A DNA stretch of 64,000 nucleotides from Methanobrevibacter sp. V74 (GTDB taxonomy: Archaea > Methanobacteriota > Methanobacteria > Methanobacteriales > Methanobacteriaceae). The stretch's first letter is position 1; the number at the start of each line of letters is the position of its first letter. This document shows positions 1 through 64,000 of the stretch, piece by piece. The notes beneath the pieces were generated by a model. That model was not told the DNA's origin, did not search any database, and saw nothing but the letters and a program-made list of their open reading frames with translations. The stretch is taken from NCBI RefSeq assembly GCF_963082495.1, contig NZ_CAUJAN010000002.1:124001-188000 (forward strand), given 5' to 3'. The position numbers and the translations under genes were made by a program.

Positions 1-860
1 ACATCAGGATTTTTCTTTTGCGGCATAATAGAAGAAGTTGATGAATATTCATCTGCCATTTCAATAACACCAAATTCATAAGTACTCCATAAAACCAATT
101 CCTCACAGATTTTTGCAAGTGTTGAAGACAATGCAACAAAATCAAAGATAGATTCTGCAATAAAATCCCTTGCTGAAACGCCATCCATGGAATTTTCCAA
201 ATAAGCATCAAATCCAAGTAAATCAGTAGTTAATTGTCTGTTAATAGGAAAGCTAGTAGTGGCCATAGCTGCTGAACCTAATGGATTTAAATTGACACGT
301 TTATATGTATCCGCCAAACGTTCATAATCTCTTTTTAATGCCTGTACATGAGCCATTAAATGATGAGCAATTGTAATTGGCTGAGCATGCTGCAAGTGTG
401 TAAAACCAATGAAAACATCGTCTAAGTGTTCTCCAGCCATTTCAACCAATCCTTCCATAAATTCTAAAATGCCTATTTGAATTTCAATGATTTTCTCTCT
501 TAAAACTAATCTAACATCACATGCAACTTGATCGTTACGGGATTTGGCAGTGTGCATAAAACCGGCTTGAGAACCAATTTTATTAGTAACATAATTCTCA
601 ATTGCCATGTGAACATCTTCAACTGAAGGATCAAAGACTAATACATCATAACCTTCTTCTTTAAGTGAATCGAGTGCACATAAAATATTATCCGCAATTT
701 CAGCATCAATGATCCCTTCATATTTCAACATAGAAGTATGTGCAAAATTAGTTTTAATATCAGCTTCAAAAATAATTTTATCCGCTTCAAGTGATGAAGT
801 GTATTCAGCTGCTTCATCAGTCATTCCAGTCTTAAAACGACCATTTCTAATGTTATCCAA
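1..860 (-). CDS. argH: argininosuccinate lyase, N-terminal part (cut by window edge)
   Basis: Cleaves argininosuccinate to arginine and fumarate, the last step of arginine synthesis, in the cytosol. About 286 N-terminal codons are present and the C-terminus lies beyond base 1. The fumarate-lyase family signature [11 protein letters not shown] is readable right at the edge, and an NIRNGRF-type N-terminus, the usual opening of the family, is seen. I chose a TTG start at 858-860 because AAGGGAT lies about five bases upstream and the conserved N-terminus begins there; no ATG fits. It follows the ribosomal operon in the same direction but is separated from it by a probable terminator. Family assignment is firm; the start is inferred. 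Confidence 0.93.
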
Positions 861-900
861 AAGAATCCCTTCTTTAAAATAAATAAAAATCAAAAATAAA

Positions 901-933
901 TAAAAAAAAAGAAATAAAGATTAAAAAAATCTT
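901..933 (-). terminator. probable terminator after rps27ae
   Basis: Read on the minus strand, a 6-bp inverted repeat (AAGATT 928-933 with AATCTT 917-922) with a short T loop is followed by a run of T residues (901-910). It overlaps the rps27ae stop codon and precedes argH. Confidence 0.5.
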
Positions 934-1084
934 ATTTTTTCATTTCAGTGTATCCACATTTACCGCAGGCAACCCTGTCACCATGGTCAGCCATAAATAC
1001 ACCATCACCACAACGAGGACAAATTTGGTTTTTTCTTACAATTTTGTCTCCATCTACTTCATATAAATCAGATTTTTTTACCAT
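932..1084 (-). CDS. rps27ae: 30S ribosomal protein S27ae
   Basis: A 50-residue zinc-ribbon protein of the small ribosomal subunit. The start [10 protein letters not shown] and four cysteines in two CxxC pairs (CPRCG and CGKCG) match archaeal S27ae, which lacks the ubiquitin fusion of eukaryotes. It is the last gene of the translation operon, 9 bp after rps24e, the usual archaeal neighbour. The stop codon lies in the stem of a probable terminator. The size is normal for the family and there is nothing odd in it. Confidence 0.93.
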
Positions 1085-1093
1085 TCAAATCAC

Positions 1094-1411
1094 CTATTCT
1101 TCTGCATCTGCTTCTTCAGCAGGTTCTTCTTCAGGTTCTTCATTTTTAGCAACAACATGTTTAGCTTCGATGTAAGTTAAATCATCTACAGTATCGTAAA
1201 CTTTAGCATAAGCTAATGCTTTAGGTTCACCGTAGTGTGGTTGTATCTTATCAACTACAACTAAATCTTTTTTACTGTTTAATAAAGCAACTAATTTAGA
1301 TTTAACATCCAATATTTTAGGAGTTGCTTCTCCACTGTAATCAACATAAAACTTAATTTCTTTTCTGTTAAATATTTTATTTTCTTTTTCTTCAAAAATT
1401 TCAATTTCCAT
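1094..1411 (-). CDS. rps24e: 30S ribosomal protein S24e
   Basis: Small-subunit ribosomal protein of 105 residues. The N-terminus reads MEIEIFEEKENKIFNRKEI, followed by the conserved segment with KSKLVALLNSKKDLVVVDKI and the HYG motif typical of S24e. The tail is strongly acidic (repeated E, A and D), longer and more acidic than in many archaea. It sits between the DUF359 gene (12 bp upstream) and rps27ae, a gene order widespread in Euryarchaeota, so it is almost certainly cotranscribed with them. Confidence 0.94.
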   Translation of the reverse strand: MEIEIFEEKENKIFNRKEIKFYVDYSGEATPKILDVKSKLVALLNSKKDLVVVDKIQPHYGEPKALAYAKVYDTVDDLTYIEAKHVVAKNEEPEEEPAEEADAEE

Positions 1412-1423
1412 GATAAAACCTCT

Positions 1424-1936
1424 TCATTTTATTTTAATAAATCCGTTAAGAAGTTCTTGAGCTTTATTTTTTAAATCACGAGCTTTTAAAAGCACTAATC
1501 CTTCATTAGGCTGACCATATAAAATGGTAGTTTCCGGATTTGCCAATATTATACAAGGAAGAACCGCAAGATCTTCTTCCCCTGCCACTTCAATTACATA
1601 ACATTCACCATTGTTAGATAATTCAAGAGCCTTACCTATGGTTTCCCATAGATTATCAGTCAAATACCCCGCAGGATTTTCTGCTTTTAAAATATGCTCT
1701 GCACGTATAACTTCATGAGTATGATTTTTTCTCTGAATTAAATTGTCAATTATGCCAATATTCGGATATAATCCATGTTTTGTAAGATTGGCGAAAGTCG
1801 CATCACCAACAGAAATTAAATACTCGGAAGACTTAATATCATCAATTGCATCTTCAAAGTTAGGATATAATTTGCCTAAAGGTCTTTTAAGCTCCAATAT
1901 TATATCTTTATTTAATTCTGCATCTAAATGTAACAC
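1424..1936 (-). CDS. GTP-dependent dephospho-CoA kinase (DUF359 family)
   Basis: Predicted to phosphorylate dephospho-CoA with GTP, the last step of archaeal coenzyme A synthesis. The 170-residue length and the motifs GDATFANL (about 43-50) and IGIIDNLIQRK (about 60-70) fit the DUF359 family, for which this activity has been shown in Thermococcus; the function here is by family. The gene lies 10 bp after rpoE2 and 12 bp before rps24e inside the translation operon, the standard archaeal location for this family. It is unrelated in sequence to bacterial CoaE. Confidence 0.85.
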   Translation of the reverse strand: MLHLDAELNKDIILELKRPLGKLYPNFEDAIDDIKSSEYLISVGDATFANLTKHGLYPNIGIIDNLIQRKNHTHEVIRAEHILKAENPAGYLTDNLWETIGKALELSNNGECYVIEVAGEEDLAVLPCIILANPETTILYGQPNEGLVLLKARDLKNKAQELLNGFIKIK

Positions 1937-1946
1937 AAAAAACCCT

Positions 1947-2123
1947 CTATCTTACTCTTAAACAATATTCGCCTGGAATCTCAATATTCAATTCACGAGC
2001 AATTTTAGACTCCGTAGGATCAGTTATAATCAAAAGACCACTCCAATTATCGGAAGTTGGATTTCCACAACTAGGACAGTGGTCTTTGCTAGAAATCATT
2101 TTACAAACAGTACAAGCTTTCAT
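1947..2123 (-). CDS. rpoE2: transcription elongation factor Spt4 / RNA polymerase subunit E''
   Basis: A 58-residue zinc-binding protein that pairs with Spt5 on RNA polymerase to aid elongation. It opens MKACTVCKMISSKDHCPSCG, giving two CxxC knuckles for one zinc ion, followed by the usual WSGLLIITDP core. The size is normal for archaeal Spt4. The ribosome-binding site AGAAGG overlaps the end of rpoE1, so the two are translationally close, as in most Euryarchaeota. It is followed 10 bp later by the DUF359 gene. Confidence 0.92.
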   Translation of the reverse strand: MKACTVCKMISSKDHCPSCGNPTSDNWSGLLIITDPTESKIARELNIEIPGEYCLRVR

Positions 2124-2125
2124 TT

Positions 2126-2704
2126 TTAAACCTTCTTAGTTTTTTGTTTAGCTTCTTCAATCCATTCAAATCTGCCAAGATTTGTTTGTCTCATAGTGAG
2201 AGGGATTTTAGAATTTCTATGATTATCTCTACTGTTAATAGATTCATCTTTAATAGAAACACTTACTGCTCTAGCCCTTACTAAGTCACCAACATCTAAA
2301 GTTTTATTTGATTCTTTAGCGAGTAATGCTCCTCTTTTAGCATCATAATTAATATAATCATCAATTACTTGAGAAACATGTATCAAACCATCCATAGGCC
2401 CAATTCTCACAAAAGCGCCGTAATCAGCTATATCTATAACTTCACCATTAAAAATTTCATGTTGCTCTGGTTTAAAGAAAATAGCATCAAAAACAACATT
2501 ATGATATGAAGCTCCATCGCCCATAATGAGTTTTCCATCGCTAATTTCATCAATTTCATTAACACAAATGAGTAAACCAAGTTTTTTATCTAAACGGCCT
2601 TCATAGGTTTCGTTTAAAGTTTGAATTGCAACTTCTTCAAGAGGATATTCAAATTTGTAAGGTGGAATTCTTACAGTATCCTCAATTTTTGTTTTATAAT
2701 ACAA
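2126..2704 (-). CDS. rpoE1: DNA-directed RNA polymerase subunit E' (Rpo7)
   Basis: Rpo7 forms the polymerase stalk with Rpo4 and helps open complex formation and RNA binding. The 192-residue protein has the N-terminal tip domain ([15 protein letters not shown]) and an S1 RNA-binding domain at about 80-160, with [16 protein letters not shown] and DGLIHVSQV. The start codon is TTG at 2702-2704 behind GAGGGAT. It precedes rpoE2 by 2 bp. The length is normal for archaeal Rpo7. Confidence 0.94.
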
Positions 2705-2739
2705 AATAATCCCTCATTTTTTAATAAGTTTAATTAATA

Positions 2740-3132
2740 TTATATTTTACCTTCAACAGCAATATATTTTTTTTGCCTTAAATATACTATTGTTATCCCT
2801 TTGTTTTTTGCACGATTTTTTAATTCAATATCATTCGTAGCTAAAACTTCTGAAACTCTCAGTAACGCATTATCCACAGTTTCATTTTCAAGTAATGAAA
2901 TATCCTTTATTTCAACTTTTGAAGAATTAGCTAACTTCAAAGCTAAATTCGCATTTAACCTTGTTTTACCCTTAGTATTTCTTTTCAAACCCTTCAATTC
3001 ATTGATAACAAAGCTTGGAGTAGTTAATTTATAAGAAGGTAGTAAGTTTTCAAGTTCAGTGATTATGTCTACATTGAACTGAAAAGGAACCATAAAAAAA
3101 TTGGTATCAATTACAACTTCTTTAGAGTCCAT
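2740..3132 (-). CDS. PIN-domain ribonuclease (Fcf1-like)
   Basis: A 130-residue single PIN domain. Acidic residues expected of the metal site are visible: Asp in VIDTNFF near position 9, Glu in VINELKGL near 45 and Asp in ATNDIELKNRA near 100. The last motif, with LKNRAKNKGI after it, is typical of the Fcf1/Utp23-like archaeal branch linked to rRNA or tRNA processing rather than of VapC toxins. There is no antitoxin gene beside it, and it lies between eif2g and rpoE1 in the translation operon, which supports a housekeeping RNA-processing role. Its exact substrate is not known from the sequence. Confidence 0.85.
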   Translation of the reverse strand: MDSKEVVIDTNFFMVPFQFNVDIITELENLLPSYKLTTPSFVINELKGLKRNTKGKTRLNANLALKLANSSKVEIKDISLLENETVDNALLRVSEVLATNDIELKNRAKNKGITIVYLRQKKYIAVEGKI

Positions 3133-3145
3133 TATTATTTTACCT

Positions 3146-4360
3146 CTATTTAATAATACCGTAACCGATTAATCTCCAACGTGCCCCTACTCTACGACTT
3201 AAAGCAACCCTATCTCCTGAACTTGCACATACCGGTAATTTAAGAGTAACATCAACTTTATTCTTTTTAGATGATGTAACAACACCAATAGTAGTTGCAG
3301 TTCCAACATTAATCATTAATGGCTCTTTAATTTTAATTGGAGTAACATCACGTTCTTCTTTAGTTCCAACAACACGATCCAATAACTTAACTTCCATTGT
3401 GAAACAATCTAAAACATCAGGTAAAGTAAATTCCTCACCAGCAACAGTTCCGGATAACGAATCTGATTTTGTTAAAGATGGATCTAATTTTGTTGCAATA
3501 CCAACAAGTCCACCAGGACCGATTTCTTCAACTTGTTTACCATTAGCTTCAAGACCAATAATCTCTGATTTCAGGGTAATTCTTTTACCTTTATTGGTAG
3601 GACCCGGTCTAATTTCAATAGTATCACCAAGTTTAAAAATACCTTGAACTAGAGTACCACCAATAACTCCTCCCCTAATTTTATCAGCGCCAGAACCAGG
3701 TTTATTAATATCAAATGACCTTGCAACATGCATTAACGCATAATCATCAACATCCCTTTCAGGAGGATGAATTTTATCAAGCATTGCCTCAATCAATATA
3801 TCAATGTTAGCACCTTGTTGAGCAGATACTGGTATTATTAAAGCATCCTCGGCACAAGTACCTTTAACAAATTCCTTAATTTCATGATAGCTTTCAATAG
3901 CTCTTTCTTTTGAAACAATATCAATTTTATTTTGAACTACAATAACATCTTTAACGCCAATTACATCAAGTGCCATAAGATGTTCTTTAGTTTGTGGTTG
4001 TGGACAAGACTCATTTGCAGCAATTACTAACACTGCACCATCCATAATTGCAGCACCAGATAACATAGTTGCCATAAGAGTTTCGTGACCTGGAGCATCA
4101 ACAAAAGATACCTTTCTTATTAATTCAGTTTCGCTTCCACAGTGTTCGCATTTATCGGAAGTAGTGTAACATTTAGGTTCATCACATTTGGGACATTTTT
4201 TAAATTCAATATCCGCATAACCTAAACGAATTGAAATACCCCTTTTAGTTTCCTCACTGTGAGTATCAGTCCATACTCCGGATAATGCTTTAGTAAGGGT
4301 TGTCTTACCATGGTCTACATGACCAACTAAACCTATGTTAACATCTGACTGTACGTTCAC
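3146..4360 (-). CDS. eif2g: translation initiation factor aIF2, gamma subunit
   Basis: GTPase subunit of aIF2, which delivers initiator methionyl-tRNA to the small ribosomal subunit. The 404-residue protein shows the P-loop GHVDHGKTT at 13-21, a zinc knuckle with four cysteines (CPKC and CEHC, about 55-75), DAPGH near 90 and NKID near 145. Two beta-barrel domains follow, with the family's conserved end ([11 protein letters not shown]). The SelB-like alternative is excluded by size and by the zinc knuckle. It sits between rps6e and the PIN gene, the standard archaeal arrangement. Confidence 0.96.
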
Positions 4361-4422
4361 AGATAACCACCTTTTTTAATAATTTTAATTCGACTTAAAA
4401 GTAAATAAGAAAAATAGTAAAA

Positions 4423-4806
4423 CTATTCTTCCTCTTCATCATCAACACCGAGAATATCAGCTATTGATTTACTACCGGCTTCAGCAACTACAGTGTTGAT
4501 TTGTACAATATCCTCAGCAATAGTGTTTCCCCTAACAGTTTTTCTTCTTTTAACACCATCTGCTTTAGGATGATAACCAATACCACCACTTAATAAACTT
4601 TTGATTCTTCTAGTGCCTGAAACATCTTTTTTCATAGTGAAACCATTTTTATCACTTCCACCAGTGATTTTTAAAGTGTAACCATCTAAACCAACAATTC
4701 CACCATCAAATTCATCTCCAATGACTAAACCATTAAGAGCTTTAGTATCATCAACTTCCATTTGATAAGTTTCAGCTTTTTGAGACACAACAACTTTGAA
4801 TGCCAT
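4423..4806 (-). CDS. rps6e: 30S ribosomal protein S6e
   Basis: Small-subunit ribosomal protein of 127 residues beginning MAFKVVVSQK. An ATG 15 bases further upstream is in frame, but it is part of the GGAGG ribosome-binding site, so the start at 4806 is preferred. The S6e signature around LTGGSDKNGFTM-like residues (here ITGGSDKNGFTMKKDV) and the KRRKTVRGN motif are present. It ends with an acidic tail. It lies between infB and eif2g and is transcribed with them. Confidence 0.94.
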   Translation of the reverse strand: MAFKVVVSQKAETYQMEVDDTKALNGLVIGDEFDGGIVGLDGYTLKITGGSDKNGFTMKKDVSGTRRIKSLLSGGIGYHPKADGVKRRKTVRGNTIAEDIVQINTVVAEAGSKSIADILGVDDEEEE

Positions 4807-4844
4807 GGTATTTTCCTCCATTAATTATTTTCATAACTATTTTA

Positions 4845-6635
4845 TTATTCAAAAAGACCAAATTTACCCCAATCTGGATCTTGTTTACGTTTAATTTCTA
4901 CAAATTCGTATAAAGTTTCAAACTCATTTTCAGTTAATTTATCTTTAAATTCTCTTTCAATGAATTTATAATGTTTTTCAGGGACATCAACATACAATTC
5001 ATCCCCTTCATCAAATTGTTTTCCGACAATAGCATCTTTAATAGCCATTGCAACCCTTTGACCTCTAGGTATAGAAGGTAATGTTTCGCCTTTATCTTCC
5101 ATACTAACTATTACTCCAACATATTCCCCATTTTTATTAATTAAAGTTTGACCTTGTTTAATTGTACCGCTGAGGGATTCAATTCCAATAATAGCAGGTT
5201 TACTTTGACGGAAAATCAATTTAGGTAAACACATGAACTTAGCAGGTTTGATAATAGCATCATAAAATGCTTTTTTCTTAGCTTCCTCAATTTCGTCAAT
5301 CCATGCTTCATACTCTTCAATAATCTGATAAATCACATCGCCTTTAAAGAGTTTTACATCTGAATTTTCTAAATCTTCCTGAGAATTCGGATTAACATTT
5401 ACATTAAAAGCAATGATTGCACCATGTGCATCATTTTCATTTAAAGCAATGGATGAATTAATAATATCTCTACGATTAACATCTCCAATGTCTGCTTCAC
5501 GAATAGATATATTTAATTCGCTTAACAATGTAACAATAGCTTCAAGAGAACCTAATGTATCAGCTTTAACTAAAATACCTTCATCATCAGTGTGAATAGT
5601 AATATCTTCAATTTCCTTTAAGATTTCCTCTTTGACGTTCTCACTGTCACTTAAAACTCTAAGTGGAGAACCAGAAACAACCTCATCCAAATTAGGAGCA
5701 GCTATTTTAATACCTGCAGCTGCAACAACTTCATCAAATTTTTGGAATTTCTTTTTGGAGTCTCTCATTTCCTCAAGAGGGAGAGGCCTTAAAATAGATC
5801 TAACTTTAGTTGTTAACACCTCATTTGAAGATGTCATTAAAGCTATCTCATCATTAGTTCGTAAAACCCCATCATAAATAATACTGTCAACAGTAAGACC
5901 CAATCCTACTTCTTCTTTAATCTCTAATATAGTACCTTTAGCAGGAGAATTTTCATTGATTTCCAGCTGTTCGGTTAAGTATTCCTGAGCAAGACCCAAA
6001 AGCATTGCTAATACTTCAATAATTCCTTCACCAGACCTAGCGCTAATCGGTATAATACTAATTTGTGAGGCAAAATTACTTATCCTATCAAATCTTTCAG
6101 ATTGGAAGCCCTCTTTGTGAAGAGTGCCAACAATTTCATAAACTTTAGTGTCTAAATTTTGTTGAACACTTGGAGCTTGTTGTGAGAAAGATTCTTTGAA
6201 TGAAGCTCCTTCATGAGTCTCCCAACCAAATAATCTATCTATTTTGTTAGCAACAACAATGAATGGAGTCTTATACATTTTAAGAATATTTAATGCTTCA
6301 TATGTTTGCGGTTTAAAACCATCATTAATATCAACAATTAAAACAGCTAAATCAGCCAATGCGCCACCACGTTTCCTTAAACTAGTAAATGCTGCATGAC
6401 CTGGAGTATCAATAAAGAACAATCCCGGGATTAAATCCTTGATAGTTAATCTTGAAATAAAATTACCACAGATTTCTTCAATAGTGTCATTTGGGATTTC
6501 TGTAGCACCAATATGCTGTGTAATACCGCCTGCTTCTTTATCAGCGATAGTACTACCTCTAATATAATCTAATAATGTTGTTTTTCCATGATCTACATGT
6601 CCTAAAACTGACACAATTGGGGATCTGATTTTCAT
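4845..6635 (-). CDS. infB: translation initiation factor aIF5B (IF2-like)
   Basis: Ribosome-dependent GTPase that promotes subunit joining. The 596 residues carry GHVDHGKTT at 12-20, DTPGH near 76 and NKIDRL near 130, followed by the long helix and C-terminal domains typical of eukaryote/archaeal IF5B. No intein interrupts the GTPase motifs, although inteins occur in this gene in some archaea. It follows ndk by 39 bp and precedes rps6e in the operon. Confidence 0.96.
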   Translation of the reverse strand: MKIRSPIVSVLGHVDHGKTTLLDYIRGSTIADKEAGGITQHIGATEIPNDTIEEICGNFISRLTIKDLIPGLFFIDTPGHAAFTSLRKRGGALADLAVLIVDINDGFKPQTYEALNILKMYKTPFIVVANKIDRLFGWETHEGASFKESFSQQAPSVQQNLDTKVYEIVGTLHKEGFQSERFDRISNFASQISIIPISARSGEGIIEVLAMLLGLAQEYLTEQLEINENSPAKGTILEIKEEVGLGLTVDSIIYDGVLRTNDEIALMTSSNEVLTTKVRSILRPLPLEEMRDSKKKFQKFDEVVAAAGIKIAAPNLDEVVSGSPLRVLSDSENVKEEILKEIEDITIHTDDEGILVKADTLGSLEAIVTLLSELNISIREADIGDVNRRDIINSSIALNENDAHGAIIAFNVNVNPNSQEDLENSDVKLFKGDVIYQIIEEYEAWIDEIEEAKKKAFYDAIIKPAKFMCLPKLIFRQSKPAIIGIESLSGTIKQGQTLINKNGEYVGVIVSMEDKGETLPSIPRGQRVAMAIKDAIVGKQFDEGDELYVDVPEKHYKFIEREFKDKLTENEFETLYEFVEIKRKQDPDWGKFGLFE

Positions 6636-6674
6636 GCTAATCTTCTTTAATAATAAAATTCTAAATTTTTAAAT

Positions 6675-7127
6675 TTATTCATAAATTAAATCATTATCGA
6701 TAATCTGATAATCACAAATTTCATCTTCGTTAAAGAAAAGGTCAATTTCTCTTTCTGCAGATTCAGGAGCATCTGAAGCATGAATAATATTTCTACCAGT
6801 ATCCATACCAAAGTCTCCTCTAATTGTTCCGAGATCTGCTTCTAAAGGATTGGTTGCTCCAACAATTTTCCTAATAGTAGTAATAGCTTCTTCTCCTTGA
6901 ATTACCATAGCAAAAGATGGTGAAGAAGTAATATATTCAACTAAACTTGGGAAAAATGGTTTTTCAGCATGCTCTCCATAATGAGTTTTTGCTAAATCTT
7001 CATCAATTTGAATTAATTTACATGCAACGATTTGAAGACCTTTCTCTTCAAAGCGAGACAATATTTTACCCATAAGACGTCTTTGAACAGCGTCAGGTTT
7101 CATCATAACAAAACTTTTTTGAATCAT
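6675..7127 (-). CDS. ndk: nucleoside diphosphate kinase
   Basis: Transfers the gamma phosphate between nucleoside triphosphates and diphosphates. The 150-residue protein opens with [12 protein letters not shown] and carries the active-site segment [12 protein letters not shown], with the phosphorylated histidine at 116. The length is normal. Its ATG overlaps the TGA stop of rpl24e (ATGA), suggesting coupled translation. The S28e-L24e-Ndk-IF5B order is conserved in Euryarchaeota. Confidence 0.96.
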
Positions 7128-7285
7128 TCTTTAACCCATTTAACTTTTCTTGGAACTCTTCCAAGTTTAATCATATTTTTTTCACATTTGCTGCTGCAAA
7201 AGAAATAAATTGAACCGTCTCTTTTAACATACATTTTTCCGGTACCCTCTTCTATTTCTTTATTACAGAATGAACAAGTTCTCAT
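7124..7285 (-). CDS. rpl24e: 50S ribosomal protein L24e
   Basis: A 53-residue zinc-finger ribosomal protein. It begins [20 protein letters not shown] and has the second cysteine pair in [10 protein letters not shown], the CxxC...CxxxC pattern of L24e, and ends with a basic [10 protein letters not shown]. The stop codon overlaps the ndk start by four bases. It follows rps28e by 14 bp. Confidence 0.94.
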
Positions 7286-7299
7286 GATTTTACACCTTC

Positions 7300-7506
7300 T
7301 TAAGGAGTCCTAATTTCTTTAGCTTCTCTAATTGTATCAAGTAACATTAACATGTCACCTTTTCTTACAGGACCCATAATGTTTCTTGTTAAAATTCTTC
7401 CTTTATCTCTACCCTCGAGGATTCTGCATTTAATTTGCATTACCTCACCAGTCATACCAGTTCTTTTTAAAACTTCAATGACTTCAGCAGGAGTTCCTTC
7501 TTCCAT
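7300..7506 (-). CDS. rps28e: 30S ribosomal protein S28e
   Basis: A 68-residue OB-fold ribosomal protein. The signature [18 protein letters not shown] and the EAKEIR-type C-terminus are those of S28e. The start is the ATG at 7506 with GGTGAT upstream. It lies 34 bp after rpl7ae and before rpl24e in the usual archaeal order. Confidence 0.95.
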
Positions 7507-7540
7507 TTAAATCACCGTAAATTATTCTAAAAAAATATAT

Positions 7541-7909
7541 CTATTCTTTTAATTCAGCAACTTTAACTACAATATCACTAACAGCAGCTTCTGCCTCACC
7601 AGCATCAACAATACATGCGGAAGCAGTACCAACAGTTAAACCAGCAGCTACACCAACTTGTTCTTTGGTTGGTAAGTATATATAAGGAATTTCTTTTTCA
7701 TCAGCGAGAACAGGAATGTGTGCAACGATTTCAGCAGGATCTACATCTTCTGCGATAACAACTAATGCTGCACTTCCTCTTTCGATGAATTTAGTTACTT
7801 CGTTAGTACCTTTTGCTACTTTACCGGTAGCTTGTGCGGTTTCTAATGCTTCTTCAGCTTGTTTAGCTAATTCTTCAGGTGTGTCAAATTTTACATAAAT
7901 GTTTGCCAT
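7541..7909 (-). CDS. rpl7ae: ribosomal protein L7Ae (K-turn-binding protein)
   Basis: Binds kink-turns in 23S rRNA and is also a core component of box C/D and H/ACA sRNPs and of RNase P. The 122-residue protein starts MANIYVKFDTPEELA. An in-frame start 21 bases upstream exists, but GGAGG lies about eight bases before the ATG at 7909, so that start is preferred. The RNA-binding segment KVAKGTNEVTKFIERG and the LVVIAEDVDPAEI core are clear. It is the first gene of the translation operon; a hairpin lies in its leader. Confidence 0.96.
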   Translation of the reverse strand: MANIYVKFDTPEELAKQAEEALETAQATGKVAKGTNEVTKFIERGSAALVVIAEDVDPAEIVAHIPVLADEKEIPYIYLPTKEQVGVAAGLTVGTASACIVDAGEAEAAVSDIVVKVAELKE

Positions 7910-7928
7910 AAAATATACCTCCTTTTTC

Positions 7929-7987
7929 ATCTGGCTATGCCATCCATCGGCAGATATTACAATTCATTTTGAATCATAATATAATGT
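7929..7987 (-). promoter_or_regulatory. rpl7ae promoter and leader hairpin
   Basis: On the minus strand a TATA-like stretch (CATTATATTATG, about 7975-7987) would place the transcript start near 7950-7960. The leader then opens with a GC-richer element in which ATCTG (7951-7955) can pair with CAGAT (7929-7933), and an inner UGCC/GGCA stem is possible. The start codon is 20 bases downstream of the hairpin. Archaeal L7Ae is known to bind its own mRNA leader in some species, so an autoregulatory K-turn is an attractive but unproven reading. Confidence 0.4.
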
Positions 7988-7990
7988 AAT

Positions 7991-8378
7991 TCTATATAGT
8001 TAGATTATTTTTTAACTATAAAATTACTCAAATTATTCGATAGAATAATCTAATATAGTTTTAATAATACTAATTCTTGAATAATTCATATATCACTAAA
8101 TATAATCCCGGGAAAAAATAAGAGGGATTAAACTTTCAATACAAATACTTCTGAATTTCATATAATTTTTAGCAAAACTAAAAATAAAAATTTAGTAATT
8201 AATGAAATAATTCTAGAGAACTAGACAATATTAAATTGGATAGTATAGTATATAAATGTTTGTAAAAATAGAATAAAACAGTTAACTTTTGAGTTTAAAA
8301 ATTTAAATTAAAAATGAAAAAATAGTAAAAGGGATAGTAAAATAAAATTACTATCTATGAAGATAATCATTAACAAAT
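7991..8378. other. gene-free AT-rich spacer
   Basis: No convincing coding frame is seen. The stretch holds an imperfect long inverted repeat (TAGATTATT at 8001-8009 with AATAATCTA at 8044-8052), a small AATCCC/GGGATT hairpin around 8104-8129 and a TATA-like TATATAAAT near 8249. A small RNA is possible but nothing identifies one. Confidence 0.3.
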
Positions 8379-8579
8379 CTATTTGATTGCTAATTTTACA
8401 TCTTCAGCTTTTACAGTTTTTCTACCAGCGTGACGAGCAAAACCGACAGCTTTTTGTGCAACTTCGTTACCGTAATCTTCGATAGCTTCAGTTAATGCAA
8501 TTTTAGCATCATCACTTACTCTTTGTGCTCCAGCGTTTTTGAGAACTCTGCCCACTGGTGCAATAGGTAATTCACTCAT
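8379..8579 (-). CDS. archaeal histone
   Basis: A 66-residue protein that is a single histone fold without tails, of the HMf type that dimerises and wraps DNA. It starts [22 protein letters not shown] and ends with the basic [15 protein letters not shown] typical of the family. The gene stands alone with its own promoter. The ATG has GAGGTG upstream at 8585-8590. Nothing is odd about it; which histone paralogue of the genome it is cannot be told. Confidence 0.96.
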
Positions 8580-8624
8580 TATTTACACCTCACATTTAAA
8601 TTTGTTAATAATAGTTATAATTTG

Positions 8625-8636
8625 CTTATATATAAA
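8625..8636 (-). promoter_or_regulatory. histone gene TATA box
   Basis: TTTATATATAAG on the minus strand lies about 46-57 bases upstream of the histone ATG, a good match to the archaeal TATA box. Transcription would begin near 8600. Confidence 0.55.
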
Positions 8637-8827
8637 TCTATTGTTTTAACATGGTTAAATCTTAAAAATTTCAACATTAGTAACCATGATATTTTAACAT
8701 AAATACTGACACGAATATCTTTAAAAATGTTTTTCATAGATTAGGTTAAATAAAAAATGTATAAATATTGTTTGAATAAAAGCAAATTAAAAGAAAAAAT
8801 TAAAAGTAAAAGTGAATCAAAGCGAAT

Positions 8828-10024
8828 TTATTTATTCATTAAAATCTCTCTTAAAGTATCTATATCCGCATCAACTTGTGTAGGTTGAGTGCATGCTTCA
8901 ATAGCAGTGTTAGGATCTTTAAGTAAGTGTCCAGTAACCACACAAGTGATTGTTTCACCTTTATCAACTACACCTTCATCAACAAGTTTTTTAAGACCTG
9001 CAATAGATGCTGCTGAAGCTGGTTCAACACCAATACCCTCAGTTCTTGCAAGTAATCTTTGTGCATCAAGGATCTCCCCATCAGTTACTGTTTCAGAATA
9101 TCCGTTTGAATCATAAATAGCATTCAAAGCTTTAATATCACTAACTGGTGCTCCAATACGAATGGCGGTTGCAATAGTTTCCGGATTTTCCACCGGCACA
9201 ACACATTTATCTCCTTTTTTAAATGCATTTGTAACAGGGCATGCTCCTTCCGCTTGAATACCGGTCATCATTGGCAAGTCTTTAATAAATCCAGCATCAT
9301 GAAATTCCTTAACCCCTTTCCAGATAGCTGAAATATTTCCCGCATTACCTACTGGCAAAATAATTCTATCAGGAGCTTTCCAACCCAAATCGCGGACAAT
9401 TTCATATCCTATTGTTTTTTGTCCTTCTAATCTGTATGGATTTATTGAATTTAATAGGTAAAGATGTTTTTCCAATGCAAGAGCTGTCATGGCTTCAAGT
9501 GCTTCGTCAAAGTTTCCATTGATTGACATGACCTCAGCACCATGGAACATCGCTTGTGCTAATTTCCCAAGTGCAACTTTTCCAGAAGGTAAAAATACAA
9601 TGCAGCGTAAACCTGCACGAGCGGCATAAGCTGAAAGTGATGCTGAAGTGTTACCGGTTGAAGCACAACCTACAGTACTTACTCCAAGTTCCATTGCTTT
9701 TGTCATGCCCACAGTCATTCCCCTGTCTTTAAAACTTCCTGTTGGATTGGATCCTTCCACTTTAACATACAAGTTTACTCCAAGTTCTTCACCTAACTTA
9801 TCACATTTACAAAATGGAGTTCCTCCCTCATCAAGTGAAACAATTTTTGATTCATCAACAGGAATGCACTCTTTAAATTTCCACAAATTATCTTTTCTAC
9901 CGTCAAAAGTGTCTTTTGAAACATTGATTTCATTAACGAGTTCGAGTACAGATCCACACTTTTCACAAGTGTAGATTACTTCATCATCGCCATATTCTTC
10001 TCCACATGAAACACATCTTATCAT
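8828..10024 (-). CDS. thrC: threonine synthase
   Basis: PLP enzyme that converts O-phosphohomoserine to threonine. The 398 residues begin with a zinc ribbon (C4, C7, C20, C23) found in archaeal threonine synthases. The PLP-binding lysine lies in NPTGSFKDRGM (K99). The glycine-rich phosphate-binding loop VGNAGN is near 226. This is the class related to the bacterial short threonine synthase rather than the yeast type. It stands 40 bp before the SpoIIM-like gene's stop, possibly transcribed with the genes upstream. Confidence 0.93.
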   Translation of the reverse strand: MIRCVSCGEEYGDDEVIYTCEKCGSVLELVNEINVSKDTFDGRKDNLWKFKECIPVDESKIVSLDEGGTPFCKCDKLGEELGVNLYVKVEGSNPTGSFKDRGMTVGMTKAMELGVSTVGCASTGNTSASLSAYAARAGLRCIVFLPSGKVALGKLAQAMFHGAEVMSINGNFDEALEAMTALALEKHLYLLNSINPYRLEGQKTIGYEIVRDLGWKAPDRIILPVGNAGNISAIWKGVKEFHDAGFIKDLPMMTGIQAEGACPVTNAFKKGDKCVVPVENPETIATAIRIGAPVSDIKALNAIYDSNGYSETVTDGEILDAQRLLARTEGIGVEPASAASIAGLKKLVDEGVVDKGETITCVVTGHLLKDPNTAIEACTQPTQVDADIDTLREILMNK

Positions 10025-10064
10025 AAAATCACATGTATATTTTTGAATTATCCCTATATAAAAT

Positions 10065-10682
10065 TTAACTTAAAATTGAAAGTAAATAATCTGCAATAGG
10101 TATTGTTAAGTAAGCTTCAACAAATCCTGCAACTGCCATTAAAATGGAAGCAACCATTAATAGTATTATAGCCTGTTCTAATTTAATAGAGCTTTCATTG
10201 AATGATATGGCTAACTTATCTTTAACAGAGTTATTTTCTTGAATCGATAATGTTTTTAAAAACTTGAATAAGAAATTAAATGCAACAAAACCTGATGCGC
10301 AAGCTATGACAATTGAAGAAAGCTCAAAAATTCCATGAGGAATTAAATAAAGTAGCGATTTAACTAAATTGCCATAATCCGCTACAAAATATCCTACAAA
10401 AAGCCCATTAAAAGCTAGAATTATAGCTGAAAAACATAAAATGAATCCTGTTAGAAACATCAAAAACACGATTCTAATGTTATTTAAAAAAATGCTATTG
10501 AATGTTACTTTAATAGTGCCATTGCTAACTCCTTCTTCCAATTGCTCAACAACAGGACTTAAATAGCCATGCAAATAAGGTTCTAAAAAATAACCCAATA
10601 CTAAAGAAGCAAAAAGAATAACTGTTGCCACTATAATGGCTAATCTATTTTCGCTGAAAGCTAATTTAATTTGTTCTATCAT
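10065..10682 (-). CDS. SpoIIM/DUF95-like integral membrane protein
   Basis: A 205-residue hydrophobic protein with about five membrane segments (first at about 13-33; others near 70-95, 98-125, 125-150 and 170-200). The pattern, including a loop with LIPHGIFELSS, is that of the stage II sporulation protein M family. In archaea the family has no sporulation role and its function is unknown. The gene overlaps the trpS stop by one base (TAATG), so it is probably coexpressed with trpS. Confidence 0.8.
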   Translation of the reverse strand: MIEQIKLAFSENRLAIIVATVILFASLVLGYFLEPYLHGYLSPVVEQLEEGVSNGTIKVTFNSIFLNNIRIVFLMFLTGFILCFSAIILAFNGLFVGYFVADYGNLVKSLLYLIPHGIFELSSIVIACASGFVAFNFLFKFLKTLSIQENNSVKDKLAISFNESSIKLEQAIILLMVASILMAVAGFVEAYLTIPIADYLLSILS

Positions 10683-11779
10683 TATATCAGTGTTTTAGCA
10701 ATTTCTGCTGCTTCAACTTGTTTTTCGTGTAAATCATCCATGAATTCTTCCATGAACTCTGCAGTTCTCATTTTACATTCCCCACAGCGTAGAGTTCCAT
10801 TTAAACAATCATGTCTGATTTTTTCAAGTTCGCTATCATCTTCAATAAAGTGGTATAACAACATTTCATATATTACGCATTTATCCACTTCCCCGCCTAA
10901 TTCTTCTTGTTCTTTTAAAGTTTCTCTCCCTCCAGTTTTAGCAGACTTAACTTTCTTAATTGCGGATTTTGTATCATCATTTAAATAAATTGCAGTGGAT
11001 GGCTTTGAACTACTCATTTTATCTCCAGTCAAACCTGTTAGGAATCTATGATATGTGGAAGCCGGTGGAATAAATCCTTCACTTTCATGAAGTCTATGGG
11101 CAATGTCCCTTGTTAATCTAATATGAGGGTCTTGATCTATTCCAACAGGAACTACAACCTTTTTCGGACCTCCAAATTCTTCGCTTTGGGGAAGTAAAAT
11201 ATCTGCAACCTGAAATAAAGGTGACTGCAGATGAGCAATATTTGTAGAATGTTCAAATCCGTAAATTGATTTGAGTTGACTGAAATTAGTTTTACTTGAA
11301 GATTTAAATGCTAAATTGTGCAATAAACTATTTTGAGATTGCAAGTAAACATTAACATTGTCCCTTTCAAGGTCTAGGCCTAATGCAATCCAATTTGTTA
11401 AGTATTCCTTCAATGCAATTTCACGGCCTTTTTCAAAGCTCATGTTACGGGCTGCATAAGCTTCAAGGTCCGCTATTGGAAGAGACAACATTGCACCTTG
11501 GGATTGATACCATTTAAGTTGATCCACAACCATTTTATGACCTATATGCATTTGGCCACTTGGCATCATACCTGATACCACTGCAAAATCTTTATTCTGA
11601 TTGATTAACTTAACAATTTCATCAAATTCCCTATGTCCAAAAATTACTCCCCTTTTCATCAATTTTTGAGGGTTTTCGATATCTCCAATAATATCTGAAA
11701 TCTTATCGATACCGAATTTATTAACTAACTTATCATAATCTAGGCTAAATGATGCCCATGGATTAATTAAATCTGCCAT
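10682..11779 (-). CDS. trpS: tryptophanyl-tRNA synthetase
   Basis: Class I synthetase that charges tRNA-Trp. The 365 residues contain the HIGH motif at 78-81 (PSGQMHIGH) and a KMSKS-type motif in GDKMSSSKPS near 250. The arrangement is that of archaeal/eukaryotic TrpRS, without an N-terminal WHEP domain. Its stop overlaps the start of the SpoIIM-like gene by one base. The C-terminal CLNGTLRCGECKMR segment resembles the carboxy-terminal region of archaeal TrpRS and TyrRS. Confidence 0.95.
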   Translation of the reverse strand: MADLINPWASFSLDYDKLVNKFGIDKISDIIGDIENPQKLMKRGVIFGHREFDEIVKLINQNKDFAVVSGMMPSGQMHIGHKMVVDQLKWYQSQGAMLSLPIADLEAYAARNMSFEKGREIALKEYLTNWIALGLDLERDNVNVYLQSQNSLLHNLAFKSSSKTNFSQLKSIYGFEHSTNIAHLQSPLFQVADILLPQSEEFGGPKKVVVPVGIDQDPHIRLTRDIAHRLHESEGFIPPASTYHRFLTGLTGDKMSSSKPSTAIYLNDDTKSAIKKVKSAKTGGRETLKEQEELGGEVDKCVIYEMLLYHFIEDDSELEKIRHDCLNGTLRCGECKMRTAEFMEEFMDDLHEKQVEAAEIAKTLI

Positions 11780-11876
11780 TTCATCACCACTAATAATATC
11801 AAATTAAATTTATGATTAAAATTATTGCAATAAATATAAAAGTATGTTAAAATATAAAGGATTTCTTTAATTAAAC

Positions 11877-12392
11877 TTATGGTCTTGTCCATTCCACATT
11901 ATAGTATGTTATGTCAAAATCCTCATCAACAATAGCCAATAGAAGTTTCTTATTCACCCCATGAGAAACCCTCACATAACTTGCAAAATCAAGTGCATTA
12001 ATATCATAATTTTCAAAAATAATTTTAACCAAATAATCAGAATGCCCCTGACCTGGACCTCCTCCACGATCATATAATCTAAATTCTGAACCATATTTGA
12101 AACCGGTTTTAATAACAAAACCGCGATCTTTTAAATCACGATAAACAACGTATTTGCCATAAAGTTCCTTATGCTTTATTAAATCAATTAAATAACCTAT
12201 GCTGCATAGGCTGCCATCTTCATAAATATTTAATCGACCTTTTTCTTGTAAATAGCAGGCTTCAATTAAAGATAATTGTAAAAACTCAGACTCGATTTTA
12301 CCAAATTTACTTTTTTCATGTAAAGCTATTGGTCTTTTACTTCCAGACTCAATTTTAATTGAAACAATACCATTAGACAAATTTCCACGCAT
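11877..12392 (-). CDS. endA: tRNA-splicing endonuclease
   Basis: Cuts introns out of pre-tRNA and pre-rRNA at bulge-helix-bulge structures. The 171-residue length is that of the homotetrameric (alpha4) type. The catalytic triad is visible as Tyr100 in GFKYGSEFR, His117 in GPGQGHSDYL and Lys148 in GVNKKLLLAI. The N-terminal domain is intact. It lies about 100 bp upstream of trpS and may share its transcript or have a promoter in the intervening AT-rich stretch. Confidence 0.95.
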   Translation of the reverse strand: MRGNLSNGIVSIKIESGSKRPIALHEKSKFGKIESEFLQLSLIEACYLQEKGRLNIYEDGSLCSIGYLIDLIKHKELYGKYVVYRDLKDRGFVIKTGFKYGSEFRLYDRGGGPGQGHSDYLVKIIFENYDINALDFASYVRVSHGVNKKLLLAIVDEDFDITYYNVEWTRP

Positions 12393-12466
12393 TAAAACAC
12401 CGTAAAAAGAAATAAATTATATTTAATGCTTATAAGTTTGAAAGAAATATTATATAAAATTTTTGT

Positions 12467-12496
12467 AAAAAAAAGAGTTGTAAAAAGTTAAACTCT
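12467..12496 (-). terminator. probable terminator of the dtxR-family gene
   Basis: On the minus strand AGAGTT (12491-12496) pairs with AACTCT (12474-12479), followed by a run of T. The gene's stop codon lies inside the loop side of the hairpin. Confidence 0.5.
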
Positions 12497-13201
12497 AATA
12501 AAAATATTATTAGCCATTTCTACAGTAATGTTTAACTCTTCATCATCAATACTGACCAAATAATAGTTACCCATACGATTCTCATTATATTCATATTTAA
12601 GATGTTGACCTATCCTAATACCTTCTGAAGTTATTTTATCTAAAAGTTCATTATTCCCACGAATAAATGAAATAGTACCTTCAGCATTAGCAGTTAATTC
12701 AGAAATAGATAATAAATTGAATTTCCTATTAATAACTTGGTCAAAATCTTTTTGTGAGAAACATTCTTGACAACTACCAAATTCAAAATCACAAGCAGGA
12801 ATAACATTATCATCAGGACATAAATCTGGATGATGTAACATTGTACAAATTGCTCTTTCAGCTTCATCAGATAAAGCATGTTCCATTTGACAAGCTTGAT
12901 CATGGACATTTTCTTCTTTAACTTTTAAGATATCCAATAAGAACTTTTCTAAGATTCTATGTTTTCTTGTAACTTTTTGAGCAATCTTCATTCCTTCAGT
13001 TGTTAAAGTAGCTCCTTTATAGGGAGTATATGAAATATAACCAAGGTCTTCTAATTTTTTAAGCATTTGAGTAACACTTCCAGGTGCAATATTCAAATCT
13101 TTTGATAATTGTGTTGTAGAAACTTGTTCCCCATTATTTCCATTACAATATAAAACTTCCAAGTATTCTTCAATATTTTCGCTTATTTTGCCATCAGCCA
13201 T
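12488..13201 (-). CDS. DtxR/MntR-family metal-dependent transcriptional regulator
   Basis: A 237-residue repressor with an N-terminal winged helix (about 1-65), the helical dimerisation and metal-binding domain with CQMEHALSDE near 100, and a C-terminal FeoA/SH3-like domain (about 160-237). The Cys of CxxEHxxS corresponds to the metal-ligand cysteine of DtxR/IdeR rather than to MntR, hinting at iron. A second group of cysteines (LCPDD, PACDF, SCQEC; about 120-145) is also present. I start at ATG 13201: an upstream in-frame GTG is part of the ribosome-binding site. A DtxR-box-like sequence lies in its promoter. Confidence 0.88.
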   Translation of the reverse strand: MADGKISENIEEYLEVLYCNGNNGEQVSTTQLSKDLNIAPGSVTQMLKKLEDLGYISYTPYKGATLTTEGMKIAQKVTRKHRILEKFLLDILKVKEENVHDQACQMEHALSDEAERAICTMLHHPDLCPDDNVIPACDFEFGSCQECFSQKDFDQVINRKFNLLSISELTANAEGTISFIRGNNELLDKITSEGIRIGQHLKYEYNENRMGNYYLVSIDDEELNITVEMANNIFIRV

Positions 13202-13244
13202 GAAAGTCACCTTAATTAATAACTGATTAAATGTTTATTAGTTA

Positions 13245-13273
13245 CAATATAAAAAAGTTTTGGAAAACCTAAA
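13245..13273 (-). promoter_or_regulatory. dtxR-gene promoter with possible DtxR box
   Basis: A TATA-like TTTTTATATTG on the minus strand (13245-13255) lies about 45-55 bases upstream of the ATG. Directly upstream of it, at the position of the BRE element, is TTTTGGAAAACCTAAA (plus-strand reading, 13258-13273), a degenerate form of the TTTAGG-N4-CCTAAA palindrome found intact at 43033-43048. Binding here would block TFB/TBP, giving autorepression. This is inference. Confidence 0.35.
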
Positions 13274-13352
13274 GGATGATTACAAAATTAAATTTTGTAG
13301 AACACACTAAATAAAAAAAGAAACTGAAAAAATAAAAAAAGGAAAAATCTAA

Positions 13353-16300
13353 TTAGAATGACAAGCTTGAGTAAGTGCCCTTAAGGGTAAATGAACTTGT
13401 TTTCCAATTATATATGTTTCCTAATGAATTTTTTAAACTGGTTGCATCAGCAACCACCCATTTATCCCCAATTAATACCTGAGTCCACACGTGGCCATAA
13501 GTATTTCCACTATTGAATTTACATGTTCCGTGAACATATCTTGCTGCAAGACCTGCAGATCTAAACATCGCCACTAATAAATGGGATTGATCCACACAAT
13601 TCCCTTTTCCACCAGACAAAGTACCATCTGCACCATATTTAGTATTATAATAAAAGCTATACATTATGTGGCATTTTACATAATTAAATATTGCTTCAGC
13701 TTTTTTAAGATCATCAGTTAAACCATTAGTTATTGAAGAAACTTTATTTTTAATTTTATTGGTTATTTGGCAATTTTTAGTAGATTTTAAATAATTACTT
13801 AAATCTGAGAGATAATTTTTCTCATTTAAACCAGTTCCAGTAATTGAAATTGAACCTGAATTAGAGCTAGAGCTTGAACCGCTAGTTGAAATAGTCACAT
13901 ACTTTGGCAATCTAGAACTAATACTATAAAATGATAATATACGTGAGAATGCATCTACAAGTTCATCGTATATAATATTTTTTGAATTGCAATTAGCGAA
14001 ATTCGGAGCTTTTTTATGAGTATTAATATAACTTGCAACATTTTTAGCTAAATCAATAAAACCAGACCGACCTAAATCAATACTTAAACTATCACCAGTT
14101 GGAGAACTAGGAGCAGAAACTCCAGAAATATAAGTAATATCTGAAGTATTTGAATTGCCAATTTGATAAATTGCTCGGCTCATTAAATACATGAATTCTG
14201 CTAAAGTAAATGTAATTCCTCCTGCTGTAACAGTTGATGGAAGAACTTTGTTATTTGTATAATATGTTTTTAAGTTAGAAGCCCCTTTAATAATATTTTT
14301 AATTGATATAGTTTTAGAGGGAGTATCTAATTTTGCATCTGCATTAAACATTACATAGCTAGGCAGTCTTAAGCTAACTTTATAAAATGCTGTAATTCTT
14401 GCAAAAGCATCAATTAAAGACTGGTATTTAATATAACCTAATGAAGAATTGGCATAATTAGGAGCCACACCCTTACTTTCAATAAAGGAACTAACTCTAG
14501 TTGCTAAATCTAAATATTCGGACATGTATAAATTACCGGATTTTACGGTACTGGTTGGATTTGAAGCAACATCCGAGGTTACTGCTAAAATCTCTGAGGA
14601 TTTGCCTGCATTAATATATAAAATAGCTTTAGTCATCAAATATAAAAATTGAGCAGTAGAGTAAGTTACTCCACCAACACGGACAGAAGCCGGAATGGAT
14701 CCGCTAGATTTTATAGAACTATTTAAGTTATATGCTGCAGCAACAATATCTGAAATAGATACTGAACCAGTAATGGACGGAGATCCAGATTGATCAGATA
14801 ATGAGTTGAAATCAACAAAGTTAGTTACGCCCCATCTAAATATAACAGCACCAGACGCAGCACCATCAAGTGCAGCCTGTGTGTCTGCTGCAATTTCCGA
14901 TGGAGATAATTTCACAACATTATCATCAGATTTATAACCTTGTAAACCTGCCCATACTTGAGCACCTTCAGAATTATCTACAAACCATTTTGCAATAGTT
15001 TTAATCCAGGATGAAGTTTTTCCATAATTTCCTTTATAAATCATTGGAATTACAACATCCATATACCTACTAATTACAGAATAATCTTGACCATAATAAT
15101 ATGCATTACTTGTAGTTTCAGGCATTAAAGCACATGAAACAATAATATTTGGGTCAGTATCATGAATTGCTTCAGTGATTTGTTGTGCAAATTCACTAAT
15201 GGCTGCAGTACCGCCTGAAGTCTTATATGCATTTCCAGGATATCTTATGTAATCTAAATGAATACCGGAAATTCCCTTAATAGATGCATATTTTTGTGCT
15301 TCAATGATTTTTTGCTCAAAGTAGTCCGAATTGACATTACCATTAACTACAGGATTTACCCATGAACCATTAGCATAAAATGCCTGCATCCAAATATGAA
15401 CTCTCATTCCTAACTTATTTGCACTAGCAATCCATGATTCAACTTCCCCTTGAGTTTTTATTGTTAATGCATAGAAATTTAAGAATAAGTCAGTGGTTCC
15501 TTTAGAAGCTAAAGTTCCTAAACTGACACTACCCATATCTCCACCGTAAACCCAGTATCCATATCCGGTTGTATTCTTTTTGAGAACTTCGATATTTGTG
15601 GAACTGAAAGATGGGGCATTATCATTATCCCCAATAGCTTCATATTTAAATGAAACTGTGTAATTTCCTGTAGGGACATTCGCATTAAATAATGCATAGC
15701 CGCTTGAAGAAGTAGTGGCAGAATATGTTTTTGAATTTACTGTCAATTTAACTGTCTTGCCAGATAAAACCTTGCCGTTTGAATCTTTTAATAAAACTTT
15801 ATAAGTTTGTACACCTTGATAGTAAGAAGATCCGCTTTTCCAAGTTAAAGAAGTATTTGATCTTTCCTTAACTGTAATGGCTGTGGACATTGTTTTTGAG
15901 TTAACTTTAGATTCGCCGTTATATGTGTATGAAATTGTATAATTGCCAACATCCAGACCAATAGGAAGGGATACAACACCATTACCATCAGTAGTTTTGG
16001 TATAGTTCTTACCATCCACCTTAAGAGTAACAGTTCTTTGTGCCAAAGGAACATTACCTGAGGTTAAAGCAACTTGGAATTTAGTATTTGCACCATGACC
16101 AAAGGTTTTTGTACTTTTAACCGTGAAAGTTGGATTTTTACTAGCCAGTATCTCAACCTTACTGCCTGCACTGCATTTCTTATAAAAACTGTTACCTGCA
16201 AATGAATAGGTTATTTTATAAATACCTGCTCCAAGTGAAGGCAATTTAATTTTGGCAACACCATTTGCATTAGTTTTTGCACTGTATTTCTTACCGTTTA

Positions 16301-17312
16301 TTTCAAATTTGATAATTTTACCTTTCCCCGGAGCATAACCAAATTTATTAATTAAGTTTACTTTAACTGTTTTTGAATCGCTTTTAAGGAAAGTGTAGGT
16401 TTTTGTTGATAAAGAAGTGGTTGTAGTCCTTACAACTTTAACCTTGTTTTTAATTTTCAAGCCATCCTGAGTATTATGAGACATTATTTCATAAGTACCT
16501 TTTTTAAGATTAATTAAAGATAAGCTAGCCACTCCCTGACCGTTTGTTTTTACTTTGTATGTTTTTCCATTAATCTTAAACTTGATGTATTTATTGGCTA
16601 GTGCTTTCCCATCACTTTTATAGAATTTTGCTGTGAATTTTTTGCCATCAGTGTAAACTTTGGAAATATCACTTGCTGAAATTGTAGACACTACTTTAAA
16701 AGTTGTAGATAAGCTATAACCAGTTGTTGGATTTAAAGCAACGACTTTATAAGATCCCGGTTTAAGATTTATTGCAAGATAAGCCACTCCATTTGCATTA
16801 GTTTGTTTAGTATATGTTACACCATTTACAGTAATTTTAACATTTGTATTATTTAACACATTACCGTGTGCATCTAAGAATGTTGCAGTATATTGAGCGC
16901 TTCCTTTATAATACTTAGACATATCTTTTGCAGTGATTGTCTTAGATACATCAATTGTTGAAGAAACGTTACTATCACTTTCATTTGATGAAATAACAGC
17001 AACCCCATCATCACTACTTGGAATATTATCATTAGTCGAGTTAGTTGATAAATTATTTGAATCTTCAGATTCTAAAACTTCTTCACTTGATAGAGAAACT
17101 TTAGATGAATCATTATCAACATTTGAATTACTTGATACAGAAATTTCTGATGAACCAGCAGTATTCTCCAACGGGACTGATACATCTGATGTGTCATCTA
17201 CTAAGCTAGTAGCATATGAATCTGTAACATTTACGTCACTTGCAGAAATTGCGCCAACTGTTAGGACAGCAAAAAGCAATGCTAACAAAGTGAGCAATAT
17301 TTGTTTGTTCAA
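13353..17312 (-). CDS. secreted multidomain pseudomurein hydrolase-like protein (Ig repeats, GHL10-like barrel, PMB-like repeats, transglutaminase-like peptidase)
   Basis: A 1319-residue extracytoplasmic protein. In order: signal peptide (1-24); Ser/Asn-rich linker (to about 125); five or six Ig-like repeats of about 90 residues (to about 575); a TIM-barrel region (about 584-860) with GIHLDYIRYPG, resembling the GHL10 glycosyl-hydrolase-like family; four segments resembling pseudomurein-binding repeats (about 870-1160); a low-complexity serine linker; and a transglutaminase-like domain with Cys1239 (GNCVDQSH), His1274 (YGHVWTQ) and Asp1289 (VVADAT). Repeats plus this domain recall the pseudomurein endoisopeptidases PeiW and PeiP. 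It may cut its own wall, as an autolysin or remodelling enzyme. The start is TTG with GGAGGT eight bases upstream. Activity of the barrel is unproven. Confidence 0.85.
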   Translation of the reverse strand: MNKQILLTLLALLFAVLTVGAISASDVNVTDSYATSLVDDTSDVSVPLENTAGSSEISVSSNSNVDNDSSKVSLSSEEVLESEDSNNLSTNSTNDNIPSSDDGVAVISSNESDSNVSSTIDVSKTITAKDMSKYYKGSAQYTATFLDAHGNVLNNTNVKITVNGVTYTKQTNANGVAYLAINLKPGSYKVVALNPTTGYSLSTTFKVVSTISASDISKVYTDGKKFTAKFYKSDGKALANKYIKFKINGKTYKVKTNGQGVASLSLINLKKGTYEIMSHNTQDGLKIKNKVKVVRTTTTSLSTKTYTFLKSDSKTVKVNLINKFGYAPGKGKIIKFEINGKKYSAKTNANGVAKIKLPSLGAGIYKITYSFAGNSFYKKCSAGSKVEILASKNPTFTVKSTKTFGHGANTKFQVALTSGNVPLAQRTVTLKVDGKNYTKTTDGNGVVSLPIGLDVGNYTISYTYNGESKVNSKTMSTAITVKERSNTSLTWKSGSSYYQGVQTYKVLLKDSNGKVLSGKTVKLTVNSKTYSATTSSSGYALFNANVPTGNYTVSFKYEAIGDNDNAPSFSSTNIEVLKKNTTGYGYWVYGGDMGSVSLGTLASKGTTDLFLNFYALTIKTQGEVESWIASANKLGMRVHIWMQAFYANGSWVNPVVNGNVNSDYFEQKIIEAQKYASIKGISGIHLDYIRYPGNAYKTSGGTAAISEFAQQITEAIHDTDPNIIVSCALMPETTSNAYYYGQDYSVISRYMDVVIPMIYKGNYGKTSSWIKTIAKWFVDNSEGAQVWAGLQGYKSDDNVVKLSPSEIAADTQAALDGAASGAVIFRWGVTNFVDFNSLSDQSGSPSITGSVSISDIVAAAYNLNSSIKSSGSIPASVRVGGVTYSTAQFLYLMTKAILYINAGKSSEILAVTSDVASNPTSTVKSGNLYMSEYLDLATRVSSFIESKGVAPNYANSSLGYIKYQSLIDAFARITAFYKVSLRLPSYVMFNADAKLDTPSKTISIKNIIKGASNLKTYYTNNKVLPSTVTAGGITFTLAEFMYLMSRAIYQIGNSNTSDITYISGVSAPSSPTGDSLSIDLGRSGFIDLAKNVASYINTHKKAPNFANCNSKNIIYDELVDAFSRILSFYSISSRLPKYVTISTSGSSSSSNSGSISITGTGLNEKNYLSDLSNYLKSTKNCQITNKIKNKVSSITNGLTDDLKKAEAIFNYVKCHIMYSFYYNTKYGADGTLSGGKGNCVDQSHLLVAMFRSAGLAARYVHGTCKFNSGNTYGHVWTQVLIGDKWVVADATSLKNSLGNIYNWKTSSFTLKGTYSSLSF

Positions 17313-17388
17313 AATATTTTACCTCCATAACAATTTTTTTAAACAACCGTGAGAATAATCTCACTTAACCATTATGTATTAAAAATAT

Positions 17389-17398
17389 CTTATATAAA
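17389..17398 (-). promoter_or_regulatory. TATA box of the wall-hydrolase gene
   Basis: TTTATATAAG on the minus strand, a near-consensus archaeal TATA box, lies 77-86 bases upstream of the TTG start at 17312 and implies a leader of about 50 bases. Confidence 0.55.
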
Positions 17399-17795
17399 CC
17401 TTTTTATTTACCGAATAAGTTGAAATAAGTTTAATTTCTAAAAATAAGACTGAAAATTTATGAAAAATGAATATTAATCGCAATTATTGGTAAATTATGC
17501 TATAAAACGATTAAACAATATGAAATTATTTTTAAACTAACTTCAATATATAGATATTAGAACAATAATGTTAATGCTTATTAGACAAAATAACCTATAA
17601 TTTAAAGGGACAATATTAAAAAACATGAAAATGGATTAAGTTAAATAAAAAAACGATGCAAGTAATGGAATAAATGATAAAATAAGCAAGTATAAACAAA
17701 ATGATTGGAAAAATTATCTTTCCTTAAAGACATGATGAAAATTGATGTATTTTGGAAAATAATGATGTATACAACTTATTAAAAAATTATATAAA
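17399..17795. other. gene-free spacer
   Basis: AT-rich sequence between the hydrolase promoter and the thermosome terminator. I see no coding frame, repeat or RNA gene in it. Confidence 0.4.
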
Positions 17796-17828
17796 AAAGA
17801 AAAAAATGTAAAATTGAAAATTTTACAT
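17796..17828 (-). terminator. thermosome gene terminator
   Basis: On the minus strand ATGTAAAAT (17820-17828) and ATTTTACAT (17806-17814) form a 9-bp stem with a 5-base loop, followed by TTTTTTCTTTTTT. The stop codon of the thermosome gene lies within the stem. Confidence 0.65.
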
Positions 17829-19472
17829 CATAGGAGGCATTCCGCCCATACCACCAGCAGGAGGCATTGGAGGCATGCCACTAGCGTCATTACCTGACTC
17901 ATCAGGTCCAGTAGAGTTAAGTGCATTTCTTGCTGCAATCATATCATCAATACGCAAAATCATTTCAGCGGCTTCACCAGCAGATTGTAAAGCTTGGATT
18001 TTAACTCTTAAAGGTTCAATAACTCCAGACTCTTTCATATCCTCAACTTTACCTGTGAATACATTAATTCCGATAAATGAGGAATCTTCATGAGCTGCTT
18101 TTAAATCTGCAATTAGATTAATAGTATCCAAACCTGCATTTTCAATTAAGGTTTTTGGAATAATTTCTAAAGCTTCGGCATATTTTAAAATAGCTAATTG
18201 CTCTCTTCCACTTATAGATTCAGCATATTCTCTTAATTGTTTTACTAAATCAATTTCGCAAGCTCCTCCACCAATGAGAACTTTACCTTCTTCAATAGTG
18301 GCTGCAACTACACCTAATGCATCATCAATCGCTCTTGCGATTTGTTCTGTAACATAGCGAGTGCTGCCTCTCAATATAATTGAGGAAGCTTTTGGATTTT
18401 CACATTCTTCGATTAAAGTTAACTCATGGTCAAATATTTTATCAAGATACACATGACCTGCAAAACCTAATTTATCTTCAGATAAATCTTCAATATCAGT
18501 TACGAGTTTAGCACCGGTAGCTTTTGCGATTCTTTCCATGTCTGATTTTTTAACTCTTTTGAAAGCCATGATTCCTGCTTTTTTAAGGTAGTGTTCCGCC
18601 AAATCATCAATACCCTTCTGACAGAACAATACATTAGCGCCAGAGTCCACAATTTTGTCAACTAAATCCTTAATCATTTCTTCTTCGTTTTTAAGGAATG
18701 CTTCAAATTGATCAGGACCGGTTATATCGATTTTGGTATCTGTATTAATGTCTTTTAATTCAATAGGGTATTTCATGATAGCAATTTTTGCATTTTCAAT
18801 GTCATTAGGCATGTTTTTAGATAAAGGAGCCTTATCAATAATGATTCCTTCTGCTAAAAATGAATCTTCTACAGAATCGCCTGAAACTCTTTGAATATTA
18901 ATATTGTCAATGTCAGACTTTCCATCTTCCTTGATTCTTAATGCCGCTTTAACAACAAGATCCGCTAAGTGTTCTTTAGCATAATCTGAACCTTTACCAC
19001 TCATTGCAGTAACTGCTACCTTTTTAAGAGTTTCTTCATCAGCAGCATCAATTGCAATATTATTTAAGATTTCCACCGCTTTAGCGGTTGCATTTCTATA
19101 ACCTTTAACAACGATAGAAGTTGCAATTCCATCATCTAATAATTCTTCAGCCTTTGATAATAATTCGCCTGCAATAACAACAACAGAAGTAGTTCCATCT
19201 CCAACAATTTCTTCTTGTTTTTTAGCGGTTTCCACAAGCATTCTAGCTGCAGGTTGATTAATTTCCATTTCTCTCATAATGGTTGCACCATCATTAGTGA
19301 CAGTGACATCACCTAATGAAGTTGTTAACATTTTATCCATACCTTTAGGACCAAGAGTGGTTCTTACAATGCCGGCTAATACTTTAGCAGCTGTGATATT
19401 CATTCTTAAAGCATCTCTTTTTGAATATCTTTCTGTTCCTTCAGGAAGGATGAATATTGGTTGATTTGCCAT
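17823..19472 (-). CDS. thermosome subunit (group II chaperonin)
   Basis: ATP-driven protein-folding chaperonin of the CCT/thermosome family. The 549 residues include [10 protein letters not shown] near 42, the nucleotide-binding GDGTTS near 92 and a flexible C-terminal tail rich in Gly, Met and Pro ([10 protein letters not shown]), all typical. The length is normal. It has its own promoter in the 19473-19589 spacer and a strong terminator at its stop. It is transcribed divergently from the TPR gene. Confidence 0.96.
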
Positions 19473-19524
19473 TTAATTATCACCTAAAATTTTTTTGAAT
19501 AAAATATAAAACTAAGTTTTTATA

Positions 19525-19556
19525 CAATATAAAGTAGGTTAGAGGTAATATAAAAA
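19525..19556. promoter_or_regulatory. divergent promoters of thermosome and TPR genes
   Basis: For the thermosome, CTTTATATTG on the minus strand (19525-19534) would start transcripts near 19500. For the TPR gene, ATATAAAAA on the plus strand (19548-19556) would start transcripts near 19580, giving a very short leader. Confidence 0.4.
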
Positions 19557-19589
19557 GATTACTCATTAAAGTAACATTAGGTGTGTAAT

Positions 19590-20596
19590 ATGTATGAAGA
19601 AATCATGAATGAAATTAAATCTAATTTAGGTTCAAATGAAGAATTGAATAAAAAGTACTTATCCAGTCAAATTGAAGTATACAAAGACCATCCATACAAT
19701 AAAGAGATAATTAAAGAAATCTCTCGGTTGATGTGGGATTGCTTAAGCGAATCGCAAAAACAGGAATTTGCGGATATTTCAAACAAGGAAAATCCAATTA
19801 TGGATATTTTAAATGATATCTATTATGATATTGAAGAGGAAAACTATGAAACCCCATTGAAAAAACTTGAGAAATTTATGGAAAGTTTTCCAAACATCTT
19901 TGAAGACGATAAAGTAAATGAATATCACTTTTTCACAAATCCCCTAGAAGAGATGATATTTAGAAAATATATTGGTTTAAAAAAGGAATTAAGATATATT
20001 CCAGATAACCAACCTTTACTTGACCTATATTATGTTTATGGATTTTTACTCCTTGAATCCCAGCAATACGATAAGGCAGAAGAGTATTTAAAAAAGGCAA
20101 TTAAAATAAACCCCGTTTCATCAAGAATTATTCTGGAGTTAACTGAAATATACAAAGTACACACCTACACATTTAACGAATACTTTATTCGCACATGTGA
20201 TGCTCTACAATATGCTTATTATCCCCAAGACATTGCAAGATGTTATAGAAACCTTGGATATTATTATATAGAAGAAAATCAAATGGAAACTGCACTTGCA
20301 CTATTAATATACAGTATGGAATACGAAGCAAATCCGCTTGCATATACCGAAATCAATTATATTCAATCCAATGACTTTGAATTAACTTTAGATGAATGCA
20401 TTGAAATTATTGAAAGTAAAAATATTCAGTTGGGGTAAATCCATTTGTTTTGGAATGTTTTGATGAATTGATTAGTGAATATGGCGAAAATAAATTATAT
20501 AATCAATTATTATATTTTTTAGAGCTTAAATTTGATATTACAAAGGATGAAAAAATTATTGAAAAAATAAATGACATCAAAAGAAGTATTAAATAA
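19590..20596 (+). pseudogene. TPR-repeat protein, frameshifted near its C-terminus
   Basis: The first frame (19590-20438, 282 residues) has tetratricopeptide-like helices, clearest at about 145-185 (YGFLLLESQQYDKAEEYLKKA), and no signal peptide. It stops at TAA 20436-20438, but the overlapping frame from 20435 continues for 53 codons (NPFVLECFDELISEYGENK and on) to TAA 20594-20596 with the same composition and helical character. One extra G in the GGGG run at 20432-20435 would join them into a 335-residue protein. So this is either a real frameshift or a sequencing error. The ATG at 19590 is preferred over an upstream GTG that lies in the ribosome-binding site. Function is unknown; TPRs suggest protein binding. 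Confidence 0.7.
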
Positions 20597-20631
20597 TATA
20601 TATTATATATAATTATAACAGGTGATTTAAC

Positions 20632-20787
20632 ATGTGCTCAACCGGAGGCCCAATGGCCGATATTGATTTGAAAAAATTAAAAACAAAAAAATACCATTGC
20701 AAAAGTTGTGGAAATTCTTTTAAAGGACTTGGAAAAAAGGTTGTTTGCCCATCCTGTCAAAGCGATAATGTTGAACTTGCAGAGTAA
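20632..20787 (+). CDS. small zinc-ribbon protein
   Basis: A 51-residue protein beginning MCSTGGPMADIDLKKLK, with two CxxC pairs (HCKSCGN and VCPSCQS) that would hold one zinc ion. AGGTGAT lies just upstream of the ATG. Similar small zinc ribbons are common in methanogens and their roles are mostly unknown; a nucleic-acid or protein-binding role is a guess. Its stop codon is in the stem of a terminator hairpin, and another gene starts 35 bp further on. Confidence 0.8.
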   Translation: MCSTGGPMADIDLKKLKTKKYHCKSCGNSFKGLGKKVVCPSCQSDNVELAE

Positions 20788-20812
20788 ATTTATTTACTCT
20801 TTTTTATTTTTT
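20782..20812 (+). terminator. terminator after the zinc-ribbon gene
   Basis: GAGTAAA (20782-20788) pairs with TTTACTC (20793-20799), a 7-bp stem with a 4-base loop followed by TTTTTTATTTTTT. It ends only ten bases before the next start codon, so it may act as an attenuator between the two genes. Confidence 0.55.
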
Positions 20813-20821
20813 AGTGATTAT

Positions 20822-21274
20822 ATGGATATTCATCTTAAAAATGACGAAGTGCTATTTCTTGAAGGGAAAACTGGAATAGTAGGTGTTGTTAAAGTAGCTT
20901 ATGAAAACAAAATGTTATTTATAGCAACTCAAGATAATGAAGAAATAGTCCAATTTTTAGAAGCGGATGACATAATTGCCGTATCAAACTTTAAAAAAGA
21001 TAAAAGAGCTGTTAAATCACAAGCTTACCTGAGCCGTGAAGAATCATCTCCACTAATAATCTTAAACAAAGACCATCCATCCACTAAACGTTTGGAAACT
21101 GTCATATCCATTGGAGATAGAGTTAATCTGAATTGCAATATTACTCCCGGAACCCATCCTGAACAGAATGTTTTATGTTCTTGCGACAGTCTATCTGGAC
21201 TTGAAATAATTAAAACGCCAACAGGGGTTAAATTAAACAGAGAAATTGAAACTTATACCATTGAAAAATTCTAG
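20822..21274 (+). CDS. conserved methanogen protein (possibly DUF22)
   Basis: A 150-residue cytosolic protein, probably all-beta. I recognise no catalytic motif. A conserved-looking C-terminal half (VISIGDRVNLNCNI, CSCDSLSGLEI) resembles what I recall of the methanogen family DUF22, but this is uncertain. The frame stays open for 38 codons upstream, through the terminator and the zinc-ribbon gene, so the ATG at 20822 is the sensible start. It lies 8 bp before the DUF116 gene and is probably cotranscribed. Confidence 0.65.
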   Translation: MDIHLKNDEVLFLEGKTGIVGVVKVAYENKMLFIATQDNEEIVQFLEADDIIAVSNFKKDKRAVKSQAYLSREESSPLIILNKDHPSTKRLETVISIGDRVNLNCNITPGTHPEQNVLCSCDSLSGLEIIKTPTGVKLNREIETYTIEKF

Positions 21275-21282
21275 GTTGAAAA

Positions 21283-21924
21283 ATGTTATTTATGGATTCA
21301 TTCTATATGTTTTTAGGACAGTTAGTAGTTTTTCTAGTTATTCTAATTATAATCTTATTTATTGTTGTGGTTATTTTAGGATATTTAATAGCTCGTAAAA
21401 ATCAAATTAAATTCCCTAAATTCTTATTATATATTGTAGATCTATTATATTCACCATTTAAAACAATAGCACGATTTTTAAAATTAGATGATTATTTAAT
21501 TGATGATATAGCTATTAAAGTTAGAGATAATCTCAATAAAGAAAAATATAGGCAGATTCCAGCAGAAAAAACATTAATATTCCTTCCCCATTGTCTAAGA
21601 CATAAAGACTGTCCTGCAACTCTTCAAAAAGAAGGCCTAAATTGCAGCGAATGTGGCTTATGTTCAATCGGCGTTATTAAAAAGAAATCTGAACCATTAG
21701 GATATAAATTATATATTGTTCCAGGATCAAGTTTTGTTAAAAAAATAGTTATGGAAAACAAATTCCAAGCTGTTCTTGGTGTAGCTTGTCATGAAGATTT
21801 AAACCAAATGATGATGTTGCTCTCTGATTTTTACCCTCAAGGAGTATTGCTTGAAAGAACAGGGTGTTTTGAAACAAAAGTTAACATTAAAAAAGTATTT
21901 GAAAAAATAGATTCCAAATACTAA
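21283..21924 (+). CDS. DUF116 family membrane-anchored cysteine-rich protein
   Basis: A 213-residue protein with a long N-terminal hydrophobic stretch (about 8-38), followed by a soluble domain. The domain carries a cysteine cluster at about 105-130 (CLRHKDC, NCSECGLC) and GVACHEDL near 170, the DUF116 pattern. The cluster could hold a metal or an Fe-S centre. The function of the family is not established. It follows the previous gene by 8 bp. Its last four bases overlap, tail to tail, the end of the small gene on the other strand. Confidence 0.82.
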   Translation: MLFMDSFYMFLGQLVVFLVILIIILFIVVVILGYLIARKNQIKFPKFLLYIVDLLYSPFKTIARFLKLDDYLIDDIAIKVRDNLNKEKYRQIPAEKTLIFLPHCLRHKDCPATLQKEGLNCSECGLCSIGVIKKKSEPLGYKLYIVPGSSFVKKIVMENKFQAVLGVACHEDLNQMMMLLSDFYPQGVLLERTGCFETKVNIKKVFEKIDSKY

Positions 21925-22124
21925 TCATAATAATCCATGAATTCACCGGATTCCGGAGTTTCACTAAACTCCTTTATGAATTCATTTAAATCTTTAATGA
22001 ATTCCTCTTTTCTTTTATCTGCATCTTTTATTTGAGAATAATCTTTTTTTACAGACAACATCATTACCATATCATCAGTTTCAAGTGTTATTTCCGGATA
22101 TAAACTATCTGAAAAATCATCCAT
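21921..22124 (-). CDS. small acidic protein, unknown function
   Basis: A 67-residue acidic protein (MDDFSDSLYPEITLETDDMV) with no motif that I recognise. The ATG at 22124 is preferred because AAGGGGAT precedes it and because upstream codons would lie inside hmgA. The start is one base after the hmgA stop, so translation is probably coupled to hmgA. Its function cannot be inferred; conservation of the hmgA neighbourhood would be the best clue. Confidence 0.65.
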   Translation of the reverse strand: MDDFSDSLYPEITLETDDMVMMLSVKKDYSQIKDADKRKEEFIKDLNEFIKEFSETPESGEFMDYYD

Positions 22125-22125
22125 A

Positions 22126-23328
22126 TTATCCCCTTCCAAGTTCTTGATGAGCTCTTGCAAGGTGTCCTGCTGCCAGGGCTCCAACAAGTGATAATTCTCC
22201 TGCTAAAACTGTTGATGCAACAATTTCTGCAAATTCACGAGCTTTGCCAGATCCCGCTACATCAAGAATTTCTAATCCTTCATGAGCAACTTCCAATCCT
22301 GTCCCCCCACCAACTGTAGCTACAGGCAAATCAGGCAGGTTTACTGAGAAATATAAATCACCATTACGGCTTTCGGCTGTTGTAATACCAAGAGAACCTT
22401 CAACAACATGCGCTGCATCCTGACCTGTTGCTAAAAATATAGCTGCAACCATATTTGCATAATGAGCATTGAATGCCATTGATCCGCCGGCGGCTGAACC
22501 GATTAAATTTTTAGCAGTATTTACTTCCGCTATTGCTTCAGCTGTGGTTTTAAGCTTTTTAGCTACAATATCTTTCGGTATTAAAATATCTGCTATAACG
22601 CTTTTTCCTCTTCCTTCAACAATGTTTATAGCAGCCGGTTTTTTATCAACACATACATTTCCACTTAATGCAATGTGAGTTGCAGTAGTTTCATCTGCTA
22701 ATTTGGCTAATATTTTTTCAGAAGCTATTGTTACCATATTCATCCCCATACTGTCCCCAGTTGAGAAAACAAATCTTGGATAGACATAGCTTCCAACAAT
22801 CAAGATAGGATCGATTTTAATTAATTTGCCATGGGAAGTTGTACTTTCTGCAATTTCCTTTAATTCATCGAAATTATCAACAAACCACTGTTTAATTTTT
22901 AAAGCATCCCCTACACCCTCACATTTAATAGCCGGTGCACGGGTCATTATATCAGACACCACCCTCACATTAACTCCACCTGATAAGGTAATTGTTGATG
23001 CTCCCCTATTAATTGAAGCCACCAATGCACCTTCAGAGGTTGCAAGAGGAACAAATACTTCTCTTTGACAGTATTGGCCATTTATTTTTAATGGTCCTGC
23101 AATACCCATAGGAAGTTGCAATACTCCAATTGAATTTTCAATGTTGCGAGCAGATGCTCTTTCCATATCCAGGGTATAATTTGAGATATTGGACAGATCC
23201 AGACCATATTTTTGCTCTAAAAATTCCCTTCTAATATCGGTTGCCTCACGAGCGCTTACTTCCTTATCAACTTGATAAAGTTTCATTTCACCATTTAATA
23301 ATTTATCAATAATTTCTTGGAAAGACAT
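22126..23328 (-). CDS. hmgA: 3-hydroxy-3-methylglutaryl-CoA reductase
   Basis: NADPH-dependent enzyme that makes mevalonate for the isoprenoid side chains of archaeal lipids. The 400-residue protein shows ENSIGVLQLPMGIAGPL at about 64-80, the catalytic Glu in ATSEGALVAS (Glu99), GMNMVT near 195, GQDAAHVVEG near 312 and the catalytic His in AHQELGR (His394). This is the class I (statin-sensitive) form. Its start overlaps the sucD stop by one base (TAATG), so the two are coexpressed. Confidence 0.96.
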   Translation of the reverse strand: MSFQEIIDKLLNGEMKLYQVDKEVSAREATDIRREFLEQKYGLDLSNISNYTLDMERASARNIENSIGVLQLPMGIAGPLKINGQYCQREVFVPLATSEGALVASINRGASTITLSGGVNVRVVSDIMTRAPAIKCEGVGDALKIKQWFVDNFDELKEIAESTTSHGKLIKIDPILIVGSYVYPRFVFSTGDSMGMNMVTIASEKILAKLADETTATHIALSGNVCVDKKPAAINIVEGRGKSVIADILIPKDIVAKKLKTTAEAIAEVNTAKNLIGSAAGGSMAFNAHYANMVAAIFLATGQDAAHVVEGSLGITTAESRNGDLYFSVNLPDLPVATVGGGTGLEVAHEGLEILDVAGSGKAREFAEIVASTVLAGELSLVGALAAGHLARAHQELGRG

Positions 23329-24191
23329 TACATAACCTTTTTAAGCAGTTCTACAATTTCAGATGGTTTTATAGCTACTTCCACATTAGCATCATTCAAA
23401 GCTTTGGTTTTACTTGCAACAGTACCGGAATTTCCTTGGATAATTGCTCCAGCATGCCCCATTCTTTTTCCCGGAGGGGCTGTTCTTCCTGCAATATATG
23501 ATACAACTGGTTTTGTCATTTCATCAGCGATATATTTAGCAGCCCTTTCTTCAGCAGTTCCTCCAATTTCACCAATTAAAACAACTGCTTCAGTTTGATC
23601 ATCATTTTCAAATCTTTTTAGAATATCAACATAATTATCCCCAGTAACAGGGTCTCCGCCAATACCTACAGCAGTACTTTGACCAATTCCAGCATTGGTT
23701 AATTCGTTTGCAATTTCATATGTTAATGTACCGCTTCTTGAAATCAAACCCACATTACCTTCTTTAAATATATGCGTTGGCATAATGCCTAATTTACCGA
23801 CACCCGGCGAGATAATTCCCGGAGTATTCGGACCGATGATTGTAGTATTCATTTGTTTTGCATAAGCCATGATCTTCATACTATCATGAACCGGAATATG
23901 TTCTGAAATAATTACTACTAAATCTAAGTGCCTAATTGCTTCAAAGGCAGCATCTTTTGCAAATTTTGCAGGAACGAAAATAATGGAAGCATTGACCTCT
24001 ACCTCTTCAACCGCTTCCTGCATTGAATTGAAAATTGGAACCTGGTCTAAGAATTTTTGACCGCCTTTTCCAGGCGTAAGCCCCGCAACTATATTAGTAT
24101 TGTAATTTAACATTTGTTCTGTATGAAATGAACCTTGTTTACCGGTTATTCCCTGAACTAAACATTTTGTATCTTTATTTAATAAAATCAT
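23328..24191 (-). CDS. sucD: succinyl-CoA synthetase (ADP-forming), alpha subunit
   Basis: Works in the incomplete reductive TCA pathway that methanogens use to make 2-oxoglutarate. The 287-residue protein has the CoA-binding [12 protein letters not shown] near 13-24 and the phosphorylated histidine in RMGHAGAI (His246). The beta subunit gene is not in the window; the two are unlinked in many methanogens. It is preceded by TAGGAG at a good distance. It lies between the unknown gene at 24202-24927 and hmgA in one leftward run. Confidence 0.95.
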
Positions 24192-24201
24192 AATATAACT
24201 C

Positions 24202-24927
24202 CTATCTTAATATTCTTGTCTTATTTTCAAACGGAACAGCCAAATCTATTACATTCCCATTCATAAAGGCAGTAGCTGAAAATATTACACTACCCGGTAA
24301 TACATTACAATTTGTTCCTCTTTTAACTAAATAAACATTCTTATTTCCAAGTGCAGCTCCAATCATAGCACCTGCAACAACCCCAACAGATTCAATGTTA
24401 TCAACAGCAGCTACAACAACCGGATCATCGGTTTCTGGTGAAACATATCCAACACCAGGTATTTTTCTTGTTTTCGATTCAATGAATTCCGATACATCAT
24501 TGCAATTTTTCATTCCACGTGCCGCCTCTATTGCTGAGTTTGCAACATCAGCTACAAATGGTTCTCCACCATATGTATCAAAACCTAAAACAATAACATC
24601 AGGATATCTATCTTCTCTTATATTTGCTTGAGCATAAGATACTCCTTCTCCTGCATCTTCAGAATTATCAGAAATTCCATATAAATCTCCGAGATTCTCT
24701 GCACTCATCTTTAAAACATTAACTAAACCTTCATTAACAGATTCAAGTAAGTAATCTTCTACAATTGCACTAACAACAACATCATCACCTGTGACATTAG
24801 TTAATGCAGCATATTTTGCACCTAATTCTTTAACAGTATACAGGTTTTGTTCAATAGTTTCTACTAGCTTAGAACTGCAAGATACATCATTGTTAGAAAT
24901 ATCTGCACCTATAGCTGTAACTTTCAA
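24202..24927 (-). CDS. conserved protein of unknown function upstream of sucD-hmgA
   Basis: A 241-residue soluble protein that I cannot assign to a family. Notable segments are [20 protein letters not shown] near 110-130, a glycine-rich [21 protein letters not shown] near 190-210, and a cysteine in [13 protein letters not shown]. No signal peptide or membrane span is convincing. The start is TTG at 24925-24927 behind AAGGTG. It heads the run that continues with sucD (10 bp gap) and hmgA, and has its own promoter, so it may serve central metabolism or cofactor chemistry. Confidence 0.7.
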
Positions 24928-24980
24928 ATTAACACCTTATATAATTGATTAATAAAATAAATAAAATTTTAAATTCGACT

Positions 24981-25011
24981 GATATATATTATGTTGTTTA
25001 ATTTATATAAA
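24981..25011. promoter_or_regulatory. divergent promoters between the sucD run and aroD
   Basis: AATATATATC on the minus strand (24981-24990) is placed to drive the leftward genes from about 24960. ATTTATATAAAG on the plus strand (25000-25011) is placed to drive aroD from about 25036. Confidence 0.5.
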
Positions 25012-25057
25012 GATTAAGAAAAACATTAATTAACAATTAAGATTAAATATTCAACTA

Positions 25058-25735
25058 ATGTATTCACAAACAAAAATTGCAATACCCATTTTCCAAAAGA
25101 AATGTGAAAATGTCATTGAAGCTGCTCATGATTGTATTAGTAAAGGGGCGGATATTTTAGAGTTTAGAATAGATGGACTGAAAAATCCGGATATCGGCGA
25201 GATTAAAAATACAATTAAAGAAATTGATTTTCCAATAATAGCTACTAATAGAATTGGCAGTGAAGGGGGTTCTTTTAAAGGCTCTGAAGAAGAAAGATTT
25301 AATATCCTTTATGAATGCTGCGATTTAGTTGATTATGTTGATATTGAGCTTCAAAGTGATGATGAATATATACATGAAATCCATGAAACCGGTGTTGAAA
25401 CCATTGTTTCTTACCATGACTTTGAAAAAACTCCTGATTTAAATGAAATAATGTATATTGTTGAAAAAGAACATGAATTGGGAGACATTGCTAAAGTTGC
25501 TTTTATGCCGCAAGATTTAGAAGATACCTTAACAATACTGGCTGTTTTATCCCATTGCGAAAATACTATTGCTATTTCAATGGGGGATTTAGGAAGCTAT
25601 ACCCGCGTTATGGCTTCTAAATTTGACTCGCCAATTACTTTTGCTGCAGGCACTGATGCGACTGCACCTGGTCAAATTGACATCGAAACAATGAAAGCCC
25701 TCTTAAATATGGATTTGAATATTATGAACGAGTGA
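25058..25735 (+). CDS. aroD: 3-dehydroquinate dehydratase, type I
   Basis: Third step of the shikimate pathway, by Schiff-base chemistry. The 225-residue protein has EFRIDGL near 35-41, the catalytic His in VSYHDF (His120) and the Schiff-base Lys in AKVAFMPQ (Lys146). The GSFKG phosphate-loop-like segment and TFAAGTDATAPGQI near the end are also typical of the type I enzyme. It lies 5 bp before the signal-peptidase-like gene, probably by chance of operon packing. Confidence 0.95.
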   Translation: MYSQTKIAIPIFQKKCENVIEAAHDCISKGADILEFRIDGLKNPDIGEIKNTIKEIDFPIIATNRIGSEGGSFKGSEEERFNILYECCDLVDYVDIELQSDDEYIHEIHETGVETIVSYHDFEKTPDLNEIMYIVEKEHELGDIAKVAFMPQDLEDTLTILAVLSHCENTIAISMGDLGSYTRVMASKFDSPITFAAGTDATAPGQIDIETMKALLNMDLNIMNE

Positions 25736-25740
25736 GTTAA

Positions 25741-26343
25741 ATGTCTAAAAAAATTATTTTAACGATAATTTTACTTATTTTAACTGTTTTTGCCGGAATC
25801 ATATTCTTAGGTCATGATTCTGTTGACATTTACATAGATGGTGAAAATATTACCGTTGAAACCAAATCATTATCCACTGTTAATAAAAAACATCTTAACA
25901 AGGACATTACTAATTACACATTAGAAGTAATGAATGACACTGCAATAGATATAGATGCTTATAAAACCGGAGTTAAAGATATTTGTATGTATTACGGTTT
26001 AGACAATGTTGAAGTCAATCTTGATTCAAGCATTGGACCTAACCAAATTCCCGTTATTGTAACCGTTGACGGAACATCAATGCTTCCAACCTTAAAAGAT
26101 GGACAAGATGTTCTTTTAAATAAAACCCATAATGTTAATGTTGGAGATATTGTTGTAGCAGACTCCGACCAATATGGAGGAATCATAAAAAGAGTTGATC
26201 AAGTAAATGGAGACGACATTCACTTGGTTAGTGATAATAAAGAAGTTTCTTATGAAATTATTAATAATAAAATATATGAAATTAAAGGCGTTTCCACATG
26301 GGTAGATATTTCTGATATAAATGGTGTTGTTATCGACTACTAA
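25741..26343 (+). CDS. membrane-anchored S24/S26 (signal-peptidase-like) protease
   Basis: A 200-residue protein with one N-terminal membrane span (about 4-24) and a C-terminal S24/S26 peptidase fold. The nucleophile serine is in GTSMLPTL (Ser113), and the Lys in GGIIKRV (Lys150) fits the Ser-Lys dyad. The archaeal type I signal peptidase usually has His in place of Lys, so this protein is more like bacterial signal peptidase I or a specialised processing enzyme. The extra domain between the span and the serine (about 30-100) is of unknown role. It is translated 5 bp after aroD. Confidence 0.75.
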   Translation: MSKKIILTIILLILTVFAGIIFLGHDSVDIYIDGENITVETKSLSTVNKKHLNKDITNYTLEVMNDTAIDIDAYKTGVKDICMYYGLDNVEVNLDSSIGPNQIPVIVTVDGTSMLPTLKDGQDVLLNKTHNVNVGDIVVADSDQYGGIIKRVDQVNGDDIHLVSDNKEVSYEIINNKIYEIKGVSTWVDISDINGVVIDY

Positions 26344-26470
26344 GACAACTATTTTTAAAAATTGAAATTATAGATATTGTGTCTATTTTTTTATCATTCA
26401 TTAGGTATTGGAAGTTAATTTATAGTTTTTCTTGAAAAATTTATACCATATGACTTAAATTATACGGCTC

Positions 26471-26700
26471 AAGATGGAAAATAGAAACCAATTAAGATAA
26501 ATTAAAAATCGAAAAATTCACAGGAAAAAAAGGAAAATAATCCTAGAACAAGACTTTTAAATCCACATATGACCTATTCAACATGTTAATAGTCCTAAAA
26601 AATGACGAAAAACAACGAATAAAAAGAGAACACACATACAAATACAAAACCAATATCAACACACTAATTGGGAAAACATCAAAGAATAAATGTCACGACT
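26471..26700 (+). pseudogene. decayed fragment of an IS4-type transposase
   Basis: The stretch starting AAGATGGAAAATAGAAACC is identical over 23 bases to the element at about 59405-59428, where it encodes the YNKRWKIETNFDRLK signature. A second match, about 20 bases with one mismatch, lies at about 26641-26660 against about 59602-59620, in the same order and at similar spacing. Many stops interrupt it, and no ends or target repeats could be seen. It is therefore a relic of a relative of the element at 58061-59862. Confidence 0.6.
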
Positions 26701-26712
26701 ACTAACAGACGA

Positions 26713-26753
26713 TAAAAAAAAAGAATTTTTGTGTAATATCTTTACACAAAAAT
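26713..26753 (-). terminator. strong terminator of the 26779-29620 adhesin gene
   Basis: ATTTTTGTGTAA (26725-26736) and TTACACAAAAAT (26742-26753) form a perfect 12-bp stem with a 5-base loop. Read on the minus strand it is followed by a run of ten T residues at 26713-26722. Confidence 0.7.
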
Positions 26754-26778
26754 ATACAAAATTATAAATTTTCAAATG

Positions 26779-29620
26779 TTATTTTTTATTTTTTCTACTT
26801 AACGAAATTAAAATAAAAATTAATAACGCAAGTAAAAATATTGGGTTACCTGTATTCTTAATTAATAATGAAGAATGTGTTTCAACAGTTTTTTCAGGTT
26901 CTATAGGAGACTTTTCTGAAATTATAGTAATATTGGCTTCATTGCTTTCTGTATTATTGTCATACTCATTACCATTAACTCTAACTATATTAGTTATATT
27001 ACCAATTGTATGCACTTTTACAACAATGATAAGAGTAGTAGTTTTGCCTTTAGCTAATTTACCTACATTCCACAAACCAGTTTTAGGATTATAAGCTCCC
27101 CCACTATTATCACGAATATAAACTAAACCATTAGGTAAGATTTCAGTTACTACAATACCAGTAGCATCATCAGGACCATTATTAGTAACACTTATTTTGT
27201 ATTTTATATAGTCTCCAATTTTAACCTTAGTAACATTTGCAGTTTTAGTAATGATTAAATCAGCACATTTCTTTACAATTATTTTTGTACTTACAATGTT
27301 ATTTGCTGTGTTATTATCATACTCACTACCCTTAACTTTAACAAAATTAGTTAAACTACCTGTTTTACCAACACGCACAACCACTTTAAGAGAAACAGAA
27401 GCACCATTCGCTAAATTACCAACAGTCCACAAACCAGAATTATGATTATAAGCACCACCACCATTATCACTAACATAAACCAAACCAACAGGCAAAGCCT
27501 CCTTAACAACAACACCAGTAGCATCATCAGGACCATTATTAGTAACAACAACAGTATACTCTACAAAATCACCATAATTAACATTAGAAACATTAGCACA
27601 CTTAACAATACTTAAATCAGCACTTTGAGCAACAAGAACTGTATTGCTTGCATTAAATTCATGAGATTTTACTTTAACAGAAACATTATTAACTATATTA
27701 CCAGTTCCACTAATACGTGCAACAATAGTTAAAGTTGCACTTTCTAATCTATCAAGATGACCAATATTCCATGAATTATTAGAATAATTATATAATCCTT
27801 TTGAAACATTGATAGATAATATTTTTAAAGAATTTGGTAATTCTTCAGTTAGTAAAACATCTTCATTTATTGAATCACCAATATTATTTACAATAATAGT
27901 ATAAGTGATATAGTCCCCATAATTAGGTTCTGTATTATTTATACTTTTTGTAACATTTAATGTTAAATTTAAAACTCTAAAAGTTGTATTTACAGAACCA
28001 GAAGCTGTGTTGCTTGCAATTATAGTATAATTACCAGCAGCTAAATTAGGAATAGTCCTATTAAAAAGGAATAAAGTAAAATTAGTTATAGTAAGCATTT
28101 CATTATAAACAACGTTTCCTTCAGTATCTAAAATACGTACATTTAGAATATTATAATCTGGTCTATTTTTATAAAAATGATTTGAATTAATAAGTTGTGT
28201 ACCGCCTATGGTTGAGTTATAATATACAGCACTACCACCAATATTATTTGCAGTCGTATATACTCCTGGAATAACATTATCTCCTTCATGCCATGAAACA
28301 GTAAAGTTTTCAACATCACCCCAATAAATATTATAACCATCAGTAATATTGATTTCATGATACCATGGCACATTATTTATAAAAGTACCTTTAAGGATGA
28401 AATTATCTCCTATATAATAAATTGCCGAACCACCATTAGTAGCATTATTATTAATATATTTTTGATCATTATTCCCACCATCAAAATAGAATATATTTGA
28501 ATGTGAAAATATAGCTCCACCCCTATTTCCAGCAGTGTTATTTATAAATCCTTCACCACCACATCCATGCACCTGAATATATTCAACAGAATCACTAATA
28601 TAAATAGCACCACCATCTAATGTAGCAGTATTATTTTTAAAATCATATTTATGTATCCAAATACCTTTAGTATTATTTATATATAATCCTCCACCATGTT
28701 GCATGATTATTAAAATAATAATTACCCCTAAAGTGCATAGTGTTATGATTAGGTTTTTGATCAGGGAGAGAAATATATAATCCACCACCATACATGGCAG
28801 TATTATTGTTAACTGTATTAAACCATATTCTAAAGTCGGAGGCTGTTTTTATATCGCCATACATAATAAAATACAGGGCTCCACCTGCATGATTCGCTTT
28901 ATTATTATAAAAATTTATATATTCTATAGGCTTACCCTTAAAAACATTACTAATTACTGTATAAAACAATGCTCCTCCATCACGACCAGCACTATTATTA
29001 ATAAAATTTATATTAGGGTTCGAACCACTAGTTGCATCAAAAATACCATGATCTAAATAAATAGCACCACCATCACGACCAGCACTATTATTAATAAAAT
29101 TATTATTAGTTTTTACTGTTACTGTAGTGGAAGATCCACCATATATAACACCACCATCAATACTGGCACTATTATTAATGAAATTACAATCTTTAGAATA
29201 CAATGTAGAACCACCACTTATATAAGCAGCTCCACCATTAACACTTTTTCCATTAATCAAGTTTAGATTTTTTAATCTTAAAGTAACACCACTATTAACA
29301 TTGAAAATTCTCGAAAGAAGTTTTGCATTTAAAGTAGATTTGTGATTATCACCCTCATAATTACCACCATCGATAGTGATTGACTTATGAATATTAATTG
29401 GAGTCGAATGGCTATTTACAAATGTATGGTTATGTAAATAAATTGTATCTCCACTGCCAGCATTATCAACTTCATATTGAATATTCGAAAAGTTACCATC
29501 GTTATTAATATGATGTGATGCGGCATCAACTCCAGAAATAGATATTGCTAAAATAACAAATAATATAATAAATACAAAAACATTTTCTGAAATTTTATTC
29601 TTAATGAAAATTTTCAGCAC
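26779..29620 (-). pseudogene. adhesin-like surface protein, frameshifted (beta-helix, DUF11 repeats, C-terminal membrane anchor)
   Basis: Two overlapping frames make one protein of about 946 residues. The first (29620 to 28673) has a signal peptide and a parallel beta-helix of NNSAGRDGGAIY-type turns. The second (to 26779) continues the helix from GGGLYINN, then has three DUF11-like repeats (DLSIVKCANVSNVNYGDFV and similar) and ends with TGNPI, a membrane span and SRKNKK. The frames cross near 28690-28700, where one base extra or two missing breaks the gene. No long homopolymer is at the break. The GTG start at 29620 is uncertain. Such proteins decorate the pseudomurein wall and are thought to bind partners or host glycans. 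Confidence 0.8.
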
Positions 29621-30772
29621 CTATGCTTTCAAATAAACAAAAATTTTTCATTGTTAATGAAAGAATTTCTATCTAACCCTTTATTTATTATAAAATTTAT
29701 AAAAGGCATACATATATTAAGTGCATATAATATATAATATTTACTATAATAAAATAAAATTATTAATTAAAACTGATATTCATTTTAATAATACAAATTT
29801 TATTCAATATTTTAGCTATTAATTAAATGAATTCAAAGTTTAATAGAACTTGAATTTTAATAAGATAAACTTTTAAAACTGCTTTTTTTAAGAAGAATCC
29901 AAATAATTCTGTAATTTAGTTTTCATTGTTTTATGGCAATGCCCGATTTGATACTGATGCTTAGTTTTTGTTGACTGTTACCCCTCATTTAATCAATCTG
30001 ATGTTGTTGAGTGTTATTCTGATTAGTGATTCACTGTATGTTTTGGATATTTTTTTAATTTTCCGAGAAGTGATGTTTCTAAAAAAGATTTTATAAAATC
30101 TTTTGAAAAAGATTCTATTGGAATTACAGTAGCTTCCTATTTATTAACTTGTTTTCCATGTCCAATAAGTGTAATCCAACATGATGGTTGGTGTTTGATT
30201 TATAGAAGTTCTCCATCATAATGAACGGATCCACTAAATTCAATTTATTTAGATTATCCGAACATATGCTATGGGTTCCTTTACAAACAAATTCCATCAT
30301 CCAACAAATTATTTTATTGATTGAAATTTAATTAAAACAATTCTATCATCACTATGAGAATACCATCCAAAAAATAAAGTAAAAAACATTGAAAAAATCA
30401 AAATCAACCAAACATGCGCCATCACAAAATTAAGTTTTATATATCTCTTCAGCATTAAATAATGCTGGAAAGTTAGTTTTTTGATTTATAAATAAACATT
30501 TCTCTTCAATTAATATATAACTCTTTTTAAATAACTTTTACACTAAAAATCACCTAAAAAAATATTATAATTAAATACACGCCAATTATATGATTTAATA
30601 TGATGGATTAAGGTAACATCGATGAGATTCAATATAATAAAATTAGAAAATCAGTACCAAATCAGATACTGTCAAAATATACTTGAATTATTCTGTAAAT
30701 AAATGAGCAATTAAATAAAACAAGCTACGTCGACATTCATCTAAATATGGTTTTTATAAGGTTTAAAAATCT
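29621..30772. other. gene-free stretch with a decayed reading frame
   Basis: Promoter-like TATA stretches for the leftward adhesin lie around 29700-29760. Between about 29880 and 30300 the minus strand holds frame fragments, for example VIPIESFSKDFIKSF and LLGKLKKYPKHTV, broken by stops; they look like a decayed gene, possibly a transposase. A perfect hairpin (CAGCATT 30450-30456, AATGCTG 30461-30467) also lies here. The rest is AT-rich with nothing recognisable. Confidence 0.4.
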
Positions 30773-30805
30773 AAAAAAAAAAAAAAAGGTAAATTTAATA
30801 TTTAC
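30773..30805 (-). terminator. terminator of the 30795-33968 adhesin gene
   Basis: On the minus strand GTAAAT (30800-30805) pairs with ATTTAC (30789-30794), followed by a run of 15 T (30773-30787). The hairpin includes the end of the coding sequence. Confidence 0.6.
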
Positions 30806-33800
30806 GTTTAATTAATGGAATTATTAATAATACCATTATTAACATTAATATTGGATTACCTGTTTTTTCAAGTTTAGTTTCTTTTATAATGTCTGTTTTT
30901 TCAGGAGTTTGGTTATTTTCTCCATTTGAACTGTTATCTTTTATTACTTGGGTGGTATTTTCAACAGTTGTGTTATCTGTTTCATTACTACCTGCCATTA
31001 TAACATTAGTAAAGTTCCCTACTTTAGTAGTTTTAAAGAAAATAGTGAAATTTGCTGATTCACCTACGCCTAAAACTTTTTTATAAATGAATTTATTTCC
31101 GATTTTAGTCCAATCGGATCCTATGAATGAATCATAGATTAATCCCTTATAACTTTTTTCAATTACAAATACTTTTGTCAGTTTGTAATCTCCAGTATTT
31201 CGCACAATAATAGTAAAACTACATTTTTGACCTAAAGTTACAATTTTATTGTTGGATATTTTAACAACACTTAATTTTGGAGTAAATACTTTTGTTGTAT
31301 TATTTGCAGTACCATTAGGTGTTTCATTAGATCCTACAACAACAACATTAGTAAATTCACCTGATTTAAATGTTTTGAAACTCACAACAAAACTAGATGT
31401 TTCACCTACACCTAAAACTTTTTTATAAATAAACCTATTTCCTGATTTAGTCCAATCAGAACCAATAAAAGAATCATAAATAAGACCATCGTAACTAGAT
31501 TCAACAACATATACGCCATTAAGTTTACAGTCTCCTGTGTTAGTGACTTTAATTGTGAATCTAACTTTATCGCCAGTAAAAACAATAGGATTATTGGTTA
31601 TTTTAATTACTTTAATATTTGGTTTATAAACAATTGTTTTATTTGTACCATTAGATAATGTAATATTATCAAATCCAGATGTTACATTATTTGTTAAAGT
31701 TCCATTTTGTATTGCTTTGAATAATAGGATTATGGATACACATTCACCTGATTTTAATGGATTGTTTAAAGTCCATTTTTTCAATGTTTGGTTGTAAGTC
31801 CAATTTCCTTTAACATTTTTCCAACCCTGGTATACGAGACCGTTACTATAATCATCATCTTTTATAAATGCATTGTAGATGGTTTCATTTCCAGTGTTTT
31901 TTAAAGTTATTTTAAATTCAACAATTTCATTGATTATTATTGTTTTATTTAATGTTTCTTTAGATACAACTTCAGTAATATTAGCATATCTCCATTTGAA
32001 TAATACTGAATTTTGAGTTAAGGATGGAGAAATCATGGATGAGAAGTTAAAAAACATTATTGTTCCATTTTTTAAAAGTTTGGAAGCATTAACGTTTGGA
32101 ATTCTTAATCCAGAATTATATAATTCTAATACTTTTTTAACATATGTATTATTAGAATTTTTAAAGTCACCATCACTAAATATCCACACAGTTCGAGCTA
32201 GGTCACTATTTTCTAAATCTGTTTCATTGTTTACAAAAGTGTAAATGAATATTTTAAGATATTCACTTATATCTTCACCATTGAGACTGTTTCTTAATAC
32301 TTTAAGTTCATCATCTCTTATACCAGATAAAGGAATACCTAAGTAGGATTCAACACAGAATCCATAAAAGTTATCAGTGTAGATAAAATATCTATTTCCA
32401 TGACTATTATCGATAACTTCAATTTTTTTGTTTAAAAGCCTATTTACAACTTCATTACTATCCAAATTATTATTATTCAATATTACTTTATTAAGTGCAT
32501 ATATTGATTTTCCTTCGTCAGCAGTATTATCTTTAAATGTAGAATTAGTAACACTTGCATTAATTACAAATAATGCTCCCCCAACATTTGCAGAGTTGTT
32601 ATCAAATGTTGTATTAATGATATTAATACTAGACATACTTATTGCTCCACCATAACCATTAGCAGTATTTCCTTTAAATAAAGAATTTGAAACAACAGTA
32701 TTATTATATTTCATATTCACATCAGATAATGCTCCTCCACAATATCTAGTTGCAGAATTATTAATAAATCTACAATTATCTATAACATTGTTGGATCCAT
32801 GTATTTTTATTGCTCCAGCATATAATGCAGTATTATTAATAAAATCATTATTTTTAACTAAAACATTACCAGTTGCTAAATAGATAGTTCCAGTATATTC
32901 AGCATTATTATTTGTAAAACTATTATCTTGGATTGTACCGTCTTCAGATTGCCAATGAACTGCACTACCATGATAACCTGCATAATTATTGTCAAAAGAA
33001 CAGTTTTGGAGATTGTTCTTATCACCAGTAGAAACAACTGCTCCACCAATTTCAGCATGATTATTATTAAAAGAAGAGTGTAATATTTCACATTCGTCTC
33101 CTGAAACATATACTGCTCCACCATAACCATCATAATCATCATAATTTCTTGCAGTATTATTGGTGAATTTACACTTAGAAACATTACATTTATCTTCTTT
33201 AATATATATAGCTCCACCATACATGGCAATATTATTCATGAAAGTGGTGTTTTCGACAAGTGCTTTGTCATCACCTAAATAAATAGCTCCACCATAACCA
33301 TCATCTTTTGCATTGTTGTTTTTAAATATGGAATTTTTAATTTTATAATCCCCATATTTATTATAAATAGCTCCACCATCTTTATTTGCACTATTGTTAT
33401 TGAAATAACAGTTAGTTATTACACTATCGGTTTGATATGTGTATATTGCACCACCAATTTTAGCACTATTATTTTCAAATTGACAATTATTAAGGATTAA
33501 CTCTCCATTTTTTGTACAAATTGCAGAGCCCCCACTATCTGAATGCCCATTAACAAAATGTATGTCATTTAAAACAATTGGTGCTGTACTAGATAAAGTT
33601 ATTTTTAAAATACTTGATTGTTTATTTCCATCTATTTTAAAATTTTTACCATTAATAGTTATTTTTTTATTAATTGATATAGAACTGGAATCAGTTGCAT
33701 TGTTATAAACATAATCTTTATCTAAATCTATTGTAGATCCGCTTGCTGCACTATCAATAAGTGTTTGCAAGTCAGTAAATGTACCTGGTGAATTTCTATT

Positions 33801-33968
33801 GCTAACTACATTATTTAAACCATTAGAATATGTAAGTGTATCTGATTCACCTAATGTTATTCCATTATGTGCATCAGTTGAATTATCAACTGCAGATGCT
33901 GCTGATATTGATACCAATAAAATAATGAATAAAAATAACACTTTATTCAAATTTTTACATTTTAACAT
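30795..33968 (-). CDS. adhesin-like surface protein (beta-helix, thioester-like domain, DUF11 repeats, C-terminal anchor)
   Basis: A 1057-residue secreted protein. In order: signal peptide (1-28); right-handed beta-helix with many NNSAKIGGAIYT-type turns (about 60-515); a domain (about 520-690) with YGFCVES and LARTVWIFSDG that resembles surface thioester domains; three DUF11-like repeats (about 700-1000); then LEKTGNPI, a membrane span and KRKY. Cys538 sits where the thioester cysteine is expected, but the partner Gln is Ala591, so a bond is unlikely. GGAGGTG upstream supports the ATG at 33968 over one 18 bases earlier. It is probably an adhesin anchored at the wall. Other readings of the middle domain are possible. 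Confidence 0.85.
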   Translation of the reverse strand: MLKCKNLNKVLFLFIILLVSISAASAVDNSTDAHNGITLGESDTLTYSNGLNNVVSNRNSPGTFTDLQTLIDSAASGSTIDLDKDYVYNNATDSSSISINKKITINGKNFKIDGNKQSSILKITLSSTAPIVLNDIHFVNGHSDSGGSAICTKNGELILNNCQFENNSAKIGGAIYTYQTDSVITNCYFNNNSANKDGGAIYNKYGDYKIKNSIFKNNNAKDDGYGGAIYLGDDKALVENTTFMNNIAMYGGAIYIKEDKCNVSKCKFTNNTARNYDDYDGYGGAVYVSGDECEILHSSFNNNHAEIGGAVVSTGDKNNLQNCSFDNNYAGYHGSAVHWQSEDGTIQDNSFTNNNAEYTGTIYLATGNVLVKNNDFINNTALYAGAIKIHGSNNVIDNCRFINNSATRYCGGALSDVNMKYNNTVVSNSLFKGNTANGYGGAISMSSINIINTTFDNNSANVGGALFVINASVTNSTFKDNTADEGKSIYALNKVILNNNNLDSNEVVNRLLNKKIEVIDNSHGNRYFIYTDNFYGFCVESYLGIPLSGIRDDELKVLRNSLNGEDISEYLKIFIYTFVNNETDLENSDLARTVWIFSDGDFKNSNNTYVKKVLELYNSGLRIPNVNASKLLKNGTIMFFNFSSMISPSLTQNSVLFKWRYANITEVVSKETLNKTIIINEIVEFKITLKNTGNETIYNAFIKDDDYSNGLVYQGWKNVKGNWTYNQTLKKWTLNNPLKSGECVSIILLFKAIQNGTLTNNVTSGFDNITLSNGTNKTIVYKPNIKVIKITNNPIVFTGDKVRFTIKVTNTGDCKLNGVYVVESSYDGLIYDSFIGSDWTKSGNRFIYKKVLGVGETSSFVVSFKTFKSGEFTNVVVVGSNETPNGTANNTTKVFTPKLSVVKISNNKIVTLGQKCSFTIIVRNTGDYKLTKVFVIEKSYKGLIYDSFIGSDWTKIGNKFIYKKVLGVGESANFTIFFKTTKVGNFTNVIMAGSNETDNTTVENTTQVIKDNSSNGENNQTPEKTDIIKETKLEKTGNPILMLIMVLLIIPLIKRKY

Positions 33969-34050
33969 ATTCTTTTTCACCTCCATTTTATTTAGTATTG
34001 CTAAACAATTAATTTCAATTTATAACAATTAAATTATTATTTAACATTTT

Positions 34051-34069
34051 CATATATATATATATTTCG
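34051..34069 (-). promoter_or_regulatory. promoter of the 30795-33968 adhesin gene
   Basis: A run of alternating A and T read as AAATATATATATATATG on the minus strand lies about 85-100 bases upstream of the ATG. It contains TATA-box-like matches, though the low complexity makes the exact box uncertain. Confidence 0.4.
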
Positions 34070-34149
34070 ATTTACAATCAGTATTATCAAGTTAAAATAA
34101 ATTTCAGATCTTATTTTTCTGTTCAATTTTTGATTTTTTTATTTTAGTT

Positions 34150-34969
34150 ATATCTGTGTATAATTATTTTAATAATTTTTTATCAAGTATTAATTTATTT
34201 ATATCTATTGGGGAAAAAAGTCTAATTAGTTGTATAATTGTTTGAATTCTGTTTTTACTTTTTTTGTACTGTATCATAGTTGAATATTTCAGATATTTTA
34301 GTGTTATATTTTTCAAATTCGTCCAGTTGTTTTTTTATTTTTTCGATGTGTTTTTTATTGGTTTTTCTTTTTGAGTTTATCTTTGTTTTTTAGTCTTTTT
34401 TGCCTTTGAGAGATATTCTTCCAAATTTTTATACTTTTGACAAATTTGAGTTGTTGTATTTTTTCTTGGGATTGGAATTAGACTGTTAAATCTTTTAGGG
34501 AGCATGTCATGAAGATTTCTATGAAATATTTGTCAAAGTCTTTGGATTTCATTATTTGATCCATCTAAAATCATGTAGTTTTGGCTGTCAATACTGGTTG
34601 TGCAGACATATTTTTCGCCATTTATGAAGAAAAATAACTTATTATAACATATAATTCCTGAAAATTAAATATTTCTTTCTTTAAGTTGTTGTGTGATTTT
34701 TTCTTCTTTTTTCTTCTGATTTTATGGATTCATGGTAGTGTACAGTTTATCCTTGGAATTTTAACATTATATCTATTGTTTTGAAAATATTTAGCAACAT
34801 GTTCTAGAACATCTTCAGTTAAATAAACAATATTCCATTTAAAAGTAATATAATCTTTAAATATCATTTCAGCAGAAATAATACCTGTAGAGGCAATTTT
34901 GATATTCATAAATAAATTACATGCCCCTACAAACAATTTAAACCTTATTAAAACCATACATAGAAGCAA
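34150..34969 (-). pseudogene. decayed transposase-like gene
   Basis: The minus strand shows several reading-frame pieces in order: NIVYLTEDVLEHVAKYFQNN (34969-34730), then INGEKYVCTTSID, MILDGSNNEIQRL, DMLPKRFNSL and a Lys-rich tail (about 34640-34280). Stops and frame changes separate them. The tail and general layout are like those of archaeal DDE transposases, but I cannot name the family. It lies between an adhesin gene and the DUF1887-like nuclease gene, in a stretch with no intact gene. Confidence 0.5.
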
Positions 34970-35233
34970 AAAGACAAATAAAATTAAACAATTTAAATTT
35001 GACGAAATGTTTTGGGTGAAAAATGAAAATCCATAAGTTAAATTTTTTATACCCCCTTGGTGATTTCATTAAACAAATTTTTCATTAAAAAACCGTTCTG
35101 ATATCTTGAGGTATTTTTATAATTTAACATTGATAAATTGCTTATCGTGAAATAAATTAAATGTATAAATTAATAAAAAAATAATCTAACACTAAAATTT
35201 TTGAAATTACAAAAGGGGAACATTTAAAAAAAG

Positions 35234-35243
35234 TTATATATAT
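35234..35243 (+). promoter_or_regulatory. TATA box of the DUF1887-like gene
   Basis: TTATATATAT on the plus strand lies 33-42 bases before the ATG at 35276, implying a leader of about ten bases. It shows that this gene is transcribed on its own. Confidence 0.5.
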
Positions 35244-35275
35244 CTAAAATAAATATTAACAATTAGGTTTAATAA

Positions 35276-36259
35276 ATGATTGACGAAAATATATCAGAAA
35301 AAAATGCTGAAAACTTAATAAACAAGGAATCAACCTTAAATAATGAGAACCGTATTGTTATTGCATTAGAACGAATTGCTGATGCTTTAGAAATTATTGC
35401 CAACAATAAAACACATTCTAAAAATATTAAAAAAGATAATGGCAGTTCAACAACTATAAACAAAAATGAAATTAACAATCCTTTAGATAACCCCCGTTAT
35501 ATCGAAGAGTTTTTAGAACAAAAAGGCATTTGTATTAAATTTGTACCGGAAATAAATAGCGAAATAAATGAAGTTTTGTATACTTTATCCTCTTTTATGG
35601 GCAATAATTATTCGAAAATTAGTGCTGTTTATAAAGCCATTAAATCTAAGTTATCAACCGGAGAAAGTGTTAGAATATATATGAGAAACTTTACACAAGA
35701 AGAAATTGGATACTCATGTCAATTCTGTCATAATTTATATAAACTAACTTTTTTAAGTTATTACAAATATCTAAAATCACCCAAATATCAAATTATTGCA
35801 GCACCTAATAGAATCCCTCTTGTTATTAATTTTTTAACAGGGCATTGGCTAGAATGTTATGTTGTAAATGAAATTGAAGAATTAATAAAAAAATTGAACA
35901 TCAACAAAGAAACATCTTTTTTATTAAATCCGCAAATAATTTTACCTAATGGAGATGATTTCGAACTAGATGTTTTATTTTCAGTTGAAGAGGACATTTA
36001 TTGGATTGAATCAAAAACATCAGATTACCACCATTATCTGGAAAAATATTCAAAAATGGCCAAACTATTAAGTTCTGAAAAGGTTCATCCTTTTTTAATA
36101 TTGACGGATGTTCCCCAACAAACTTGCAATAAACTTTCCAATTTATTTGGAATGGAAGTTTTAAATATAGAAAATTTCTCTGAAGTAATGTTTGAAGAAT
36201 TAAAACCCTATAAAACTATTCACAATACTGAAGAAATAACCAATAGTGAAATTGATTAA
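35276..36259 (+). CDS. PD-(D/E)XK nuclease-domain protein (DUF1887/Card1-like)
   Basis: A 327-residue cytosolic protein. Residues 25-45 (NRIVIALERIADALEIIANN) form a probable coiled coil, followed by a polar linker; residues 70-185 form a domain with CQFCHNLYKL and YQIIAAPNRIPLVINFLTG; residues 186-285 carry the nuclease motifs GHWLE (Glu193), ELDVLF (Asp232) and IESK (Glu245, Lys247). These follow the pattern of the DUF1887 nuclease of Card1/Can2, which cut DNA or RNA when cyclic oligoadenylate binds. The N-terminal part here is not a recognisable CARF domain. It has its own promoter, between a decayed transposase and the transport operon. A defence or DNA-processing role is inferred. Confidence 0.7.
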   Translation: MIDENISEKNAENLINKESTLNNENRIVIALERIADALEIIANNKTHSKNIKKDNGSSTTINKNEINNPLDNPRYIEEFLEQKGICIKFVPEINSEINEVLYTLSSFMGNNYSKISAVYKAIKSKLSTGESVRIYMRNFTQEEIGYSCQFCHNLYKLTFLSYYKYLKSPKYQIIAAPNRIPLVINFLTGHWLECYVVNEIEELIKKLNINKETSFLLNPQIILPNGDDFELDVLFSVEEDIYWIESKTSDYHHYLEKYSKMAKLLSSEKVHPFLILTDVPQQTCNKLSNLFGMEVLNIENFSEVMFEELKPYKTIHNTEEITNSEID

Positions 36260-36262
36260 TAT

Positions 36263-37087
36263 TTAACCAAATTTACCTAAATAAAAACCAATTTCACCCA
36301 TCAATCCAAATTTATATGCGATGAAAAATATTAATGACCCTGTAATCCAATACATCAATACATAAATCCAATCATCCCTATCGAATTTGAGTTTTTTAAA
36401 AAATGTACGTTCTTCAAAAGCTCCAAAAGCTCTGCTATCCATAGACAATGCAGTTCTACTGCCAATTCTGATGGAATTAACAATAAGTGGAACAGAATAT
36501 CTTTTTAGTTTATTGAAATAAGAAAAAATCCCCTTCTCATCGGAAAATCCCATAACTTTGTGAGCAGACCTTACAACATTAAATTCGGTTTCTATCATAG
36601 GTATAAATCTAAATGCAACCATAACCCCATAACTAAATTTATAAGGAATATTTAAATTTTGAATTAAAGATCGTATAAAATTACTTGGTTCTGTAGTGAG
36701 ACTAAAAGGCAATGCTAAAATAAGCAAAGAATAAATTCTAACAGCATAAATCAAACCTAGATAAACACTAGTCCAATAAATATTAAATGATCCAATGGAA
36801 AAAAGTATTGGAGAACCTGCAGTTAAATCACTTCTTGCAGCTAGCAAAAACAGAATAAAAATCGAAAGTGAAAAAATCGATATTGGAGCTGAAATCTTTA
36901 AAAACCTAATAATGGGAATTTTGCCCAGTGTTAAAATAATCAGTGCTGTAAAAACAATAAACGCCAGAGGTATCCAAATCTCATTAATCAAACAAATTAA
37001 AAAAAGAAATGGAAAAAAACTAATTATCTTAGACAGTGGATTTAATTTGTTTAAAAAAGAAGCATTATCATAGAAAAAGATCTTCAC
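36263..37087 (-). CDS. ECF transporter T component (EcfT/CbiQ-like)
   Basis: Membrane scaffold that couples the ATPases to the substrate-binding S component. The 274 residues have about five or six spans and the Ala-Arg-Gly-like coupling motif, here MDSRAFGAF near 212-220, plus SIRIGSRTALS just before it. The start is GTG at 37085-37087, overlapping the TGA of the ATPase gene by four bases. It is the last gene of the five-gene operon. Confidence 0.88.
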   Translation of the reverse strand: MKIFFYDNASFLNKLNPLSKIISFFPFLFLICLINEIWIPLAFIVFTALIILTLGKIPIIRFLKISAPISIFSLSIFILFLLAARSDLTAGSPILFSIGSFNIYWTSVYLGLIYAVRIYSLLILALPFSLTTEPSNFIRSLIQNLNIPYKFSYGVMVAFRFIPMIETEFNVVRSAHKVMGFSDEKGIFSYFNKLKRYSVPLIVNSIRIGSRTALSMDSRAFGAFEERTFFKKLKFDRDDWIYVLMYWITGSLIFFIAYKFGLMGEIGFYLGKFG

Positions 37088-38811
37088 AGTACCACCTGTT
37101 GACTGAAATAATCAGCAAACTCCTCACTAGAAGACATGCCCCTCAAATTTTCATCATAATGAGATAAACGCTTAGAAAGTTTCAAAAGAGGAGGTAAAGT
37201 TAATGATGCCCTTTCAAGAATTTCATCCCTCTTAAAAAGATCCTTTGTTGTTCCCTTAAAAATTATCTTTCCTTTATTCATTACAACAACTTTTTCAGCG
37301 TATTTTTCCACCAAACTCATATCATGAGTAATCACGATTATTGTTTTACCTTTATCATTTAAAGACTTTAAAAAACTTAACAATTTAGTTGAACTTTTAA
37401 AATCTTGACCAAAAGTGGGTTCATCCAATATTAAGATATCCTGACCTAAGGTCAACATTGTTGCAACACTTAATAACCGTTTTTGACCATGGCTTAACAT
37501 AAATGGGCTTTTGTTTCGATAATTTTCCATATCAAATTGCTTTAAGGTTTTATTTAGCCAATTATCAATTTGATCTTGTGAAAATCCTCTAAGTTTCAAT
37601 CCAAAGCTCAATTGTTCCTCAACTGTGTCCTTAATAAACTGATGTTCAGGATTTTGAAAAACATATCCTATCTTTTTGCTTAGATTTTTTGAGGATATGT
37701 TAGATATATCCTCATTATCAATGAAAACCTTAGATTTAGGAGGTTCTATAACATTCACCATATGTTTAGCCAATGTAGTTTTACCTGCCCCATTAGTTCC
37801 GACAATAGCTAAAAAATCACCGGAATTGACATTTAAATTAATAAAATCCAATACCTTCTTTTTACCATATGAAAATGACAAATCTTCAATTTTAATCACA
37901 TTTTCTTTATTTTCCTCAAAAGACTGTGAAATTTCATTAAAATCATTAGATTTTTTATTGTTCGCAAAATTTTCAAGATTTCTTATAGATTCAACAGCTT
38001 CCGGAATGGTCAATGGCACCCTATCAAGTTTTATGTTATTTTTTTCCAGCTCATAATAAAGCATAACCACCTGAGGCATCCAAATTCCTTCCCTAATAAG
38101 AATATCTGCTTTGTTCGTGAAAATTTCCCTTGGTGTTCCTTCGGCTATTTTAATTCCCTGTTTATTTATAACTAAAATTCTATCAATGATTTCCATTAAA
38201 TCATCAAGTTTATGCTCAATGAGAATTATTGTATTATTTTCAACTTTTTTAAGGTCCTTTAACTTTTCAAAAAAATCTAAAGTACCGAAAGGGTCTAAAT
38301 TAGCTGTTGGTTCATCAAAAATGAAAACAGAAGGATGCATAGCTATTAATGCAGCTAAAAGAATTTTTTGTTTTTCACCACCTGAAAGGCTGTAAACCTC
38401 CCTATAGCGATAATCTAACATGTTGACTTTATTTAGTGCCTCAATTAACCGTTTTTCCATTTCATCATGAGAAAAGCAAAGATTTTCCAATGCAAAAACA
38501 ATTTCATCCTCTACATTCAAACTAACAAATTGCGCTTCAGGGTCTTGAAAAACAATTCCCACTTTTTGAGTCAATTGATGAACTGGAGTTCCATCAGTTT
38601 TTTCACCGCAAATTTCAACAGTCCCTTCCATCTCACCAGGTATGATATTAGGTATAATGCCATTGAGAGATAATGCAAAAGTACTTTTACCCGAGCCAGA
38701 TGGCCCTAAGACCAGTACCACTTCCCCTTTTGAAATTTCAAAATTAATATTTGTTATGGATTTGCAATCATTTTTCTCATACTTAAAAGCCAAATCATTG
38801 ATTTTGATCAA
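37084..38811 (-). CDS. double ECF ATPase (EcfA-EcfA fusion, YkoD/CbiO-like)
   Basis: A 575-residue cytosolic protein with two ABC domains. The first has Walker A GPSGSGKST near 36-44, signature LSGGEKQK and Walker B FIFDEPTA; the second has GTNGAGKTT near 340, LSHGQKRL as signature and LILDEPTFG. Both sites look intact. The start is put at TTG 38809-38811 with AGGTG upstream, giving the usual opening MIKINDLAFKY; a GTG nine bases earlier is part of the ribosome-binding site. The fusion is of the kind found with YkoE-type S components. It overlaps ecfT and follows an exporter-type gene by 16 bp. Confidence 0.9.
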   Translation of the reverse strand: MIKINDLAFKYEKNDCKSITNINFEISKGEVVLVLGPSGSGKSTFALSLNGIIPNIIPGEMEGTVEICGEKTDGTPVHQLTQKVGIVFQDPEAQFVSLNVEDEIVFALENLCFSHDEMEKRLIEALNKVNMLDYRYREVYSLSGGEKQKILLAALIAMHPSVFIFDEPTANLDPFGTLDFFEKLKDLKKVENNTIILIEHKLDDLMEIIDRILVINKQGIKIAEGTPREIFTNKADILIREGIWMPQVVMLYYELEKNNIKLDRVPLTIPEAVESIRNLENFANNKKSNDFNEISQSFEENKENVIKIEDLSFSYGKKKVLDFINLNVNSGDFLAIVGTNGAGKTTLAKHMVNVIEPPKSKVFIDNEDISNISSKNLSKKIGYVFQNPEHQFIKDTVEEQLSFGLKLRGFSQDQIDNWLNKTLKQFDMENYRNKSPFMLSHGQKRLLSVATMLTLGQDILILDEPTFGQDFKSSTKLLSFLKSLNDKGKTIIVITHDMSLVEKYAEKVVVMNKGKIIFKGTTKDLFKRDEILERASLTLPPLLKLSKRLSHYDENLRGMSSSEEFADYFSQQVVL

Positions 38812-38827
38812 AATTTTCACCTATCAT

Positions 38828-40588
38828 TTAAAAACCTGATTTATTGATTTTCCAGCTTTTAGCTTTAATTCGTCTTTGCCAGAACTCCCCATATAAACCT
38901 TCTTCATTAATTAAATCATTATGAGTTCCTTCCTGTATGATTCTACCGTTATCAATTACAATTATCTGATCGGCATTTTTTATTGTAGACAACTTATGAG
39001 CAATCATTACAAGGGTTTTGTTTTTAACAAGTTCATCAATAGCTTTTTGAATATGTTTTTCATTGTCCGGATCAACACTGGCAGTTGCTTCATCAAGAAT
39101 TATAATAGGCGCATCCTTTAGAATTGCCCTTGCTATGGAAATCCTCTGTTTTTCACCACCTGACAATGAAGATCCTCCTTCACCAATGATAGTATCATAA
39201 CCATTTTCCAATTCCATTATAAACTCATGGCATCTTGCTTTTTTACAAGCTTCAATTACTTCATCTTTTGTTGCATCCACATCTCCAAATTTTATGTTAT
39301 TTAAAACTGTGTCATTAAACAGATAAACATTTTGAAATACCATTGACATGTTTTTGAGAAGATTATCTGCAGTCATTTCTTTAATATTGACATTTCCAAC
39401 CTTTATCTCACCAGAATCCACATCCCAGAATCTTGCAATTAAGTTAGCTATTGTTGTTTTGCCACTACCTGATCTTCCAACAAGAGCTGTCATACTATGC
39501 TCCGGAACTTTAAAACTGATGTTGTGCAATATTTCCTGTTCTTCATATGCAAAGCTGACATTTTCAAATTCTATATCAAAATGTTCAAGAGCTATGTCAT
39601 TTCCACCGCTATCTATGATTTCAAGATTAGAAATGGATTTATATCTCTCTAAAGCTTTTTCCATAATATATATTTGAGGACTTAATCCAGCTAATGATTT
39701 AAGAGGCATATAAAACTGGAATATGAAAATAAGTATCATCAACATGAAAATCATGTCCATGCTTTTATTGAGTGCGAAAAATGTGGCGAATAAAATAGTT
39801 ACTCCAATCCCTATTGAAAAAACATTTTCAAAGATAAGCATTGGAAACCTAGATTTTTTCTCAAATTCAATAGCCGCATCCCTTGTTTTTATAAATTCCC
39901 CATTCAATTTTTTAGATCTAACTCCAACCATATTAAATGATTTGATAATTGGAATTCCCTTAATATATTCTATAACTGCATCAATAAGTTTGGATTGAAC
40001 TTGTAATTTGATGCCTGAGTGAAATTCCATTACTTTTTCATGTCTATTTAGTGCAAACAGCGCTAAAAGTACTGTGATGAGAGAAATAATTCCAATCCTA
40101 TAATCCAGTATTGTTAAAAATACAACTCCTATAGCTGTATTTAAAAAAGCAGTTACTATTTTTGAAATTTGCATCATGGAATTTTCTTCTATAAAGCTCA
40201 TATCAGATGTGGCGACTGCTGTAATGTTGCCTATATTACTTTGTGAAAAGTATCCCATCGGAAGTCTTTTTAACTTATCTCCCAATTTCATCCGTTCATC
40301 TGCAAAGATTTTAAACCCGATATTTGCTTGAAACTTGTCAATTAAACGCCTTGTTATAGTTCTTAAAATAACGCTCATAACAATGACTATGCCTACAGTC
40401 CATATATTATCCATTGTAAGGCTGTTTGAAATTATCTGGTTTAGAACATATAATATCAGCATTATTGGAATAATTGCAAAAATTTCTTCAAAAAATGATA
40501 ATACAAAAGCTATTTTTAAATTTTTTGAATAGTCCCCTGCAATATTTAGAAGTTCTCTGATGATTTTAATCATGTTGAATTCCAACAT
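38828..40588 (-). CDS. exporter-type ABC half-transporter (second of pair)
   Basis: A 586-residue protein with six membrane spans in the first 320 residues and an ATPase domain with Walker A GRSGSGKTT, signature LSGGEKQR and Walker B IIILDEATASVDP. It overlaps the first half-transporter by one base (TAATG), so the two surely act as a heterodimer. Pairs of this fold include exporters, but also importers of iron-siderophores such as YbtPQ and IrtAB. Its operon partners are ECF components, which makes import conceivable. The substrate is unknown. Confidence 0.9.
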   Translation of the reverse strand: MLEFNMIKIIRELLNIAGDYSKNLKIAFVLSFFEEIFAIIPIMLILYVLNQIISNSLTMDNIWTVGIVIVMSVILRTITRRLIDKFQANIGFKIFADERMKLGDKLKRLPMGYFSQSNIGNITAVATSDMSFIEENSMMQISKIVTAFLNTAIGVVFLTILDYRIGIISLITVLLALFALNRHEKVMEFHSGIKLQVQSKLIDAVIEYIKGIPIIKSFNMVGVRSKKLNGEFIKTRDAAIEFEKKSRFPMLIFENVFSIGIGVTILFATFFALNKSMDMIFMLMILIFIFQFYMPLKSLAGLSPQIYIMEKALERYKSISNLEIIDSGGNDIALEHFDIEFENVSFAYEEQEILHNISFKVPEHSMTALVGRSGSGKTTIANLIARFWDVDSGEIKVGNVNIKEMTADNLLKNMSMVFQNVYLFNDTVLNNIKFGDVDATKDEVIEACKKARCHEFIMELENGYDTIIGEGGSSLSGGEKQRISIARAILKDAPIIILDEATASVDPDNEKHIQKAIDELVKNKTLVMIAHKLSTIKNADQIIVIDNGRIIQEGTHNDLINEEGLYGEFWQRRIKAKSWKINKSGF

Positions 40589-42336
40589 TATGTTTCCCCC
40601 TTAACATTTATATCCCAGTTTAATGATTCCATGTGAGATTGCCATAGCAATTTATATTGATTAGACTCTTCAAGCAATTTTTCATGTGTTCCTTGCATTA
40701 ATAGGTTACCATCATCCATTAATATTATATTATCCGATTCGACGATGCTTGAAAGACGATGAGCTATTACGATTAAAGTTTTTTTACCTACAAGTGAATT
40801 TAATGCCTCCTGTATTTTATCCTCATTTTCTGAATCGGTGAATGTTGTTGCTTCATCAAGAATTATAATAGGTGCATTCTTTAGAATTGCTCTGGCAATT
40901 GTGATTCTTTGTTTTTCACCACCAGAAAGTTTGTTTCCAGCATCTCCAACATCCGTATCATATCCCCTGTCCAATTCCATTATAAAATCATGGCATTGTG
41001 CAAGTTTTGAAACAGATATGACTTCCTCATCACTTGCATCAGGCCTTCCGATTCGAATATTTTCCATGATTGATTCGTTGAATAAAAAGGTGTCCTGAGA
41101 AACATAACTGATTAAATTCATTAAATTTCCAAATGAAATATCATTTATGTTAATTCCACCTATGGTAATTTCTCCACCATTCAAATCCCAAAAATGAACT
41201 AGAAGCCGAGCAAGTGTACTTTTACCACTTCCAGATTCACCAACTAATGCAGTTACAGAATTTTCATCGACTTTGAATGAAACATCTTTGATAACTTCTT
41301 TCTTATCATATGCAAAGCAAACATTTTTAAATTCGATGTCATGATTTTCAGGTCTTGATGATTTGTCAGTTATGTGAAGTTCATCTCCACTAAAAGTTTC
41401 TTCAAGAGCATCGGTTTGATAATTAAGTCTGGGAATCAATGGTAAAAATGTAACCATCCTTATTAAAGGAGATCCTAAACTAAGTGAGATTAATAATGCA
41501 AAGATAAATGTTGAAAGAGCCAAGCTTCCTTGAAAATAAAATAAAGTACCGAAAGGTAATGAAAACAGTATTGTGCATGGCATTACAGCTGCATATACCG
41601 CCATGTAATTCCATGATTCATTATACCAGTCAAGAGTATATTTTTTATAGTCTTCAACAGAGGAAGCGTATTTCTCATAGGAACTTGTAGTTCTATTGAA
41701 AATCTTTATAACTTCCATTCCGGCAATATACTCAACTATATTGGAATTCATATTTTTTGAAGATTCATAGTAATATTTCATCTTCTCCACACCGGATTTC
41801 ATCATCAACATTATAGCCACAAGACCTATTGAAGTTGAAGCGACAGTTAAAACACCTAATCTCCAATCAAGAACAAATAGCATAATATATACCAGAATAC
41901 AAATAATCATGTAAGGTAGCCCTTCAGGAATCATATGGGCTAAAATCAGTTCTACTTGCTCAATATCATCTACAAAGTTTTTTTTATAACTGCCTGTGCC
42001 CTTCTGATTTATGACACCTAATGGCAATTTGGTCATTTTTTCAGCAAATTTTATCCTCATACCCAATAAAGTATCGTATGCAGCCTCATGAGAGAAATCC
42101 AATCCTTTTATATACAGAACCGATTTTAAAAATAAGAAAAGAATAATGGCGCATCCCATTATTATAAGATACTCAACAGTTATTGAATGCTTTTCAACAA
42201 AACTAATGATTATATCATATGTTAAAATAAATGTAATTAATTCTGAAACCACACTGAAAAAAATAAGGAGTATTGCTAAATATATTTTATTTTTATGTTC
42301 TTTTGCATAAGAAAAAGTTCTCAAAAAACTACTCAT
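40588..42336 (-). CDS. exporter-type ABC half-transporter (first of pair)
   Basis: A 582-residue protein with six membrane spans (first at about 15-40 and 55-75) and an ATPase domain with Walker A GESGSGKST near 367, signature LSGGEKQR and Walker B IIILDEATT. In the latter the residue pattern is DEATTFTDSEN, slightly different from its partner, as is usual in heterodimers. The ATG has GAGGGAT upstream. It lies 116 bp after the S-component gene in the same direction and is taken to be in the same operon. Confidence 0.9.
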   Translation of the reverse strand: MSSFLRTFSYAKEHKNKIYLAILLIFFSVVSELITFILTYDIIISFVEKHSITVEYLIIMGCAIILFLFLKSVLYIKGLDFSHEAAYDTLLGMRIKFAEKMTKLPLGVINQKGTGSYKKNFVDDIEQVELILAHMIPEGLPYMIICILVYIMLFVLDWRLGVLTVASTSIGLVAIMLMMKSGVEKMKYYYESSKNMNSNIVEYIAGMEVIKIFNRTTSSYEKYASSVEDYKKYTLDWYNESWNYMAVYAAVMPCTILFSLPFGTLFYFQGSLALSTFIFALLISLSLGSPLIRMVTFLPLIPRLNYQTDALEETFSGDELHITDKSSRPENHDIEFKNVCFAYDKKEVIKDVSFKVDENSVTALVGESGSGKSTLARLLVHFWDLNGGEITIGGININDISFGNLMNLISYVSQDTFLFNESIMENIRIGRPDASDEEVISVSKLAQCHDFIMELDRGYDTDVGDAGNKLSGGEKQRITIARAILKNAPIIILDEATTFTDSENEDKIQEALNSLVGKKTLIVIAHRLSSIVESDNIILMDDGNLLMQGTHEKLLEESNQYKLLWQSHMESLNWDINVKGET

Positions 42337-42452
42337 AAATATCCCTCAAAAAAGAAACAGTTTATTAAAACATATAGAGTATTGACCAAAATCAGTTATT
42401 TTTAAGCATTTTCCTCTTGATTTTGGCAGATATTCCATAAAATTAAATTTTA

Positions 42453-43004
42453 TTATTGGATAACACCTGTTTTTAAAACAGCATCCCCTATCCATTTAGA
42501 TAATAATCCTGCAAATACTGCTCCTCCAATAACAGTTTCAACAACAGCAAGCAATTGAATTGTAATGTCCATATTCAATATTCCATAGGATACAAAATAT
42601 AAAATTCCACCAACAACACTTACCACAATACCTGCAATAGCCATAAACCAGCTTTCAAAGTGTTTATACCTGCCGATTAAGAAAACAATTTCCAATGGCA
42701 GTCCATACATTAAAACTTGACCTAACATCATAACACCATATGGGGTAAATGGCACTCCCAATACCATAATAATAAGAGAAGACAATAAAACAACTCCAGG
42801 TTTACGTATAAGATATGCCACCAAAATAGGTGGGAAAAATCCTATACCCATAATAAATGGGAAAAATGTTGGAAAAGCCATTAAATAAGCAGTTGCATAA
42901 GTTAAAGGAATATTTAATAGTCCTAAAGCTATTGAAAGTACAGCTGTAATCATGATATCATGAGTACTCCATTTACGATTAAAAATTGAAACATTTTCGT
43001 TCAT
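42453..43004 (-). CDS. ECF transporter substrate-binding S component (YkoE-like)
   Basis: A 183-residue integral membrane protein with about six spans. The start at ATG 43004 has GGTGGTG upstream and gives MNENVSIFNRKWSTHDI; an in-frame start 27 bases earlier is less likely. The YLIRKPGVVLLSSLIIM segment and LEIVFLIGRYKHFE resemble the YkoE family, whose Bacillus member is linked to thiamin precursors. The substrate here need not be the same. It heads the five-gene operon, right after a DtxR-box-like palindrome, so metal or metallophore-related cargo is possible. Confidence 0.78.
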   Translation of the reverse strand: MNENVSIFNRKWSTHDIMITAVLSIALGLLNIPLTYATAYLMAFPTFFPFIMGIGFFPPILVAYLIRKPGVVLLSSLIIMVLGVPFTPYGVMMLGQVLMYGLPLEIVFLIGRYKHFESWFMAIAGIVVSVVGGILYFVSYGILNMDITIQLLAVVETVIGGAVFAGLLSKWIGDAVLKTGVIQ

Positions 43005-43031
43005 AACAAACACCACCATAAAATTAAGCAT

Positions 43032-43092
43032 ATTTAGGTATGCCTAAATTTACTGCATATTATACCAATATCATATTATTAATATATATATT
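43032..43092 (-). promoter_or_regulatory. DtxR-type operator and promoter of the ECF/ABC operon
   Basis: ATTTAGGTATGCCTAAAT at 43032-43049 is an 18-base palindrome with eight of nine base pairs matching, of the form known for DtxR/IdeR-family operators (TTAGG...CCTAA). A TATA-like AAATATATATATT on the minus strand lies at about 43081-43092, so transcription should start near 43057, next to the operator. Repression by a metal-loaded DtxR-family protein is a reasonable inference; one such gene lies at 12488-13201. Confidence 0.6.
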
Positions 43093-43099
43093 TTTTTAT

Positions 43100-44240
43100 T
43101 GAAATTGGATTGTTGGCAGAAATTATTGAGTTTTGGCTTTTGTTCAATTTTAAACTGTCTTTTCTATTTTTTTTATCAATGTCATCAACTCAATTTTTGA
43201 TTTCATGTTTTTTCCTTTTTTATATTACTTTATATGTCTTGTTCAATTGTTATTCGTATTTTTTCCTGTGTAATTTTCAATGTTCAGTCTGTTTTTCATT
43301 GTATTACAATTGATTTCGATTCCCCGTGTAGATTGTAGAGTTTTTTGAAATCTTCTATTGTGAAGTTTTTTATCTAATAATGTTGGTTAGTAGTAAATTC
43401 TGTTGTTCCGTTTTCTAGTGTTATTGTCAGTATTCTTAAATTTAAGTGTTTTTGTTTTACTGTATTTTTTCTTTTTAGGTCAGGATTGTGGAATTTATTT
43501 TAATCTGTCTTTTGTGAGTTCAATTTTTGATTTTTGAGTCATTTTCTGTAATTTTGTATCGTTCGTCAATATAACTTTTATCTTTTAATTTGGGGATGAA
43601 ACAACTGTTCATGGACATTATGTGTGCGTATAATTTATATTGCGTTGTATTCTATGTCGAAATGAAAATTGATTTATTCTGGTGTGATTAATTCATGGGA
43701 TGTTTTCTAGGTTTTGGTGCATTAGAGGTAATTCTGCTTGTTTGTAGTTTCCAAGTATTCCATCGAGTATAAATCCGTTTAATAAGTCCATAATTGATGA
43801 AAATTTGGCTTGTGCAGGTTTTTCTGTATTTTTTCAGTGACTTTGATTTTGGGATTTGATAGATTATCCAGTAATCTTGATCTTTTCATTTCCTATTTTT
43901 CTGGAATTATTGTTGTCTTCTTTCCTGCAGATCTTTTGAACTTTTTCAATGGAAATTTGTTGTGAATTGTCATTATATGGTTCATTATTGATTTTATTTA
44001 TCAAATCCATTTCATTTAGTGATTTCGAGGATAAATATCTTTTTATTTCTTTATCAGATAAGTTTTCATTGTTTTATTGAATATTCGATTAATTGTTTAC
44101 CGAATGTGTTGTTCATGTTTTCAATACTGTAATGACATGATGTAATTACAAATTGAATGCATTGTTTTTTGTATTTTACTTCCATGTATGAGTTGCAATT
44201 AATTCCTTGAAATCCTGTTACATTTATTTTCTAAAAAAAG
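43100..44240 (-). pseudogene. decayed IS4-like transposase gene
   Basis: The minus strand contains collinear pieces of a DDE transposase in shifting frames: SYMEVKYKKQCIQFVITS (about 44130-44190), FILDGILGNYKQAELPLM (about 43720-43800), then LENGTTEFLLTN and FTIEDFKKLYN (about 43340-43415) and RLNIENYTGK. The order and motifs are those of IS4-family transposases, with the region after LYN holding the remains of the YREK motif. Many frameshifts show that it is old. Its right end abuts the IS630 remnant. Confidence 0.6.
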
Positions 44241-44780
44241 CAAAATATTCAGTTTTTATGTCAGTTGTGTTTGGTTTTTTTAAGATCTTTTTCTGGATTT
44301 TCAGGATGTGTATTATATTTAATGAATGGTTTTTCCATAGTTTAAATTTAGTTTTTGTCTTGTAATGACCCATATTTGCTTTTCGCTATATGTTATTCCA
44401 TATTTTTCTTCAATTAAATTTTGTACATCTTTTAAATTATATTTTTCTTCATTCCCAGTTATTATTTCGTTTAATTCTTTTAATTGTTGGTCAGTCAAGT
44501 AAGATTTCCTTCCACAATTGGAATAATTTGAAAATAAACCATCAACACCATTTTCATTATACTGTCTAACCCATCGTTCACCAGTTTTTCTTGAAATATT
44601 AATGTTTTTTGAGGCTTTAGCAATACTTTCACCGTTTGCAACCATGTGAATTATCAAAAGACGTCGGTAAACATTATAATCTTCTCTGTACTCTTTCAAC
44701 ATATCTGTAATTTCAGAAAGTTCTAAATGTTTTTCAATTTTGTTATTGAATTTTTCCATGAATATATATCTATAATTCAT
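44240..44780 (-). pseudogene. truncated IS630-type transposase
   Basis: An intact N-terminal frame of 153 residues (44319-44780) holds the helix-turn-helix part: GESIAKASKNINISRKTGERW and GRKSYLTDQQLKEL, then YSEKQIWVITRQKLNLNYGK. This is the IS630 family pattern. A frameshift near 44320 leads into KPFIKYNTHPENPEKDLKKT in another frame, after which the DDE domain is lost where the IS4 remnant begins. The piece cannot transpose. Two ATG starts are possible at its beginning. Confidence 0.7.
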
Positions 44781-44870
44781 TAGGTATAAACTTTTGATAA
44801 GAAACTATAATTTATAAGATATTATGAAATCTGACTAGTTAAGCTAATGCTAGTAGATGAAAATAAAAAT

Positions 44871-44897
44871 AAAATAGAGAATTATTTAATCTCTATT
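44871..44897 (-). terminator. terminator of the 44893-47655 adhesin gene
   Basis: On the minus strand AATAGAGA (44890-44897 side) pairs with TCTCTATT (44873-44880 side) over 8 bp, followed by T-rich sequence. The stop codon lies in the stem. A near-identical structure ends the 53411-57574 gene. Confidence 0.55.
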
Positions 44898-47655
44898 TTT
44901 TAACTGTAATTTTTTTACTTACACTGTCTTTTAAATAACTTACTTTGTAAGTGTATTTTTTCCCAATTTTTAGTTTTTTAAGAATGTTTTTCTTAATATT
45001 AAAGGTTGCAAGTCCTTTTTTATTGGTTTTTACGTTATATATTTTGCCATTAAATTTTAAAGTGATTTTTTTTCCTTTTAAATATTTTCCATTGATTTTC
45101 TTCAAATAAACTTTGATTTTAAGTGTTTTAGCTGATTTTTTAAGTTTTAAATTCTTAGCAATCACTATGCTTTTTACTGTTATTTTGTTAGTTGTTTTAA
45201 TTCCATTATACAATGATGTTATTGTGTATTTTTTAGAGCTTGGATTTAAATTAATTATAAATGAAGCAAATCCATTTTTATCAGTTTTTGCAAATATTTT
45301 CTGACTATTAACTTTGAAAATTATTGTTTTGCCACTTAAAGCCATATTTCCCTGAGTTAATCTAACTTTAAATATATTTCCACTTGTATAAAATGTTACC
45401 ACATTATTTCCAACCAGTTTAGTTTCTAAAATAGATACAGAAATGTTTTTAGCAAATGATTCATACTTATCATCCCCAGAATATGCAATATTAACATTGT
45501 GTTCACCTTCACATAATTCAAGGATTTTAATTTTAGCATTGCCTTTTACTAAAGTTTCAACATAATTTTTACCACCAACACTAACTGTTAAGTTACCAGT
45601 TGCATCTAAAGGTAAATTAATAGCAAAATATAGGCTATTGTCTTTAAAAGAATTTATATCCAATACTTTATCAATATTAACGATTTGAACTTTAGATACT
45701 TTAATACAAGTTGTGTTTTCATTTGAGCAATATTTATCATCACCTTTGTAATTTAAAATTAGGATATAAGTTCCTTCTTCAGAAAAGCTTAAATTTAAAG
45801 TTGAAACACCATTTATAATAGTTAAATTTTGTTTTATATTGTTAAGCTCAACAGTTAGGTTTCCAGTAGCATCATTAGCTAAATTAAAGGTTATATTTAC
45901 CTCATCACCCACTTTAACATCACTAGGAATTAGGATATTAATTAACGGATTAATCTTATCAACAGTTACAATAACATTTTTTGTTTTTTCTCTGTATTTT
46001 TTATTTCCAGAAAACTTCACAATTAAATTATTATTTCCAAAAACTAAATTTGGAATATCAATATTAATAGTACTATTAGTTAATTCTTTTGTATAATTTT
46101 TATCCCCTACAAAAACATCAATATTACCATTAGCATCAGCAGGCACAATAATTTTTAAAGTTGCATTTTCACCAACTTTGATTTCACTTGGAGCGATTAC
46201 ATAAATCTGATAATCATCAACTTTAGATACAATAAAATTAACTGAAGTTAAACCATGAATATGATTTACTTTATCAAAAAAGTAAATATTAGCCGTATAA
46301 TTACCTTCATCTAAATCATTAATAGTTACATTAACTAAAGCTTCATTATTTATACTTAAAGAATGAGTTTTATTATTAATAGTAACATTAACAATGCCAG
46401 ATATAGCCTCAGGCAAATTTACAGTTATATTTGCATTTTCAGTAGGATGAATATTATTACAGCTTGCATTAATGCCAATATTTTTAAAATTTAAATTAAT
46501 TATTTGTTCATCTAATTTAGCAGTGATCTTGTTATTTGAAGAATTGCTAGTGTAAATTACTTTAAAAGTACCATTTTCTAAAATTGCAGTCCATGCTAAT
46601 TCACCTGTATTTGAAGATAAATTAACCACCATAGGTCTTATATTTTTAATAACTTCATTTGTACCATTCCTCATTAATTTACCAATGATTTCATATTTAT
46701 TATTTCCCAAGTACTTTTCACAAATAGAAAATACCGCATAACTTGAAACTAAACATTTACCAATAGCCCACGTACCTGAAGGATAATAAGTCATCTGCCC
46801 ACTAAGGGTAACAACATAATTAGGAAGAGTATTTTGACAGAACCAACAATCTTTTAACATTCCTATTTGTGATGTAGTCATCATTCTTGCAAAAAAATGA
46901 GACTCAGGATCTTTATCTAAAATACAGTATTTAAATAATGCCTTAACATTAAAATAATATTTTTCAAGAATTATATCACACTTACTAAACTTACAATTAA
47001 TAAATTCAAAAGGAGAATGGTAAGATAAAACATAAGTACGGTAAAAATTTAAAAAAGTACAATTATGAAATTTGCCATCCATAAATTTACCTTTCACTAC
47101 ATTAAACCAACTATAATTACCACTAATTGGAGTATAATTTTGTACATAACCATAATCTTTTGCATCAAAAGTAATATTAGAAAATGTAAAATTAGAAGAC
47201 GCAGAAACAAATCCTAGTGACTGTGAATAACTATTAGAGTTAACTGGTTTAATAATAACATTTCCACCATTAATGGATTGCATTAATAAATTACTTGTAT
47301 TAAATTTTAAGTTTGATCCAACATAATAAATTCCATCAAATATATTAATTTTTACATTACCTTTGCCATTAACATCAATACATGCTAAATCTAGAGTTGC
47401 AAAAGGATTTTCATAAGAACCATTACCTCCATCTTCAGTGATGTTTTGACCAACATGAACTTCATAAAACTCTTCAGATGATTTTTGATTATTATTAACT
47501 GAACTTAATATGTTCTCATTATCAATATCATTAACAATTATTTCATCTCCATCATAGGTTAATGAACTATTATCATTTGTTGCACTAACTTGCCCAACAC
47601 AACAAATTAATAAAATCATCATTGTTAAAACAAAAACTTTTAACTGTTTTTTCAT
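44893..47655 (-). CDS. adhesin-like surface protein (beta-helix, Ig-like repeats, shared C-terminal module)
   Basis: A 920-residue secreted protein. In order: signal peptide (about 1-26, ending VSATND); an acidic linker; a beta-helix opened by YEVHVGQNITEDGGNGSY (about 65-330); four or five Ig-like repeats with DATGNLTV-type strands (about 400-800); and a basic C-terminal module (about 815-920, with KSAKTLKIKVYLKK and SYLKDSVSKKITVKK). There is no membrane anchor at its end, so it is either released or held by the basic module. The ATG has AAGGTG upstream. It is clearly paralogous to the second half of the 53411-57574 protein. Confidence 0.88.
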   Translation of the reverse strand: MKKQLKVFVLTMMILLICCVGQVSATNDNSSLTYDGDEIIVNDIDNENILSSVNNNQKSSEEFYEVHVGQNITEDGGNGSYENPFATLDLACIDVNGKGNVKINIFDGIYYVGSNLKFNTSNLLMQSINGGNVIIKPVNSNSYSQSLGFVSASSNFTFSNITFDAKDYGYVQNYTPISGNYSWFNVVKGKFMDGKFHNCTFLNFYRTYVLSYHSPFEFINCKFSKCDIILEKYYFNVKALFKYCILDKDPESHFFARMMTTSQIGMLKDCWFCQNTLPNYVVTLSGQMTYYPSGTWAIGKCLVSSYAVFSICEKYLGNNKYEIIGKLMRNGTNEVIKNIRPMVVNLSSNTGELAWTAILENGTFKVIYTSNSSNNKITAKLDEQIINLNFKNIGINASCNNIHPTENANITVNLPEAISGIVNVTINNKTHSLSINNEALVNVTINDLDEGNYTANIYFFDKVNHIHGLTSVNFIVSKVDDYQIYVIAPSEIKVGENATLKIIVPADANGNIDVFVGDKNYTKELTNSTINIDIPNLVFGNNNLIVKFSGNKKYREKTKNVIVTVDKINPLINILIPSDVKVGDEVNITFNLANDATGNLTVELNNIKQNLTIINGVSTLNLSFSEEGTYILILNYKGDDKYCSNENTTCIKVSKVQIVNIDKVLDINSFKDNSLYFAINLPLDATGNLTVSVGGKNYVETLVKGNAKIKILELCEGEHNVNIAYSGDDKYESFAKNISVSILETKLVGNNVVTFYTSGNIFKVRLTQGNMALSGKTIIFKVNSQKIFAKTDKNGFASFIINLNPSSKKYTITSLYNGIKTTNKITVKSIVIAKNLKLKKSAKTLKIKVYLKKINGKYLKGKKITLKFNGKIYNVKTNKKGLATFNIKKNILKKLKIGKKYTYKVSYLKDSVSKKITVKK

Positions 47656-47734
47656 CGTTTCACCTTCATTTTAGTATTAAACAATTAATTAAATAAAAAA
47701 ATAATATAAAAATAACATTATATTATCAATAACA

Positions 47735-50700
47735 TTATTTTTTAACTGCAATTTTTTTATTTGCATTATCCTTTAAGTAAGATACATTATAACTGTATTT
47801 TTTTCCAACTTTTAATTTTTTAAGAATGTTTTTCTTAATATTAAAAGTTGCAAGTCCTTTTTTATTGGTTTTTGCGTTATATATTTTGCCCTTGAATTTT
47901 AAAGTGATTTTTTTGCCTTTTAAATATTTTCCATTGATTTTATTCAAAGATACTTTAATTTTAAGTGTTTTAGCAGATTTTTTAACTTTTAGATTTTTAG
48001 CAGATATTATGCTTTTTACTGTTATTTTATTAGTTGTTTTAACTCCATTATACATTGATATTACGGTGTATTTTTTGGAACTAGGATTTAAATTAATCTT
48101 AAATGAAGCATAACCATATTTATCAGTTTTAGCTTGTGTTTTTTTACCGTTTACCATGAAAGTTATGGTTTTACCAACTAAATTTACATTTCCCCAAGTT
48201 AGTCTAACTTTATACTTAACCCCACTAGTATACGGCATTATAACATCAAAGCCAGATAACTTCACAGGAGGAATATTTACAACACAGTAATGAATATTCG
48301 CTGCATATTTATCATCCCCAAGATATATAATAGAAATATTATGATTTCCAGAAGATAGATCTGGAATTTTTAATAAAGCACTACCTTTGACAAGATTTAT
48401 AATATAAGCTGTACCATCAACATAGATAGTTAAATTCCCAATTGCATCATCAGGTAGACTAATAGTGAAAATTGAATTTCCATCAGATTGAATCTTGTTA
48501 TTCATATTAATCATTGGAATATCCTTAACAACAAAACTAGCCAATTTACTAACCTTATTAAATCTCATATCACCACTATATGTGACGTTAATTGAATAAT
48601 TACCAATTGGTAAATTTGGAATAGTTATTTGAAATACTCCTTTATCAATAATATATTCATATATTTTTTCACCAATTTTAAAAGAGATATTGCCTGATGC
48701 TTGATTATTTAAAGTAATTATAATCCTCACATCACCAACAGCAGTACCGTTTTCAACAAAAACAGATAAATTAGGATTAATTAATTCAGAACTATTTAAT
48801 GCAAAAATACTATTATCCTCAGAAGTGACATAAATCATACCATCAGCATTCATTATTGGATTTCCAGTTATTTTACATCCCAAATCAGACTTCCACAAAA
48901 CTTTACCATCACTATTGATTCCATAAAACATTTTACCAGAAGCAAAATACAAATTTCCATTATTATCTATTAAAACACCAGAACTTATACTCAAATCACT
49001 AACTAAAGATTCGATACCACTAATTAAATCATATTTATATAATTTACCTTGTGAATTAACTGAATATACTCCTTTTTCATGATTCAGAATTATCTTGTTT
49101 CCAACACCTCCAGTTACTTTTGTTTTCCACATTCGAGCACCAGAACTGTTATATGCAACAATAAAATCATCATGAATCGTGTAAATTATGTTTCCTTCAC
49201 CAATAACCGGCTTTACTTTAGCATAATTTCCACTTTTGATAAAAATAGTTTTCAACGTTTTAGCGTCAATTACTCTAAGAGTGTTTTGGGATAAAACAAC
49301 TATAATATCATCATTTAGTGTTGGTGAAGCAATAGGTTTTACATTACCTAAATCAACTATTTTAATTTGTCCACCATGCTTCCAAGCCTTAAATGGAACT
49401 ATAACAAGATTATAATTGTTTGATGAAACTTGATACTCACTAACAATGTATAAATTTGCATTAGAATCAATAATAGGTGAAAATAAACTAGATCCTTGAT
49501 ATATATTAGAACTCCCATAAATCTCACCAGTTGTTTGATTTATAAAGTATAATGTATCTCCAGATTTTGGTGAAATTATTACATCCCGACCAATTGTGAT
49601 TCCTGAAAAATTACCATCATGTGTTCCATATGAACAATTCCATCTTGGAGTTCCATTACTTGTAAAAGAATAAATTCTAGATTTTGTTGCTACATAAATA
49701 TTGCCTTCATAATCAATCATCAGACTACCAACAATTTCACCACCGATAGTTTGATTCCAAAATACATTACCATTAACTTCACTATCATATATTGATTTTC
49801 CACTATTGCTAGTGTCAAAACCTTCATTTACCCATTGGGAATTAGGATAATCCGATACGCTAAATGTGGTGGAATTAGAAACAGTAAAATAATTATTACC
49901 TGAATATGTTGCAACAAATGTATATTCACCAATTTCTAAATCTTCAATTATATAAACTAAATTACCAGATAATGGGATTTTTAATGTAACTCCATTAATA
50001 GTGAATGTTCCACTTACCTTTGGAGGAACACTAATATAAATAATTGCATCCTGACCAATTTTTATACTGCTGGATGAAATATTAAATGACAGATTAGTCT
50101 TATTTATTGTGAAATTATTAATTATTGTTTTATTAAAGTAAGTATCATCACCAGTATAAAATATTACAACATTTTTGATTCCAGCATCAATATTTTCAAA
50201 AGTTATTGTTGATTTTCCATTGACAACACTAGATGTATTTGTTTTACCATCAATTGTAGCACTTACATTCCCTGTAGCATTATCATTTAAAGTAATCTGT
50301 ATAGTAACCATTTCGCCATAAGTAATATCTTCAATTACCGCATCCATAGTTGAATTTAAATTATCTACTTCAAGATTATATGAACTTTCGCTAGATAAAT
50401 ACTTATCATCTCCACTGTAAATAGTTCTGATAAAATAATCCCCTCTACTTACATTTTTCATGGTATATGATGCTTTTGCATTTTCTAAAATTAATGTGTT
50501 AACAACACCATTTACTGAAATACTTACATTACCTGTAGCATCATCATTAACAGTGATATTTAAAACAACATCACCACCAACCACAAATTCATTAATTAAA
50601 ATTTTAGTAAAAGAATTATATTTAGATACTGTAACCGAAGTTGTTTTAATTTGAGGCAAATATTTTTTATCTCCAGTATAGTTAATAATGATTGGATAAT

Positions 50701-53348
50701 TACCTGCTTTTAAATTTTCAAAAATAAATATTGTATTAGCATTTGCAATTTCTTTTACCTGAGTTAAATTGCCAACACAAACTGTTAAATTGCCACTAAT
50801 ATCATTTGGAAGTTTGACTTCAACAACTAAATTATCACCATACATAACATTTTTAGCCTTAAATGAAATATTAGGATCAGATTTTAAAAATTTAAAATTA
50901 ATCGTGGTGAAAATTCCATTATAACTAGCAGTTAAAGACCCATCATATAACTCTGTTAAGGTATACTCCACTGTAGAATAACAATCTGTAATATTTTTAT
51001 TAATACTTCCATTAACTGGGATAATTTTTAAATTAAATTTAGGAAAATCCAAATATTCATCGCCATTAACCAGATTAAAACCAAACTGAACTAATGTCAC
51101 TTGATTTTGCTCAAGAGAATCTGAATTTGAAGTAATATTTAAAATTAACCAATTATCCATTTTTAAATTATTAGGTTTAGTTAAATTATTTAAATTGTTA
51201 CCCCACCAATTATAATTAACATTAATATTCTCAATGTTACCAGAAATAATATCCTTTTTGTTATTTATTAAAATCGAATTTTTAATTGATGCAAATCCAT
51301 TATTATAAACTATAACTGCATTATTATTCATAATTATAGAATTAACTATTTCAACAGAAGTAGAATCTATAAATTTAGATACTAAATTATCCATTATTAA
51401 ACATTTTAAAATAATTAAATTACCGTTATTCTGTTTAACAAAAGTATTTCCAGTTAAATTAACAATATTCATATTTTTAATAGTGAAATTACTGGCATTT
51501 ACACTAAACATAGACTTTGAAATACTACCAATAAATTTAGCATTACCCTCACCTTTAATTGTCAAATCATTATTTATTTGAAGATCTTCTTCATAAAAAT
51601 CCCCATCCATAATTAAAATATTTTTACAATTTTTAGAAAGTTCAATTGCTTTTTTAATTGAAAAAACAGGATTCGACCTTGATAATCCATTATTAGCATC
51701 ATTTCCATAATTTTTTGAAATGAAAATATATTCGCGAGTACTAATTACTGTTAAACTGTTTGATTTATGATTAGAAATACTTGGAATAACATATACAATT
51801 AAAAATGTCCAAATCATCAAAATCTAAAGTAAAACTAGTTGAATTTACTGTTTTAAAATACTTATTATCCACATAAACATCATAAAGCGTTTTATCTAAA
51901 ATATCTGAATCATAATATTGGGGATTAACTAATTTCGAATTAATTTTAAATGAAGCATTATCATCATTAACATCTAATAATTCAAGATTTAACCTTGAAA
52001 ATTCAATTGAATTTCCCAAATAATAATTATCCGAAATACTTGCATTTGATGAACCTAATTCAACATATAAAACATCACCATATCTAGTATGATTAATGAA
52101 TTTATTTCCTTCAATGATAACATTTGGAGAACCCCAATCCCCACCTGGATCTAATACACATATTGCTGTACCAATTGAAGCCGCATTTGAAATAAAAGTC
52201 GAATTTCTAACCTCTATTGAACCTTCATCCATTATAGAAATTGCTCCTCCACGACCAGTTCCAGTTGTTGATGTGTTATCAAGAGCCCAGCAAAGATTTT
52301 CATTATTTTTAAATAAAGAATTTTCAATATAAATATGAGGTGCTGTTTCATAATTACAAGCTCCAATTGCTCCTCCACCATTATTAGTAGTGCAATTATT
52401 ACCTTCAAATATTGTATTATAAATTTGCAAGTAACTATAAGTATACAATGCTCCACCATTCCAACCAGCTACATTATCTGTGAAATTAGAATCATAAATA
52501 GTTGTATTAGCTCCACCATGAGTATGAATTGCTCCAGCCCACCAAAAAGACCTATTTTTATAAAATGTAGTATTGTAAACAGTTAAAAGAGCACAATTAT
52601 TAATACAACCAGGTTCAGTTCTAGCATAATTATTTCCAAAATAACAATTTTTCACAAACATGTGCGCAGATTTAAAATGATAACGTTCAAAAATACTAGC
52701 ACAACCAAAATCAGTTGTACAATTAATAAAAGTACAATTATCTAAAGTTGCATAACCTCTTTTTAAATACACAATACAGGAATGACCTAACTTAGTATTA
52801 ATATTACTAAATGAGCAATTCACCAATGAGTTATTTGATTTACCAGCCATTTGAAGAAATATTGCATCAGGACTGTGCTGTACGTTAATCCATTTAAAAT
52901 CAATGCCTTTTAATGTTAAACCTGCATTAACCCCATCTTGGACAATAATAGCAGTATATTTGATTAGTTTGGGAATTGATGAATTATCACCAATATATGC
53001 TCCAGAACTACCTAAAATAGTAAAATTATTCAAAACTTTAATTTGACAGTTTGAATCAGAAGAATTAGTAGGATAAAAGTTAGTATTTTCCTTTAATTTT
53101 ACAATATAATCCTTATCTGTTTGTGATGCATAATATTGAAGTTCATCCCAATTATTCACTACAATGACATCAGATCCCGATTTTATTAAATCTGATGAAT
53201 CATCAGATTTCAATTCATTAGTAATATTACTAACTTCCAGATTGGAAGAATCATCATCTAAAGTTAAATTATCATTAATTTCATTTGCAGATACAATATT
53301 AATTCCTAAAAGTAAAACCAACATCAAAAAAATAAAAAACTTTTTCAT
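47735..53348 (-). pseudogene. giant adhesin-like surface protein, frameshifted (beta-helix, Ig repeats, propeller-like insert, shared C-terminal module)
   Basis: Two frames, 53348-51771 and 51820-47735, overlap. One T fewer in the TTTTT run (plus-strand A run 51801-51805) would join them into about 1870 residues. The first half has a signal peptide (MKKFFIFLMLVLLLGIN) and a beta-helix with WNGGALYTYS-type turns. The second half has more beta-helix (SKNYGNDANNG), then Ig-like repeats, a segment at its residues 680-1060 with repeated GNIYVATKSRIYSF-like blades resembling a PQQ-type beta-propeller, more Ig repeats and the basic C-terminal module ending KKIAVKK. It lacks a C-terminal span. It may be a true pseudogene, a phase-variable gene or a sequencing error. 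Confidence 0.8.
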
Positions 53349-53379
53349 AATCCACCTCCACTTATGGATCTTAAAATAA

Positions 53380-53417
53380 AAAAAAAAAATAAAATAGAGA
53401 AGAATTAACTCTATTTT
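53380..53417 (-). terminator. terminator of the 53411-57574 adhesin gene
   Basis: AAAATAGAG (53391-53399) and CTCTATTTT (53409-53417) form a 9-bp stem with a 9-base loop; read on the minus strand it is followed by a T-rich run (to about 53380). The stop codon is in the stem. The next gene starts only about 30 bases further on. Confidence 0.6.
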
Positions 53418-56400
53418 TTAACTGTAATTTTTTTACTTACACTATCTTTAAGGTAAGATACGTTGTAAGTGTATTTTTTACCAACTTTTAATTTTTTAAG
53501 AACATTCTTCTTAATACTAAAAATCGCTACACCTTTTTTATTGGTTTTTGCTTTATATTTTTTTCCTTTAAATTTTAATGTTATTTTACCTTTTAAATAT
53601 TTGCCGTTGACTTTTTTCAAAGAAACTTTGATTTTAAGTTTTTTAGCTGATTTTTTAACTTTTAAATTTTTAGCAGAAACAATACTTTTTATAGTGATGT
53701 TTTTATTTAATTTGACATTATCATATGTTGCAGTTATTGTGTATTTACCTGGTTTTGCATCAAGTTTTAAGATAGCATATCCATTTTTATCAGTGATGAC
53801 TGGATAAGTTTTCTTATTGAACTTAATAATTACTTTTTTTCCTTTAACTGCAACACCATTCAAAGTTACAAGAATCTTATATTTGTATCCACTAGTATAG
53901 TACATTGTAATATCTTTACCGGTTAATTTAGGTTTAGGAATGTTAATAGTAGTATTTTTAACTATTGGAGCATATTTATCATCACCAGAATAGGTAATTA
54001 TTATATTATGGTTTCCAGCTGATAATGCAGGAACATTTACAGTAGCACTACCATTAACAAGTGCTTGGGTGTAATTTTTACCATCCACGGTTACAGTTAA
54101 ATTACCAGTTGCATCAGCAGGTAAATTAATACTGAATGTAGGAGTGGTTGTACCTATTGGGGTTGTGATATTTAATACTTCATCAGTATTGTTTGTTTCA
54201 ACTTTAGATACGGTAAAATCAGTACTATTCTCATTAGCATCATATTTATTGTCACCCTCATAATTAACAATAACTGAATAAGTTCCTTCTTTTAAAGAAG
54301 TGAAAGTTAAAGAAGCAGTACCATTTATTATTGTTAGGTTTTGTTTATCATCATTTACTTGAATAGTTACATTTCCAGTAGCATCAATTGGAAAATTAAT
54401 TGTTATAATAACATCATCTCCAATTTTAGCTTCACTTGGAGCTATAATATTTATTTGATAATCTTCAATTTTGGATACTGTGAAATTAGTTGAAGCTTCA
54501 CCATAAACCTGATTTACTTCATCTTTAAATGTGGCATATACAGTGTATTCTCCTTCATTTAAAATCTCATCAACAGTAATATTAACAGAAGATGAGTCTG
54601 TAACATTTACTGTATAAGTTTTATTATTAACCACTACGTTAACTATACCATTTGAATTATCAGGTAAAGTCACAGTAATATTGGCATATTGTCCAACAAG
54701 AATATCTTCAACACTCACATCAATATCTGCTATTTCAAAATTCAATTCCAATTCTTCAAAGTCTAACTTAGCAGTAACTGTATGGTCTTTAGAATTACTT
54801 CTATAAATTACTCTGAAAGTACCATTTTCTAAAACAGCAGTGCCTGGTAATTCACCAGTAGTTGAAGATAAAGTAACATTCATAGGACCTAACTGATCAA
54901 TACCATCACTTGTACTATCATTCCACATTAATTTACCAACAATCTCATAAGCAGTATCATTAATATAATTTTCAGAAATAGAAAATATCGCATGCCTCTT
55001 AATAATACATTTATTAGAATCTGTAATGTTAAAATAAGAAGGAATTTCATTAGAACCTAACCAAACATCTTCAAATATTGCATTATCATTAAAAGTTTTT
55101 GCAAATTTAGAATAATTAGCTGAAAAAACACAATATTTAAATAGTTTTTCATACCAAATATTATAAAACATGGATTCTGTCGGACAATCAATATTGATGA
55201 ATTTACAATTCATGAATGTAATATTTTTACCAAAATAAGCACCAAAAAGATTATTTTTATTGAAACCAGTGAAAGTACAATTATAAAATTCGCCTTTAAG
55301 AGTCTCCCCCCTAATATCATAATTACATTTTGAAGCATCAAAAATTAAATTGTTATATTTCCAAAAATTTTTAAGTCCACCAACAATTATATGATTATCA
55401 TTACGACGTGATTTAATAATTACTTTACCACTAACCGGTTCCATAGTTAAATTACCAAAAGGTTTAACTTCAAAACCTAAACTATAATAAAAATCATAAG
55501 TTCCTTCAAAAATTTTGACTATTAGATTATCTTCTTTCCCATTTCCATCTCCATCTAAAATAGCATTATTAGCTATTTCTAAGTTTTTAAAAGGATTATT
55601 ATAAGATCCATTACCCTTTCCAGTATTTGGCCCAACATAAATAACACGTGGAGAATTTTCTCTAGAGGAATTATCTGATTCATCCCTTAAAACATTATCA
55701 TTATTTGATTTTACATTTTCATCATCCAAATTATCTTCAACATTCAATGTAGTTTCATCATCCAAATTATCTTCAACATTCAATGTAGTTTCATCATCCA
55801 TAGATAAATCTATTGAGTGATTACTATTTAATGTATCAGAACCATTGATATCTTCCAAAGCATTTCCTATTTTTGGAGAATTTCCTAAATAAGAACCAGA
55901 TTTATAAATATTCGCAAAGGGTATTTTTAAATCTATGAAAGAAGATGAAATAGTGTTTATAATGTCTCGGCAATAATTATTACTAACACTATTACCGCTT
56001 CCACCACCAATATATACTGCAGCATCACCACAGTTAACAGTACCAGCGGAGTTAATAGTTTTTAAAGCATTATAATGCACAGTAGTATTAACTGCACTCA
56101 TTAAATAAACCGCATATGTTCCATTTTTAACAAGAATATTATTATTGTATATATCATAGATATGATTTCCAGAAGTCCATTGAGCGTAACTAACTCCAAA
56201 TGCATTGAATGATGGATTATAACCTGCAACATTATTAACAAGAATAGTGTTGCCAGTTACATTAGCATAATCATCTTGTAATTCCATGCCAGATACTAAT
56301 GACCATGAATCAGTTCCTGCAGAACCTGTAACATCAATATTATTGCCAACAATAGTTAAACTAGTATCTCCATAGTAATTTTGGGAATAAATACCAAGAT

Positions 56401-57574
56401 TAGGACCATTATTAACAGTGGTAATGTTGTTATTAGAAATAACTACACCTGTGTGTGAACCAGTGAGTTGAACACCATATGCTGCTCCAGTACCATTATT
56501 AACAATAAATCCTCCACCATCACTATTAAGTCTAATTTTATTAGCATCAATTACAATATTATAACATTTATACACGTCTACAGCATACAAATAGTTAGCT
56601 TGGTTATGTTGAGTGACTTTATCAATTTCAACAATGTCATTATGACCAATATATGAATCATTTGAATCAACAATAATAACAGAATCTAAAGTTGGATAGC
56701 TTCCTGCCCTGCAGGATACATTTATACGCATCACATTGTTAGTAAAGTTCAAATTGTTGGATGATTGTATAGCTGCGCCCGCAACAAGATCTGTTGCAAT
56801 GTTTGGAAAAGTAATGCCTGGAACGTTAAAATTAACATCCTTAAGAGGCAAATAAGCATTTATAGTATTATTTGCAATTTTTGCATTTTGACTATCCTTA
56901 ACCCTAATTACATAGTTATAATAATTAGAGTTAGCATAGGGAACAGTATAATTAATTGTATTATTTAATAACTTTACATAATTAGAATTCAAAACATCAA
57001 TTCCATGAAAATCAACACCATTAGGAGCAGTGACATTTATAAATAGATTTTTTACCTCAATGTTATTTCTGTTAATATAAATTACTGCCCCATTACCAGT
57101 CCAATTATCACCACTAAATTTGGCTCCATTAAGAGATAACCCCTCAGCAGTTAATTTAAAGCCAGTGTTTTGGAATACAGTATCATTTGAAAAATATAAT
57201 CCTATATTCCTATTAATCACAAAGTTTTTAAAAGGAATATCTATAAATGAACCCCTGAATCTTAAAGCATCACACTGTGAACTAACATTTAAGCTTCCAT
57301 CGGAATTAAAGAAATTAGTATATGTAGTATTAGTTACAGTGTACATTACACTTAAATTTAGTACACCATTATTTACATTAGTTCTATTTAAATTATTTTC
57401 ATCAACTGTAATCACATTCTTTTCAACGTCTACAAGTGATTCATCAGCAACATCTGCTCCAATAACATCACTTTCCTCAATTATTGCACTTTCATTTGTA
57501 TCTGTTGCACTAACTGTACCAACACAACAAATTAAAATGATAGCCAATATCAGCAATATATTTAATTTTTTCAT
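53411..57574 (-). CDS. giant adhesin-like surface protein (two beta-helices, Ig-like repeats, shared C-terminal module)
   Basis: A 1387-residue secreted protein beginning MKKLNILLILAIILICCVG. The ATG at 57574 has AGGTGA upstream; a start 69 bases earlier would bury the signal peptide. A first NosD-like beta-helix covers about 60-590. An acidic linker holds two copies of DDETTLNVEDNL plus a partial third. A second beta-helix (about 650-890, starting VIYVGPNTGKGNGSY) is related to that of the 44893-47655 protein. Five or so Ig-like repeats follow, and the basic C-terminal module ends the protein (KKITVKK). No C-terminal span is seen. It is a likely wall-associated adhesin. Confidence 0.88.
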   Translation of the reverse strand: MKKLNILLILAIILICCVGTVSATDTNESAIIEESDVIGADVADESLVDVEKNVITVDENNLNRTNVNNGVLNLSVMYTVTNTTYTNFFNSDGSLNVSSQCDALRFRGSFIDIPFKNFVINRNIGLYFSNDTVFQNTGFKLTAEGLSLNGAKFSGDNWTGNGAVIYINRNNIEVKNLFINVTAPNGVDFHGIDVLNSNYVKLLNNTINYTVPYANSNYYNYVIRVKDSQNAKIANNTINAYLPLKDVNFNVPGITFPNIATDLVAGAAIQSSNNLNFTNNVMRINVSCRAGSYPTLDSVIIVDSNDSYIGHNDIVEIDKVTQHNQANYLYAVDVYKCYNIVIDANKIRLNSDGGGFIVNNGTGAAYGVQLTGSHTGVVISNNNITTVNNGPNLGIYSQNYYGDTSLTIVGNNIDVTGSAGTDSWSLVSGMELQDDYANVTGNTILVNNVAGYNPSFNAFGVSYAQWTSGNHIYDIYNNNILVKNGTYAVYLMSAVNTTVHYNALKTINSAGTVNCGDAAVYIGGGSGNSVSNNYCRDIINTISSSFIDLKIPFANIYKSGSYLGNSPKIGNALEDINGSDTLNSNHSIDLSMDDETTLNVEDNLDDETTLNVEDNLDDENVKSNNDNVLRDESDNSSRENSPRVIYVGPNTGKGNGSYNNPFKNLEIANNAILDGDGNGKEDNLIVKIFEGTYDFYYSLGFEVKPFGNLTMEPVSGKVIIKSRRNDNHIIVGGLKNFWKYNNLIFDASKCNYDIRGETLKGEFYNCTFTGFNKNNLFGAYFGKNITFMNCKFINIDCPTESMFYNIWYEKLFKYCVFSANYSKFAKTFNDNAIFEDVWLGSNEIPSYFNITDSNKCIIKRHAIFSISENYINDTAYEIVGKLMWNDSTSDGIDQLGPMNVTLSSTTGELPGTAVLENGTFRVIYRSNSKDHTVTAKLDFEELELNFEIADIDVSVEDILVGQYANITVTLPDNSNGIVNVVVNNKTYTVNVTDSSSVNITVDEILNEGEYTVYATFKDEVNQVYGEASTNFTVSKIEDYQINIIAPSEAKIGDDVIITINFPIDATGNVTIQVNDDKQNLTIINGTASLTFTSLKEGTYSVIVNYEGDNKYDANENSTDFTVSKVETNNTDEVLNITTPIGTTTPTFSINLPADATGNLTVTVDGKNYTQALVNGSATVNVPALSAGNHNIIITYSGDDKYAPIVKNTTINIPKPKLTGKDITMYYTSGYKYKILVTLNGVAVKGKKVIIKFNKKTYPVITDKNGYAILKLDAKPGKYTITATYDNVKLNKNITIKSIVSAKNLKVKKSAKKLKIKVSLKKVNGKYLKGKITLKFKGKKYKAKTNKKGVAIFSIKKNVLKKLKVGKKYTYNVSYLKDSVSKKITVKK
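55720..55800 (-). repeat. 36-bp tandem repeat in an adhesin linker
   Basis: Two identical 36-bp units (55720-55755 and 55756-55791) plus nine bases of a third. They encode 12-residue units DDETTLNVEDNL between two beta-helix domains. The unit length is a multiple of three, so copy-number changes would keep the frame. Confidence 0.9.
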
Positions 57575-58051
57575 TAAATTCACCTGTTTTAGAATATTAA
57601 TTGAAATTGCAAATTTTTTTAAAAAAAGATGCAAAAAGTTCAACTACCAATAAATTAATTAGAAAATTTAGTTAAACTCAAATCATATAAATGATATGTT
57701 ATAAAACTCAAATTCTGATAAAATTACTTATTTTAAAATAAAATTAACAAAAAATTAAAAATATTTTTTTATAGAATACTTTAAAATTATTCTGTTAAAC
57801 TTTATTTAATTAATACTTTATTTTACTCATATATAAATGTGTTGAATATTAATAGTAATATAATCTAAAAAATATAAGATTATTTTCATAAAATTTATTA
57901 AAAATTAAACATTTTAATATAAATATTTTAAAATAATAGTTTATTTTCATTAAATTTTTTAAAAATTTAATTTTAAAGACAATTATAAAGAGTGTCCACC
58001 TAAATTGATTTTTTATTGCATTGCCTGTTGAACTCATATTTTAAACTTTCT
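57575..58051. other. gene-free AT-rich stretch with adhesin promoter
   Basis: CATTTATATGAT-like TATA box on the minus strand at about 57682-57692 is placed to drive the 53411-57574 gene with a leader of about 85 bases. The rest, to the insertion element, is extremely AT-rich, and I see nothing else in it. Confidence 0.45.
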
Positions 58052-58060
58052 ACTAACAAT
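58052..58060. repeat. target-site duplication, left copy
   Basis: ACTAACAAT directly abuts the left inverted repeat of the insertion element and is repeated exactly at 59863-59871. Confidence 0.88.
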
Positions 58061-58079
58061 CAACCCAGTTAATTTAAGA
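58061..58079 (+). repeat. left terminal inverted repeat
   Basis: CAACCCAGTTAATTTAAGA; all 19 bases match the reverse complement of 59844-59862. Confidence 0.9.
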
Positions 58080-58436
58080 AATTTATTTTTTAATTTTTAA
58101 TTATATTATTTTATTTTCTTATTTTTTCTTATTGAAATCTTTTATTTGATATTATATTATGTTATATGGTTTATTTTTTATTTTATTACTTGTTTTAGGG
58201 GGTTTTTTGATTTTTCATTGATTTTTCATTTTTGATTATTTTTTTTGTTCTAAATTCATTTAATTTACTTGTAATTAGACATAATTATTTTAATAGTTTT
58301 TAAATTAGTTTAAATTATTTTATATCTAATTTTCAAGTATTGTCAACAGTTAATATTAAATATTGGTAAATTATATTTTTATATAATAGTTATTTAGAAT
58401 TTCATGATTTTTTTTTGATTTAGGAGTTGTTTTTGA

Positions 58437-59821
58437 TGATAAATTTCATGGAATATTGTAATGAAACTTGGGCAAACTTAGATAAATATGAAAATCGAAA
58501 ATTATATAATATGATGATGGAAAAGTGCATTTTGTTCGAAATCGAAAAACTACTTTAGAAAGTATAATCAAATATCTTTTCTATGATTGTGGTCGAACAA
58601 CTGCTGTAGAAGCTATAAAATTTTATTAGAAGTGATAAGAAGGATAAAAATATGACTTTAACTAAATCCGATATTTTATCAAAGAAGAAAATTGCTTAAT
58701 CATATTTGCTATGTAGACATGAATGAAGACTTTATCGACGGAATTTACAATGACCCGGATAGACCAGGTCTTTATAAAAGATATTCAATACTGGCAGGTG
58801 ATACCAGCATCTGCGATGCACCAAATATTGGATACACAGAAAAACAACTAAAAGAATTAAATAACCCTCACCTCAATAGATTAAAAAAGGAATTAATCAG
58901 ATTTTAGAGTCCTCATGCATAAGCAGATACACAAACAGATTTCATATTAACCTCTACAATAACCAATAGTAAAAAAAAAAAAAAAAAATAAACGAAGTAG
59001 AACTAGCATTAAAACATTTAGACAATTTAAATCAAAGAATAAATATGACCAACACCATCCACAACCTACGACAGAGGATATGCCTCTCTTGAACTAATGC
59101 TAAAACACATGAGTATAAATTCCCATTTCATAATACGCTTAAGAGTAGATGACTTTCAACATGAACGAAAGAACATGAAAACCAACGATGAAACCATAGA
59201 CATCACAATAAACTCAATACGCACAAAAAACTTCCATGATGAAGAAACCAAGAAAAAAGCATTAGAATCACAAAGTGCTGAGATACGAATAACAGAAATA
59301 GAACTCGAAACCAAAAAAGGAAAAAAAAATACACAGAAATACTTGCAAGCATATTTACCATTCGAAAAATTCACCACACAAGATTTTAAAAGAATTATAC
59401 AACAAAAGATGGAAAATAGAAACCAATTTTGACAGATTAAAAAACATAATCCACATAGAAAACTTCAGCAGACCCTCAGAAGAAATAATACAACAAGGAC
59501 TTCTACGCCAACATATTCATGTTTAATTACTTAATGGCAATGAAACTCGACGCAGACCAAAAAATACAAGAAAAACACAAAGATAAAAACTTAAAACACA
59601 AATACAAAACCAATCTCAACATTTTATTCAAACTAATAAAACTAGACATACCTGACCTCTTATCAAACGACCCCAAAGAAAGAAAAGATGCCGTTAAAAG
59701 AATACTAAACACGGCACAATCAAATTTAGTAGAAAAAAATAGAAAAAATGACCGAAACCATGATAGACAGGTCAAAGATCCAACTAACAAATTCCCCCCA
59801 ACCCAACGCAGAGGTGAATAA
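58437..59821 (+). pseudogene. broken IS4-family transposase
   Basis: Frame pieces in order: MINFMEYCNETWANLDKYEN, then HFVRNRKTTLESIIKYLF in another frame, GDTSICDAPN (the likely first catalytic Asp, near 58800), DRGYASLELMLKHM (DRGY second Asp, near 59080), and LPFEKFTTQDF, then YNKRWKIETNFDRLK, the YREK motif with the catalytic Glu near 59410. A Lys-rich C-terminal frame runs to TAA 59819-59821. At least four frameshifts or stops and an 18-A run near 58972-58989 separate the pieces. The protein cannot be made as a whole. Confidence 0.82.
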
Positions 59822-59843
59822 AAAAAAATATTTTTCAAATTAT

Positions 59844-59862
59844 CTCTTAAATTAACTGGGTT
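59844..59862 (-). repeat. right terminal inverted repeat
   Basis: TCTTAAATTAACTGGGTTG, exact reverse complement of 58061-58079. Confidence 0.9.
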
Positions 59863-59871
59863 GACTAACAA
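59863..59871. repeat. target-site duplication, right copy
   Basis: ACTAACAAT, identical to 58052-58060. Confidence 0.88.
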
Positions 59872-60065
59872 TCAATATTTCACTGCTGTTTTAGTTTTCT
59901 TTATTTGAAAACATCCTCCATTTAATTTGAACGCATTTTTTCTACATATTTTTTGAAAAGTTGAAAAAGAAACATGAAAAGCATTAAAAATAAGTATTTT
60001 AAGAAAATATTAAATAATAGCTTTTAAAATAAATAATAATTGAATAAATTAAAACAAGTGTTATT

Positions 60066-60368
60066 ATGAAAGATTCAATAAAAGCACATTTAATCATATT
60101 TTTAATAATTGCAGTTATTGCATTTTGTATTAGTTCTGCATTTGCAACATTAACAATACACGAAGATAATGACTCATATAAATTGATACCCATAAATAAT
60201 GATTCATTTAACCCGGAAGAAATTGACTATGTGCCAACAATCAAACCAAAAAATACAACCAATACTACAAATAACACTACTTTAACAAACAACACTACAG
60301 ATATAAACAATACAATAGATAAAATTTGGAACGACAGTGAAGAATGGATAGGATCTTGGAGCGACTGA
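60066..60368 (+). CDS. small secreted Asn/Thr-rich protein
   Basis: A 100-residue protein with a signal peptide or N-terminal anchor (about 8-29, ending AFAT), then an extracytoplasmic segment that contains a run of about eleven NTT-like units (about 60-80), rich in N-glycosylation sequons. It ends WIGSWSD. It belongs to no family that I know. It lies four bases before the HD phosphohydrolase gene and may be cotranscribed with it. Confidence 0.7.
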   Translation: MKDSIKAHLIIFLIIAVIAFCISSAFATLTIHEDNDSYKLIPINNDSFNPEEIDYVPTIKPKNTTNTTNNTTLTNNTTDINNTIDKIWNDSEEWIGSWSD

Positions 60369-60372
60369 TAAA

Positions 60373-61599
60373 ATGAAGGATAAAAAGAAATTTATCAGAG
60401 ATAGTGTCTATGGAGATATTAGCCTAAACCGTTTTGAAGTAAAAATAATGGATATGCCTCAATTCCAACGTTTAAGAAGAATAAAACAGCTTGGATTAAT
60501 AAGTTTAATTTATCCTGGAGCAACACATACAAGATTTGAACATTGCGTTGGAACAATGAATCTTGGATCTAAACTTGCAGAAGAACTAGATTTAAGTAGA
60601 GATGAAATAGAGTTGATTAGGGCTTCATCACTTCTACACGATATAGGTCATGGTCCATTTTCCCATGTATCCGAAGGAGTATTATCTGTTCCCCATGAAG
60701 AATTATCAAAATACGTAATTATAAAAACATCAATGAGAGACTTGCTTGAAGAAAAATTCGACGTTGACGAAATTGTAGACATTATTAACGGAAAGGGAAC
60801 CTTGGGTCCGATCGTTTCAGGGGAACTTGATGTGGATAGAATGGATTACCTTCTAAGAGATTCCCACAATACAGGAGTTTCTTATGGAATAATCGATTAC
60901 GAAAGAATAATCTCCAATTTGAAATTACAGGACGGATTGATTCTTGACATTAAAGGCGTTCAAGCAGCAGAAGGAGCGTTGGTTTCAAGATATTTCATGT
61001 ATCCAAGCGTATATCAACATCACACAACCAGAATTGTAAATTCAATGTTTAGAAGAGCATTGAAAAGAACAATTGATGAAGACATCATCGATGAGAAAAA
61101 GATGTATAAATATGATGATTCAGACATTATCGCAACATTTAGACACTGCGACAATGAATATGCAAATGATATAATGAACAGATTAGATAACAGAATCATT
61201 CCAAAAAGAGTTAAAACAATACGTTTAGACAATTTTAAATTCCCCGAAAAGATGTACAAAATCAAAGCAGAATCCCTTAGAAAAGCAGAGGAGGAAATAG
61301 CTGAAGATTTTGAACTTGATAAAGATTATGTCTTTATAAACATTGCCGAATACCCCCGTTTTGATGAGATGAAAACTCAAGTTAATGTTGATGGCAAATT
61401 ATTCCCATTGACTGAAATATCCAACATAATCGGAGCGTTAAGTAAAGCAAGATTTAACATACCAGACATTAGTGTCTACGTTCCACAAGAAGAAAAGTCA
61501 AAATTAGAGAAACTAAAATTAGACCATTATTTAGATTTGCCTGAAATTGACCGTGAGAAATTCCACGGAATACATTATGACCAAATTAAGCTATTCTAG
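60373..61599 (+). CDS. HD-superfamily phosphohydrolase (dNTPase/SAMHD1-like)
   Basis: A 408-residue metal-dependent phosphohydrolase of the COG1078 type, relatives of which hydrolyse dNTPs or nucleotides. It has HTRFEHCVGTM (H57), then HDIGHGPFSH (H89, D90), the HD motif, and a further conserved Asp in ELDVDRMDYLLRDS near 155-168. All ligands of the metal site appear present. Its true substrate is not clear from the sequence. It may control nucleotide pools or act in defence, but the neighbours are housekeeping genes. Confidence 0.9.
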   Translation: MKDKKKFIRDSVYGDISLNRFEVKIMDMPQFQRLRRIKQLGLISLIYPGATHTRFEHCVGTMNLGSKLAEELDLSRDEIELIRASSLLHDIGHGPFSHVSEGVLSVPHEELSKYVIIKTSMRDLLEEKFDVDEIVDIINGKGTLGPIVSGELDVDRMDYLLRDSHNTGVSYGIIDYERIISNLKLQDGLILDIKGVQAAEGALVSRYFMYPSVYQHHTTRIVNSMFRRALKRTIDEDIIDEKKMYKYDDSDIIATFRHCDNEYANDIMNRLDNRIIPKRVKTIRLDNFKFPEKMYKIKAESLRKAEEEIAEDFELDKDYVFINIAEYPRFDEMKTQVNVDGKLFPLTEISNIIGALSKARFNIPDISVYVPQEEKSKLEKLKLDHYLDLPEIDREKFHGIHYDQIKLF

Positions 61600-61608
61600 G
61601 AGAAAAAT

Positions 61609-62157
61609 ATGATAGTCATTGCAATTACTGGAGCTAGTGGAGTTATATATGGAATAAAACTCCTTGAAGCTTTAAAAAAATTAAATATCGAAAACAGTTT
61701 AGTCATAAGTGATGCAGCTAAAATTGTTATCGAATCGGAAACCGATTACAAAGTAGAAGACATTATAAAGTTAACTGACAAATACTATGAGTTCAATGAT
61801 TTAACCGCCTCCATAAATAGTGGATCATTTAAAGTGGACGGCCTAGCAATTGTTCCCTGCTCAATGAAAACATTATCCTCAATTGCTAATGGATATGGTG
61901 CAAATACAATAACAAGAGTTGCTGACGTGAGTTTGAAAGAAAGAAGACCAACTGTTATTGTTCCTCGTGAAACACCACTTAGAAGCATACATTTACAAAA
62001 CATGTTAACATTATCACAAGAAGGAGCCATTATTTTACCTGCAATGCCCGGTTTTTACTCGGCACATGACAGCGCCGATGAACTGATTAATTTTATTGTT
62101 GGAAAAATCTTAGATTCCTTAAAAATTGAAAATAACTTATTTAAAAGGTGGGAATAA
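61609..62157 (+). CDS. ubiX: flavin prenyltransferase, UbiX family
   Basis: Makes prenylated FMN, the cofactor of UbiD-type decarboxylases. The 182 residues include ITGASGVIYGIKLLEAL at 5-21 for FMN binding, PCSMKTLSSIANG near 84-96 and VIVPRETPLRSIHLQNM near 122-138, all typical. The UbiD partner is not in the window. The gene ends one base before cbiT and follows the HD gene by 9 bp, with AGGAG before its ATG. Confidence 0.93.
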   Translation: MIVIAITGASGVIYGIKLLEALKKLNIENSLVISDAAKIVIESETDYKVEDIIKLTDKYYEFNDLTASINSGSFKVDGLAIVPCSMKTLSSIANGYGANTITRVADVSLKERRPTVIVPRETPLRSIHLQNMLTLSQEGAIILPAMPGFYSAHDSADELINFIVGKILDSLKIENNLFKRWE

Positions 62158-62721
62158 ATGTTAGAAGATAAGGATTTTATTAAATCCTGTGATGTTCCAG
62201 GTCCCACAAAAGAAGCAGTAAGGGCAATAATTGTGTATAAATCAGAAGTAACCCCTACAGACAGAGTTGTTGATTGCGGATGTGGAACTGGTGGAATAAC
62301 CTGTGAATTTGCCCAAAGAGCAGGTGATGTGATTTCAATTGACACCAATCCAGAAGCGATTGAAGTAACCTCTAAAAATCTTAAAAAGTTTGGACTTGGA
62401 AATAATGTCACATTAATTAATGATGATGGCGCAAATGTCCTAAAATATATTGACAATATTGATATTACCGTTGTTGGAGGCAGCGGCAGGCAGTTAGAAA
62501 ATATCCTGGACATTGTTCATGAAAAATTAAACCCTGAAGGGAGAATCATAATTACAGCTATTTTAGTAGACACTAAAGTTGAAGCCATAAATAAACTTAA
62601 AGATTTAGGATATAATCCGAAAATTACGGAAGTTAATGTTTCCAATGGACGAGTCCTTGATCGTGGAATTTTAATGATTAGTGAAAATCCAATAGCTATA
62701 ATAACAGCTAAAAAGAGATAA
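62158..62721 (+). CDS. cbiT: cobalt-precorrin-6B C15-methyltransferase (decarboxylating)
   Basis: Methylates C15 and decarboxylates the acetate side chain in anaerobic cobalamin and corrinoid synthesis; methanogens need corrinoids for methyl transfer. The 187-residue protein has the AdoMet-binding motif VVDCGCGTGGITCEFA near 36-51 and IDTNPEA near 60. The start directly follows the UbiX stop. CbiE is not adjacent in the window. A tRNA or small-molecule methyltransferase would be the alternative, but the size and the opening DKDFIKSCDVPGPTKEAV are typical of CbiT. Confidence 0.9.
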   Translation: MLEDKDFIKSCDVPGPTKEAVRAIIVYKSEVTPTDRVVDCGCGTGGITCEFAQRAGDVISIDTNPEAIEVTSKNLKKFGLGNNVTLINDDGANVLKYIDNIDITVVGGSGRQLENILDIVHEKLNPEGRIIITAILVDTKVEAINKLKDLGYNPKITEVNVSNGRVLDRGILMISENPIAIITAKKR

Positions 62722-62741
62722 AAAAAATTGGAGACTGCAAT

Positions 62742-63500
62742 ATGGAAAAGCATTTGAGTTGGAAAGCGAAATTTTCAATATTAATGGTTGTTTTAATCAT
62801 CGTGATATATGGATCTAATTATTTAGTGCTTGGGGATGCTGAACATATTATTTCATATGTTTGGACACATTTAGGTTTCATCCCCGTTGATATCTTGCTT
62901 GTAGCATTTTTACTTGATGAAATTATTGAAAGAAAAGAAAAAGAAGCTATGCTTGAAAAATTAGACATGTTAATGAGTACATTCTTTTCTGAAGTTGGAA
63001 ATAACTTGATTAAGCAATTAAGTACTGTTAATGAACATAAAGCAAATACTGAAAATTTAAAATCAATTAAAACATGGGATGAAGAAGATTTTGACAATAA
63101 ATTAAATGAACTTAAAGAGTCTTCTGTTCGGTTTAAAGCAGAAATCTCCCCTGAAGAAAGGGAAGAGTTTTTGGATAGTTTGAGAACACTTCTTGCAAGT
63201 AAAAGAGAATTAATTATTAACTTAATCAACAATCCCAATTTACTTGAAAAAGAAGAGTTTACTAGTTTAATTACTGCGATTCTTCACTTAGATGAAGAAT
63301 TAGAACACAGGAAAGATTTAGCTCTTGTTAATGATACTGATTTCAACCATTTAAATGGAGATATGGAAAGAGTATACAACATACTGATTCATGAGTGGGT
63401 TTATTATTTGAAATACCTATACAAACATTACCCCTACATGATTGCATTGATGATACGTACCAATCCGTTTGATGAAACTGCAGATGTATATGTTAAATAA
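62742..63500 (+). CDS. two-span membrane protein with helical cytosolic domain
   Basis: A 252-residue protein. Two membrane segments (about 10-30 and 38-62) are followed by a charged helical region with a probable coiled coil (RKEKEAMLEKLDMLMSTF) and a globular C-terminus with LLASKRELIINLINNP and HEWVYYLKYLYKHYP. I recognise no enzyme motif. It follows cbiT by 20 bp and precedes mobA by 20 bp, so it is probably transcribed with them. Function unknown. Confidence 0.72.
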   Translation: MEKHLSWKAKFSILMVVLIIVIYGSNYLVLGDAEHIISYVWTHLGFIPVDILLVAFLLDEIIERKEKEAMLEKLDMLMSTFFSEVGNNLIKQLSTVNEHKANTENLKSIKTWDEEDFDNKLNELKESSVRFKAEISPEEREEFLDSLRTLLASKRELIINLINNPNLLEKEEFTSLITAILHLDEELEHRKDLALVNDTDFNHLNGDMERVYNILIHEWVYYLKYLYKHYPYMIALMIRTNPFDETADVYVK

Positions 63501-63520
63501 TAAAAATTTTGGGATTTAAT

Positions 63521-64000
63521 ATGACTAATGAAAATATTAAATCTTGCATCATTTTATGTGGAGGCAAAAGCAGTAGAATGGGTCAAGATAAGGGTTCTAT
63601 GATTATTCAAAATAATCCTATGATCAAACATGTCCTTTCTACTTTAAACCACCACATCAGTGAAGTTGTAATTGTTTTAAACGACGAATCCAGAATAAAT
63701 AAATATAGTGAATTTATTAACCCTGACGACTACGCCTATGCCATCACATTTGTTGAAGATAAAATCAAAAATAAAGGACCTATGCCTGGGATAATGACTG
63801 GACTTTCAAATATAAACAGCGATTATGCATTAATACTGCCTTGTGATAGTCCTTATGTTTCAACAAAATATATTGATACTATCTTTAATGAAATTGAAGA
63901 TACATACCAAGCTATTGTACCCTACCATGACAGTGCCAACAAATTAAAAACATCAGAACCTCTTCATTCAATATACAGCAAAAATATTATTGGAGAAATT
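63521..64000 (+). CDS. mobA: molybdenum cofactor guanylyltransferase (cut by window edge)
   Basis: Attaches GMP to molybdopterin for molybdenum or tungsten enzymes such as formylmethanofuran and formate dehydrogenases. The first 160 residues show the nucleotide-binding signature LCGGKSSRMGQDKG near 12-25, the GPMPGIMTGL loop and the metal-binding LPCDSPYV. The gene runs off the right edge. Some related enzymes attach CMP or act on F420, so the guanylyl specificity is by family. The ATG at 63521 has GGGAT upstream. Confidence 0.88.
   Translation, partial: MTNENIKSCIILCGGKSSRMGQDKGSMIIQNNPMIKHVLSTLNHHISEVVIVLNDESRINKYSEFINPDDYAYAITFVEDKIKNKGPMPGIMTGLSNINSDYALILPCDSPYVSTKYIDTIFNEIEDTYQAIVPYHDSANKLKTSEPLHSIYSKNIIGEI

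Follow-up and report, generated by a model that had tools for sequence, protein, structure and literature searches.

PeiW, PeiP, and PeiR cut the peptide of pseudomurein (PMC2989375; PMC6189367 in its accessible part), and PeiR, a viral enzyme of the PMBR-C39 type, is reported in the same part of PMC6189367 to lyse methanogens. Binding needs at least three PMBR repeats, as shown for MTH719 (PMC2989375). In bacteria, the glycan strands of the wall are degraded by DigH, according to the accessible text of PMC12288456. For pseudomurein, no glycan-strand enzyme is named in the titles and abstract openings of the literature searched, which included few subscription journals.

Within a window of 64,000 nucleotides of Methanobrevibacter sp. 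V74 (contig NZ_CAUJAN010000002.1, positions 124,001 to 188,000), the first-pass annotation had proposed that a single protein joins a barrel, PMBR repeats, and a cysteine-peptidase-like domain, which is confirmed by Pfam matches in one ORF. Its features are as follows, with positions given for the window.

13353..17312, minus strand: whole gene, encoding a modular wall protein of 1319 aa, probably secreted (ORF and translation)
17238..17312, minus strand: signal-like hydrophobic stretch at the N-terminus, about residues 1-25 (sequence inspected by eye)
15588..16982, minus strand: Ig-like repeats, about residues 111-575 (Big_1, Big_3_5, and MG4 matches)
14733..15587, minus strand: DUF4015 barrel-type putative glycoside hydrolase domain, about residues 576-860 (PF13200 and 40-row alignment)
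15252..15254, minus strand: Asp687 in GIHLDYIRYPG, proposed catalytic acid (86/86 barrel rows, 7/7 viral barrels)
15117..15119, minus strand: Glu732 in MPE, proposed second catalytic acid (84/86 barrel rows, 7/7 viral barrels)
13863..14732, minus strand: PMBR region of five stretches, about residues 861-1150 (PF09373, 101 bits, best stretch 925-953)
13356..13832, minus strand: transglutaminase/C71-like cysteine peptidase domain, residues 1161-1319 (PF01841, PF12386, phrog_37889)
13596..13598, minus strand: Cys1239 (25/25 rows; aligns with the Cys of PeiW and PeiP)
13491..13493, minus strand: His1274 (25/25 rows; 9/9 rows with viral enzymes)
13446..13448, minus strand: Asp1289 (25/25 rows)

The ORF begins with a TTG start codon, eight bases from a GGAGGT Shine-Dalgarno sequence at 17326-17321. 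Relatives of the Ig-like repeats are situated at many sites in the same genome. The pseudomurein-binding-like repeats assigned before were recovered by the HMM search (Pfam PF09373, 101 bits), and with five stretches the protein has the three repeats that binding needs; binding itself is predicted.

The barrel scored 31.2 bits against DUF4015 (PF13200, "putative glycosyl hydrolase"; cut-off 27), with its best stretch at residues 664-768. GHL10 (PF02638), the family name previously attached to this domain, is not among the Pfam matches of the protein at E<=1 and was dropped as a strict family label. Considering relatives, the GHL10 cut-off of 27.9 is passed by the solo barrel L104 of genome G001 (31.4), which passes the Pfam cut-off of GH18 as well, and is just missed by the fused protein L105 of the same genome (27.3). 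A PDB profile search with the barrel yielded weak matches to 4s1a and to GH18 enzymes. The GH18 motif is DxxDxDxE, with the catalytic Glu just after the Asp. In SGIHLDYIRYP this motif is absent, residues 688-691 being YIRY without an acid, in a gap-free reading by eye at a place where the HMMER alignment inserts gaps; residue 689 is Ile, Leu, Met, or Val across the aligned barrel rows. A GH18 mechanism was rejected due to the lack of a Glu at the expected place, and catalysis by the barrel must therefore differ from that of GH18. Besides Asp687 and Glu732, many other residues are near-invariant in the 86 barrel rows, and both acids are present in all of the seven viral barrels. Glycoside hydrolases carry two carboxylates on either side of a substrate cleft, for which Asp687 and Glu732 are the candidates.

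The C-terminal domain matched Transglut_core (PF01841) with 81 bits vs 19.4 bits for Peptidase_C71 (PF12386), the latter under the cut-off of 22. The C71 label needs care: the relatives L105 (23.7) and L115 (24.6) pass PF12386 and the window protein itself does not. Cys1239, His1274, and Asp1289 are in place as first described and do not vary across the 25 aligned rows, window included; Asp1289 is not aligned to any Asp of PeiW or PeiP, in a region where the alignment is imprecise. The profile phrog_37889 (pseudomurein endoisopeptidase) matched residues 1101-1279 with an E value of 2e-6 and spans PMBR and catalytic region together. A PDB profile search with this domain gave three matches, 3isr as the first and PeiW and PeiP as the second and third. 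Of the 28 chosen genomes, 27 contain the domain, often more than once.

Barrel, PMBR region, and peptidase-like domain occur in one frame in 22 out of 31 named loci, a few of which share one genome, and due to this preserved layout the fused arrangement is more than chance. Barrel and transglutaminase-like domain share a frame in half of the chosen genomes (14/28), covering 9 of 16 genera and three families. For the deep relatives L105 (G001), L106 (G150), and L107 (G146), PMBR and Transglut_core were detected by Pfam and the barrel by a custom model. Ig repeats are not listed by Pfam in the fused relatives of G001, G150, G146, and G138 and hence do not belong to the core. The idea that the fusion arose cleanly just once was rejected, as on the barrel tree the fused label has to change 12 times, and well-supported branches force at least 9 of these changes. 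The number 12 may be too high, since L079 and L082 were labelled fused by hand on the basis of L115 and L106, which are longer loci, and some proteins labelled unfused are possibly cut off, e.g., L083 at a contig end. In the peptidase-domain tree, of which 19 out of 39 inner branches are open, the window domain groups (83/88 support) with paralogues from the same genome that are not fused, and the fused proteins of G047 and M. millerae fall into a separate group (95/95). One origin of the fusion would be compatible with this second tree.

Within the phylum, 133 of 151 genomes have the barrel, vs 3 of 244 other archaea, in those three weakly. Due to the 18 phylum genomes without a barrel match (5 of 91 among those of good quality), a universal essential role of the barrel protein is unlikely. 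DUF4015 also matches one of 14 control genomes, a Bacteroides, and for this family as a whole an exclusive association with pseudomurein is thus untenable. Two Verrucomicrobia contigs contain a close barrel; contamination was judged unlikely in case of L034, whose neighbours look bacterial in translations read by eye. Some barrel proteins have no PMBR match, including Ig-barrel paralogues in the genome of the window protein and a beta-helix-barrel protein of G127, so that the substrate of the barrel may not always be pseudomurein.

Barrel searches furthermore led to seven viral contigs. In L134, the PMBR-barrel frame overlaps that of a lysin-type gene encoding a C39 peptidase (C39 43 bits; PMBR 24.0, just below the cut-off of 24.9; phrog_37889 47 bits), with terminase and portal genes coming next, and in L133 the PMBR-barrel frame is situated between a portal gene on one side and head genes on the other. 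Barrel, PMBR, and a C39-like end are combined in one protein in L129, L131, and L132, with the PMBR of L132 below cut-off; for the C39-like end, L129 and L132 stay below the Pfam cut-offs and L131 has no Pfam match. Both L129 and L131 have an integrase gene downstream, and L129 has a tail-protein match upstream. Among the scanned neighbours of L128, L130, L131, and L132, no capsid or tail gene was found. A stretch resembling the PMBR-C39 end of L129 occurs without a barrel in L144-L146. ORF35 of virus Drs3, located after tail genes, consists of PMBR and a transglutaminase-like domain (120 bits to the custom model); it was retrieved from the phage collection, and the viral scan with alignment A2 gave no relative of this domain. 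The window barrel has no match in the phage collection and the L133 protein matches four of its records only over the PMBR part, so that the presence of the barrel in named phages was discarded. No plasmid match was obtained for L133.

Based on these observations, we presume that the protein is probably a secreted, wall-bound bifunctional pseudomurein hydrolase that would cut both glycan and peptide. The PMBR segment would hold it on the sacculus, and the Ig-like repeats may extend it through or out from the wall. The DUF4015 barrel would cut the glycan strand of beta-1,3-linked N-acetylglucosamine and N-acetyltalosaminuronic acid, its likely catalytic acids being Asp687 and Glu732, and the C-terminal domain would cut the cross-linking peptide by a Cys1239-His1274-Asp1289 triad, like PeiW and PeiP. 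An attack of one polypeptide on both parts of the wall, as suggested by the first-pass annotation, agrees well with the context, i.e., the fusion to PMBR and the near-absence of the barrel from the archaea searched outside the phylum, as well as with the near-invariant acids and with viral barrels that carry PMBR alone or plus a peptidase-like part. The protein may serve in remodelling the own cell wall. It was first suggested as a possible autolysin for division or wall growth; judging from the identities that we assume for them, the neighbouring ORFs do not point to division.

This dual attack is a prediction, and exported transglutaminases were proposed as pseudomurein cross-linkers by Leahy 2010 (PMC2812497) and Lupo 2025 (PMC11915815), as far as the accessible parts of both papers go. 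The C-terminal domain would then form peptide cross-links and the barrel trim the glycan, so that the wall is remodelled and not lysed. We regard this as rather unlikely, although the domain is present in nearly all chosen genomes, often in multiple copies, and scores far better as Transglut_core than as C71. The same domain in the Drs3 PMBR protein after the tail genes argues against it, as a cross-linker makes little sense there, and so do PeiW and PeiP among the three PDB matches and the Pei profile phrog_37889, which extends across PMBR and catalytic region.

The Ig-like repeats with their many relatives genome-wide, the barrel proteins without a PMBR match, and the grouping of transglutaminase-type proteins with adhesin-like proteins in the accessible text of PMC11532034 would fit a protein that acts mainly as a cell-surface adhesin of gut methanogens, with a barrel directed at another surface or a partner polysaccharide. 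This is improbable considering the four fused relatives without Pfam-listed Ig repeats and the viral PMBR-barrel proteins among packaging and head genes, the one of L134 beside a C39 lysin-type gene. Least probable is a barrel that merely binds glycan and is catalytically dead. Dead lectins with a GH18 fold are known, and the barrel has no Glu of the GH18 type, but the near-invariance of two acids and many other residues, with both acids retained in every viral barrel, speaks against this; moreover, the L133 protein would consist of PMBR and barrel without a catalytic part.

The bifunctional hydrolase thus being preferred, the balance tips slightly towards a wider proposal, namely that the barrel represents a pseudomurein-specific glycan hydrolase family, an "archaeal lysozyme". 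This family would be near-universal in the pseudomurein-building phylum, serve as a viral lysin module, occur in gut Verrucomicrobia as well, and have been joined repeatedly with two cysteine-peptidase types to single proteins cutting glycan and peptide. As a conserved candidate also used by viruses, the barrel could provide a tool to lyse and genetically handle methanogens, a defined target for controlling rumen and gut methanogens, and a way to ask how rigid-walled archaea grow and divide.

The barrel resembles DUF4015/GHL10/GH18 barrels, including DigH, which carries the GHL10 label, by its DUF4015 score above cut-off and by the solo barrel of G001 that passes GHL10 and GH18; it differs by its archaeal wall-binding context, the lack of a GH18-type Glu, and a beta-1,3-bonded substrate. 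Genome G047, which we take to be M. smithii, has two transglutaminase matches, one of them inside a 1503-aa fused frame. These agree with the M. smithii table in the accessible part of PMC11532034 (two transglutaminase, two PMBR, and one "putative glycosyl hydrolase" protein), and the domains of the fused protein were thus probably counted there already. The Group III transglutaminase-type adhesin-like proteins of Methanobrevibacter smithii and Methanosphaera stadtmanae share Big-type repeats, PMBR, and a C-terminal transglutaminase with the window protein, whereas a barrel-transglutaminase fusion and a wall-hydrolase role are not discussed in the accessible text (PMC11532034). PeiR-type viral lysins likewise combine PMBR with a cysteine peptidase, and in L129, L131, and L132 the barrel is joined to a C39-like module, but C39 is another peptidase family and the accessible part of PMC6189367 mentions no barrel. 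PeiW and PeiP of the viruses psiM100 and psiM2 (C71) are shorter (284 and 305 aa), lack barrel and Ig repeats, and are 22-23 percent identical in the peptidase part, for which the window protein has a C71 score under cut-off; in both, however, PMBR is followed by a transglutaminase-type cysteine peptidase whose Cys and His align with those of the window protein.

The gene of the window protein, for which ORF analysis and translation confirmed the coordinates of the first-pass annotation, is as follows:

13353-17312, minus strand: whole gene of the 1319-aa protein; translation starts at TTG, preceded by a good Shine-Dalgarno site

Upstream, TTTATATA at 17398-17391, approximately 80 bases 5' of the start, resembles by eye an archaeal TATA-box. 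The N-terminal segment of the protein appears hydrophobic on visual inspection, and Pfam reports Ig-like repeats, a barrel-type domain of the DUF4015 family, five pseudomurein-binding repeat (PMBR) stretches, in line with the binding-like repeats noted earlier, and a C-terminal transglutaminase-superfamily domain. The barrel had been described as GHL10-like; a domain of barrel type is indeed present, but DUF4015 is the better label. Likewise, the proposed C-H-D cysteine peptidase domain is C71-like, but scores under the C71 cut-off.

In the barrel alignment, Asp687, Gln742, and Asp752 are kept in all 86 rows and Glu732 in 84 of 86. Asp687 and Glu732 are proposed as the putative catalytic acids of the barrel, as judged from sequence. 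In the PDB, the barrel profile matched 4s1a with an E-value of 9.5e-6; its matches to GH18 enzymes, YaaH among them, were weak, and at the position of the GH18-type Glu no acid occurs in the aligned rows. The C-terminal triad Cys1239, His1274, and Asp1289, correctly named in the first-pass annotation, is invariant in 25 of 25 aligned rows, and the profile of this domain gave three PDB matches, with 3isr first and the pseudomurein endoisopeptidases PeiW and PeiP second and third. The window protein is conserved and probably acts as a bifunctional pseudomurein hydrolase, in which cleavage of the glycan can, as a strong candidate, be assigned to the barrel.

Barrel matches were found in 136 of 395 genomes. 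Within the phylum, they occur in 133 of 151 genomes (86 of the 91 of good quality) and in 20 of 20 genera, and outside of it in 3 of 244 genomes with a best score of 51.6 bits. The barrel search gave 31 named loci, which are nearly all from Methanobrevibacter and a few of which share one genome; in 22 of them, barrel, PMBR region, and transglutaminase-like domain occupy a single frame. In 28 chosen genomes (four from the genus of the window, five selected for barrel absence, the remainder across genera), a protein was called fused if barrel and transglutaminase matches fell into equal-length frames on the same contig and strand; at least one such protein was present in 14 genomes, which represent three families and 9 of the 16 genera. 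In case of G001, which we take to be Methanothermus fervidus, a fused protein of 764 aa comprises the barrel, five PMBR stretches, and the transglutaminase domain, with no Ig repeats reported by Pfam. G047, presumably Methanobrevibacter smithii, has two transglutaminase matches, one of them within a fused 1503-aa frame. In G127, by assumption Methanosphaera stadtmanae, the barrel detected with our own model adjoins a beta-helix, and Pfam gave no PMBR match in this protein. In L112 (657-8815, genome G141), a fused frame lies side by side with two frames that have only the barrel and one that has only the transglutaminase domain, and L116 (1514-6993, genome G010) contains two barrel-only frames and a transglutaminase-only frame; this again points to joint action of the parts directed at glycan and peptide.

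The genome holding the window (G000; 2.30 Mb, 15 contigs) contains one full fusion, two frames of 865 and 995 aa with Ig, PMBR, and transglutaminase-like domain that lack the barrel, and Ig-barrel proteins of 590, 517, and 509 aa with no match to the other parts; the parts are therefore separable and have been combined. DUF4015 occurs at four sites in this genome, each a barrel of the window-protein kind. Two adjoining Ig-barrel genes (L004/L005, C4 221825-224892) lack a PMBR or peptidase match, and similar tandem barrel frames were observed in L038, L039, L040, and L043. At 44893-57643 on the minus strand, the window also carries four large ORFs of 920, 1361, 525, and 1410 aa, three of which contain stretches matching the Ig-repeat region of the window protein; these ORFs probably encode further adhesin-like proteins.

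The barrel tree requires 12 changes of the fused label, 9 of which are forced by well-supported branches, a count that is possibly too high since some unfused labels, such as that of L083 (contig end), may represent cut-off proteins; L079 and L082 were set as fused by hand from the longer loci L115 and L106. In the poorly resolved peptidase-domain tree, the window domain groups with unfused paralogues of G000. Both trees, together with viral C39-type fusions, suggest that glycan- and peptide-cutting parts were joined repeatedly, which argues for, but falls short of proving, a common task. Stand-alone barrels with an N-terminal hydrophobic segment and 57 percent identity to the window barrel occur on Verrucomicrobia MAG contigs (L033, 1954-2841; L034, 5836-6744, whose frame extends past the available stretch). 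Due to their position within a mostly fused Methanobrevibacter clade (99/96 support) and the bacterial-looking (by eye) genes around L034, barrel transfer between gut methanogens and bacteria is suggested.

Exported transglutaminases have been suggested as cross-linkers of pseudomurein (PMC2812497, and likewise PMC11915815), and the C-terminal domain could join rather than cut peptides. The main argument against cross-linking is ORF35 of Methanobacterium virus Drs3, a protein of 300 aa with PMBR and transglutaminase-like domain that is encoded after the tail genes and scores 120 bits with the model of this domain, versus 27 for PeiW. The Drs3 protein favours cutting over cross-linking. When the viral contigs were scanned with the alignment of this domain, no relative was found.

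Scanning viral contigs with the barrel alignment yielded seven loci (L128-L134), and a rescan with a different alignment returned the same seven contigs; the equivalents of Asp687 and Glu732 are both kept in all of them. Due to the presence of PMBR, these viruses presumably infect pseudomurein archaea. Structural or packaging genes were among the scanned neighbours only for L129, L133, and L134. L133 is arranged as terminase, portal, a PMBR-barrel frame of 362 aa, and head-type genes, and L134 as C39 peptidase gene, an overlapping PMBR and barrel open frame, terminase, and portal; the C39 peptidase gene of L134 also has a PMBR slightly under the cut-off, and PHROGs ties this gene to Pei and endolysin families. 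The proteins of L129, L131, and L132 consist of barrel, PMBR (above the cut-off in L129 and L131, under it in L132), and mutually homologous C-terminal cysteine-peptidase-like parts with weak C39-type Pfam matches in L129 (18.5 bits) and L132 (15.8 bits) and none in L131; no signal-like segment was seen by eye. L129 has a tail-protein match upstream. Barrel-less stretches resembling its PMBR-C39 end were found in L144, L145, and L146, and L147 was matched by its peptidase part alone. In L128, Ig and barrel are joined to a C-terminal part that matches C71 weakly (15.5 bits), and L130 encodes Ig-like sequence and barrel; both are followed by an integrase gene. Among the scanned ORFs near L132 no integrase was found; in L129 and L131 one lies downstream of the barrel gene, similar to psiM2, where an integrase follows the PeiP gene.

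For M. smithii, PMC11532034 counts two transglutaminase, two PMBR, and one 'putative glycosyl hydrolase' proteins, and given the two transglutaminase matches of G047, one in a fused frame, the domains of the fused protein were probably already tabulated there; the passages considered do not discuss the barrel-transglutaminase combination. Titles and abstract starts of the literature searched name no pseudomurein glycan hydrolase, which is weak evidence as subscription journals lie mostly outside this search. The component families are familiar, and new are their combination as a putative two-enzyme wall cutter and the viral lysin-type use of the barrel.
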